Shown one piece after another: positions 1-39,362 of a stretch of DNA of 39,362 nt (the stretch's first letter is position 1; every line of letters starts with the position of its first letter). The position numbers and the translations under genes are program-made. The notes below the pieces were generated by a model that was not told the DNA's origin, made no database searches, and saw only the letters and a list, made by a program, of their open reading frames with translations. Source of the DNA: Dehalococcoidia bacterium. GTDB taxonomy: Bacteria; Chloroflexota; Dehalococcoidia; JAUSIH01. The stretch covers positions 1 through 39,362 of the forward strand of contig JAUSIH010000047.1 of NCBI GenBank assembly GCA_030648205.1. The letters are read 5' to 3'.

Positions 1-1
1 G

Positions 2-463
2 AGCCCGCTTCTCCGGCCCGTCAGCATGGCGCTTATCAGCGTGTCCATGCTTGCCATGGCCATTCTCGCCACGGATCTGTCCTACGTCACACTCGTCGCG
101 CTGACCGTTGCCGCGGGATTTGGCTCCGGCGCCTTCATCACGACAAACAACACGGTCCTGCTCAGCGCGCTGCCTCCCAGCGAGCGCGGGTTCTCCGGAG
201 GGATGCTGGAGACCACGCGCCAGCTTGGGCACACCATAGCCGTGGCACTGGTGGCCGCCGTCGTGGCCGTGGTGTTGAACGGCGCGGACGGCGTGAACGC
301 CAGTCCCCGCATGTACCTTGAGGCCTTCCGCTCCGCCTGCTTTGTCGTGGCCGGGGTCAGCGCCGCGGGCGTTGTCGTCGCCTCTCTGGGCGTGAGTCGT
401 CGGGCCGGGGCTGTGCAGGCGCCGCAGACCGCAGTGGTGGCGGGCGCGCGCTCTCCGGACTAG
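2..463 (+). CDS. MFS-type drug exporter, C-terminal fragment (5' end outside window)
   Basis: The reading frame is open from the first bases of the window, so the true start lies upstream and the ATG at 26 is probably internal. The 153 visible residues hold about four hydrophobic helices. They also hold a polar stretch, PPSERGFSGGMLETTRQLG, which resembles the loop before the last helices of DHA2/EmrB-like major facilitator exporters. The tail after the last helix is short and Ala/Val-rich. It is likely an inner-membrane proton-driven exporter; the substrate cannot be inferred. An FAH-family gene follows 19 bp later on the same strand and may be co-transcribed. Confidence 0.75.
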   Translation, partial: SPLLRPVSMALISVSMLAMAILATDLSYVTLVALTVAAGFGSGAFITTNNTVLLSALPPSERGFSGGMLETTRQLGHTIAVALVAAVVAVVLNGADGVNASPRMYLEAFRSACFVVAGVSAAGVVVASLGVSRRAGAVQAPQTAVVAGARSPD

Positions 464-482
464 CGAAGGGCACGGGTCCGGC

Positions 483-1262
483 ATGACTACGTTTCTCCGG
501 TTCCTGGAGGGCCAGCGTCCGCGCTACGGCGCGCTGGAAGGCCAGACGGTGTACCCGCTTGTCGCGGGGACGCCCTTCGGGCCGTTCAGGCAAGGGCGTG
601 AGGGCCGCGCCTTATCCGAGGTGAGGCTGCTGCCTCCCTGCCAGCCGTCGAAGATCATCGGAATGGCGGTGAACTACCCCACGCACATGCGGGACGGCGC
701 TCGTCACATGGGATCGGAGGTCGCCGTCGGCGAGCCGCAGGCGTTTCTGAAGGCGACATCCTCTCTTGTCGGGCCTGACGACGACATCGTGCTGCCGCCG
801 GGCGCGGGGCCGGTGCACTACGAGGGGGAGATGGTGGTAGTCATGGGACGCCGATGCCAGCGCGTCACGCCGGAGAAGGCCCTGGACTATGTCCTGGGCG
901 TGACCTGCGGCAACGATGTGAGCGCCCGCGAATGGCAGCGGAACGACAAGCAGTGGTGGCGCGCCAAAGGATCGGACACATTCGCGCCTCTGGGGCCGTG
1001 GATTGTGACGGGCCTTGATCCGCGGGACCTGGGGCTGGAATTGCGATTGAATGGGCAGACGCGCCAGCAGGCCCGCACCAGCGAGCTAATCCACGGCGTG
1101 CCGGACATCATCAGCTTCATCAGCCGCTACGTGACGCTGGAGCCGGGGGACGTTATCTACACGGGCACGCCGGGCACTACCGACGAGATGCGTGCGGGAG
1201 ACGTGGTGGAGGTGGAGGTGGAGGGCGTGGGAGTATTGCGCAATCGTGTCCGCGGCGGCTAG
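483..1262 (+). CDS. Fumarylacetoacetate hydrolase (FAH) family protein
   Basis: This 259-residue protein has the FAH-fold C-terminal domain typical of acylpyruvases, 2-hydroxyhepta-2,4-diene-1,7-dioate isomerases and oxaloacetate tautomerases. Visible landmarks are GMAVNYPTHM near residue 60, the acidic metal-ligand stretch HYEGEMVVVMG around 113-123, KGSDTFAPLGPW, and the closing TGTPGTTDEMRAGDVVEVEVEGVG block. The glutamates of HYEGE and a later aspartate would bind Mg2+ or Mn2+. The N-terminal part (MTTFLRFLEGQRPRYGAL) matches the short preceding domain of these enzymes. The length is normal and the protein is cytosolic. The exact substrate cannot be told from sequence. Its stop codon shares a palindromic CTAG with the convergent thioesterase gene. 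Confidence 0.88.
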   Translation: MTTFLRFLEGQRPRYGALEGQTVYPLVAGTPFGPFRQGREGRALSEVRLLPPCQPSKIIGMAVNYPTHMRDGARHMGSEVAVGEPQAFLKATSSLVGPDDDIVLPPGAGPVHYEGEMVVVMGRRCQRVTPEKALDYVLGVTCGNDVSAREWQRNDKQWWRAKGSDTFAPLGPWIVTGLDPRDLGLELRLNGQTRQQARTSELIHGVPDIISFISRYVTLEPGDVIYTGTPGTTDEMRAGDVVEVEVEGVGVLRNRVRGG

Positions 1263-1702
1263 CCTTTCTTCATCCGAATGAGGGTGCTCAGGGCCTTTGC
1301 GATCAGCTTGCCCCGACCGTCCCGCACCTCGCATTCGCAGACTAGGGTACGCCCGCCCTCGTGGATGACCCAGCCCTCCGCCACAAGGTCGTCCTCGGAC
1401 ACGGGCGCCATGAAATTCACCTTCATCTCTATCGTGACAAACGGGTGATCGTCAGTCGTCAGGGACATGACCGCGAACGCCATCGTCGAGTCCACCAGCG
1501 TGGCGATGATGCCGCCCTGCACAATGCCGCCGCCCTGCTGGTGGCGAGTGTCCACGTGAAGGCGAATGCGGGCCCTGCCGCGCTGGGCATCCAGCAGTTG
1601 GAATCCCCCCAGCGTCCGGGCAAAGGGGGCATGAGCGAGCCTGGCCCGAAGCTGCTCGACCCGCGCCGGGGGCAGAGCCTGAGTCGCAGGGCTATCCGAC
1701 AT
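1259..1702 (-). CDS. PaaI-type hotdog-fold acyl-CoA thioesterase
   Basis: This 147-residue single-domain hotdog protein is probably an acyl- or phenylacetyl-CoA thioesterase of the PaaI/YdiI group. The key block is GGGIVQGGIIATLVDSTMAF, matching the family's substrate-binding helix region, where a conserved HGG is common; here it reads VQGG. The strand FVTIEMKVNFMAPV follows, then the final sheet LVCECEVRDGRGKLIAKA. The frame is open 31 codons further upstream, but the ATG at 1702 is preferred because AGGAGAGG sits 7 nt before it. The gene is convergent with the FAH gene and overlaps it by 4 bp. Substrate assignment is inference. Confidence 0.85.
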   Translation of the reverse strand: MSDSPATQALPPARVEQLRARLAHAPFARTLGGFQLLDAQRGRARIRLHVDTRHQQGGGIVQGGIIATLVDSTMAFAVMSLTTDDHPFVTIEMKVNFMAPVSEDDLVAEGWVIHEGGRTLVCECEVRDGRGKLIAKALSTLIRMKKG

Positions 1703-1790
1703 GGTATGACCTCTCCTTATCGTACCCGGGCGGGACAAGGCTGGCTGGACGCTTTGGCGGGGGTAGCCGCTGCCCGAGGTGGCCGTGACA

Positions 1791-1823
1791 CGCAAAAGGA
1801 AGCGCTCCGTTCAGGAGCGCTTC
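1791..1823 (-). terminator. Intrinsic terminator after the helical hypothetical gene
   Basis: A perfect 10-bp stem (GAAGCGCTCC / GGAGCGCTTC) with a 5-nt loop spans 1799-1823. On the minus strand it is followed at once by CCTTTTGCG. It lies 28 bp past the stop codon of the minus-strand gene ending at 1851. Confidence 0.7.
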
Positions 1824-1850
1824 GCCGCCTGGCGGGGAGAGCGCCGCATG

Positions 1851-2453
1851 CTAATGCACGCGCCGGATGGACTCCTTCTGGTCTTTGATAACCTTGTCGT
1901 ACTGGGTGTCGAAGTCGGTCTGGATCTGGTGCCAGGCCGCCGCGAACTCCGGCAGCGCCTCGACGTCGGGGGCCTGGCCCTCGGGGCCTCGCCTCTGGCC
2001 CTGGCGGCCCTGCATGGCCTGGGCCTTGGACTCGAACTGCTTGTGTAGTTGCTGATAGGCCTGCTGGAGCTGCTGGCGACCCACCGTCTCGTAGTGCTGG
2101 ATGGTGCCCTGCAGGCCAGTCAGGATAGGGTCAAGGCGCTTCTTGTCCGACTTCAGGGCGCGCACTCCCTCAATGGCCCGCAGCGCCGCCCCCTTGATCT
2201 GGGGTGTCCGCGGCACATCAATGTTCGCCAGGAAAATGTTCTCAATGGCTTTGGCCACGGTGGACTGGGCAGCGGCGGGCAGCTTGTTCAGTTCCGCTTT
2301 GATATCCACCTGCTCCATCTTCAGGAACCGCGCCGCTATTTTCTCCCCCTCCGGCTGGTAGGTCCACTCGGCAAGCTCCTCCGGCGAGGCCTTGCCCAGC
2401 TTTTCGGCCCGCTCCAACGCTCGCTCCAGGGCGCTCTTGATTGGCTCGCTCAT
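1851..2453 (-). CDS. Hypothetical helical, Gln/Glu/Lys-rich protein
   Basis: I do not recognise this 200-residue protein. It is almost wholly charged and helical: an N-terminal helix SALERALERAEKLG, a middle segment with two predicted helical pairs, and a Gln-rich region (about 120-150) with coiled-coil character. The end is Trp- and charge-containing. There is no signal peptide, membrane helix or cysteine, so it is likely soluble and cytosolic. The start at 2453 is chosen over an ATG five codons upstream because GGAGG lies 4 nt before it. The gene is divergent from tatA and followed by a clear terminator, so it is probably monocistronic. Function unknown. Confidence 0.75.
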   Translation of the reverse strand: MSEPIKSALERALERAEKLGKASPEELAEWTYQPEGEKIAARFLKMEQVDIKAELNKLPAAAQSTVAKAIENIFLANIDVPRTPQIKGAALRAIEGVRALKSDKKRLDPILTGLQGTIQHYETVGRQQLQQAYQQLHKQFESKAQAMQGRQGQRRGPEGQAPDVEALPEFAAAWHQIQTDFDTQYDKVIKDQKESIRRVH

Positions 2454-2519
2454 GCAGCCTCCATTCACAACACGCTAGACTGCTCTATTGTAACGCACGA
2501 CGCAAGGCGGGGCGTGAAC

Positions 2520-2548
2520 TTGTCTTCCCGTGATACGTTCTGTATAGT
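2520..2548 (+). promoter_or_regulatory. Sigma70-type promoter for tatA
   Basis: TTGTCT (2520-2525), a 17-bp spacer and TATAGT (2543-2548) lie about 65 bp before the tatA start codon. This is a good match to the housekeeping consensus. Confidence 0.6.
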
Positions 2549-2613
2549 AATTGTGCCCAGCGCCTCGTCAGGCGGAACGGTCGCCATCGGCGCACGGGGA
2601 AAAGGAGCGCGCT

Positions 2614-2859
2614 ATGCCACAAGTCGGCTTGCCCGAGTTGATTATCATCCTGGTCATCGTCCTGTTGCTTTTTGGCTCGTCCAAGCTGCCGGACCTGGCC
2701 CGCGCCATGGGCAAGAGCATCCGGGAGTTCAAGAAGGCCTCAACGGGTGAGGATGAGCCGAAGACGCAGGAAAAGGCCTCGGAAAAGGCCGCCGCCGACC
2801 AGCCCGTGGCCCAGGCGAAGGACAACGGCAAACCGGCGGACGCCAAGAAGCAGAGCTAG
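2614..2859 (+). CDS. tatA: Sec-independent translocase subunit TatA/TatE
   Basis: TatA forms the pore-like component of the twin-arginine pathway, which exports folded proteins across the inner membrane. This 81-residue protein has the standard plan: a short N-terminus (MPQVGLPEL), one hydrophobic helix IIILVIVLLLF at residues 9-19, the FG hinge, and an amphipathic helix SSKLPDLARAMGKSIREFKKA. A charged, Ala/Lys-rich disordered tail ends the protein. The ATG at 2614 is chosen because AAAGGAG lies 6 nt upstream; the frame runs further up without domain support. No tatC is in the window, so this is a stand-alone tatA copy. Confidence 0.93.
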   Translation: MPQVGLPELIIILVIVLLLFGSSKLPDLARAMGKSIREFKKASTGEDEPKTQEKASEKAAADQPVAQAKDNGKPADAKKQS

Positions 2860-2895
2860 CGTCCGGTTTCGGAAATACGTTCCCTAATCCATGTC

Positions 2896-2915
2896 ATACC
2901 GGCGGAAGCCGGTAT
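2896..2915. repeat. Short palindromic repeat ATACCGGC-GGAA-GCCGGTAT
   Basis: An 8-bp perfect stem with a GGAA loop, embedded in GTCATACCGGCGGAAGCC and followed by TATCCAG. It resembles the GTCAT...ATCCAG extragenic palindromes common in environmental bacterial genomes. It could be a REP-like element or transcript-stabilising hairpin. Confidence 0.55.
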
Positions 2916-3061
2916 CCAGAGAAGCACCGGAGAACGCTGGATTCCGGCCCCATATCGGGTACGGGGCAAGCTCTGCACCGGAAAGACGGTAGTGTCCGGG
3001 GGCGTTTTCTTGAATAGATTCTCGTGCATGAATTAGTATGCGTACTTCAGGGACAGGACGC

Positions 3062-3140
3062 TAGGTTCTGTTGACAATCTGTGTTTCCCCGCTCATGGTG
3101 AGCTTGTCGAAGGGCGAGCGGACAATGTCAACAGAACCTA
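3062..3140. repeat. Nested inverted-repeat element (MITE/REP-like)
   Basis: TAGGTTCTGTTGACA (3062-3076) and its exact reverse complement (3126-3140) form a perfect 15-bp inverted repeat around 49 bp. Inside lies a second inverted pair, CCGCTC (3089-3094) and GAGCGG (3116-3121). The inner core carries, in reverse orientation, the same CCCTTCGACAAGCTC motif that occurs in-frame inside glcE and glcF. The nested structure suggests a small non-autonomous mobile element rather than a terminator. Confidence 0.6.
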
Positions 3141-3230
3141 ACATCGCCTGACACCCACTCTGTTGCTTCTGGCCTCGTCTTCGCTTGAGGCGTTTCGGCG
3201 CTCGCGACCTCGCCGAGACAGGGGGATACC

Positions 3231-4724
3231 GTGGCCCGGACAGCGGCGGTCAAGTCGGCGCTGGCGAGGGACCTGGAGGCTACTCTGGGTCCCGACGGGG
3301 TGGTGTGGCGGCCCGAGGACATCCTCGCGTACGAGTACGACGGCTCAATTGACCGGGGCCTGCCGGTCGCCATCGCGTTCCCGCGCGACGCGGCGCAGGT
3401 CGCGGCGGCGGTCCGGATAGCGCGGCGGCACGGCCTGCCCGTGGTGCCTCGCGGCGCGGGCACGGGACTCTCCGGCGGCGCCATCGCGTCGGAAGGCGGC
3501 GTCGTCGTGGCGCTGACGCGCATGACGCGCATTCTTGAGGTGGACGCCGCCAACGCCATCGCCGTTGTGGAGCCGGGCGTGGTCAACCTGGACCTCTCGC
3601 TGGCCGTCGCCCAACATGGCCTGCGCTACGCCCCTGACCCCTCCAGCCAGCGCGCCTGCACGTTGGGCGGCAACGTCGCCGAGAACGCGGGCGGCCCGCA
3701 CTGCCTGGCCTACGGCGTCACGACGAACCACGTGCTGGGCATGGAGGTCGTCCTCGCGGACGGCGCCATCGTCTGGCTCGGCGGAAAGACGCCGCGCCAT
3801 GCGGGCTACGACCTGCCGGGCGTGATGGTCGGCTCCGAGGGCACCCTCGGCATCGTCACCAAGATCATCGTGCGGTTGCAGCGCCTGCCGGAGGCGGTCC
3901 GCACGCTCGTCGCGGTCTTCCGCGAGATGGACCAGGCCTCGGCGGCGGTTTCCGCCATCATCGCGCGCGGCATCATCCCCGCGGCGATGGAGATGATGGA
4001 CAGGGTGGCTATCGAGGCGGTGGAGCCCGCCGTCCACGCGGGCTATCCACCGGAGGCGGGCGCGGTGCTGCTCATCGAGGTGGAAGGGCTGCGCGAGGAG
4101 GCGACGAGCGAGGCGGAGGAGGTTGAAGGCGTCTGCCGCGAGCTTGGCGCGGTCGAGGTGCGCGGCGCGGAGTCGCCCGCCGACCGCGAGAGGCTATGGG
4201 CCGGCCGCAAGGGGGCCATCGGCGCGCTGGGGCGGCTCGCGCCCAACTACTACCTGGTGGACGGCGTCGTGCCACGCACGCGGCTTGTCGAGGTGCTGCG
4301 GCGCGTCGGCGAGATAGGCCGGCGGCATGGCGTCCGCATCGCCAACGTGTTCCACGCGGGCGACGGCAACCTGCACCCCTGCATGCTGTTCGACGAGCGC
4401 GTGCCTGGCGACACGGAGCGCGTGGTGAAGGCGGGCGCGGAGATCATGCGGCTGTGCGTGGACGTGGGCGGCGCGCTCACCGGCGAGCACGGCGTGGGGC
4501 TGGAGAAGCGCGACTACATGCCGTGGGCGTTCAGCGACGCGGACATGGAGGCCATGCGCAGGCTGAAGGCGGCCTTCGTGTCCTTCGACTCCGCTCAGGA
4601 TGAACCGGGCGACGGCGGCGACCTGTTCAACCCGGGCAAGATATTTCCATCGCCGAAGGGCTGCCGCGAGATACCCCGTACCATGTTGCAGCGCGGCGTG
4701 CTCGGCCCCGGCGACTTCGTGTAG
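3231..4724 (+). CDS. glcD: FAD-linked glycolate/D-2-hydroxyacid oxidase subunit GlcD
   Basis: This catalytic flavin subunit would oxidise glycolate or a related D-2-hydroxyacid to the 2-oxoacid. The 497-residue protein has a PCMH-type FAD-binding domain with GAGTGLSGG at 75-83. The pyrophosphate loop PSSQRACTLGGNVAENAGG comes next, and the C-terminal catalytic domain has HAGDGNLHP with the histidine near 375 and GEHGVGLEKRDYMPWAF. The GTG start has GGGGG 5 nt upstream. Near the C-terminus, SFDSAQDEPGDGG is encoded by an inserted repeat (about 4582-4609) and is not part of the family pattern. The operon continues through the STAND gene into glcE and glcF. A D-lactate dehydrogenase role is a realistic alternative. 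Confidence 0.88.
   Translation: MARTAAVKSALARDLEATLGPDGVVWRPEDILAYEYDGSIDRGLPVAIAFPRDAAQVAAAVRIARRHGLPVVPRGAGTGLSGGAIASEGGVVVALTRMTRILEVDAANAIAVVEPGVVNLDLSLAVAQHGLRYAPDPSSQRACTLGGNVAENAGGPHCLAYGVTTNHVLGMEVVLADGAIVWLGGKTPRHAGYDLPGVMVGSEGTLGIVTKIIVRLQRLPEAVRTLVAVFREMDQASAAVSAIIARGIIPAAMEMMDRVAIEAVEPAVHAGYPPEAGAVLLIEVEGLREEATSEAEEVEGVCRELGAVEVRGAESPADRERLWAGRKGAIGALGRLAPNYYLVDGVVPRTRLVEVLRRVGEIGRRHGVRIANVFHAGDGNLHPCMLFDERVPGDTERVVKAGAEIMRLCVDVGGALTGEHGVGLEKRDYMPWAFSDADMEAMRRLKAAFVSFDSAQDEPGDGGDLFNPGKIFPSPKGCREIPRTMLQRGVLGPGDFV
4582..4609 (+). repeat. In-frame CTTCGACTCCGCTCAGGATGA repeat inside glcD
   Basis: This copy of a dispersed repeat encodes the SFDSAQDEPG segment near the glcD C-terminus. 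It resembles, with variation, the copies at 7772-7797, about 9226-9249 and (inverted) 3089-3121. All start with CCTTCGAC and continue with GCTCAGG-like sequence. Confidence 0.55.
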
Positions 4725-4732
4725 AGGTACGT

Positions 4733-6922
4733 ATGACTTTACAGCCAGAGATGCTCGCAGTCGGGATAGCTCAGGGGATCATAGCACGTCTCATTGTCGA
4801 TCTGGCGAGAGTCTTTACGAAAGACCCTGGGAAAGACCGCACAGCCCAAGCTGTTTTTGTCCCGCGCCCGCCCGACTCGGGTTTTATGGGGCGCGAAGGG
4901 GAGAAGGAGGCCGTGGTCCGCGGTCTCCGCCAGAATGATGCTGTGCTTCTGTGCGGGTCGCCTGGCGTCGGGAAGTCCGCCATTGCACTGGCTGTGGCCC
5001 ATGAGCCGGATATCCAGAGGCACTTCGGAGGACGTGTCCTGTGGATCACCGCGCCGGAGGCCACGCTGGACAGCCTGTGCACCAGCATTCTCCGGCAGGC
5101 GAGCATGGGCGAAGCGCTCAAAGACCTGAAAGGCGACCAGGAAAAAGCGAGCGTCGTGCGCGGGGCGCTGACACAGGCAAACACGCGCGTCCTGTTTATA
5201 CTGGACCAGGCAGACAACGCGCCCGGCGCCGGAGCGTTTTGTCAGCAGGTGACATCCTCTGTCCTGGTGACGAGCCAGCAGCGAATCAGCGGGCTTTCGT
5301 GCGTGGACGTCCAGCCTTTCAGCGGGACCAAGCGCGAGCGCATCATGGCGGAGCAGCTTCTTGATGCCAATGCCCCTCGGAAGCTGAAGCGCGGCGAAAA
5401 GCAGTTGCTCTCGACCGTCGCACGCCAGTGCAGCTACCTTCCTCTGGCGCTCGTCCTGGCGGGCTCGCAGCTTCACGAAGGCTACACCGTGCAAGACCTC
5501 TCCCTCGACCTGACGGAGCGCGGCCTGGACCCGCTGGCGGACCCCGTGGACTCCACGAACTCCGTCCGGGCAACCTTTGATCTGGCTTACCAGCGGCTTG
5601 ACCCCCCTCTGCAAAAGTTGTTTTCCTGCTTTGGCGCGTTCAACCTCCTGGAGGCTCCCATTAGCCGCGACGCCGTGCTGGCCGCTTGCAGCGCGGGACA
5701 ACCCCGTGACCTTGCGCTGCTGGCGGCCCGGTCGCTCATTACAGCGCCTAAAGCGAGCAAGAAACAGGCCGCCCAGAGCTACACCATGCACTCCCTCCTG
5801 TGGCGCTACGCCTGCGAGAAGCTGGGCGGCGACCCCGCGCCGAGGGCGCGCGCTCTGGACTACTTTACCAACGTGGCGCGGAAGCATCGCCAAGAAAGAT
5901 GGCAGCACTACAGAGAGATGGACGCCGCGCTTCCGCACGTCTTTTTCCTGCTGCGCTGGGCGAAGGAGCACGCCGACCGCGACGTGTCCTTGAAGGGGGC
6001 CGCGCTGCTGAACGTGACCCCTGAGTTCCTGGACAGGCGCGGCTACTGGGAGGAATGGGTTGAATGGGGGCAGTGGGCGCTCAACACAGCACGGGCGGCG
6101 GGGAACAAACCCTTGATAGCGGACAGCACCCATCACCTGGCGGTGGCCTTTCAGAACCGAGGTGAGATGGAGGGAGCGCGGGCGCTGTGCGACGAGAGCC
6201 TGAAGATCGAGCGGGAGTTGGGGAACAAGGGCGGGATTGCGGTCACGCTGCACCAACTGGGGAACCTGGCCTATTTGCAGGGGGACTACGCGGGAGCGCG
6301 GACGCTGTACGACGAGAGCCTGAAGATCGAGCGGGAGTTGGGGAACAAGGACGGGATAGCGCGAACGCTGCACCAGTTGGGGAACTTGGCCTATTTGCAG
6401 GATGACCACGCGGGAGCGCGGAAGCTGTACGACGAGAGCCTGACGCTAGAGCGGGAGTTGGGGGACAAGGGCGGGATTGCGGCCACGCTGCACCAGTTGG
6501 GGGCGCTGGCGCAGGATCAGGATGACCACGCGGGAGCGCGGAAGCTGTACGATGAGAGCCTGACGCTGAATCGGGAACTGGGGAGCAAGGGCAGGATCGC
6601 GGTCACGCTGCACGAGTTAGGACGGTTGGCGCAGGCCCAAGCCCAGGGGGACTACGCGGAGGCGCGGCGGTTGTACAGGGGGAGCCTGGCGCTGAAGCAG
6701 GAGCTGGGAGACAAGGACGGGATTGCGCGAACGCTGCACCAGTTGGGGACGCTGGCAGAGGTTGAGAAGCGGACCGAGGAAGCGACGGGCTACTACCGGC
6801 GGGCGCTCGCCATCTTTGAGGAGCTTCACTCGCCCGACGCGGAAGTGGCACGGAAAGCCCTGGCGCGGGTTACAGGTGGCAAGGGCGGCAGCGCGGACGC
6901 GGCCACCAAGGAAAAGACGTGA
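4733..6922 (+). CDS. STAND-class NB-ARC ATPase with C-terminal tetratricopeptide repeats
   Basis: This 729-residue signal-transduction ATPase starts with a hydrophobic N-terminal segment (about residues 9-28). The NB-ARC domain has FMGREGEKEA, Walker A GSPGVGKS at 75-82, Walker B VLFILDQAD at 153-161, a sensor-like VLVTSQQR near 178 and LPLAL at 236-240. A winged-helix-like linker and a helical region follow. From about residue 460 there are at least six TPR-like repeats of the form TLHQLGxLAxxQxDxAxARxLYDESL. Such proteins switch on oligomerisation after sensing a ligand through the repeats; some are antiviral, others regulatory. It starts 8 bp after glcD and ends overlapping glcE by 4 bp, so it is embedded in the glc operon. 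No effector domain is recognisable. Confidence 0.88.
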   Translation: MTLQPEMLAVGIAQGIIARLIVDLARVFTKDPGKDRTAQAVFVPRPPDSGFMGREGEKEAVVRGLRQNDAVLLCGSPGVGKSAIALAVAHEPDIQRHFGGRVLWITAPEATLDSLCTSILRQASMGEALKDLKGDQEKASVVRGALTQANTRVLFILDQADNAPGAGAFCQQVTSSVLVTSQQRISGLSCVDVQPFSGTKRERIMAEQLLDANAPRKLKRGEKQLLSTVARQCSYLPLALVLAGSQLHEGYTVQDLSLDLTERGLDPLADPVDSTNSVRATFDLAYQRLDPPLQKLFSCFGAFNLLEAPISRDAVLAACSAGQPRDLALLAARSLITAPKASKKQAAQSYTMHSLLWRYACEKLGGDPAPRARALDYFTNVARKHRQERWQHYREMDAALPHVFFLLRWAKEHADRDVSLKGAALLNVTPEFLDRRGYWEEWVEWGQWALNTARAAGNKPLIADSTHHLAVAFQNRGEMEGARALCDESLKIERELGNKGGIAVTLHQLGNLAYLQGDYAGARTLYDESLKIERELGNKDGIARTLHQLGNLAYLQDDHAGARKLYDESLTLERELGDKGGIAATLHQLGALAQDQDDHAGARKLYDESLTLNRELGSKGRIAVTLHELGRLAQAQAQGDYAEARRLYRGSLALKQELGDKDGIARTLHQLGTLAEVEKRTEEATGYYRRALAIFEELHSPDAEVARKALARVTGGKGGSADAATKEKT
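6130..6720 (+). repeat. Tandem ~120-bp coding repeats (TPR units)
   Basis: About five consecutive units of roughly 120 bp encode the TPR motifs of the STAND protein. Neighbouring units are nearly identical at nucleotide level, for example the GACGAGAGCCTGAAGATCGA stretches at about 6190 and 6310. This suggests recent duplication or gene conversion. A small insertion (extra AQAQ) lengthens the unit near 6640. Confidence 0.8.
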
Positions 6923-8262
6923 ACGCTCCCGCACTCCCCGACCTCGGCTGCCCGCTCGCGCCGCCGGAGGCCTGCCCGCGCTACGCCGTTGACGGCGTCG
7001 TCCCAAGGGCGGTCGCGCTCCCCGCGACGGAGGAGCAGGTCGCGAGCGTGCTGCGCGTCGCGCACGCCGAGGGGCTGGCGGTGACGCCGTGGGGCGGCGG
7101 GACGCAGATGGCGCTGGGGGCTCCTTCCGCGGAAGGACGGCTGGACGTCGTGCTGGACATGTCGCGGCTGAGCGCCGTCGTCGCGCACGAGCCCGCCGAC
7201 CTCACCGTGACTGTGCAGGCGGGTGCGACCATCGGGGCGGTGAACGCGCACCTTGCACGCTCCGGGCAATACCTGCCGCTCGACCCGCCGCTGGCGGACA
7301 GGGCCACCATCGGCGGGACGCTCGCCGCGGACGCCAGTGGGCCGCTGCGCCAGCGCTACGGCACGGCGCGGGACGTGACGCTGGGCGTGCGCGTGGCGGG
7401 GCCGGACGGCGTGGTCACGAAGGCGGGCGGCAGGGTAGTCAAGAACGTGACCGGCTACGACTTGACCAAGCTCTACATTGGCTCGCTGGGAACGCTCGGC
7501 GTCATCCTGGAGGCGACGTTCAAGGTCGCGCCGCTGCCCCGAAGCGAGTCCACGGCCCTGGCGCGCTTCGCGACGGTCGGCGACGCGCAGGAGGCGGCGC
7601 TGGCTCTGCTGCGTCGAGGCATGCGGCCTCTGGCGCTCGACATAATAAACACAGGCGCGGGCCAGAGCGTGGCGGCGATGGGCGGAGAAGCGACGCGAGG
7701 CCGGGCCGTGCTGGCGGCGCGATTCGGGGGGACGGCGCTGGCGGTGGAACGCATGGAGCGGGAGATGCTCGCCCTTCGACAGGCTCAGGGAGAGCGGATC
7801 GAGGTGCTGCACAACGAGGCGCACCGGCGCTTCTGGCGGGCCGCCGCCGACTATGGATGGGGCGACGCCATGCCGCCGACGCTTGTCACAGTGGCCTCGG
7901 TGCTGCCCACGCAGGTCCCCGTGTTCATGGAGGCGATTGTCGTTGCGGGTGGTAGGGGAGGGCTGGTGGGGGAGAGCGTGGCGCGCGCGGGCGTGGGCGT
8001 GGTGCGCACGTTCTGGCGCGCCGCCGACCCTCTGGCCGCGGATGCGTCCCCTTCCGTGGAAGGGCGGGCGGTGTCCGCCCTTCGAGAGTACGCGACGGCG
8101 CTGGGCGGGACGCTGGTGGTGGAGGCGTGCGCGCCGGACGTGAAGCGCCTTGTGGACGTGTGGGGGCCGCCCGGCCCGGACGTGGATGTCATGCGACGCG
8201 TCAAGGCCCAGTTCGACCCGAAGGGCGTGCTGAATCCCGGACGGTTCGTGGGAGGCATTTAG
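6919..8262 (+). CDS. glcE: FAD-binding glycolate oxidase subunit GlcE
   Basis: GlcE is the second flavin-binding subunit of glycolate oxidase, a membrane-associated complex with GlcD and GlcF. The 447-residue protein has the PCMH loop VTPWGGGTQMALG near residues 55-67. It also has ADLTVTVQAGATIGAVNAHL and DPPLADRATIGGTLAADASG, and ends with the QFDPKGVLNPGRF motif typical of the family. The GTG start overlaps the upstream stop codon (GTGA), indicating translational coupling. Three repeat-derived in-frame stretches interrupt it: APSAEGR (about 68-74), LRQAQGER (about 285-293) and PSVEGRAV (about 377-385). With these additions the protein is longer than a typical GlcE. Confidence 0.87.
   Translation: MNAPALPDLGCPLAPPEACPRYAVDGVVPRAVALPATEEQVASVLRVAHAEGLAVTPWGGGTQMALGAPSAEGRLDVVLDMSRLSAVVAHEPADLTVTVQAGATIGAVNAHLARSGQYLPLDPPLADRATIGGTLAADASGPLRQRYGTARDVTLGVRVAGPDGVVTKAGGRVVKNVTGYDLTKLYIGSLGTLGVILEATFKVAPLPRSESTALARFATVGDAQEAALALLRRGMRPLALDIINTGAGQSVAAMGGEATRGRAVLAARFGGTALAVERMEREMLALRQAQGERIEVLHNEAHRRFWRAAADYGWGDAMPPTLVTVASVLPTQVPVFMEAIVVAGGRGGLVGESVARAGVGVVRTFWRAADPLAADASPSVEGRAVSALREYATALGGTLVVEACAPDVKRLVDVWGPPGPDVDVMRRVKAQFDPKGVLNPGRFVGGI
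7123..7136. repeat. Palindrome CCTTCCGCGGAAGG inside glcE
   Basis: A perfect 14-bp palindrome, in-frame and encoding PSAEG. It is the same motif family as the copies at 8049-8064 and 10374-10389. Confidence 0.6.
7772..7797 (+). repeat. In-frame CCCTTCGACAGGCTCAGG repeat inside glcE
   Basis: Encodes LRQAQGER. It is flanked by CTC and AGAGCGG, as is the intergenic copy at 3089-3121 when that copy is read in reverse complement, so both belong to one repeat family. Confidence 0.65.
8049..8085. repeat. Compound palindrome CCCTTCCGTGGAAGGG plus GGGCGG/CCGCCC inside glcE
   Basis: CCCTTCC-GT-GGAAGGG (8049-8064) is followed directly by GGCGGGCGGTGTCCGCCC and CTTCGAGAG. Both families of short repeat seem juxtaposed here, in-frame, encoding PSVEGRAVSALRE. 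Confidence 0.55.
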
Positions 8263-9605
8263 TGGCGTTGACCGATAGCGCCCCGCACGATGCGCCGCCT
8301 GCGTCCGGCCTGCTCTCGCCGGACGCGCCCTCCGACGCCGACCTCTATCGCTGCGTCCACTGCGGCCTCTGCCTGAACTACTGTCCCACGTACCTGGAGA
8401 CGGGCCTGGAGACAGAGTCGCCGCGAGGGCGCATCTTCTTCATGCGCGCCCTCCGCGAGCAGCGGCTGCCTCTGAACGACGCCGTCGCCGGGCACTGGAG
8501 CATGTGTTTGCAGTGCCGCGCGTGCGAGGCGGTGTGCCCGTCAGGGGTGCGGTTCGGCAGGCTGATGGGCCAGATGCGTCAGGAGACGTTGCTCCGGCGA
8601 CCGCCCGGTCGCCGCGAGCGCTTCGCTCGCTGGCTCGCCTTCTGTGCGCTGCTGCCGCACCCGCGCCGCCTGCGCGTTGCGGGAGGGCTGCTGCGCCTCT
8701 ACCAGCGCAGCGGCGCGCAGGCAGCGCTGCGAGCGATGGGCCTTCTGCGACTCCTGGGTCTCGCGGATATGGAGGGCCAGCTCCCGCCCGTGCCGTCGCG
8801 AATGTTCGCCGCGCGGGGACAGGTCTACGCCGCCCAGAGCGAACGGCGTATGCGGGTGGCGTTCTTTTCCGGGTGCGTCATGCCCGTGTTCTACGGCCCC
8901 GTGCACGAGGCGACGTTGCGCGTGCTGACGCGCAACGGCTGCGAGGTAGTCGTTCCGGCGGCGCAGACGTGCTGCGGCGCGCTGCACCTGCATAGCGGCG
9001 AGCGTGAGATGGCGCGGGACCTGGCGCGCCGGACCATCGTCGTCTTCGAGGCCGCGCGCGCCGACTACGTTGTGGTGAACTCGGCGGGATGCGGCGCGCA
9101 GCTCAAGGAGTACGCGGAGCTGTTCGAGGGTGACCAGACGTGGAAGGCGCGCGCCGAACGCTTCAGCGCGTCGGTGCGGGACGTGACCGAGCTGCTGGCC
9201 GCGCTGCCGTTCGAGCGCGGGCTGGCCCTTCGACAGGCTCAGGGTCAGCCGCTGCGGGTGACCTATCAGGACCCCTGCCACTTGGCGCACGCCCAGAGGG
9301 TCACGGACGCGCCGCGCAGGCTGCTTCGGGCCATCCCCGGCCTCACGCTCGTCGAGATGGAGCGCCCGGACGTCTGCTGCGGCGCGGCGGGCAGCTACAG
9401 CCTGGTCGAGCGGGAGATGTCGCGGCGACTGCTAGAGCGCAAGATGGACGCCATCGCGAGCATGCGCGCGGACGTCATCGCGACGGCGAACCCGGGGTGC
9501 CTGCTGCAACTGCGGGCGGGCGTGCGGCAACGCGGGCTGCGGGCGCGCGTGGCGCACGTGGTGGAGCTGCTCGACGAGGCGTACAGGGCGGGGGAGGTTG
9601 ACTAA
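8262..9605 (+). CDS. glcF: Iron-sulfur subunit of glycolate oxidase GlcF
   Basis: GlcF passes electrons from the GlcDE flavins to the respiratory chain. The 447-residue protein has two ferredoxin-type 4Fe-4S motifs: CVHCGLCLNYCP (about residues 31-42) and CLQCRACEAVCP (about 84-95). Two CCG domains, each with a Cys-Cys-Gly core, follow: CCGALHLHSG and CCGAAGSYS. GTG at 8262 is chosen because GGGAGG lies 7 nt upstream and it overlaps the glcE stop (TAGTG); the frame is open further upstream only inside glcE. LALRQAQGQP near residue 325 comes from an inserted repeat just before the TYQDPCHLAH motif. Neighbouring glcD and glcE complete the enzyme. Confidence 0.9.
   Translation: MALTDSAPHDAPPASGLLSPDAPSDADLYRCVHCGLCLNYCPTYLETGLETESPRGRIFFMRALREQRLPLNDAVAGHWSMCLQCRACEAVCPSGVRFGRLMGQMRQETLLRRPPGRRERFARWLAFCALLPHPRRLRVAGGLLRLYQRSGAQAALRAMGLLRLLGLADMEGQLPPVPSRMFAARGQVYAAQSERRMRVAFFSGCVMPVFYGPVHEATLRVLTRNGCEVVVPAAQTCCGALHLHSGEREMARDLARRTIVVFEAARADYVVVNSAGCGAQLKEYAELFEGDQTWKARAERFSASVRDVTELLAALPFERGLALRQAQGQPLRVTYQDPCHLAHAQRVTDAPRRLLRAIPGLTLVEMERPDVCCGAAGSYSLVEREMSRRLLERKMDAIASMRADVIATANPGCLLQLRAGVRQRGLRARVAHVVELLDEAYRAGEVD
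9226..9249 (+). repeat. In-frame CCCTTCGACAGGCTCAGG repeat inside glcF
   Basis: Encodes LRQAQGQP, sharing 18 identical bases with the glcE copy at 7772. The insertion lies between a predicted helix and the conserved YQDPCH motif, where it can be tolerated as a surface loop. Confidence 0.65.
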
Positions 9606-9626
9606 TGTATGACATTGCATTACAAT
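9598..9626 (+). promoter_or_regulatory. Promoter of the BrnT/BrnA-like operon
   Basis: TTGACT (9598-9603), a 17-bp spacer and TACAAT (9621-9626) lie 20 bp upstream of the toxin start. The -35 element overlaps the glcF stop codon. Confidence 0.65.
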
Positions 9627-9646
9627 AACAGAGAGTGGTCTAACCC

Positions 9647-9919
9647 ATGAACATAGTTGAGTTGCTATGGGACGACGGCAATATAGAGCACATAGCGCGT
9701 CACGACATCTCTCCTGAAGAGGTAGAGGACATCTGTTTTGGATTGCATATCGCCTATCGGGGGCGTCAGTTCAGGTACGTGCTATACGGTCGGACGTCGT
9801 CGGGGCGCTATCTCATGGTAGTTCTTGCCAGGCGTCGGATTGGCTGTTACCGTCCGGTGACAGCTCGAGAACTGACGGATGCGGAGAAGCGCGCTTACAG
9901 GCGCAGATTCATTCATTAG
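9647..9919 (+). CDS. BrnT-like toxin (RelE-fold RNase family)
   Basis: This 90-residue protein matches the BrnT/DUF497 plan: WDDGNIEHIARHDISPEEVE at the N-terminus, a central strand region FRYVLYGRTSSGRYLMVVLARR, and a basic C-terminal helix ending LTDAEKRAYRRR. BrnT proteins fold like RelE and cleave RNA, being neutralised by a CopG-type partner. Here the partner gene begins 10 bp downstream. The order toxin then antitoxin is the one usual for brnTA. Likely autoregulated, as the family is, through the antitoxin. Activity is inferred from family and context only. Confidence 0.8.
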   Translation: MNIVELLWDDGNIEHIARHDISPEEVEDICFGLHIAYRGRQFRYVLYGRTSSGRYLMVVLARRRIGCYRPVTARELTDAEKRAYRRRFIH

Positions 9920-9929
9920 GTGAGGGGCT

Positions 9930-10256
9930 ATGATGCGCGAGAAGACTTATCCCGTGCCTTCATTCAAGTCGGCTGAGGAAGAGGCGACTTTCTGGGAGAC
10001 GCACAGCCCTCTTCTGGAGGGATATGAGGGCGAAGCGCAGACGCGTCCGCAGACACGGACGTCCATCATCTCGGTGCGTTTGATGGGTAGAGAGATCGGT
10101 GCGCTGCGCGAAGCCGCCCGGCGAGCAGGTGTGGGGCCGACGACCATGGCGCGCATGTTCATTCTTCGTGGTCTCGACGCAGCGGAGAGAACGTCTGACC
10201 TGGACGCCCGCCTGAGCGTCCTGGAAAAGAAGGTGAAGCGACTCGCCGTTGGATAA
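9930..10256 (+). CDS. BrnA/CopG-like antitoxin
   Basis: This 108-residue protein begins with PSFKSAEEEATFWETHS, a motif common in antitoxins paired with BrnT. A ribbon-helix-helix-like core ISVRLMGREIGALREAARRAGVGPTTMARMFILRGL follows, then a C-terminal coiled coil (DLDARLSVLEKKVKRL). It would bind and block the toxin and repress the shared promoter. GAGG lies close to the start (ATG 9930; a second ATG is one codon later). It converges with the aminotransferase gene. Confidence 0.78.
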   Translation: MMREKTYPVPSFKSAEEEATFWETHSPLLEGYEGEAQTRPQTRTSIISVRLMGREIGALREAARRAGVGPTTMARMFILRGLDAAERTSDLDARLSVLEKKVKRLAVG

Positions 10257-10307
10257 CCTCAGGTCAGTGTCACCTGCGTCATCGTCGTCTCCCTTTGCTC
10301 CACGCAG

Positions 10308-11519
10308 CTACGGCTTGGTCCCCTTCTTGCGCTCACGGCGATAGTGCGCGCTGGCGGCCTCCGCGCCCGACTGTCCTTCCGTGGAAGGACGCCCCTGCTT
10401 CGCCATCGCCCTCTCCAGCGCCTCCAGGAACAGCAGCACGTTCCCCTCGTTGCAGGAGTGTCCCATCAGCCCGACGCGCCACACCTTGCCCTTGAGCGGC
10501 CCCAGTCCGCCGCCAATCTCGATGCTGTCCTCGGTCAGGAGCGCCTTGCGGACGGCGGCGTCGTCCACGCCGTCCGGTACGCGCACCGTGGTCAGCATGG
10601 GTGCGCGGTGTCCCGCCTCGGCGTGGAGGGCCAGGCCCATCGCATCCAGGCCCGCGTACAGGGCTGCGGCGTGCAGACTGTGGCGCTCCCATCGCGCGGG
10701 CAGGCCCTCCTCCAGCGCCAGCCGCACCGCCTCGTGCAGCGCGTAGGTCATGGAGATGGGCGCGGTGTGGTGATAGACGCGCCCCGCGCCCCAGTACTGC
10801 TCGACGAGGCCCATGTCCAGGTACCAGCTCTGGACCTTGTGCGTCCGCTTGCGCATCGCCTCCACGGCGGCCTCGCCGAAGGTGATGGGCGCGAGGCCGG
10901 GCGGCGCGCCGATGCACTTCTGCGTCCCGCTGTAACAGATGTCCACGCCCCAGCCGTCCACGGCGACCTCTGCGCCGCCCAGCGACGTGACTGTGTCCGC
11001 CAGGAAGAGCGCGCCGTAGCGGTGCGCCAGCTTCGCCGCCTCGGCGATGGGCTGGAGGATACCCGTGGATGTCTCCGCGTGCACCAGCGCCAGCAGCTTG
11101 ACCTGACGCTGCTTCTTGAGCGCGCCCTCGATTGCCTCCATCGAGATGATGCGCCCCCACTCGGCCTCCACGGTGACGACCGTGGCGCCGCAGCGCTGGG
11201 CCATCTCCACCATGCGCCCGCCAAAGTAGCCGTTGACGCCGATGACCGCCGTGTCGCCCGGCTCCAGGGCGTTGCAGATGCCGGCCTCCATGCCCGCCGA
11301 GCCGGTGCCGGAGACGGGCAGCGTCAGGCGGTTCTTTGTCTGGAAGACGGCCCGCAGCCCCTCCATGACCTGGTCCATGATCTTCAGGAACTCCGGGTCC
11401 AGGTGGCCGACGACGGGCGCGGTGAGCGCCGCCATCACCTCGGGCGGGACGGAGCTGGGGCCGGGGCCGAGAAGCGTGCGGACAGGCGGATTGACGGGCG
11501 CGTACGGAGGCTGAGGCAT
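10308..11519 (-). CDS. Alanine/serine-glyoxylate aminotransferase (class V, PLP)
   Basis: This 403-residue PLP enzyme would transfer an amino group from alanine or serine to glyoxylate, making glycine. Visible features are LLGPGPSSVPPEV at 16-28, the cofactor-binding SGTGSAGMEAG, D175 in LFLADTVTSLGG, and the PLP lysine K201 in YSGTQKCIGAPPGLAP. ATG at 11519 has AAAGGAG 6 nt upstream; the open frame runs further up without support. Neighbouring glcDEF would supply glyoxylate, which supports this assignment over cysteine desulfurase or SerC. Near the C-terminus GRPSTEGQ is encoded by a CCTTCCGTGGAAGG repeat, followed by a basic tail. Confidence 0.88.
   Translation of the reverse strand: MPQPPYAPVNPPVRTLLGPGPSSVPPEVMAALTAPVVGHLDPEFLKIMDQVMEGLRAVFQTKNRLTLPVSGTGSAGMEAGICNALEPGDTAVIGVNGYFGGRMVEMAQRCGATVVTVEAEWGRIISMEAIEGALKKQRQVKLLALVHAETSTGILQPIAEAAKLAHRYGALFLADTVTSLGGAEVAVDGWGVDICYSGTQKCIGAPPGLAPITFGEAAVEAMRKRTHKVQSWYLDMGLVEQYWGAGRVYHHTAPISMTYALHEAVRLALEEGLPARWERHSLHAAALYAGLDAMGLALHAEAGHRAPMLTTVRVPDGVDDAAVRKALLTEDSIEIGGGLGPLKGKVWRVGLMGHSCNEGNVLLFLEALERAMAKQGRPSTEGQSGAEAASAHYRRERKKGTKP
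10374..10389. repeat. Palindrome TCCTTCCGTGGAAGGA in the aminotransferase C-terminus
   Basis: Imperfect 16-bp palindrome, in-frame (PSTEG). It is the third copy of the CCTTCCGYGGAAGG family after 7123 and 8049, here lying in a gene on the other strand. Confidence 0.6.
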
Positions 11520-11550
11520 GGGGACTCCTTTATGCGGCAAGCTGAGTCTG

Positions 11551-11579
11551 AGCGTAGCCCGTCGGCTTGCGCATGTCAA
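11551..11579 (-). promoter_or_regulatory. Candidate promoter for the glyoxylate aminotransferase
   Basis: On the minus strand, TTGACA (11579-11574), a 17-bp spacer and a weaker -10 TACGCT (11556-11551) lie just before the AAAGGAG ribosome-binding site. The -10 matches consensus at four of six positions. Confidence 0.5.
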
Positions 11580-11639
11580 GAACGCTCGTCGCGCTCGCCC
11601 TCTGGCCTGCGCTCCGCGATTAGTGTATCGTGTCTTTCG

Positions 11640-12692
11640 ATGAGCAAACGTCCTGTTATTGCCGTGACGATGGGCGACCCCGCGGGCATTGGGCCGGAGG
11701 TGGTCGTCAAGGCGCTCGCTGAGCCGGACGCGCGTGCGGTCTGCGCTCCCCTGGTGGTCGGTTCCGTTCGCATTCTGGAAGGGATGGCGCGGAAGCTCGG
11801 CGCGCCGGTGCGCTTCCGCAGGGTTAAAGGGCTTGTTTCGCTGCCCGCCGACACGGTGGGAGTCGTGGAGCCGGACGGCGTGGACCCGGGGAACTTCGCG
11901 GTCGGGCAGGTCTCCGCCGCGTGCGGTCGGGCGGCCATAGCGTGCATCCTGCGCGCCGTGGAGTTGGTACAGCATGGCGAGGCGCGGGCTATGGCCACCG
12001 CGCCCATTCACAAAGAGGCGATGCGCCTGGCCGGCTACGAGGAGCTTGGGCACCAGGAGCTGCTGGCCCGGGTCACCGGCGCGCGCGATCTGGCCACCAT
12101 GCTGGTCAGCGGAAAGCTGCGCGCCGTGCACCTGACCACGCACCGGTCGCTGCGCAACGCCTGCGACGCCGTGACGCGGGGGAACATCCTCGCCAAGCTG
12201 GGGTTGACCGACCGCTGCCTGCGCGCGTGGGGCGTGCCACGGCCGCGCATCGCGGTAGCGGCGCTGAACCCCCACGGCGGCGAGGGTGGCCTGGTCGGAC
12301 GCGAGGAGGTGGACGAGATCGCGCCCGCCGTCCAGGACGCGCGGGCCAGGGGCATTGAAGCGCGAGGCCCGTTTCCGGCGGACTCGGTGTTTCTGCGGGC
12401 CATCGCCGGCGAGTTCGATGCGGTGCTCGCCATGTACCACGACCAGGGCCACATACCCGTGAAAGTGCACGGCTTTGAGCGCAGCATCAGCGTCACGCTG
12501 GGGCTTCCCTTCATCCGCACGTCCGTGGACCACGGCACCGCGTTCGACATCGCGGGAAAGGGCGTGGCCCAGCATGTGAGTATGGTGGAGGCCATCAGGG
12601 CCGCAGCGGCGCTGGCCACGGGCCGTGATCTGGGGAAGACGGGAGCAAGCGCGTCCGGGATTCGGCCCGGCCATCTCGCAGGAGAGTCGTAG
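11640..12692 (+). CDS. pdxA: 4-hydroxythreonine-4-phosphate dehydrogenase family (PdxA)
   Basis: PdxA is an NAD-dependent, metal-binding decarboxylating dehydrogenase of pyridoxal phosphate synthesis; close relatives (PdxA2) act on D-threonate/D-erythronate 4-phosphate. The 350-residue protein shows AVTMGDPAGIGPEVVVKAL at the N-terminus, the metal-binding histidines in ATAPIHKEAM and AMYHDQGHIPVKV, and the closing TSVDHGTAFDIAGKG. Length fits the family (about 330). The ATG at 11640 has no clear Shine-Dalgarno sequence; the frame is open far upstream only as an antisense shadow of the aminotransferase. It is divergent from that aminotransferase, 120 bp apart, and followed 8 bp later by an unknown gene. 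Whether it serves vitamin B6 or sugar-acid catabolism is unclear. Confidence 0.85.
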   Translation: MSKRPVIAVTMGDPAGIGPEVVVKALAEPDARAVCAPLVVGSVRILEGMARKLGAPVRFRRVKGLVSLPADTVGVVEPDGVDPGNFAVGQVSAACGRAAIACILRAVELVQHGEARAMATAPIHKEAMRLAGYEELGHQELLARVTGARDLATMLVSGKLRAVHLTTHRSLRNACDAVTRGNILAKLGLTDRCLRAWGVPRPRIAVAALNPHGGEGGLVGREEVDEIAPAVQDARARGIEARGPFPADSVFLRAIAGEFDAVLAMYHDQGHIPVKVHGFERSISVTLGLPFIRTSVDHGTAFDIAGKGVAQHVSMVEAIRAAAALATGRDLGKTGASASGIRPGHLAGES

Positions 12693-12700
12693 CGGAGCCT

Positions 12701-13117
12701 ATGCGTTTCAGGATAGCCACGTCGAGCATTCTCGACGTCCAATGGATGGCGCGAAAGATGGTGGGGCAGATACTGCGCCAGGACCTGCCGAGGCTTCAGC
12801 GGCAAGCGCGGCAGCCCCCCAACGGCTTCAAGCATCTTTTTGTCATCCCCAATGAGGGGTGCGTTGCCGTGCGGCTCATCTCGGCGGCATTCTCGCATCC
12901 CAACATGCGGCGCATCCTTGCCCCCTACGACGAGGCGATGGACGTCGTCTTTGTGGGAGTGCCCCGTGAGCTGCTCGAGCGAGGCGAAGACGCCTCCGCG
13001 ATTATCGTCCGCGTGTGCCTGGATTGGCCGCAGGGACGGGAGGCGCTGACGTACGAGATGGGGCCGGACGTCCACCGCATGGGCGACTACGGGAGCAGTC
13101 GAGTCTTCTCGGATTAG
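12701..13117 (+). CDS. Hypothetical protein downstream of pdxA
   Basis: This 138-residue protein is not one I recognise. It begins MRFRIATSSILDVQWMARKM and is rich in basic residues, with alternating strands and helices (HLFVIPNEGCVAVRLIS; AMDVVFVGVPRELLERG). It ends YEMGPDVHRMGDYGSSRVF. No signal peptide or membrane helix is seen. The start has CGGAG 4 nt upstream and lies 8 bp after pdxA, so the two are probably co-transcribed. The N-terminal region loosely resembles nucleic-acid-contacting proteins, but I make no function call. Confidence 0.7.
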   Translation: MRFRIATSSILDVQWMARKMVGQILRQDLPRLQRQARQPPNGFKHLFVIPNEGCVAVRLISAAFSHPNMRRILAPYDEAMDVVFVGVPRELLERGEDASAIIVRVCLDWPQGREALTYEMGPDVHRMGDYGSSRVFSD

Positions 13118-13203
13118 CGCACCGCTGCGTGTCGCCGGGTCGGACGCCGGGCATTTCTTGCTCTGATGCGACGTCGTCTGCGAGAGTAGTTCCAGGAGCA
13201 TCT

Positions 13204-13920
13204 GTGAAGACTCTGCTGATAGCGGTCGCTGTCCTCGTCGTCGTTGCCATCCTCGCTGGCGGCTATTTTGGCTTCGTCCCCGGCGTCTCCTCCATCTTCG
13301 GCTCCGACCGTCCACGCGACCTCGGTGTTCGCTACACCCAGGCTGATTTGCAGAGCCTCCGCGGCAAGACCGGTATGCGGTACGGAAGTCTTCCGGCGGA
13401 CGCGCCTCCGGAGGCGAGCCGGACTTATTCGGGCCAGAGGGCCGTCACCGCGTCGTTCACCGACAGGGAGCTGACGGCGGAGCTCAACAGCGTGCCCTGG
13501 AAATACGACCCGCTTGCGGACGCCCAGGTAAGATTCAATGCGGACGGGACAGTGGAGTTCTCGGGCCTCTTGCTGAAGGACAGGGTGCCAGATTATGTGC
13601 GGGCAATGGGCCTGACGCCTGCGGAGATTCAACTCATGTCAGACCAACTGAATAGCGTCCCCGGCGACCCGTCGTTCTACGCGAAGGGTAGGTTTGAGAT
13701 AACAGGCAACCGGGTCACGCTCCTTGATGTACAGACCCTGGAAGTGGGCCGTATAGCGGTGCCGGAGAGCGTGAGACGGGAGGGCAGGAGCACTCTTATT
13801 GCTCTGGTGGAGCGCCGGATGCGGACAATCCCGGGCTTCAGCGCGAAGTCTGTGACTGTCGAGAACGGAATGCTGAATTTTGACGGCACACTGCCGGCGG
13901 TGATGGCGGTCGCGCCGTAG
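13204..13920 (+). CDS. Membrane-anchored hypothetical protein
   Basis: This 238-residue protein has a single N-terminal hydrophobic helix (LLIAVAVLVVVAILAGGYFGF, about residues 4-24) and an extracytoplasmic, beta-rich remainder. Repeating strand-like segments include VRFNADGTVEFSGLLLKD and GRFEITGNRVTLLDVQTLEVG. The GTG start is preferred because AGGAG lies 5 nt upstream; the frame is open from 13015 but overlaps the preceding gene. The strand pattern loosely recalls lipid-binding beta proteins such as DUF2993 types, a weak analogy only. It precedes the nifU-like gene by 64 bp. Confidence 0.7.
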   Translation: MKTLLIAVAVLVVVAILAGGYFGFVPGVSSIFGSDRPRDLGVRYTQADLQSLRGKTGMRYGSLPADAPPEASRTYSGQRAVTASFTDRELTAELNSVPWKYDPLADAQVRFNADGTVEFSGLLLKDRVPDYVRAMGLTPAEIQLMSDQLNSVPGDPSFYAKGRFEITGNRVTLLDVQTLEVGRIAVPESVRREGRSTLIALVERRMRTIPGFSAKSVTVENGMLNFDGTLPAVMAVAP

Positions 13921-13984
13921 TGATATCATTGAGGGTAGGGGAGCGCCGCGGATTTATGTCCTGCGGCCAAACGAGGAGGGAGCC

Positions 13985-14233
13985 ATGACCACAAGCACGA
14001 AAGCCGAAGCGCTGCGTGAGCGGATAGAGAAGGCGCTCGACAAGGTCCGGCCGTACCTGGAGCAGGACGGCGGCAATGTGGACGTGATGAACGTCTCCGA
14101 CGACGGTGTCGTGGAGCTACAGCTTCAGGGCGCGTGCAGCGGGTGCCCTAGCTCCGTCATGACGCTGGCGGCGGGTATCGAGCGGGTGATTCGGGAAGAG
14201 GTGCCCGAGGTCACGGAGATTGTCACCGTCTAG
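13985..14233 (+). CDS. NifU C-terminal (Nfu) domain iron-sulfur carrier
   Basis: This 82-residue stand-alone Nfu domain carries nascent Fe-S clusters to client proteins. It begins with helix AEALRERIEKALDKVRPYLEQDGGNVD and has the cluster-ligating pair C51 and C54 in GACSGCPSSVMTLAAGIERVI. An EVTEIVTV strand closes it. GGAGGG upstream supports the ATG. The matching Nfu N-terminal domain is encoded separately, on the opposite strand, 71 bp away across a shared terminator. Together they would make one full Nfu protein if fused. Confidence 0.92.
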   Translation: MTTSTKAEALRERIEKALDKVRPYLEQDGGNVDVMNVSDDGVVELQLQGACSGCPSSVMTLAAGIERVIREEVPEVTEIVTV

Positions 14234-14256
14234 CCCGGCGCACGACTGCGAACGAC

Positions 14257-14290
14257 AAAGGCGCTCCGCACGGCGGAGCGCCTTTCTTTG
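14257..14290. terminator. Bidirectional intrinsic terminator between the two nfu genes
   Basis: A perfect 13-bp stem AAAGGCGCTCCGC / GCGGAGCGCCTTT with a 3-nt ACG loop lies between the convergent genes. It is followed by CTTTG on the plus strand and GTCGTT on the minus strand, and probably stops transcription from both sides. Confidence 0.85.
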
Positions 14291-14304
14291 TGCTCCGGTT
14301 GCCT

Positions 14305-14580
14305 TCAGGTAAAGCAGGCCTGTAATACCGCCTCCACCTGGGGCGTAATAACGTCCCAATCAGCGTCCTCGGTTTTTCGCACCGTGATGAATGAGCGGGT
14401 GACGAACACGCTCACGACTCCAGGCACGGCAAACAGGCTCTTCGCCAGCGGGGACGTCTCCGCGTCCCTGGACGAGTTGTATGACTGGCTGCGGCCCTCG
14501 ATGAGCGGCCTGCCCAGGTCAGGAGTGAACTTGAGTGCCTGGGGATTGGGCGTTATATCAACGGATATCTGGACGGACAT
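14305..14580 (-). CDS. Nfu/NifU N-terminal domain protein
   Basis: This 91-residue protein matches the N-terminal domain of Nfu scaffolds (PF08712 type): VDITPNPQALKFTPD at the start, RSQSYNSSRDAETSPLAKSLFAVPGVVSVFVTRSFITVRK in the middle. In full-length Nfu it precedes the cluster-binding domain and helps target recognition. Here it is a separate gene, last in the minus-strand operon thrB-lysC, 15 bp after lysC. No cysteine pair is present, so it cannot carry a cluster by itself. Functional pairing with the convergent Nfu gene is inference. Confidence 0.85.
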   Translation of the reverse strand: MSVQISVDITPNPQALKFTPDLGRPLIEGRSQSYNSSRDAETSPLAKSLFAVPGVVSVFVTRSFITVRKTEDADWDVITPQVEAVLQACFT

Positions 14581-14595
14581 GGACGCTCCCCGGCC

Positions 14596-15816
14596 CTAAG
14601 CCACTCGCTCGAGGTGGAACGCCTGGTGGAGCGCCTGGACCGCCTCCGCTACCTGCTTCTCGCTGATGATGCAGGTGATGCGAATTTCGGAGGTGGTGAT
14701 GAGCTCAATATTGATGCCCTTGTCTGATAGTGTGCGGAACATCTTGGCCGCGTAGCCGGGCGCGGTCTGCATGCCCGTCCCGACGATGCTCACCTTGCCG
14801 AGCGTGGAGTCCGCCACGCATTCCCTGGCGCCGATGGACTTGACCACCGGCTTGATCACCTCCATGGCCTTCTCCAGGTCCTTGCGGGCGACCGTGAAGG
14901 TGAGGTCGGTCAGCTTGTGCACGCCGGTGTTCTGGACGATGGTGTCCACGCTCACGCGCTTCTGGGCCAGAGGCTCGAAGATGCCCGCAGCGATGCCTGG
15001 CTTGTCCGGCACGCCGACGACGGTGATTTTGGCCACGTCGGTGTCGTGAGAGATGCCCCGGAGTTTGCTTCGCAGTTCCATAGTGACCTCGTCATGGATT
15101 AGTGTTCCCGGCGCATCGTTGAAGCTGGACGCTACGATGATGGGGATGTGGTGCAAAGCGCCCATCTCCACGGCGCGCGGGTGCATGATCTTGGCGCCCT
15201 GGACGGCCAGCTCCATCATCTCTTCAAAGCTGATGTCCTTGAGCTTGCGCGCGTCCGGGCAGATGCGCGGGTCCGCGGTATAGACGCCGTCCACGTCGGT
15301 GTACCGCTCGCAGAGGTCGGCGCAGAGGGCGGCGGCCAGAGCGACGGCCGTGGTGTCCGATCCGCCGCGGCCCAGGGTGGTGACGTCCATGCTTTCGGTC
15401 ACGCCCTGGAAGCCGGCCACGACGACGATGCGTCCCTCCTGAAGCTCGCGCCAGATGCGTCCCGGGTTCATGGCGACGATGCGGGCGTCCGTGTGCGCGG
15501 CGTCGGTCTGTATGCCGGCCTGCGCGCCGGAGAGGCTGACGGCCTCGTGGCCGGCGGCCTTGAGCGCCATGGACAGCAGGGTGCAGGAGATGATTTCACC
15601 GGTGGAGAGGAGCAGGTCCATCTCACGCGGGTCCGGCCTAGGGGTTATCTGCCGGGTGAGCTGGACGAGTTCGTCGGTGGTGTCGCCCATGGCGGAGACC
15701 ACAGCGACCACCTGGTTACCCTTTTCTTTCGTGCGAATGATGCGACGAGCAACGTTCTTGATCAGGTCCACGTTGGCTACCGAGGTGCCGCCGTATTTCT
15801 GAACAACCAGGCCCAT
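14596..15816 (-). CDS. lysC: Aspartate kinase
   Basis: This enzyme phosphorylates aspartate, the first step to lysine, threonine and methionine. The 406-residue protein has KYGGTSV at 7-13, the catalytic block [32 protein letters not shown], and [19 protein letters not shown]. Two ACT regulatory domains follow: [20 protein letters not shown] and [21 protein letters not shown]. Length is typical of monofunctional ACT-type aspartokinases. GGGAG about 10 nt before the ATG supports the start. It lies 15 bp after thrB, so both threonine-pathway genes form one operon; feedback by lysine or threonine through the ACT domains is expected from family. Confidence 0.95.
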
Positions 15817-15831
15817 AGCTACAAATCTCCC

Positions 15832-16803
15832 TTACGTGTCCTTGTGGGCAGCCAGGGATAGCTGTTGGGAAGCGGCGCCCCTGAGTGGACGCTGCGCCCG
15901 CGCCTGGGCTCCATGAGACGTGAGTTCGGCGACGTGGGTGCGCCCGCTCACGCCGGCCCGCTGCGCCTCCTGGGCGAGGGCCGTCGCGATGGCCTTCTCG
16001 TGGCCGTGAGCGAAGGCGAGAACGGTGGACCCGCCGCCGGAGAGAAACGCGCCCAACGCGCCCGCGTCCAGCGCCGCCGCGAACAGGCGCGGCATGGCGG
16101 GGAACATGGCCTGGCGCGCGGGTTGGTGGAGCCTGTCCTGCGTCGCTACGCGCAGGTAGCTCCAGGAGCCGGAGGCAAGCGACGCCGTCAACAGGGCGGC
16201 CCGCGAAATGTTGAAGATGGCGTCGCCCCGGCTCACCCGCGGGGACAGGATGGAGCGGGCCTCGCGCGTGGACATCGGGAAGTCGGGAATGAACAGGACG
16301 GCCTTCAGGCCGGGTTGAACGGACACGGGCGCCGCGATGTACTCGTCGCCGTCCCTGACCACGATGCGACATCCGCCGAGAAGGGCGGGCGCTACGTTGT
16401 CGGCGTGGCCCTCCGCGGCGACGGCCAGCTTCAGCAGGTCATCGTCGGACAGCGGCTTTCCCGCGAAGACGTTGGCCGCCACCAGACCGCCGACTACAGC
16501 GGCGGCGCTGCTGCCGAGGCCGCGCGCCAGCGGTATGTTGTTGGCGCAGGTCAGCCGGACAGCGGGCACGGGGCGTCCCAGGTGGTCGAAGACGGACGCG
16601 AAAGCGGCGTACAGCACGTTGTCTTTGCCGTGAGGCAGGGTATCCGCGCCCTCGCCCTCGATGGTCATGTCCGCGCGCTCGGCGGGTTCCACGGACACGG
16701 TGTTGTAGAGGCTGAGGGTGAGGCCCATGCAGTCGAACCCCGGCCCCAGGTTCGCCGAGGTGGCGGGAACGACGACGACGAAGCGATGTGTTCCTGTAGA
16801 CAT
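15832..16803 (-). CDS. thrB: Homoserine kinase
   Basis: ThrB phosphorylates homoserine on the way to threonine. The 323-residue GHMP-kinase protein has VVPATSANLGPGFDCMGLTL at 11-30, the ATP-binding loop PLARGLGSSAA at 91-101, and the late GAFLSGGGSTVLAFA motif 3. The tail after the kinase domain is longer and polar than usual. The ATG at 16803 fits family alignment; an open frame continues upstream through the tRNA region but is non-coding. No Shine-Dalgarno sequence is close, and the nearest promoter-like -10 would leave only about 8 nt of leader. It is the first gene of thrB-lysC-nfuN. Confidence 0.92.
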   Translation of the reverse strand: MSTGTHRFVVVVPATSANLGPGFDCMGLTLSLYNTVSVEPAERADMTIEGEGADTLPHGKDNVLYAAFASVFDHLGRPVPAVRLTCANNIPLARGLGSSAAAVVGGLVAANVFAGKPLSDDDLLKLAVAAEGHADNVAPALLGGCRIVVRDGDEYIAAPVSVQPGLKAVLFIPDFPMSTREARSILSPRVSRGDAIFNISRAALLTASLASGSWSYLRVATQDRLHQPARQAMFPAMPRLFAAALDAGALGAFLSGGGSTVLAFAHGHEKAIATALAQEAQRAGVSGRTHVAELTSHGAQARAQRPLRGAASQQLSLAAHKDT

Positions 16804-16817
16804 GGGCGATTGACCCC

Positions 16818-16847
16818 AGTATAACAATTGGAGATAGCCCCGTGCAA
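16818..16847 (-). promoter_or_regulatory. Candidate promoter for thrB-lysC-nfuN
   Basis: On the minus strand, TTGCAC (16847-16842), an 18-bp spacer and TATACT (16823-16818) would start transcription about 8 nt before the thrB ATG. This fits the missing ribosome-binding site and suggests near-leaderless translation. Confidence 0.45.
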
Positions 16848-16870
16848 GGTGATGAGAGGCCGGAGGGCCT

Positions 16871-16898
16871 TTGCGGATTAGGGAATGAGCGGTATAAT
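16871..16898 (+). promoter_or_regulatory. Promoter of tRNA-Pro
   Basis: TTGCGG (16871-16876), a 16-bp spacer and a perfect TATAAT (16893-16898) lie 43 bp before the tRNA. Confidence 0.65.
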
Positions 16899-16941
16899 GC
16901 ACAGCGTGGGACCGCGCAGCCAGGCGTGGGCCTGTTATTAT

Positions 16942-17018
16942 CGGGGCGTAGCGCAGCATGGTAGCGCGCAGCGTTCGGGACGCTGAGGTCGTAGGTTCAA
17001 ATCCTATCGCCCCGACCA
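16942..17018 (+). tRNA. tRNA-Pro (anticodon CGG)
   Basis: The cloverleaf reads clearly: acceptor CGGGGCG paired with CGCCCCG, D arm GCGC...GCGC, anticodon stem CAGCG/CGCTG with loop TTCGGGA (anticodon CGG, proline), and T arm GTAGG-TTCAAAT-CCTAT. The discriminator base is A, and CCA is encoded at 17016-17018. No intron is present. Confidence 0.96.
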
Positions 17019-17030
17019 CTTGCAAAGGAC

Positions 17031-17060
17031 AGGGCCGGAGATGATCTCTCCGGCCCTTTT
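17031..17060 (+). terminator. Terminator after tRNA-Pro
   Basis: GGGCCGGAGA and TCTCCGGCCC form a 10-bp stem with loop TGATC, followed by TTTTCTG. It starts 12 bp after the tRNA. Confidence 0.85.
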
Positions 17061-17338
17061 CTGTCACTCCGTCGTCAGTCCACCACGCGCCGGGCGTCTC
17101 TGGCGCTCTCCCAGCTTGCAGCCCCAAGCTAAAACGCCCCGTGAGCTTCAAGGGCCGTCACTCAATTTTGCGTTTCTAGGCTCCTGTCCGGCCCTGGGCC
17201 GATGTCCACAACACGGCGGGGGAAGGCCAAACGCTCAGGCTTGTTGACAGGGGGTGCGCGCCACGGGGAGAAAATGGGGGGGCCAACACTCCGCGTCGAC
17301 CGTCCGGTCCCGCGCCCGCCACAAGGCCCCGCGCGGCC
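17061..17338. other. Intergenic spacer without recognised features
   Basis: About 280 bp between the tRNA terminator and the convergent NYN gene. I see no convincing coding frame, repeat or promoter. Confidence 0.5.
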
Positions 17339-17941
17339 CTACAAACCGTAATCCGTGAGGTCGGCGACGGCGTCATGGGCTGTCCGGTCAAGCCAATGGC
17401 ACCAGACATTCAGGCCGGAAACGCTCAGCCGTCCCCGCGCCGACTGGCTGCGCCATGCGACAACCTCAACCCTCTTCGACATGCTCTTGTGTTTCGCCAC
17501 GTACTCCAGCGCGGGCGCAAGGTCCGTGTCGGCGGAGGCTAGAATTCCGATCTCGTATCTGTCATCCCGCGCCATCGTCACAAAGTCAACCGCGATAAGT
17601 ACGTCAATGCCCTTCTCGCGCTCTTTCTCCGCAGGCCAGGCAGCCGGGTACCGCAGAGGCCGCGTAATCACGGTTACTCCGCTCGCTTCCCACGCGGCAC
17701 ACTGCCGCATATGCGCTGCATAGGTCTTTGGGGACCTTGTCGGGTCCGGACGCCCACTGTAAGTCCTGACCTCCACGAGCTGACGTGCGTCCCCCGGACG
17801 CCCATGACTCGCCACTCGTTCGCCAAGGGCGCGCGGATGGAATTGACCGAGCATGTGGGCATCCGTGGGCACGAAGAACGCGCGTCTCGCCCCTCGGTAC
17901 ATGTTCTGCGCGTCAATGAAAACGATGGCTATGTTAGACAT
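17339..17941 (-). CDS. NYN-domain (LabA/DUF88-like) putative RNase
   Basis: NYN domains have a PIN-like fold and are metal-dependent nucleases or RNA-processing factors. The 200-residue protein has acidic residues in family positions: D10 in FIDAQNMYRG, D113 and D119 in GIDVLIAVDFVTMA, and D138/D140 in GILASADTDLAPALEY. These would bind the catalytic metal. The C-terminal part is basic and Trp-containing. Start at 17941 follows AAGG. A strong TTGACA promoter lies at 18044-18017, and a terminator-like hairpin with a U-run separates it from the start codon, so expression may be attenuated. Target RNA unknown. Confidence 0.85.
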   Translation of the reverse strand: MSNIAIVFIDAQNMYRGARRAFFVPTDAHMLGQFHPRALGERVASHGRPGDARQLVEVRTYSGRPDPTRSPKTYAAHMRQCAAWEASGVTVITRPLRYPAAWPAEKEREKGIDVLIAVDFVTMARDDRYEIGILASADTDLAPALEYVAKHKSMSKRVEVVAWRSQSARGRLSVSGLNVWCHWLDRTAHDAVADLTDYGL

Positions 17942-17949
17942 ACACCCTT

Positions 17950-18002
17950 ATAAAAACAAGCCCCGCCAGTTTTCCCTCCCGCAGGAGGGATAAACGGCGG
18001 GG
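17950..18002 (-). promoter_or_regulatory. Leader terminator-like hairpin (possible attenuator) of the NYN gene
   Basis: On the minus strand, CCCCGCC...GGCGGGG forms a 7-bp outer stem (18002-17996 with 17967-17961). A 7-bp inner stem TCCCTCC/GGAGGGA with a 4-nt loop sits inside. The run CTTGTTTTTAT follows. The hairpin sits between the promoter and the start codon, about 20 nt before ATG. Confidence 0.6.
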
Positions 18003-18016
18003 AAGATTCACTGGCT

Positions 18017-18044
18017 ATTATGGCTGGTTTGTTGCGTTTGTCAA
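18017..18044 (-). promoter_or_regulatory. Promoter of the NYN gene
   Basis: On the minus strand, a perfect TTGACA (18044-18039), a 16-bp spacer and CATAAT (18022-18017). The transcript would start near 18010 and include the leader hairpin. Confidence 0.6.
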
Positions 18045-18079
18045 GTTAACGTAACTCTCCCAGAAGGATGAACGAGGAG

Positions 18080-18277
18080 CTACGGCCCTGTGACGTTGCC
18101 CGTGTGGTCGGAGACTGTGAATGCGTACTCAGGACATCTGGGTTGAAAGCCACGTGATTGTGCTGGACTCGCGTTCCATTTCTCCCACTTCGCTTGGTCA
18201 AGTTTCGTGGTGGCCAGCCACACATCAAGTCCTTTGTATTCGATGTCCCAAAGGCAATCTGCAACTAGGCTCGACAT
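18080..18277 (-). CDS. Small hypothetical protein after the protease gene
   Basis: A 65-residue frame with protein-like composition (DIEYKGLDVWLATTKLDQAKWEKW). It starts 54 bp after the end of the serine-protease gene. The frame stays open upstream of the ATG to beyond the protease stop (LQISDVAQALDDIADALEQRA), with no standard start codon there. So the ATG may be right, or the upstream part may have lost its start by a frameshift. GAGAG precedes the ATG. No family recognised; low certainty. Confidence 0.4.
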   Translation of the reverse strand: MSSLVADCLWDIEYKGLDVWLATTKLDQAKWEKWNASPAQSRGFQPRCPEYAFTVSDHTGNVTGP

Positions 18278-18330
18278 AGCTCTCTGTTCCAGAGCATCAG
18301 CGATATCATCTAGGGCCTGAGCGACGTCAC

Positions 18331-20742
18331 TTATTTGAAGCCCACGTCTTGCAGGGTGATGGTGTACGTGCCTGTGCCCTTGCCGTCTCCACTAACCATG
18401 ATGCTGTATTTTCCCGCTAGTGAAAGGGGAGAACTCAGAATCACCTGGTCGCTGAGCCCGTAGACGTCTGCAATGGAGTTGCCCTTGGGGTCGAAAACCT
18501 TTACATCAATGCGGCCTGAGAGCGTCCCCCTGGTGACTCGGATGAAGGCCATACCCCCGGCCTTCCTATCGAAACTAAACATATCTATGTCTCCAGCAGG
18601 ACTGACCTCGGCGACCAGGGAGTCACCGAATGCTATCGGAGTACCTGGCCCTCCAGCCACATTCCACAAAGCCAACGTGTATGTGCCTTGGCCATATCCT
18701 GAAACGACAATGGTGTGTCTCCCGGTCAGTGAAAGGGCAGGCATGAACGTCAATTGATCACTAGGCACGAAGTTGGAGCTTGCGATGGGTTTGTCGTTGG
18801 GGTCGAGGACCCTCACATCAATGCGGTCCGAGAGAGTCCCTCTTGTGACTCGGATGAAGGCCACATCTCCGGATTTCCCGGCGAAGGAGTACCCTCCACC
18901 GGAATTTCCCTGGGTCAGGTCTCCATAGGCCAGCGTGGGTACCGGTACTGCTTTGGGAGGCGGCAAAAGCGTGGGTGTAGGTGAGGGCGTTGGCGTGGCT
19001 GCCGGTGTGGGGGCTGGAGTTGAAGTCGGAGAAGGTTCGAAAGCCTGCGCGGTAGCTGGCGCGGTGAACATTAGCGCGACCTGCTGATTCCTGCCTGAAC
19101 GCCACAACGACTTCTGAGGGGCTACGGAAGTGCCCAGGCGGAACTCCACAGTTCTTCCTTCCAAAGACGAGTCACCCACACCATCTACGTTATACACTGA
19201 CTTCCCGTTGTACGTTTGGGTGGTGGTTTGTGCCACCTTTTGTCCGTCCATCCAGACCTCGAGCTTCGTGCCGTCCTGGACATTCCTGCCATTCAGACTC
19301 ACTTCTCCATAATAGCCGGAGGGAGGTCGGGGTAGCAGTAAGGTGGGAGGGTTGGGAGCAAGGGTTGGACGGAAGGTATAGATTATGGAGCGCACCATGT
19401 TTTCATAGGTCATCCATAGTTCTGGACGCGCCCTTCCCTCTACAATGTAGGCATTCTCTCCAAACACCAGAAGCAATCGCACTCCCCTCCTTTGTGTCAC
19501 GTCAGTCCTTCCGTCTTCTAGGAGCCCTCGGTATGTTACCTGATAGGTCAACTCGTAAGCTACGAGGCTTGCGACTTTTACTTCCTGCAGTGAGAGGACT
19601 TGGAAATCCATATATTTTGTTGAAGCGCTGCGGTTCTCCGCTTGTTCGGCCCATTCAGAAGTCGTGTAATCTCTTCCAAGGCCTCGGTAAAGGTAAACAG
19701 ACAATTCGGCTTCTGAACTAGCCCGATCAGACGGAGGGACGATTGGGGGAGTGTAGGCCGCGTGCCATGTGTCTTTGTCTGCGCCGTGTGACCACGAAGG
19801 TGGATAGACTATGGACCATCTTCCAAAAGGATCGGCGTAGGTTGCAGTGGCAAACCAAGGAGTTGGTACGGGTGCGGGGGTTGGTGGTGGAATAGGTGTT
19901 GGACGAGCAGCAGCGAATGCGATGAGACGTTCGATAGAGTCCCTGTCCACATAGATGGCCGTCATTGAGTTACCACCCGTGCTGCCAAGTGAGAGAACTC
20001 CTATCAATTCGCCGCACCTGTTCACCATCGGCCCGCCACTCATGCCGGGCCTAGCGGAGCCAGTGGCCTGTATGATTATCCACCCCGCGTTGTCCACGGT
20101 GATGTTGCGCGCTCGACCGATTGCCGTTGAGTAGGCAGAATCGACAAAGCCGACAGCGACGAGTTCTCTGAACTCATAAGGAAAGGACCCCCGTCTAGCC
20201 ATGGCGGGCACTATGGAATCAAGTCCGGTTGGGTATTGCAACTCAGGGAAAGCGGTTGGTTCCGTCTGGAGTAAGGCTATGTCTGTCGCCGAGTTCTGTG
20301 CAACCCAGCGCGCTCGCTTGGTGACGGCATTGCGAAAGGTGACAGTAAGACTATCGTCATATGTGTTTGCTACGACATGGGTTGCGGTGAGAATATAGCC
20401 CCGCTTGCTATCAACTATAAAGCCTGTACCAGTCACAATGGCGCTCGACGTCTTTCCCCTCACTTCAACCAGCGCTGGCAATATGCGCATGGTCGGGTCT
20501 TGGCCAGCGCAGGGGAGCTCCGGTGTTGGGAGTAGCGCCAGTCTAGGGGTCGGGGCTGGGGTAGGTGTGGGCACAGAGGTAGGAGTAGGCACTGGAGTTG
20601 GCGAAGGCACAGCGGTGGCGGTAAGTAGTGTCGTAGGGGTGGGCGCGGGAACGGGCAGCGATGTCAGGGGCGTCGCGACGCAGCCAAGCAACGCAATCGC
20701 CACAGCCACCACGCCCAAGCCTACCATCAGTCGTTTTCGCAC
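18331..20742 (-). CDS. Secreted trypsin-like serine protease lipoprotein with PPC domains
   Basis: This 803-residue protein begins with a lipoprotein signal (about residues 1-20, lipobox LLGC, C21). A Pro/Thr-rich spacer comes next. A trypsin-like domain follows with H122 in TATHVVAN, D154 in TDIALLQTE and S235 in RPGMSGGPMV, all in the S1/HtrA order. A Trp-rich beta domain follows (about 295-460, FGRWSIVYPPSW), then another Pro/Thr linker at about 565-600. The end holds two pre-peptidase-like beta domains (about 605-700 and 705-803), each with FIRVTRGTLSxRIDV. The GTG start is supported by GAGG 8 nt upstream. It likely acts outside the membrane; the target is unknown. Confidence 0.85.
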   Translation of the reverse strand: MRKRLMVGLGVVAVAIALLGCVATPLTSLPVPAPTPTTLLTATAVPSPTPVPTPTSVPTPTPAPTPRLALLPTPELPCAGQDPTMRILPALVEVRGKTSSAIVTGTGFIVDSKRGYILTATHVVANTYDDSLTVTFRNAVTKRARWVAQNSATDIALLQTEPTAFPELQYPTGLDSIVPAMARRGSFPYEFRELVAVGFVDSAYSTAIGRARNITVDNAGWIIIQATGSARPGMSGGPMVNRCGELIGVLSLGSTGGNSMTAIYVDRDSIERLIAFAAARPTPIPPPTPAPVPTPWFATATYADPFGRWSIVYPPSWSHGADKDTWHAAYTPPIVPPSDRASSEAELSVYLYRGLGRDYTTSEWAEQAENRSASTKYMDFQVLSLQEVKVASLVAYELTYQVTYRGLLEDGRTDVTQRRGVRLLLVFGENAYIVEGRARPELWMTYENMVRSIIYTFRPTLAPNPPTLLLPRPPSGYYGEVSLNGRNVQDGTKLEVWMDGQKVAQTTTQTYNGKSVYNVDGVGDSSLEGRTVEFRLGTSVAPQKSLWRSGRNQQVALMFTAPATAQAFEPSPTSTPAPTPAATPTPSPTPTLLPPPKAVPVPTLAYGDLTQGNSGGGYSFAGKSGDVAFIRVTRGTLSDRIDVRVLDPNDKPIASSNFVPSDQLTFMPALSLTGRHTIVVSGYGQGTYTLALWNVAGGPGTPIAFGDSLVAEVSPAGDIDMFSFDRKAGGMAFIRVTRGTLSGRIDVKVFDPKGNSIADVYGLSDQVILSSPLSLAGKYSIMVSGDGKGTGTYTITLQDVGFK

Positions 20743-20769
20743 GTCCGCACCTCGCTCTCCAACGCCTAA

Positions 20770-20798
20770 CTTGTAGTCTGTTTAGGCCGACTTGTCAA
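20770..20798 (-). promoter_or_regulatory. Candidate promoter of the serine-protease lipoprotein
   Basis: On the minus strand, TTGACA (20798-20793), a 17-bp spacer and TACAAG (20775-20770), about 28 bp before the GTG start. The -10 is slightly off consensus. Confidence 0.5.
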
Positions 20799-20892
20799 GG
20801 AGACCGTGTCCGTGTCGGGCAGCGTGCGTTTTGCGACATCGGCGAGCGAGCCGCCGTCTCTTGAGTGTAGGGCCAGGGCCGCCCCCGTGCGC

Positions 20893-21204
20893 TTACGCGC
20901 CCAGGGCCAGATAGCCGGAGAGCGTCCCCAGGAGGCCCGTGAAGAGCGCGATGCCGAGGAGGACAAGCAGCACGCCGGAGACTTTTGTAGCCGTGCCCAG
21001 CCATCGTCCGTGCTTGCGCAGCAGCCAGCTTGTCCAGCCGTTGGCCAGGCCCGCCGCCAGGAAAGGCAGCATCAGGCCGGCGGAGTAGGCGGCCAACAGG
21101 AGCGCGCCCTGGGTGATGGAGCCGCTGGCGCCGGCCAGCACGAAGATGCCGGCCAGCACGGGGCCGACGCATGGCGTCCAGCCGACCGCGAACGCCGCTA
21201 ATGA
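20893..21204 (-). pseudogene. Truncated cytochrome c biogenesis protein CcdA/DsbD-like remnant
   Basis: The frame reads AAFAVGWTPCVGPVLAGIFVLAG and then two hydrophobic helices up to YLALGA. This is the C-terminal half of CcdA, a membrane protein that passes electrons from thioredoxin to periplasmic thiols. The conserved Trp-Thr-Pro-Cys motif is present. The upstream half is missing: just before AAF the frame meets a TAG stop (21205-21207), and the sequence beyond is unrelated and AT-richer. About 100 residues remain of a family protein near 230. No matching N-terminal part is in the window, so it is probably a dead remnant cut by insertion or deletion. Confidence 0.75.
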
Positions 21205-21395
21205 CTACGTCGCGCTCCACTCCTTGGTTTCAGGCTTCCGTATCGTCTTGTGAAACGGCCCCTGGGACTGATGCGCAGTGTGGCGCACGGAAAAACGCCC
21301 GAGACGCGGGCTATTCCTGAGGCGCGGCGTGTGTCGAACAGGGCGATGAGCTATGCTCGGAAATGTTGTGGAAAAGTTCACAAAGTGCGTAGATA

Positions 21396-21424
21396 TTGAC
21401 ATTGTTCGTATAATATTGTAAAAA
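21396..21424 (+). promoter_or_regulatory. AT-rich promoter region before the CNMP-binding protein gene
   Basis: A perfect TTGACA (21396-21401) is followed by TATAAT (21409-21414), too close for one promoter, and TAAAAA at the proper 17-bp spacing (21419-21424). The 60-bp stretch is far more AT-rich than its surroundings. Which -10 is used is unclear. Confidence 0.4.
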
Positions 21425-21457
21425 TATGGCGTGAGTATGCGGCGGAGGAGCATAGCA

Positions 21458-22222
21458 ATGATAAGGACAAACTCGGGGTCGCGGATAGGATACGTGTCCT
21501 TATGGCTTGGTCTGGGCTTGCTGGCTGTGGTAGTCACCACAGCCGAGTCCGAGGCGTATTTGGTGGTGCTGCTCGTGCTCGCCGTGGGCGCGGGAGGTCT
21601 GCTCGCAATGGGAGCCCTGTCGGTGCTGGCGCGCCGGTACTCCCGGACACAGGTCGCTGGAGTCTTGGCCGGGCTGGTCGGAGAGCCGATCAGGTCGAGT
21701 GGTAAGCGAGAGGAGGCACAGATGGAACAGAAATCGGCGCAATCCAGGCTCATTCCGTTCCTGCGGGAGGTGGATGTCTTTCAGAGCCTTACCGACCACG
21801 AGTTGGGGATGATCGCGAGTGTATGTGCGCCCAAGACCTTCAGCGCTGGAGACTTTCTCGCTCGCGAAGGCACGCGCGGCGACTATCTGTTCATCATCAT
21901 GAAAGGGCAAGTGCGCGTGAGCTCCAAGAGCGAGGGGGACCAGTTGACAGTCCGCATTGTGCGGGGGAAGGAAAGCGTGCCCCTGGCCAGCATTCTGGAG
22001 CCGCCTCTGCTGATAACCACCGCCGAAGCGATGGAGACCGTGGAGACGCTGGCCATCCCGCGGGCGATGCTGCTCAGGATATGTGAGTTGCAGCCCATGC
22101 TCGGCGCGCAGGTCTACAGGGCGACGGCGGGCGTGCTTGCCCGGCGGTACCGCGCGATGCTTCAGCAAGTCACGGGCCAACTGGAGGCGACGCTGGAGTA
22201 CATGGGGCACACGCGCACCTAG
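21458..22222 (+). CDS. Membrane-anchored cyclic-nucleotide-binding-domain protein
   Basis: This 254-residue protein has two N-terminal hydrophobic helices (about residues 12-28 and 34-55). A short linker follows, then a cyclic-nucleotide-binding-like jelly roll: LIPFLREVDVFQSLTDHELGM, FSAGDFLAREGTRGDYLFIIMKGQVRV, and the late LETLAIPRAMLL. There is no helix-turn-helix, so this is not a CRP-type transcription factor. A regulatory or scaffolding role at the membrane is more likely. The phosphate-binding cassette is degenerate (KESVPLASIL), so ligand binding is uncertain. ATG at 21458 is chosen for GGAGGAG 7 nt upstream, over two earlier in-frame starts. Confidence 0.75.
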   Translation: MIRTNSGSRIGYVSLWLGLGLLAVVVTTAESEAYLVVLLVLAVGAGGLLAMGALSVLARRYSRTQVAGVLAGLVGEPIRSSGKREEAQMEQKSAQSRLIPFLREVDVFQSLTDHELGMIASVCAPKTFSAGDFLAREGTRGDYLFIIMKGQVRVSSKSEGDQLTVRIVRGKESVPLASILEPPLLITTAEAMETVETLAIPRAMLLRICELQPMLGAQVYRATAGVLARRYRAMLQQVTGQLEATLEYMGHTRT

Positions 22223-22433
22223 CGGTGCGTGGGTACGGCGGAGCCTGGTTCCCACCCGGCGCTGGCTGTCCGCGGGAGCCGTGCAAGCGGCTCACGGCCG
22301 GATACGCGCGGCGCGCCGAAGCGCTCGGTGCACGGCGGCGCAAGGCTCCCTGGGGGGACGCTGACTCCACGAGGCGGCGTCCCCTTCGCGTTGTCACGGG
22401 CGTATAATGGCAAGATAGCAGCGCGGACTTTGT

Positions 22434-23849
22434 ATGATTGCTCCTGTGCATGCACCGTCAACCGTCACCCCGCTCGTGCGCGCGCTGGGCAGAATCCCGC
22501 ACCCCGCGCAACTGGCCTCTGCCTTCGCGGACGCGCCGTACATGCTGCTGCTGGACAGCGCTGGCGCCTACCCTGAGGTCGGACGCTACTCCTACCTCGC
22601 GGCGGACCCATTCCTCGTGCTGCGGAGCAAAGGCCGACAGGTTGAGTTGCTGACCGGCGAGGCTGTCGAGCGCCTTCAGGACAATCCCTTCGATGTGCTG
22701 CGCCGCCTCCTGCGCTCCTTTTCCGTCGTCAAACAGGCCGGCGTGCCCCCTTTCCAGGGCGGCGCCGCGGGGTATCTGGCATACGACCTGGGGCGACTCA
22801 TCGAACGCATCCCGACGCGTGCGCGCGACGATCTGGCGCACCCTGACCTGTGCCTGGGCTTCTACGACTGGGTGCTTGCCCACGACGCGCTCACCGACGA
22901 GTCCTTCCTTGTGTCCACCGGCTGGCCGGAAGGCTCCGTGCGTAAGGCGCACGAGCGCGCGGACTGGGCGTGTCGCCGCATTGCGCGCGCTCCGGACTGT
23001 GGGGCGCCCGCGCGCTTCGAGGTGAGCGGCCTGCGCTCCAACTTCACCCGCGACGCCTACCATGCGGCGGTGCGTCGCGTGAAGGCGTACCTGGAGGCCG
23101 GCGACGTGTACCAGGTGAACATCTCGCAGCGCTTCCAGGGCAGGTTCGCCGGCCAACCGTGGGAGCTGTATCAGTCGCTCCGGGAGGCGAACCCCGCCCC
23201 GTTCGCGGCTTATATGCAGTCTCCCGACCTCACGGTGCTAAGCGCGTCGCCGGAGCAGTTCTTGCGCGTGGACGGACGCCGTGTGGAAACGCGGCCCATT
23301 AAGGGGACCCGCCCTCGCGGAAGCACACCCGCGGCGGACGCGGCCCTGGCGCGGGAGCTGCTGGCGAGCGAGAAGGACAGGGCCGAAAACGTCATGATTG
23401 TTGACCTCCTGCGCAACGACCTGGGCCGGGTGTGCAGGGTCGGCTCCGTCCAGGTGTCATCCCTCTTCGCACTGGAGGCGCACCCGACGGTGTTCCACCT
23501 CGTCTCCACGATCACCGGCGAGATGTCCGACGACAGGGACGCGGTGGACCTCCTCCGGGCGGCGTTCCCCGGAGGCTCCGTGACCGGAGCGCCGAAGATT
23601 CGCGCTATGGAGATAATCGAAGAGCTGGAGCCGACTCGCCGGGGCGTCTATTGCGGCTCGATGGGATTCATCTCGTTCACCGGCGACATGAACACGAGCA
23701 TCGCCATACGCACTATCACGCTGCGGGGAGACACCTTGCACTTCCAGGTCGGGGGAGGCATCGTGGCCGACTCTGATCCCGAGGCGGAGTACCTTGAGAC
23801 GTTGGACAAGGCGGAGGGCCTGCTGAAGGCGATGCGCACTCATGTCTAG
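22434..23849 (+). CDS. pabB: Aminodeoxychorismate synthase component I
   Basis: PabB, with a glutamine amidotransferase partner PabA, turns chorismate into 4-amino-4-deoxychorismate for folate. The 471-residue chorismate-binding enzyme shows the PabB signature PIKGTRPRG, where TrpE usually has an alanine-containing form. It also has the core AENVMIVDLLRNDLGRVCRVGSV, SSLFALEAHPTVFHLVSTI, GGSVTGAPKIRAMEIIEELE and the last GGGIVADSDPEAEY. The ATG lies after TTTGT without a clear Shine-Dalgarno sequence; a TATAAT occurs at 22403-22408 with a poorly spaced -35. It overlaps pabC by 8 bp. No pabA is nearby; one shared with TrpG elsewhere is likely. Confidence 0.92.
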   Translation: MIAPVHAPSTVTPLVRALGRIPHPAQLASAFADAPYMLLLDSAGAYPEVGRYSYLAADPFLVLRSKGRQVELLTGEAVERLQDNPFDVLRRLLRSFSVVKQAGVPPFQGGAAGYLAYDLGRLIERIPTRARDDLAHPDLCLGFYDWVLAHDALTDESFLVSTGWPEGSVRKAHERADWACRRIARAPDCGAPARFEVSGLRSNFTRDAYHAAVRRVKAYLEAGDVYQVNISQRFQGRFAGQPWELYQSLREANPAPFAAYMQSPDLTVLSASPEQFLRVDGRRVETRPIKGTRPRGSTPAADAALARELLASEKDRAENVMIVDLLRNDLGRVCRVGSVQVSSLFALEAHPTVFHLVSTITGEMSDDRDAVDLLRAAFPGGSVTGAPKIRAMEIIEELEPTRRGVYCGSMGFISFTGDMNTSIAIRTITLRGDTLHFQVGGGIVADSDPEAEYLETLDKAEGLLKAMRTHV

Positions 23850-24708
23850 CGGCCCGTTCATGTACGTGAACGGCGGGCTGGTGGCGGCGGACGAGGCGAG
23901 GATCAGCCCCCTGGACCGGGGTTTCACCCTGGCCGACGGCGTCTTTGAGACGATGGTGGCGGTGGGCGCACGTGTCTTCCGTCTGGCCGACCACATGGAG
24001 CGGTTACGCCAGGGCGCGGCGCTCCTGCTGATTCCGTTGCCCTCGGAGGCGCGCCTGGCCGCTGGGATTGAGGAGACGCTGCGGGCGAACGGCCTTCCGC
24101 GCTCCATTGCGCGGCTGACGGTGACGCGAGGAACTGACACGGGCCGCGGTCTCGCCGTCGCCGGGGACGGCAGTCCCACCCTGGTCATTCGCGTGACGCC
24201 CCGCGCCGCCCTTGCGGCGTCACCCCCCGCTGGCCTGCGCGTCGTGCTGGCGGCGGCCCGAAGGAACGACACATCTCCCCTGTCGCGCGTCAAGTCGTTG
24301 GCCTACACCGACGGCGTTCTGGCGCGCCTGGAGGCCCGACGCGCGGGCGCGGACGATGCCCTGTTCCTCAACACGGCGGAGCGGCTGGCCTGCGGCACGT
24401 CCAGCAACCTGTTCGTCGTGCGGGACGGCACTCTCCTGACCCCGCCCGTGAGCGAGGGTGTCCTCCCCGGCGTTGCGCGTCGCACCGTGCTGGAGGCCGC
24501 CGCAGCGCTGGGCATTCCGTCCGTGGAGCGTCTGTTGCCTCTCGCCGACCTTGAGGCGGCCTCTGAGGTCTTCCTGACCAACGTCGTGACGGGTCCCGCG
24601 CCAGTGGTCGTCGTGGCGGGCATGCCCGTAGGGCAGGGGAGCGTCGGGCCAGTGACGGAGCGCCTGTGGCATGCCTACCGGGGTCTGTGCGAGGGCGCCG
24701 GAGGCTGA
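23842..24708 (+). CDS. pabC: 4-amino-4-deoxychorismate lyase
   Basis: PabC is a PLP-dependent fold-type IV lyase that releases p-aminobenzoate and pyruvate. The 288-residue protein has MYVNGGLVAADEARISPLDRGF at the start and a FETM block. The PLP lysine K151 lies in SRVKSLAYTDGV, followed by the cofactor-contacting LFLNTAERLACGTSSNLFVV. Relatives include branched-chain and D-amino-acid aminotransferases, but the overlapping pabB makes the lyase role likely. The start overlaps the pabB stop, so translation is probably coupled. Confidence 0.9.
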   Translation: MSSGPFMYVNGGLVAADEARISPLDRGFTLADGVFETMVAVGARVFRLADHMERLRQGAALLLIPLPSEARLAAGIEETLRANGLPRSIARLTVTRGTDTGRGLAVAGDGSPTLVIRVTPRAALAASPPAGLRVVLAAARRNDTSPLSRVKSLAYTDGVLARLEARRAGADDALFLNTAERLACGTSSNLFVVRDGTLLTPPVSEGVLPGVARRTVLEAAAALGIPSVERLLPLADLEAASEVFLTNVVTGPAPVVVVAGMPVGQGSVGPVTERLWHAYRGLCEGAGG

Positions 24709-24731
24709 CCGACATCCCGCCGGCCCGCGGT

Positions 24732-25745
24732 CTAGCGCAGGCGGGGAATGACCCGGGCGCCCACGGTGTTCAGGAAACCCAGCTTGTCGGGCAGGGGCAT
24801 GGTGAACCAGAGCTGCCGGGCCCCCCAGGAGGCAAGCTCCTGGACACGGTCCGCGAACTCCTCCGGCGTGCCCGCGACCGAAAAGCGGTCGGCAAGGTAG
24901 TCCGTCAGTCCCAACTCCTCCACCAGGCGCACGTTCTTCCGCTCTTTCCCCGGCTTGACGTGCTCGCTGAACTCATACTCGGCGATGAGCCTCTGGAGCT
25001 TGGGGAGCAGATCGGCGGGGATACCCTTGTTCTGAATGCCGAGGCGGAATGCCTGATTGGGCTGTGCGGCCAGGTGCGTCTTGATAGCGTCCACCGCCTC
25101 CCGCTTGTTGCCCGCGATGCTCGCGCCTATCAGCCACCACACGTCAATGTCCTCGACCTTGCGGCCGGCGGCTTCCGCCCCCTCTCGCAGGTGGCGCATC
25201 GCCAGGGGAATCAGCTCGCGGCCCAGGCCCCAGCCGATAACGACGCCATCGCATATCTCGCCCGCCAGGCGCAGCGTGCGCGGGCCTGAGGCGGCCAGGT
25301 AAATGGGGATTTGGCGCTTCGCGTACGAGAACAGGATGCTCCGGCCCTGGTATTCGGCACGGCCATGGGCGAACATGGCTTTGAGCGCCAGGATGTACTC
25401 GCGCATCTGGGCGACCGTTGCGGGGGCCAGGCCAATGTTGAAAACGGCGCTGTCCCCCGTCCCCATGCCCAGGAAGCAGCGTCCGCCCGAAAGCTCGTCT
25501 ATAGCGGTGATGGCGGACGCCGTCACGGACGGGTGCCGGTTGACGGGGTTGGTCACCCGCGGGCCGAACTTAAGACGTGTGGAGTTCAGGGCGGCGATGG
25601 TCCCCGTGACGTACGTCTCAGGGTACAGGGAGGGTGAATCGCTCAGGCCCACTCTGTCGAAACCCGCGTCTTCCGCGGTCCTGACCCACGCTCCGAACTC
25701 CCGGACTCGGTCACACACCAGACTCACGCCAAGCTTTATCGCCAC
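24732..25745 (-). CDS. LLM-class F420-dependent oxidoreductase
   Basis: This 337-residue protein belongs to the luciferase-like monooxygenase superfamily that includes F420-dependent reductases such as methylene-tetrahydromethanopterin reductase (Mer). It starts IKLGVSLVCDRVREFGAWVR and has GFDRVGLSDSPSLYPETYV, the hallmark HPSVTASAITAIDELSGGR and LGMGTGD. The cofactor side LAASGPRTLRLAGEICDGVVIGWG follows. The GTG at 25745 has AGGAG 6 nt upstream. The substrate is not evident. It is divergent from the peptide-binding lipoprotein, and their promoters overlap. A flavin (FMN) cofactor instead of F420 is possible. Confidence 0.87.
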   Translation of the reverse strand: MAIKLGVSLVCDRVREFGAWVRTAEDAGFDRVGLSDSPSLYPETYVTGTIAALNSTRLKFGPRVTNPVNRHPSVTASAITAIDELSGGRCFLGMGTGDSAVFNIGLAPATVAQMREYILALKAMFAHGRAEYQGRSILFSYAKRQIPIYLAASGPRTLRLAGEICDGVVIGWGLGRELIPLAMRHLREGAEAAGRKVEDIDVWWLIGASIAGNKREAVDAIKTHLAAQPNQAFRLGIQNKGIPADLLPKLQRLIAEYEFSEHVKPGKERKNVRLVEELGLTDYLADRFSVAGTPEEFADRVQELASWGARQLWFTMPLPDKLGFLNTVGARVIPRLR

Positions 25746-25770
25746 GGTTATCTCCTCGCACGCAGACTGT

Positions 25771-25799
25771 TTGACGCCTGGAGCCGTTACTACTATAAT
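25771..25799 (+). promoter_or_regulatory. Promoter of the peptide-transporter operon
   Basis: TTGACG (25771-25776), a 17-bp spacer and a perfect TATAAT (25794-25799). The expected transcript has about 160 nt of leader before the ATG at 25964, in which I find no clear riboswitch fold. Confidence 0.7.
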
Positions 25800-25820
25800 G
25801 CTCCGCACTAACGGCGTCGA
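25792..25820 (-). promoter_or_regulatory. Overlapping divergent promoter for the LLM oxidoreductase
   Basis: On the minus strand, TCGACG (25820-25815), a 17-bp spacer and TATAGT (25797-25792). Its -10 shares bases with the TATAAT of the opposite promoter, so only one direction may be open at a time. Confidence 0.45.
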
Positions 25821-25963
25821 GAACCCGCGAGACGCGTTTTTCCGAGCGTTCCTGTCTTTCCAGTCGGGTTCTCCGGCGTCTCCGTGGCGCCATTCCAGTG
25901 TGCAAGTCTGCGGCCTGTCGAGATAACCGGCACGCAATCCAGTACTGTAGGAGGGGGACGGCA

Positions 25964-27706
25964 ATGAAAAACTGGAGCCGCATCGTTGGTCTTGTCGGTC
26001 TGCTAAGTCTTATCGCTGCGGGCTGCGCGCCTGTGGCCCAGCCAGCCTCGGCTCCTGCTCCGGCAGCCGCGCCGCAAGCGGCCCCGACAGTCGTGGCGCC
26101 TGCTGCGCCCGCCGCTCCCGCGGCCCCGGTGCCCGCTCGCGCTACGCCCACGCCTGTCCCTGCGGCTCCGGCTGCGCCGGCGGCCTCGGCGGCGGGCACG
26201 CCGAGGACTGGCGGGCGGCTGAACATGACCCTCTCGTCCGATCCCCAGACTCTGGACGTGAATACGGACGTGGGGATGGACCTGTATGACCTCTCGCGTG
26301 CTCCCTATGACTCGCTCATCATCGTGGACCAGAGGGGCGGGACCATGAAGCTCAGCCCCCGTCTGGCCAGGAGCTGGGAGGTATCGCCTGACGGGAAGAC
26401 CTACACGTTCAAGCTGCGTGATGACGTGGTCTTCCAGAACGGCTCCAAATTCACGTCCGCGGATGTGAAGTTCACTTTGGACCGCTACCGGAATCCGCCC
26501 AAAGATGTGCGCAGCGCCCACGTCGCCAGCCTTCAGCCCGTGGAGTCCGTGGAGGCGCCCGACGCGACGACAGTGGTGATGCGCCTCAAGGCTCCATCCG
26601 GTCCGCTCATGGGCCGTCTGTCCAACCTCAATAGCCTGGTCATGCTCTCCAAGGCATGGGTAGAGGGCGGCGCCAACTCGCTCACGGACATGATGGGGAC
26701 TGGGGCGTTCACGCTCACCAAGGCGACGCGAGGAACGAGCTACACCTTCGACAAGAATCCGAAGTTCTGGCAGCCGGGGAGGCCCTACCTGGACGGGGTG
26801 ACTTATTTTGTCGTCAAGGACGTGGAGACGCGGTTCGCCGCGCTGCGGACGGGTCGCGTGCACACGCTGCAGAACTACTTCGTGCAGCTAAGCCCGGCGC
26901 AGTACCGGGACATGCAGAAGATTCGGCCTGATTTGCAGATGTTCCCAGACGCCATCCGCAAGGCGCCGTGGGTGTGGTTCAACCTGCGCAAGGCCCCCTG
27001 GACAGACGTGCGGGTCAGGCAGGCTATCAACCTGGCGCTGGACCGCCGGGAGGCCGTGCGCTCCCTCTTTGATGGGGCCGGAGAGCTGGGAGACATGTAC
27101 ACCTTTCGCCAGCCGCCGGGAATCTCTCAGGCCGATTTGCTCAAGATGCCGGGCTGGGCGGAGAACAAGAAGGCCGAGCGGGACCAGGCGAAGAAGCTGC
27201 TGGCCGACGCGGGTTTCCCCAACGGCATGCAGGCCACTGTTCTGACACGCGACATAACGGACTTCAAGGACGCATCGGTCTTCTTTGTTGACCAGCTCTC
27301 GACAATTGGCATCAAGGCGACGGTGGAGATTCAGGATACGGGCGTGGTGTTCGCACGCGGGCGCAGCGGCGACTACGACCTGATGGTTCTCCAGAGCACC
27401 GACCTGCGCCCCGACGCCAGCGATGACACGCAGTTGTGGCATCTGAAGGGTGGCGCGGTGAACTTTGGCATCCTGGACGACCCGAAGCTGGTGGCGTTGT
27501 ACCTGGAGCAAGAAGTTATCTCGGACTACGCCGCGCGCCAGAAGGTCGTGGAGAAGATGGACCGCTATATTCAGGACACGCTGCCCTCCCTCCGCATGGG
27601 GTGGAGCTTCGGCTATGATGCGATCGCGCCGGAGGTCATGAACTGGCCCAGGAAGGCGGACGGGCGCGGGCAAGACATTCTTGAACAGGTGTGGCTGTCC
27701 AAATAG
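25964..27706 (+). CDS. Peptide ABC transporter substrate-binding lipoprotein (family 5, DppA/OppA-like)
   Basis: This extracytoplasmic binding protein would deliver peptides, or for some family members nickel or sugars, to the permeases encoded next. The 580-residue protein has a lipoprotein signal with lipobox AAGC (about residue 21) and an Ala/Pro-rich spacer to residue 80. The family-5 landmarks are RSWEVSPDGKTYTFKLRDDVVFQNG and SADVKFTLDRY near 165-170. RVRQAINLALDRREAV, typical of the core, is also present. ATG at 25964 has GGAGGGGG upstream. It is the first gene of an operon with two permeases. Confidence 0.92.
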   Translation: MKNWSRIVGLVGLLSLIAAGCAPVAQPASAPAPAAAPQAAPTVVAPAAPAAPAAPVPARATPTPVPAAPAAPAASAAGTPRTGGRLNMTLSSDPQTLDVNTDVGMDLYDLSRAPYDSLIIVDQRGGTMKLSPRLARSWEVSPDGKTYTFKLRDDVVFQNGSKFTSADVKFTLDRYRNPPKDVRSAHVASLQPVESVEAPDATTVVMRLKAPSGPLMGRLSNLNSLVMLSKAWVEGGANSLTDMMGTGAFTLTKATRGTSYTFDKNPKFWQPGRPYLDGVTYFVVKDVETRFAALRTGRVHTLQNYFVQLSPAQYRDMQKIRPDLQMFPDAIRKAPWVWFNLRKAPWTDVRVRQAINLALDRREAVRSLFDGAGELGDMYTFRQPPGISQADLLKMPGWAENKKAERDQAKKLLADAGFPNGMQATVLTRDITDFKDASVFFVDQLSTIGIKATVEIQDTGVVFARGRSGDYDLMVLQSTDLRPDASDDTQLWHLKGGAVNFGILDDPKLVALYLEQEVISDYAARQKVVEKMDRYIQDTLPSLRMGWSFGYDAIAPEVMNWPRKADGRGQDILEQVWLSK

Positions 27707-27797
27707 CGCCTGATTGCTGATGGGGGGCCGCTTGGGACGGAAGAGCCGCGAGCGGCGCCGCCTCGCATCGGTGAACGTTTCCCGCAGGTGAGGCTCA

Positions 27798-28751
27798 GTG
27801 GCGCAGTACATCATCCGACGCCTCCTTGTCGCCGTCCCCGTCCTCATCGGCGTGTCGCTGGTCATCTTCGGCATCATGCGCGTTCTGCCGGGCGACATCG
27901 CGGAGATCACCATGACCGGCGGGGCCGCCTCCGCCACGACCTCTGACATCGAGCACTTCCGCAAGGCTTTGGGGCTGGACCGTCCCCTCCACGAGCAGTA
28001 CCTGGAGTGGGTGCGCGGCGTGGTGACGCTGGACTTCGGCAAGTCCCTCAAGTCGGGGGCGCCCATCATCCAGGACATTGCTCTCCGCGCGCCGCTGACG
28101 CTGGAGATAGCCGTTCTGACGATGCTCGTCGCTGTCATCCTGGGGCTTCCGACAGGGGTTATCTCCGCCGTGCGTCAGGACACATGGATTGACAACGTGA
28201 CGCGCGTTGCCTCCATCAGCGGCGTGGCGCTGCCCGTACTGTGGACGGGGACTATCGTTGTGCTGGTGCTGTCCACCTGGTTCAACTGGATACCGCCGCT
28301 CGGCTACGAGTCCTTCTGGGATGCGCCGTGGACGAACCTCCAGCAGATATTCTGGCCGTCGCTGGTGCTCGGCTACAACTTCGCGGCCATCGTCTCGCGC
28401 ATGACCCGGTCGTGCATGCTGGAGGTGCTGCGCCAGGACTACATCAGGACGGCCTGGTCGAAGGGTCTTGCGGAGCGGATGGTCCTGTACCGCCACGCCC
28501 TCATCAACGCCATGCTGCCCGTCGTCACCATCATCGGGGTGCAGTTCGGCACCATCCTGGGCGGCACGCTCATCGTGGAGCAGATATTCGTGGTGCCGGG
28601 GCTGGGCAGCCAGCTCATCGAGTCGGTCCAGTTCCGCGACTACCCTATGGTCCAGACGCTTATCTTGCTGATTACCGGGGCGTTTGTCTTCGTGAACCTC
28701 CTGATAGACCTCCTCTATGCGGTCCTGGACCCGCGTATCCGGTACGAGTAA
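27798..28751 (+). CDS. Peptide ABC transporter permease (DppB/OppB type), first copy
   Basis: This 317-residue inner-membrane permease has an N-terminal helix and a periplasmic loop with FRKALGLDRPLHEQYLEWV. A BPD-type transmembrane core follows, with the EAA-like coupling segment EVLRQDYIRTAWSKGLAERMV that contacts the ATPase. It ends in LYAVLDPRIRYE, the usual OppB/DppB ending. The GTG start is preceded by AGGTGAGG. It follows the binding-protein gene by 91 bp and precedes the DppC-type gene by 16 bp. A paralogue with the same layout lies at 36687. No ATPase gene is adjacent. Confidence 0.93.
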   Translation: MAQYIIRRLLVAVPVLIGVSLVIFGIMRVLPGDIAEITMTGGAASATTSDIEHFRKALGLDRPLHEQYLEWVRGVVTLDFGKSLKSGAPIIQDIALRAPLTLEIAVLTMLVAVILGLPTGVISAVRQDTWIDNVTRVASISGVALPVLWTGTIVVLVLSTWFNWIPPLGYESFWDAPWTNLQQIFWPSLVLGYNFAAIVSRMTRSCMLEVLRQDYIRTAWSKGLAERMVLYRHALINAMLPVVTIIGVQFGTILGGTLIVEQIFVVPGLGSQLIESVQFRDYPMVQTLILLITGAFVFVNLLIDLLYAVLDPRIRYE

Positions 28752-28767
28752 CAGGGGACTGTGAGTG

Positions 28768-29661
28768 ATGGAGCTGTCTGAAGACCTGGTCTTGCGCGGG
28801 AGACCCTCGCGGTGGGCCGCCAGGACCGCGGCCGGGGCGTGGCGATTCGCGCGGGCGAAGCCCCTGGGCGCAGTCGGCGGGGTGATAGTCCTCCTATTGA
28901 CGGTGGTGGCCGTCTTTGCCCCGGTCACCGCTCCCTACGACCCCTTGGAGACCCACTATTCGCACCGGGTCGAAGCGCCCGGCGGCGCGTTCCCGCTGGG
29001 GACAGACCACTTTGGACGTGACGTGCTCAGCCGCGTTATCTACGGCGCGCGCACGTCCCTGTTGGTCTCGGTGGTGTCGGTTGCGCTGGGGGCCAGCCTG
29101 GGCGGACTCGTGGGGCTGTACAGCGGCTTCAGAGGCGGCCGCATGGACTTTGTCATCCAGCGGCTGGTGGACGTGGTCGTGGCGTTCCCGCTCCTCGTGC
29201 TGGCGCTGGCGGTGATGGCCGGCCTAGGGACATCGCTGCGGAACGTCATCATCGCGATGGCTATCGTTCTCGCGCCAAGAGCGGCGCGGGTGCTGCGGTC
29301 GAGCGCGCTGGCTTTGCGAGAGGCGGAGTACGTGAGGGCGGCGCGGGCCGTGGGCTGCTCCGGGGCGCGTCAGCTCTTCGTCCACGTCCTGCCCAACTGC
29401 CTGGCGCCCTACATCGTCTTCTCCACCATCTCCGTGGGCGTCGTGATCATCTCCGAGGCGTCGCTGTCGTTCCTGGGGCTGGGCGTGCCGCCGCCCGACC
29501 CGTCCTGGGGGAGCATGCTGGCGCAGGAGGGCTACAAGCTTATGCGCTCCGCGCCGTGGGTGAGCCTGGGGCCGGGCGTCGCCCTGAGTCTTGCGGTGTT
29601 CGGCATCAACCTGCTGGGCGACGCCGTGCGCGACGTGTGGGACCCCCGGCTGCGCCAGTAA
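28768..29661 (+). CDS. Peptide ABC transporter permease (DppC/OppC type), first copy
   Basis: This 297-residue permease partners the preceding DppB-type protein. It has an N-terminal OppC_N-like helix after AKPLGAVGGVIVLLLTVVAVFAPV, then LGTDHFGRDVLSRVIYGARTSL, the family's hallmark. The coupling segment REAEYVRAARAVGCSGARQLF and ASLSFLGLGVPPPDPSWG follow. A GTG one codon earlier (28765) is an alternative start. It is the last transporter gene of this operon; a weak terminator-like hairpin lies 74 bp downstream. Confidence 0.92.
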   Translation: MELSEDLVLRGRPSRWAARTAAGAWRFARAKPLGAVGGVIVLLLTVVAVFAPVTAPYDPLETHYSHRVEAPGGAFPLGTDHFGRDVLSRVIYGARTSLLVSVVSVALGASLGGLVGLYSGFRGGRMDFVIQRLVDVVVAFPLLVLALAVMAGLGTSLRNVIIAMAIVLAPRAARVLRSSALALREAEYVRAARAVGCSGARQLFVHVLPNCLAPYIVFSTISVGVVIISEASLSFLGLGVPPPDPSWGSMLAQEGYKLMRSAPWVSLGPGVALSLAVFGINLLGDAVRDVWDPRLRQ

Positions 29662-29734
29662 GCGCGGGGAGCGGCAGGCGGCGACCGCCAGGAAGCTGTT
29701 CCGAGAGTCGTTTGTTCACTCCGCAATGAATTGC

Positions 29735-29760
29735 GGGCCGCCCTGCGGCCCCGAGTTTAT
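29735..29760 (+). terminator. Weak terminator-like hairpin after the first permease pair
   Basis: GGGCCGC-CCT-GCGGCCC (29735-29751) is followed by CGAGTTTATT. The T-run is short. An alternative CCGCAA/TTGCGG hairpin overlaps its left arm. Confidence 0.4.
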
Positions 29761-29799
29761 TCGCGATTGTGTATTTGATGCAGGTGGTAGAATAGGCGC

Positions 29800-30453
29800 A
29801 TGCCGAAAGTTCCAGTTTGGGTTAAGCGCGTGTGGGAATGGCTTGCAACGTTGCAAGACGCGCTCGGTGTTTGGACACTTCTCGCTGGCGCATTTGCGTG
29901 GCTTGGGGGAACTGCTTTGATAAGCGCCCTAGCCATAGCCTTTGTTGAAGCCATTCGCTCTAATCTCAACTGGTTTGGACAAGCGTGCTTCGTAATAGGC
30001 GTTGCGCTCCTTTTGCTCGCACCGATTACATATCTAGCCCCTCGCTTTATCAAAGTACCAAAGCAAACGATACCAGCACTACAGAAGCCACAAACGAAAG
30101 TTTACAGTGAAGAGGAAACCACGAAATTTGTTGCTCAGATTGACGAGTATATTGACAAGTTGACTCATTCCAGAGAATCGCTATGGGTAGGCAACCATGA
30201 CCCAGGACAGGAAAGCCAAAGTGTGAATCGGTATTTTGAGTGGATTCAGGAGTGGGCATGGGAGGCGATACCTGAATATGCACAAGTCTTGATTCCAGAC
30301 CGTGTCAAAATGACGGAAGGTGAAATCATGATGTATGTAGGCTGGCCGAACAATACGGCAGCGCTAAGAGTTATAGTTGACCGACAGCTACTCAAATTAC
30401 GACAGGTGAAGGCTCTGCTATTAGGTCACGGTACGGCAAGTTCTCGGCCATGA
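29800..30453 (+). CDS. Orphan two-helix membrane protein (AT-rich, probably acquired)
   Basis: This 217-residue protein has two hydrophobic helices in the N-terminal half (about residues 23-46 and 60-82) with a short loop. A cytosolic helical region follows (EEETTKFVAQIDEYIDKLTHSRESLWVG), then an acidic, Trp-rich end. I recognise no family. Its base composition is clearly AT-richer than the flanking genes, which suggests transfer. The last dozen residues (LLLGHGTASSRP) read into the transposase remnant on the opposite strand. The original 3' end may therefore have been replaced when that element landed. No Shine-Dalgarno sequence is convincing. Confidence 0.6.
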   Translation: MPKVPVWVKRVWEWLATLQDALGVWTLLAGAFAWLGGTALISALAIAFVEAIRSNLNWFGQACFVIGVALLLLAPITYLAPRFIKVPKQTIPALQKPQTKVYSEEETTKFVAQIDEYIDKLTHSRESLWVGNHDPGQESQSVNRYFEWIQEWAWEAIPEYAQVLIPDRVKMTEGEIMMYVGWPNNTAALRVIVDRQLLKLRQVKALLLGHGTASSRP

Positions 30454-30733
30454 GCAACTTCACGAGTGTGTCTCTGAACAGGTACGGATTCTCGCGGTTG
30501 TTGAACCGCCACTCTAGCTCGTCGAGGTAGGCGTCCAGATGCTTGACCGAGACCTTGTGATACGAACCGGCAACCGACCTCTTGAAGAGGCTCCACACAC
30601 ATTCAACGGTATTGGTGTGCACGTCTCCGCGTACCCGTTCCTCAATGCTATGGTGGACTCTCTCGTGTCTCGTGTCTCGTGTCCTGGTCCCCGATGCCCT
30701 CATAAGCGGCGTATTCGGGGGTCGCAAGCTCAT
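30392..30733 (-). pseudogene. ISXO2-like (IS1595-family) transposase remnant
   Basis: The frame ends with a clear C-terminal piece of an ISXO2-like transposase: GDVHTNTVECVWSLFKRSVAG, SVKHLDAYLDELEWRFNNREN and FRDTLVKLL. In the family the NTVE glutamate region closes the catalytic DDE-type site; the two upstream catalytic residues are missing. The visible homology begins near residue 25 (HHSIEERV). The residues before it come from a TCTCGTG triplet repeat (30661-30681) and unrelated sequence. No terminal inverted repeats were found. It overlaps the end of the orphan membrane gene by 62 bp. Not functional. Confidence 0.8.
30661..30681. repeat. Three tandem TCTCGTG heptamers at the transposase break point
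   Basis: Three exact copies of TCTCGTG lie where homology to the transposase stops. Slippage-type repeats at such a junction fit a deletion or illegitimate recombination event. Confidence 0.6.
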
Positions 30734-30746
30734 TTGGGAATAAGCT

Positions 30747-31790
30747 CTAGCCAGAGAGCGCCGCGGGCCTCTCTCCCACCAGCACCGACCATAGCTCCTC
30801 CGGAGTCACGTAGCCGCCCGTTTTTTCCAGCGTGTGGATGAGCCGCACGATGGCCTCGTTGAGCGGCGCGGACGTCCCCGCCGCGCGGGCGGCCTTGACC
30901 ACGTCGCCGTTCAGGAAGTCCACCTCCGTGCTCTTGCCTCGCTTGCGGCTTTGCAGGGTGGAGCTCATGGGCGAGTGGCCGCCGATGAAGACACACAGTT
31001 GGGACAACTCCTTCGGGATGTCTGGCTGCTGGGTCATGGGCGGCAGCTTTTCGAGGGCCGCCACGGCCTCCAGCGGAATGCCCTCCACGGGCGCCAGCCG
31101 AACGCCTGCGGCCTCCGCGACGCGCGCCGTCTCCTGGACCAGCGCCATGCCCAGAACGACCATGTCCTTGCGTTTGCCGCACTCCTGCATGGAGAGTCCC
31201 GTCGCGGCCTGCACGGCGGCCTGGACGTTGTAGAGCAGCTTGGTCCACCGCGCGCCGACGATGTTGTCCGTCAGCTTTGTCTGAATGCCGGCGTTGAGCG
31301 TCTCCGCGACGCGCCGCGTGACCGGCCCGTTGGGCTGGAACGACTGGCCGATGAGCAGCCGGCCCGCGCTGTGCCGGACGATGACGCCGGGCTCAAGGTA
31401 CACCATGCCGAAGCGCACGATGCACCCGATGATGTTCTCCCGGCCCAGGATGTCGCCAGCGATGGCGTCGCCGCTGATGCCGTTCTGCATCATCACGGCG
31501 GGCACGCCGCGCGCGTACGGCAGCGATTCCCGGCAGGCCTCGGCCACGTCCTGGGCCTTGGTGGCGACGACGAGGATGTCGGGCGTGAAGGTGAGCCGTT
31601 CCGCGGCGGGAATGCGGAGGGCCACCTTGCGCCGCGCCTCCGGGCGGACGTCGTCCATAATCAGGCCGCGCTGATTGATGGCCGCTACGTGGGCTGGTCT
31701 CCCCACCAGCGTGACGTCAAGCCCCGCCTGGTGCAGCAACGCGCCCACGCCGCTGCCAATTGCGCCCGCGCCCACGATTACGATCTTCAT
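30747..31790 (-). CDS. PanE/ApbA-family 2-dehydropantoate 2-reductase-like protein
   Basis: PanE reduces ketopantoate to pantoate with NADPH in coenzyme A synthesis, but the family also contains reductases of other 2-oxo acids. The 347-residue protein has the nucleotide-binding MKIVIVGAGAIGSGVGALLHQAG (GxGxxG at 7-12). It also has VGRPAHVAAIN, a KAQD motif after the Rossmann sheet, and the C-terminal catalytic helix ARWTKLLYNVQAAVQAATG with the lysine. It is the last gene of the UGSC operon, 31 bp after the 380-residue gene. It may therefore act in that unknown pathway rather than in pantothenate synthesis. Confidence 0.87.
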   Translation of the reverse strand: MKIVIVGAGAIGSGVGALLHQAGLDVTLVGRPAHVAAINQRGLIMDDVRPEARRKVALRIPAAERLTFTPDILVVATKAQDVAEACRESLPYARGVPAVMMQNGISGDAIAGDILGRENIIGCIVRFGMVYLEPGVIVRHSAGRLLIGQSFQPNGPVTRRVAETLNAGIQTKLTDNIVGARWTKLLYNVQAAVQAATGLSMQECGKRKDMVVLGMALVQETARVAEAAGVRLAPVEGIPLEAVAALEKLPPMTQQPDIPKELSQLCVFIGGHSPMSSTLQSRKRGKSTEVDFLNGDVVKAARAAGTSAPLNEAIVRLIHTLEKTGGYVTPEELWSVLVGERPAALSG

Positions 31791-31821
31791 CAGGGCTTCT
31801 CGCGTGCCATCGGCGGCTCGC

Positions 31822-32964
31822 CTACGACCCCGCGGCCTTCTTGAAGTCCTCCACCGACCTGGCGTGCGTCCCGTTCTTCAGCGCGATGGGCTTGGTGACG
31901 GACTTGGTGGTGGCGAACGTGGGAATGTAGATACCTTGCGCGGGGAGCAGCCCGCCCATGCACACGATGAGGAAGTCCTCTGGCCTCTGGACGAGCGTGA
32001 GCCGGTCAACCTTCTTCGGGTCCACCTGCCGCCGCTTCGCCATGCGCTCGATGACCCACGGCGCGAGCGTGTCGTAGGTGCGCGTGGTGACATCGAACAT
32101 ATATTGGCGTATCTGCGGCTTGTCGAAGCCGTCGCGGTGCAATATCTGCGCCGACTCCGGTGGGAACACGAGCATCGGCTCGCCGAAGCCCATCATCCAG
32201 ATGTTGGTCCCCATGCCGTACGCCGATTCTCCCATGAAGTAGAGTATCTCTTCGCCCTCCGTCACGGGGCTGCCGCCGCACTCCGGCACGGTGATGACGT
32301 TGTGCGTGCCTGACGCGCCGTCCACGGTCACCGTGCTGCTCTCTTTGGGGAAGCCGCGTTCCACGTGGAACGGCTCCCAGGGGCTTTCCAGTTCGTTCTC
32401 GGCGGAGCAGAAGTTGTACTTGCCGGGAAAGCCGTGGGTGGCCCTGTCGGTGGTGCCTGGCGCTCCGCCGCCGACGTTCAGCAGCAGCAGGCGCGCGGCG
32501 CGGCCAATGGTGGCGTTGGCCCGCCAGCCCGGTCCGAGGCAGCCGGCGCCGGCGTTCATGCCGATCTCGCGGGAGATGGGGCCGTTCACGAGCACGAACG
32601 GCGTCACCGGATTGGTCGTCCCCTGAATGCCGTGCAGGTTGAATTCCTTCTCGCCCAGCGCCTGGGTCATCGCGACGACGACGGGGAAGTACTCCGGACG
32701 GCATCCCGCCATGACGGCGTTGATGGCCACCTTCTCGACAGTCGCGTCGGCGTAGGATGTCGCCAACTCGCAGAGCACGTCGTCGGGCTTGCGGTCGGTG
32801 TATTCCAGCATCCGCGCAATGCGCTCGTCGGTGGGCGGAATGATCGGCAGGCCGTCCGTCCAGCCCTTGTCGTAGAAGGACTCAAAGGTGGCCTCGACGT
32901 TCAGCTCCTGGTCGGCGGCCTCCACGCGGTGGGTGGCGGATGTGAGGCGTGCGTTCACGGTCAT
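31822..32964 (-). CDS. Conserved 380-residue protein of the UGSC operon, function unknown
   Basis: I do not recognise an established function for this protein. It has no signal peptide or membrane helix and looks like a cytosolic, mixed alpha/beta enzyme. The conserved-looking blocks are YDKGWTDGLPIIPPTDERI, AVMAGCRPEYFPVVVAM, MNAGAGCLGPGWRANATIGR, HGFPGKYNFCSAENE and VPECGGSPVTEGEE. Glycines and at least five cysteines cluster there. The ATG at 32964 has AGGAG 6 nt upstream, and this site overlaps the stop codon of the UGSC gene (TAGGAG), showing tight coupling. Its partnership with a UGSC protein is the best clue to its role. Confidence 0.78.
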   Translation of the reverse strand: MTVNARLTSATHRVEAADQELNVEATFESFYDKGWTDGLPIIPPTDERIARMLEYTDRKPDDVLCELATSYADATVEKVAINAVMAGCRPEYFPVVVAMTQALGEKEFNLHGIQGTTNPVTPFVLVNGPISREIGMNAGAGCLGPGWRANATIGRAARLLLLNVGGGAPGTTDRATHGFPGKYNFCSAENELESPWEPFHVERGFPKESSTVTVDGASGTHNVITVPECGGSPVTEGEEILYFMGESAYGMGTNIWMMGFGEPMLVFPPESAQILHRDGFDKPQIRQYMFDVTTRTYDTLAPWVIERMAKRRQVDPKKVDRLTLVQRPEDFLIVCMGGLLPAQGIYIPTFATTKSVTKPIALKNGTHARSVEDFKKAAGS

Positions 32965-32973
32965 CAGGGACTC

Positions 32974-33528
32974 CTATTTGACTGGCTTTGTTTCGATGGG
33001 GTGCTGGAGCATCTGCGCTATCCTGTCCACCGTCCGCGGCGCGTCCTTCGAGTTCAGGGGCCAGGGGACCTCGATGATGGCGAGCTTCTCGATGCCCATG
33101 GTCCTGGCCGTGGAGCGTCCGAGTGCGGAGAAAGGCGCGGAGTTGAGGCTTATCACGGCCGCGCCAGCCTTCTCAAGGGATACGCCGTCGTGGATACACC
33201 ACGTGGTGCAGGAGCCTCAGACGCCCATACCGTTGATGACCAGGTCCGCCCTGGACGCCAGCTCCTTGACGAGCTCGTCCGGCGCGCCCTGGCCGGTCAT
33301 GGTGCGGAACTTCTCCCGGTGGAAGACCTGAGTAACGCCATAGCGCTCCTTGAGGACGCGCTCCATCTGGTTGTAGAAGTCCTGGATGCGGACACCCAAT
33401 CCGGACCCGTCGTTGTTCAGGAATGCGACCGTCTTCCCCTTCAGGTTGGTGGGCAGCGGGTTGGTCTTGCGCTGCGCCTTGTGGGTCGGGGCCGTCGGGT
33501 CGCGGAACAGGGCGAAGTGGTTGGCCAT
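32974..33528 (-). CDS. UGSC-family selenoprotein (in-frame TGA read as selenocysteine)
   Basis: The frame runs 184 residues from ATG at 33528 to TAG at 32976, crossed by one in-frame TGA at 33219-33217 (codon 104). With the TGA as selenocysteine the sequence there reads VINGMGV-U-GSCTTWCIHDG, giving the U-x-x-C redox motif that names the UGSC (seleno)protein family; other members have CGSC. The motif follows a hydrophobic strand (ADLVING) and precedes a helix, as in redox proteins. Protein-like sequence continues on both sides: KTVAFLNNDGSGLGVRIQDFY before, ISLNSAPFSALGRSTARTMGIEKLAIIEVPWPL after. A strong AAGGAGGGAG site precedes the start. A small hairpin downstream could be a SECIS element. 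Selenium genes are not in the window. An assembly error or a Cys variant cannot be excluded. Confidence 0.82.
33189..33203 (-). promoter_or_regulatory. Candidate SECIS hairpin after the UGA codon
   Basis: On the minus strand, CGTGG-TGTAT-CCACG forms a 5-bp stem with a 5-nt loop. It starts 13 nt after the UGA, and its loop starts 18 nt after it. The second loop base is G, which fits the loose bacterial SECIS pattern. An overlapping alternative, TGCACC-ACGT-GGTGTA, also folds. The stem is short, so support is modest. Confidence 0.4.
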
Positions 33529-33604
33529 AGTGCTCCCTCCTTGGTTGAGAAAGGTCAAAGGCCCGTGCGCCATCCCTCACGGGCGGCATGGCGCGCACGT
33601 TCCG

Positions 33605-33634
33605 ACTATACGTGTCTGCGTTCGCTTCTGTCAA
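33605..33634 (-). promoter_or_regulatory. Promoter of the UGSC operon
   Basis: On the minus strand, a perfect TTGACA (33634-33629), an 18-bp spacer and TATAGT (33610-33605). The leader is about 70 nt and leads to the AAGGAGGGAG site of the selenoprotein gene. Confidence 0.65.
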
Positions 33635-33676
33635 GAGCCGATACGTGCGGTCGGCGGCAAGATGTATCTGATTGAC

Positions 33677-34345
33677 CTATCGGCTACAACGCCACAGTAA
33701 GAAGAGCGCCATTACTAAACCTAAACCCCACCAAATCCAAGTGTAGTTAGCTGCGTTTTGAGCCGGACGATAGAGATTATTGTTGGCTTGCTCACCTCGC
33801 GAGGATCCGGAAGGTTGAAAACTCGGAGCAGGCGTAGGGGAAGATCGGCCAAAGAAGGCTCCGTACGGGACAGCGCGAGGGTCGAACGGCTCGGTGGTGA
33901 GTCTTACAAACTGGATATTTCGTATTAGAAAACGCCTGAAGTCCTGCCTAAGGCGACAGTATGCATAGCAATAGCGGTCATTTATGTCTATGACTTCGAT
34001 CTCTCTGTGGCTAAGCTCTTCATAGCCCTTACGTCTGGACTTATACGTTATGAATAGCACCTTGTGTTCACGCTTGGCCAGCGCGACGAGTTCATGAACA
34101 CTGGGGGACTCCTGTACCACGCTTCCCCTCGACGTTTCTATGTCGGGAAACTCCAAGCCCTCGTAGGGCTTTCTCTCCCGTTCTGGAGAACGGGACTGTT
34201 GGCTAACGTGGGGAGGCGGAGACGACACTGCTGTACTGCAATCATGGATTGTCTCATAGCCTTCGAATGCCACCCACTGCCCTCCCGGCATGCGCCGCAA
34301 GTTAATAAAGCGGCCACATTTTTTGCATCTACGGCGATAGCTCAT
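33677..34345 (-). CDS. Zinc-finger / WYL-like / transmembrane protein
   Basis: This 222-residue protein has an unusual layout. An N-terminal zinc-binding motif C7-x2-C10 ... H34-x-C36 is followed by a Ser/Pro/Arg linker. At about residues 84-150 there is a WYL-like SH3-type domain (ALAKREHKVLFITYKSRRKG ... RYCYAYCRLRQDFRRFLIRN), the type that binds nucleic acids or ligands in defence regulators. A Pro-rich linker and one C-terminal hydrophobic helix (WIWWGLGLVMALFLLW) end it. It starts 3 bp after the helicase stop codon, so both are one operon. AT-rich composition shared with the helicase. WYL assignment rests on the strand pattern and basic residues, and is moderate. Confidence 0.65.
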   Translation of the reverse strand: MSYRRRCKKCGRFINLRRMPGGQWVAFEGYETIHDCSTAVSSPPPHVSQQSRSPERERKPYEGLEFPDIETSRGSVVQESPSVHELVALAKREHKVLFITYKSRRKGYEELSHREIEVIDINDRYCYAYCRLRQDFRRFLIRNIQFVRLTTEPFDPRAVPYGAFFGRSSPTPAPSFQPSGSSRGEQANNNLYRPAQNAANYTWIWWGLGLVMALFLLWRCSR

Positions 34346-34348
34346 TTG

Positions 34349-36490
34349 TTACAGCAACCCAGCTTCCGATAGGAAACGACTCGGCTGTACATTTGCCTTG
34401 CAAACGTTATTGACGTAGGAAATCACGAGATTGGACGACGCCCGTGTCATAGCCACGTAGAACAGGCGCCGCTCATCCTCAAGAGGAGCTCTCCTATGGG
34501 GAATTATGCCCTCGTTGCATGTCATTAACACAACAGTGTGCCATTGTAGTCCTTTAGCCTTGAAGTACGTAAGCAATCTCACTCCGGCATCTTCATCTCT
34601 GCCTGCACCTGATGCTCGTGCTTTGTTTAATGCACCTTCCGTAGTTTTTACAAAATCACGTATATTGCCACTGAAGTTAGCCGCAAGTTCATAGATCTCT
34701 CCTAGTGGTACTTTATCCTCTAACACATCCTCTAGGCTCCCGATCATGCCTTGAAGCCCATTAAACCGCCGAGCTAATACATCTAAAGTATCCAGCAAGG
34801 AAGAGGCCTCAAGCATCTCGGTCAAAGCGGTGCCCAAATGACTCTGTCTCGCCTTTGGCAGAATACCGTAAAAGTCTTCGGACGAGATTGCGCCTAGAAA
34901 ATTGGTGCGGTTGCCAAACAGTTGCTCAAGCCTATCCGCCTCGTGTCCACCGATATAGCGGAAATAGGAGCGGACAGCCAGCAGCGAATCACGCGCACTC
35001 GCCGCTTGTCCAGCAAGAAGAGCTAATTTGACCCTAAGCACACCGAGAAGACGCTCCAACAGTTCATTAGACAAAATGTTATCCTCATCCCTCACATGAT
35101 AGGGCAAATTATTCATAATGAATTCAAATTGGATAGGAAGGCTTTGGGCATTAGTACGATATAAAACAGCAAAGTCCTTATGATTGAGTACTGGATTTGC
35201 CAATTTAACTTGCTTGATAAAGGATACTATGGTCTTAGCCTCAATACCCGCAGAAAGCGTGGCAATAATTTTGATATCGGAAGGCTCCTTCCTATATGGG
35301 AGTGGTTCTTTCGCAATTCTCTGTTTATTGTTGCGTATAAGTTTATCAGCATGCGCGATAACATTTGGGGGACATCGATAATTAACTTGCAATTCGTAAG
35401 AGGCCACTGGTCGTGCCTTTAGGTGCTTGTCCAAATTGATTATGAACTCAGGAGTACATCCACGGAAACCATAGATGGCCTGGTCATCGTCGCCAAAAAC
35501 CAACAGGGATGCTCTCTCGGCAAGAGCCTTGATGAATTCGAAGTCGAGACGATTAATATCCTGAAATTCATCCACAATAATTTCCGAGAATTGGCTCTGC
35601 AAGGCGCTGAGCGTCTGCGCGTCGCCCGTCAGACAGAGAAATGGCCTAAGTTTCTGGTCATCAAAATCAAGAAGTCGCTCTCTTTGCAATGTTCTCTCAT
35701 ACGCCATATATAACCATATAAGGGCTTGGAGTACCTTCACGACCAGACCTTTATTCATCGAGGAATTAAAAAACGGGGTTGCTTGGGGACTCTTGAGTAT
35801 GAAATCAGCAAGTCGCTGCGGACCCGGACTTCTTGGATCAAACAACTCGTTCTTGAGCAGACTGAAAAACTCAATGTAGAACCGGTCCGCCACGTTTGAA
35901 GGCAGACTAGCGAACCGATCCGTGCTCTTCTCTCTTAAAGCCTCTTTTACTTCACGAAGCAATCTCCTCTGCCGGAAAGCAGGGATTACAGGCTTGAATT
36001 CTCTTGGAAAATACTTACGTAATATCCCATAGCCGAACGCGTTAAGCGTTGTTATCTTCAAGTCTTGGCGCCTAATTGCCAACTTCGTCAGTTGTTCCTC
36101 GGCTTTCTGCCTAAGAGCAATGCCGGCCGCGTTATCAAATGTTAGGATAAGGACACGTTCTGGATTAAGACCATCTCTGACACGTGATAAGACTCGATTT
36201 ATTACCGTCTGGGTCTTTCCCGAACCTGCTGGTGCTACAACACGTATGGTTGTTTCACGTGCCTCGATGACGCGTTGCTGAAACTCATCTGCCTCAGGTA
36301 CAAAGGGTTTAAGGGCATCCCGTGTGTCGATAGGGGTTTCTGCAAGACGCCGGCGCAGTTCCCGTTCAACATCATCTCGAACGTCAATATCAAGACTAAA
36401 TGCCAAATCTGTGTAAATATGACTTACGGCCTCGCTCTTTCCTTCTTCTCCACGTTTCTGCATCACATCACCGCCTATCCGGAATGGCAT
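34349..36490 (-). CDS. UvrD/Rep-like superfamily I DNA helicase
   Basis: This 713-residue helicase has all core motifs in order: Q-motif ADEFQQRVIEA at 67-77, Walker A APAGSGKT at 86-93, motif Ia VLILTFDNAAG, Walker B IIVDEFQDINRLD, VFGDDDQAIYGFRG, QVNYRCPPNVI, and motifs V-VI KAKGLQWHTVVLM ... EDERRLFYVAMTRA. It would unwind DNA 3' to 5' using ATP. The frame is open to 36622, but a promoter-like TATAAT at 36533-36528 places the transcript start near 36521, so ATG 36490 is used; the ATG at 36463 is another choice. It is AT-rich against its neighbours and coupled to the zinc-finger/WYL gene. A role in DNA repair or phage defence is inference. Confidence 0.88.
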   Translation of the reverse strand: MPFRIGGDVMQKRGEEGKSEAVSHIYTDLAFSLDIDVRDDVERELRRRLAETPIDTRDALKPFVPEADEFQQRVIEARETTIRVVAPAGSGKTQTVINRVLSRVRDGLNPERVLILTFDNAAGIALRQKAEEQLTKLAIRRQDLKITTLNAFGYGILRKYFPREFKPVIPAFRQRRLLREVKEALREKSTDRFASLPSNVADRFYIEFFSLLKNELFDPRSPGPQRLADFILKSPQATPFFNSSMNKGLVVKVLQALIWLYMAYERTLQRERLLDFDDQKLRPFLCLTGDAQTLSALQSQFSEIIVDEFQDINRLDFEFIKALAERASLLVFGDDDQAIYGFRGCTPEFIINLDKHLKARPVASYELQVNYRCPPNVIAHADKLIRNNKQRIAKEPLPYRKEPSDIKIIATLSAGIEAKTIVSFIKQVKLANPVLNHKDFAVLYRTNAQSLPIQFEFIMNNLPYHVRDEDNILSNELLERLLGVLRVKLALLAGQAASARDSLLAVRSYFRYIGGHEADRLEQLFGNRTNFLGAISSEDFYGILPKARQSHLGTALTEMLEASSLLDTLDVLARRFNGLQGMIGSLEDVLEDKVPLGEIYELAANFSGNIRDFVKTTEGALNKARASGAGRDEDAGVRLLTYFKAKGLQWHTVVLMTCNEGIIPHRRAPLEDERRLFYVAMTRASSNLVISYVNNVCKANVQPSRFLSEAGLL

Positions 36491-36527
36491 GCTCCCCTGG
36501 CTTTTCTTCCACCCATACCTTCGCAGT

Positions 36528-36555
36528 ATTATAGGCACATAAGATGGGCTTGCAA
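36528..36555 (-). promoter_or_regulatory. Promoter of the helicase-WYL operon
   Basis: On the minus strand, TTGCAA (36555-36550), a 16-bp spacer and a perfect TATAAT (36533-36528), about 38 bp upstream of the ATG at 36490. Confidence 0.6.
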
Positions 36556-36615
36556 AGATGCCTTCTGATGCTGAAACGCACGCTCCGCCACGTCGCCCTA
36601 GCGCAGGCCGGCCTG

Positions 36616-36644
36616 CTGACATGCCGACGAAGATAGGCTATACT
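36616..36644 (+). promoter_or_regulatory. Promoter of the second permease pair
   Basis: CTGACA (36616-36621), a 17-bp spacer and TATACT (36639-36644) lie 43 bp before the ATG at 36687, so this pair can be transcribed without the first operon. Confidence 0.55.
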
Positions 36645-36686
36645 ATCAGCTTGAATTGACATCCTTGACGCTGGTTGGAGAGCGGC

Positions 36687-37646
36687 ATGGCGTCCTATTT
36701 GGCCAACCGGGTGCTCCTGTTCATACCGGTGCTTCTCGCGGTGTCCATCTTTGTGTTCCTGGTGCTGCGGGTTATTCCAGGAGACGTGGCTGTGCTGCGC
36801 CTTACGGGGACCTCGGGCGAGGGCGTCGTCACGCCGGAGGCGCTCGCCGAGGTGCGCCGCCAGTTGGGGACCGACCGGCCGCTAGGGGAGCAATACCTGA
36901 CGTGGATGGCGAGCGTGGTCCGTCTGAACGGGGGCGCCTCCATGAGGACAGGAGAGCCCGCATTCCAGATCATCGCGCTGCGGCTTCCCGTGACGCTGGA
37001 GCTTGCGGTCATCAGCCTGCTGGTTGCCCTGCTCATCTCCCTGCCCGCGGGCATCCTGAGCGCGGTGCGCCAGAACACCTGGATGGACTACGTTGTCCGC
37101 GTGGTCAGCATCGGCGGGCTGTCCATGCCCACGTTCTGGACGGCTATTCTGCTGCTGCTGTTTTTCGTCTACGTTCTGAATTGGATGCCCCCCCTGGCCT
37201 ATGTCTCCCTGGCCCAGGACCCCGGCGCGAACATGCTCCAGATGGTCTGGCCCGCGCTTATCCTGGGGTATTACATGTCGGCGGGGGTGACGCGCATGAC
37301 TCGCTCCTGCATGCTGGAGGTGCTGCGCCAGGACTACGTGCGCACCGCGTGGTCCAAGGGCCTGTCGGAGCGGCTGGTGGTGCTGCGACATGTGGTGCGG
37401 AACGGGCTGCTCCCGGTCGTCACCATCGTGGGCGTCCAGTTTGGGCATCTTTTGGGCGGCGCCATCATCATGGAGACCATCTTCGCCCTTCCGGGCATGG
37501 GAGTTAACCTCATTGAGTCCATCCGCGAGCGGGACTACACGATGATCCAGTCCATCGTACTGCTCCTGTCCGTATGGTTCCTGGTCATCAACCTGCTGGT
37601 TGACGTCTTGTACGCCTGGCTCGACCCGCGCGTCCGTTACAGTTAG
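36687..37646 (+). CDS. Peptide ABC transporter permease (DppB/OppB type), second copy
   Basis: This 319-residue permease is a clear paralogue of the one at 27798. It shares the helix-loop start, the EQYLTWMASVVRLNG block, MLEVLRQDYVRTAWSKGLSERLVVLRH (EAA-like coupling segment) and the YAWLDPRVRYS ending. The ATG at 36687 is preferred because GGAG lies 6 nt upstream; a TTG four codons earlier is the alternative. It has its own promoter and overlaps no other gene. The two DppB copies have clearly diverged, so the duplication is not recent. The ATPases it needs are outside the window. Confidence 0.92.
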   Translation: MASYLANRVLLFIPVLLAVSIFVFLVLRVIPGDVAVLRLTGTSGEGVVTPEALAEVRRQLGTDRPLGEQYLTWMASVVRLNGGASMRTGEPAFQIIALRLPVTLELAVISLLVALLISLPAGILSAVRQNTWMDYVVRVVSIGGLSMPTFWTAILLLLFFVYVLNWMPPLAYVSLAQDPGANMLQMVWPALILGYYMSAGVTRMTRSCMLEVLRQDYVRTAWSKGLSERLVVLRHVVRNGLLPVVTIVGVQFGHLLGGAIIMETIFALPGMGVNLIESIRERDYTMIQSIVLLLSVWFLVINLLVDVLYAWLDPRVRYS

Positions 37647-37655
37647 GAGGCGAGC

Positions 37656-38552
37656 GTGGAGGCGCATGAACAGGTAGCGTACCCTGACCTGCCGGCGCGG
37701 GCGCGGTCTTCCTGGCCCGCCGCCCTGTGGGCGTTCTGCCGGGCCAAGCCACTGGGCGCCGTGGGGGCGCTTCTGGTGGCCTGTGTCACGCTGGCGGCCC
37801 TCCTGTCGCCCGTGCTTGCCCCCTTTGACCCTTTTGAGTTGCACCGGCGCGCCACGTTCCTCGCGCCTGGCGGCATATACACGATGGGGACCGATAACAT
37901 GGGCCGCGATGTGCTCAGTCGGGTCATCTGGGGCTCTCAGCTGTCCATCTTGGTGGGCGTTCTGTCCGTAGCCCTGGGAACGGTGGTGGGCGGGCTGCTG
38001 GGACTGGTGAGCGGCTACTTTGGCGGCGCTACGGACATGACGGTGCAGCGATGCATGGACGCCCTGCTCGCATTCCCCACGCTGGTGCTCGCGCTGATGG
38101 TCGTGGCCGTGCTCGGTCCGTCCGCGGGCAACATCATCATTGCGATTGCGATCGTTCTGCTGCCCCAGGCGGCGCGCGTCGTCCGCTCCAGCGTGCTGTC
38201 CATCAAGGCGCATGAGTACATCACCGCCGCGCGGGCCATGGGTTCCGGCAACTGGCGCATTCTGTGGCGGCACGTTCTGCCCAACTCTCTGGCCCCGTTC
38301 ATCATCGTGGCGACAACCGCCCTGGGCTGGGCTGTCATCGTGGAGGCCAGCCTGAGCTTCCTGGGCCTCGGCCCTCCTCCTCCGTTCGTGTCCTGGGGCA
38401 CCATGCTCGCCGAGGGTGGGCGGGAGTATCTGAACAAGGCCCCGTGGATGGCTATTTTCCCTGGTATCGCGCTGAGCGTCGCCGTGTTCGGCGTGAATCT
38501 TTTCGGCGACGCCCTCCGCGATGTGCTGGACCCGCGCCTGCGCGGCAGCTAG
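37656..38552 (+). CDS. Peptide ABC transporter permease (DppC/OppC type), second copy
   Basis: This 298-residue permease pairs with the preceding gene, 9 bp upstream. The hallmark MGTDNMGRDVLSRVIWGSQLSI, the coupling segment KAHEYITAARAMGSGNWRILW and ASLSFLGLGPPPPFVSWGTM are all present, and the end DPRLRGS matches DppC. The GTG start has TAGGAGG 5 nt upstream. It is the paralogue of the gene at 28768. A lipoprotein gene follows after 154 bp with its own promoter. Confidence 0.92.
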   Translation: MEAHEQVAYPDLPARARSSWPAALWAFCRAKPLGAVGALLVACVTLAALLSPVLAPFDPFELHRRATFLAPGGIYTMGTDNMGRDVLSRVIWGSQLSILVGVLSVALGTVVGGLLGLVSGYFGGATDMTVQRCMDALLAFPTLVLALMVVAVLGPSAGNIIIAIAIVLLPQAARVVRSSVLSIKAHEYITAARAMGSGNWRILWRHVLPNSLAPFIIVATTALGWAVIVEASLSFLGLGPPPPFVSWGTMLAEGGREYLNKAPWMAIFPGIALSVAVFGVNLFGDALRDVLDPRLRGS

Positions 38553-38576
38553 GGCTTCGCGGGGCCACCGTCCGCT

Positions 38577-38604
38577 TTGGGCGACGACGGACTTGTAGTA
38601 TACT
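38577..38604 (+). promoter_or_regulatory. Candidate promoter of the terminal lipoprotein gene
   Basis: TTGGGC (38577-38582), a 16-bp spacer and TATACT (38599-38604), about 100 bp before the ATG at 38707. Confidence 0.4.
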
Positions 38605-38706
38605 GGCCTCGAGGCGGATAAGAGGGGGGGGCGCAATCCGCCTATTCTTCCGATGAAGGCCGTGCGTTGACTGGAGACGCGGCGGCCTCCATTGCAGGGG
38701 GTTACC

Positions 38707-39362
38707 ATGCGACTCGCCCTTCTGGCCATCCTCTCGTCTCTGCTGACTCTTGCTCTCGCCGCGTGCGGCCAGGCCGCCAGCCCCGCCGCGCAGTCAGCTC
38801 CGGGCGCTCCCACATCGCAGGCTCCTTCAGCCGCCGCGCCCACTGCGCCCTCTGCGTCGCCTGCCCCCGCTCCGGCACGTTCTGGACCGGCAGTGCTCGG
38901 CGTGCCCGCGGCGAACGATCCCTTGCCCTCCTGGCCCGTTTCCCGCCCGCCCAAGCCACCGCCGCCGCCATCGGGCACGGGCGAGCCTGTCACGGGCAAG
39001 ATTTCCGTTGGTCAGACCGTCACCGTAGCCTCGACGGAGGTGCCCCCGGCCGGCGGGCAGATCGAGTACACCCGCCCCGGTGACTCCGTGAATGGTCTGA
39101 AGGTGACCGTACCGGCCAACGCATATCCAGACAAGCGCACCTTCAAGGTTTCCTACGCTCCCGTGACCGGCGCCACCTTCAAGGACTTCAAGGCCGTCTC
39201 ACCGCTCATTACGGTGGACAACGGCGGCGCGTATTCCAACGAGATGATGAAGATGACCGTGCCGGTGAAGCTGGCCCCGGGCGAGTTCGCCATGGGCTTC
39301 CTCTATGACGACAAGACCGGCAAGCTGGAGGGCCTGCCGCTCCTGGCGATGAGCGCCAGTTC
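38707..39362 (+). CDS. Secreted lipoprotein with ZU5-like region, 3' end outside window
   Basis: The frame is open from ATG 38707 to the window end (218 codons). A lipoprotein signal MRLALLAILSSLLTLALAAC, cleaved before C20, comes first. An Ala/Pro/Ser-rich spacer reaches about residue 90. The rest is beta-rich: LKVTVPANAYPDKRTFKVSYAPV, then SPLITVDNGG, MTVPVKLAPGEFAMGFLYDD and KLEGLPLL. This order resembles ZU5-type domains but is not certain. A GGGGG stretch precedes the ATG. It is anchored outside the cell membrane; it is not a family-5 binding protein, so its link to the permeases is unclear. Confidence 0.8.
   Translation, partial: MRLALLAILSSLLTLALAACGQAASPAAQSAPGAPTSQAPSAAAPTAPSASPAPAPARSGPAVLGVPAANDPLPSWPVSRPPKPPPPPSGTGEPVTGKISVGQTVTVASTEVPPAGGQIEYTRPGDSVNGLKVTVPANAYPDKRTFKVSYAPVTGATFKDFKAVSPLITVDNGGAYSNEMMKMTVPVKLAPGEFAMGFLYDDKTGKLEGLPLLAMSAS

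What the first reader, a model, noticed from the sequence alone, without database searches (positions are those of the whole stretch)
32974..33528. UGSC selenoprotein hidden by an in-frame TGA
Two apparently separate short frames on the minus strand are the same frame, split only by TGA at 33219-33217. Reading through gives U-G-S-C-T-T-W-C after a hydrophobic strand, the motif that names the UGSC (seleno)protein family, and coding quality continues smoothly on both sides. The start has a very strong Shine-Dalgarno site and a TTGACA/TATAGT promoter. The next gene begins at the true TAG stop, not at the TGA. Standard annotation would call a truncated protein or pseudogene.
Basis: partly seen in the sequence, partly recalled or inferred. 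Interest (0 to 1): 0.85.

Follow-up and report, generated by a model that had tools for sequence, protein, structure and literature searches.

The report
UGSC selenoprotein from hugely expanded family
The gene is a real selenocysteine-containing protein that ordinary annotation would cut in half, and it is one of at least 41 such copies in this bacterium (a relative has well over 140), which together look like a large set of selenium enzymes, each probably handling a different imported nutrient.

Summary
Confirmed. The minus-strand frame 33528-32974 encodes 184 residues with one in-frame TGA (33219-33217), at the U of U-G-S-C. The product matches Pfam UGSC (E 1e-35). The genome has selA, selB, selD and tRNA-Sec(UCA). 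A short hairpin 14-28 nt after the UGA is kept by synonymous covariation in three sets of sequences (0 of 2000 synonymous shuffles as good for the whole stem): SECIS-like selection on the RNA.

The larger finding lies outside the given coordinates. The window's 2.7 Mb genome (Dehalococcoidia/Chloroflexota) has 41 UGSC genes with TGA at exactly this codon. A relative (JACPQD01) has at least 146, by a combined count about 159. The literature record for a whole bacterial selenoproteome is 63. Nearly every UGSC gene is next to, or fused with, an uncharacterised ~380-aa partner without Pfam, NCBIfam or PDB relative, often beside a solute-binding protein.

UGSC is predicted flavodoxin/Rossmann-like, not thioredoxin-like. 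Once GrdB is read through its own Sec codon, it is detectably related to the Sec domain of glycine/proline reductase (HHalign 96%; 89% with the motif masked). Best reading: a GrdB-like Sec nucleophile with a new substrate subunit, diversified over many substrates. The chemistry is inferred.

The parts
32974..33528 (-). UGSC selenoprotein gene, 184 aa, stop TAG
   Evidence: 41 own paralogues with TGA at the same codon; model pLDDT 89
33217..33219 (-). in-frame TGA = Sec104 of the U-G-S-C motif
33189..33203 (-). SECIS-like hairpin (five-pair stem, five-base loop) 14-28 nt after the UGA
   Evidence: wobble covariation beyond synonymous shuffles in three sets; folds alone at -7 kcal/mol, z -1.94
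33536..33542 (-). Shine-Dalgarno AAGGAGG, 7 nt before the ATG
   Evidence: sequence; similar sites before most paralogues
33605..33634 (-). promoter-like TTGACA-18-TATAGT
   Evidence: not above chance by count
31822..32964 (-). partner protein, 380 aa, uncharacterised family found beside or fused with most UGSC genes
30747..31790 (-). ketopantoate reductase-like (PanE/ApbA) gene, same strand, 31 bp after the partner; likely operon member
25898..29661 (+). SBP_bac_5 solute-binding protein (25898-27706) and two Opp/Dpp-type permeases (27798-28751, 28765-29661), convergent with the UGSC operon
36675..38552 (+). second Opp/Dpp-type permease pair on the other side of the operon

Best explanation
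The TGA at 33219-33217 is read as selenocysteine by the SelA/B/C/D machinery, directed by the hairpin just downstream (strongly supported, about 0.97). The product is a flavodoxin/Rossmann-like domain with Sec104 at the start of a helix and Cys107 next to it, remotely related to the Sec domain of GrdB/PrdB. It works with the 380-aa partner as a two-component enzyme: the partner supplies most of the substrate pocket, Sec attacks a carbon or heteroatom of an organic substrate, and Cys107 resolves and recycles the selenium, giving reductive cleavage as in glycine, proline or fluoroacetate reductase. Tens to over a hundred diverged copies, often next to a solute-binding protein, give one cell many such enzymes for different imported substrates. 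Shown: the frame, TGA conservation, Sec machinery, RNA covariation, partner linkage, solute-binding-protein association, remote GrdB similarity. Inferred: complex formation, Sec as nucleophile, reductive chemistry, one substrate per pair.
For: Sec. Expansion. Partner linkage and natural fusions. Sec at a helix N-terminus in a flavodoxin-like fold. GrdB relation: HHalign 96.2%, E 2e-9; UxxC masked 88.7%, E 3e-6; decoys at most 2.7%. Binding-protein association: 101 of 125 in G027, density 18.6 against 3.3 per 100 kb in controls; TctC instead at 16 loci of other phyla. Catabolic neighbours. GrdB/GrdE paralogues known to be substrate-specific, one for fluoroacetate: PMC10838667.
Against: No substrate, activity or complex has been shown. 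The partner is not homologous to GrdE or to the rest of GrdB, so the two-component analogy rests on gene arrangement. HHalign covers only 67 columns and E-values are for a single comparison. Pfam GRDB does not match UGSC. The own genome has no GrdB match, and the common reductase (GrdA/C/D) was not looked for. The binding-protein link is weaker in the own genome (18 of 43 within 3 kb).
Confidence: 0.55

Rival explanations
1. Sec is real, but UGSC is a general thiol/selenol oxidoreductase (peroxidase, repair or disulfide reductase) using UxxC as many selenoproteins do, and the paralogues serve different electron or protein partners.
For: UxxC is a common redox motif, and the family was first described as a likely Trx-like redox protein (PMC2398784).
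Against: The model is flavodoxin/Rossmann-like, not Trx-like. A fixed large partner, binding-protein association and catabolic neighbours fit substrate metabolism better; 41 to 150 antioxidant copies would be odd.
Confidence: 0.2
2. Sec is real and the pair is an enzyme, but not reductive: a lyase, racemase, isomerase or transferase using Sec as a covalent catalyst.
For: Neighbours include Lar_N, PrpD, enoyl-CoA hydratase and HMGL-like genes; no dedicated electron donor was found beside the pair.
Against: The resolving Cys at U+3 is conserved in 97% of the aligned domains, which suggests redox cycling of selenium; GrdB relatives are reductases.
Confidence: 0.2
3. The TGA is a true stop or an assembly error and the gene is a pseudogene or two short proteins.
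For: Standard annotation would read it so; no reads were available.
Against: 41 genes with the same codon, RNA-level covariation, all Sec genes present, and sequence past the TGA conserved in other phyla.
Confidence: 0.02

Closest known systems
UGSC family (seleno)protein (PF24696, NF041046; GOS 'UGSC-containing protein', PMC2398784)
   Same: Family profile, U-G-S-C motif, Sec at that site; a fusion with an unknown domain was already reported in 2008.
   Different: A divergent member (84 of 125 bits in NCBIfam); earlier counts were about 33 genes in 26 organisms (PMC5029168), against 41 in this genome alone; the predicted fold is not Trx-like; partner, binding-protein and GrdB links were not found in the papers searched.
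GrdB/PrdB Sec subunits of glycine and D-proline reductase, and FarB of fluoroacetate reductase
   Same: UxxC after a strand, related by profile; a Sec subunit paired with a second subunit; substrate-specific paralogues.
   Different: UGSC is half the length and lacks the GrdB N-terminal part; the partner is unrelated to GrdE; chemistry untested.
Largest reported bacterial selenoproteomes (Olavius algarvensis Delta 1 symbiont, 57; a Methylomirabilota MAG, 63; PMC13188914)
   Same: Very many selenoprotein genes in one genome.
   Different: Here a single family gives 41 (own) and at least 146 (G027) Sec genes, without near-identical copies among those examined.

Membership tests
UGSC family (PF24696) | Profile match above the curated cut-off | tested here: met
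   123.9 bits against 25
UGSC family, NCBIfam equivalog NF041046 | Score of at least 125 bits | tested here: not met
   84.1 bits: divergent member, not the equivalog
UGSC family (PF24696) | U/C-G-x-C motif after a hydrophobic strand | tested here: met
Bacterial selenoproteins | Complete Sec machinery in the genome | tested here: met
   selA, selB, selD, tRNA-Sec UCA
Bacterial selenoproteins | Stem-loop (SECIS) just downstream of the UGA | tested here: met
   Synonymous covariation in three sets; folding energy alone inconclusive
Bacterial selenoproteins | Sec in the purified protein | not testable with these tools
   Needs mass spectrometry or 75Se labelling
GrdB/PrdB (PF07355) | Match to the Pfam GRDB profile | tested here: not met
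   No GRDB match in 29 members at E up to 10; the GRDB matches in related genomes stop at or before the Sec codon
GrdB/PrdB (PF07355) | Homologous Sec domain | tested here: met
   HHalign 96.2%, 88.7% with motif masked, decoys at most 2.7%; remote, 67 columns
GrdB/PrdB (PF07355) | Paired with a GrdE/PrdA-type subunit | tested here: not met
   Partner unrelated
Thioredoxin-fold selenoproteins | Trx fold | tested here: not met
   Rossmann/flavodoxin-type model, pLDDT 89; no Trx-fold protein among the matches shown

The most novel reading that the evidence does not exclude
UGSC plus partner is an unrecognised superfamily of Sec-dependent reductases, a second solution to the GrdB/GrdE problem with a new substrate subunit, multiplied to between 41 and more than 150 enzymes per genome in some Dehalococcoidia, so that reductive breakdown of many organic compounds in these cells runs on selenium. 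These genomes would hold the largest selenoproteomes known.
Probability: 0.45. Interest if true: 0.9.

Novelty: new variant of a known kind. Interest (0 to 1): 0.74.

Why it matters
It ties an abundant aquatic selenoprotein family of unknown function to a testable enzyme class (GrdB-like) and a fixed partner. One MAG appears to exceed the reported selenoproteome record with this single family, and the window's own genome comes close to it. Standard annotation hides this: UGSC frames are cut at the UGA, and the GrdB matches also stop at their Sec codon, which may be why the relation has gone unseen.

Tried and rejected
A fold-energy test of the SECIS against synonymous recoding was not convincing (mean z -0.43, no different from upstream control windows); covariation at wobble positions was the better test. 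Sequence searches of the PDB with UGSC and fusion profiles found no convincing relative. GrdB frames first compared with TGA as a stop, partly on the wrong strand, gave no match; with read-through they did. Partner as GrdE homologue: rejected. Pseudogene and genome-wide TGA reassignment: rejected. Co-assembly of strains as the cause of the copy number: no pair over 95% nucleotide identity in the copies examined. tRNA-Sec in G027 was not found: only 150 of 734 candidates were scored and 1.07 Mb was checked by ARAGORN; selA and selB are there. A recurrent neighbour ORF (first cluster) looked like an antisense shadow of the partner and was dropped.

Full report
The observation. On the minus strand, 33528-32974 is one frame of 184 residues with a single in-frame TGA at 33219-33217 and a TAG stop. 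Pfam UGSC matches residues 10-175 at E 9.5e-36; the stricter NCBIfam equivalog scores 84 of 125 bits, so this is a divergent member. The parts before and after the TGA align separately to the same three relatives, in the same frame, with exactly one codon between. The Shine-Dalgarno site is good; the promoter is only a consensus match, not above chance by count.

Sec insertion. The genome (2.69 Mb, 120 contigs, 95% complete) has selA (564 bits), selB (351), selD (366, itself with an in-frame TGA) and a tRNA-Sec with anticodon UCA. TGA also ends other long ORFs (30 of 143), so it does not look reassigned throughout. Downstream of the UGA a five-pair stem around a five-base loop (33203-33189) is kept across paralogues. 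Codons were shuffled only among sequences with the same amino acid at that position: stem pairing exceeded all 2000 shuffles in 41 own copies, 120 copies of G027 and 66 copies from other genomes. Of the pairs in which both bases are third codon positions, (17,23) gave 0 of 2000 in each set and (14,26) gave 0, 0 and 4 of 2000; a wobble pair just outside the stem, (11,29), showed no excess. This is selection on RNA beyond the protein sequence. The folding energy as a whole is unremarkable.

The expansion. A search with the protein found 42 places in the genome. In 41 the TGA falls exactly at the U of U-G-x-C; the other is cut by a contig end. The Pfam profile gives 46 matches; one further copy has lost the motif (L029 fusion) and the rest were not examined one by one. 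Searched alone, G027 gave 150 matches (the scoring limit) of 208 candidates, 146 with in-frame TGA. In 40 fetched stretches of it I found 125 domains, 119 with U-G-x-C; adding 40 rows that lie outside those stretches (counted by hand) gives about 159. G027 is JACPQD01, a groundwater Chloroflexi MAG, by matching contig lengths; completeness 96, contamination 7. No two examined copies exceed 95% nucleotide identity, so strain mixing does not explain the number. A 2026 review gives 63 selenoprotein genes as the largest bacterial set (PMC13188914). In a tree of 245 domains the window copy sits with one own paralogue and two G027 copies (support 99), and own and G027 copies are interleaved (at least 12 changes forced), so much of the diversification is older than the two lineages or was exchanged. 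The window's class is inferred from named members of the same class (Dehalococcoidia and Chloroflexi records); its own record carries no name.

The partner. Almost every own UGSC gene has a homologue of the window's 380-aa downstream gene beside it or fused to its C-terminus. It has no Pfam, NCBIfam or PDB relative. This is probably the 'Unknown_1' fusion domain of Zhang and Gladyshev 2008 (PMC2398784), but I had no sequence to check that. A natural fusion folds with mean pLDDT 93.7 and pTM 0.93; its model has no PDB match at E below 0.001, so the partner domain may be a new fold. Outside Chloroflexota the pair occurs in Beta- and Deltaproteobacteria, Rokubacteria, Actinobacteria and Acidobacteria, nearly always with TGA (77 U and 1 C among 91 domains at first pass; most of the 13 unclassified also show U).

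Context. In G027, 101 of 125 UGSC genes have an SBP_bac_5 solute-binding protein within 3 kb, 98 on the same strand; density is 18.6 per 100 kb against 3.3 in 398 kb of UGSC-free stretches, while permeases are scarce. In other phyla TctC-type binding proteins take that place at 16 loci. Other neighbours are catabolic: CoA-transferase III, enoyl-CoA hydratase, PrpD, HMGL-like, glycyl radical enzymes. In the window, a binding protein with two permeases lies on one side and another permease pair on the other. The association is weaker in the window's own genome (18 of 43 within 3 kb).

Fold and family. The UGSC model (pLDDT 89) is an alternating alpha/beta fold with Sec104 just before helix 105-120, closest but only weakly to flavin azoreductases; it is not thioredoxin-like. 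Pfam's GRDB model does not match UGSC, but the GrdB frames it finds end at a TGA. Read through it, they continue as in L228, DAALLVAT-U-GSCNRCG, and HHalign joins them to UGSC with 96.2% probability (E 2e-9, one comparison) over 67 columns; masking UxxC leaves 88.7%; reversed, shuffled and unrelated profiles give at most 2.7%. The partner is not GrdB- or GrdE-like.

Mechanism. GrdB/GrdE-type reductases are thought to attack substrate carbon with Sec while the complex binds the substrate, and paralogues differ in substrate, including fluoroacetate (PMC10838667). I propose the same logic here with a different second subunit. That step is inference; the alternatives are general redox activity and non-reductive catalysis.

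Verdict. The single gene is a new member of a known family; the expansion, fixed partner, binding-protein association and GrdB relation make the system a new variant of a known kind and of real interest.

Noticed in passing
L225-L244, L193-L195: GrdB matches in Chloroflexota end at an in-frame TGA, so a GrdB-type family with U-G-x-C or U-P-x-C motifs is cut at the Sec codon by the Pfam model's matches; searches with it miss the Sec domain.
   Followed up: partly
L096 (G027:C101:30937-31443): One G027 UGSC fusion reads UGTU: a second in-frame TGA replaces the resolving Cys, suggesting two Sec in the motif.
   Followed up: no
L096, L099, L108 (G027): A fusion subfamily has SGVW/SGVY in place of UGSC, without Sec or the Cys at +3; possibly a non-catalytic or altered paralogue group.
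   Followed up: no
fetched stretches of G000 and G027: TAG is the commonest stop of long ORFs (75 of 143 own, 166 of 307 G027) although GC3 is over 0.7, where TGA would be expected to lead; perhaps avoidance of UGA stops in Sec-rich genomes.
   Followed up: no
window 30395-30733 (-): Remnant of an IS1595/ISXO2-type transposase between the UGSC operon and the transporter genes.
   Followed up: partly
G000:C53:41321-42244: selD has one in-frame TGA and is probably itself a selenoprotein.
   Followed up: no
G027, 40 fetched stretches (L073-L112): Over 100 SBP_bac_5 binding-protein matches with almost no permease genes nearby: an orphan solute-binding-protein expansion parallel to UGSC.
   Followed up: partly
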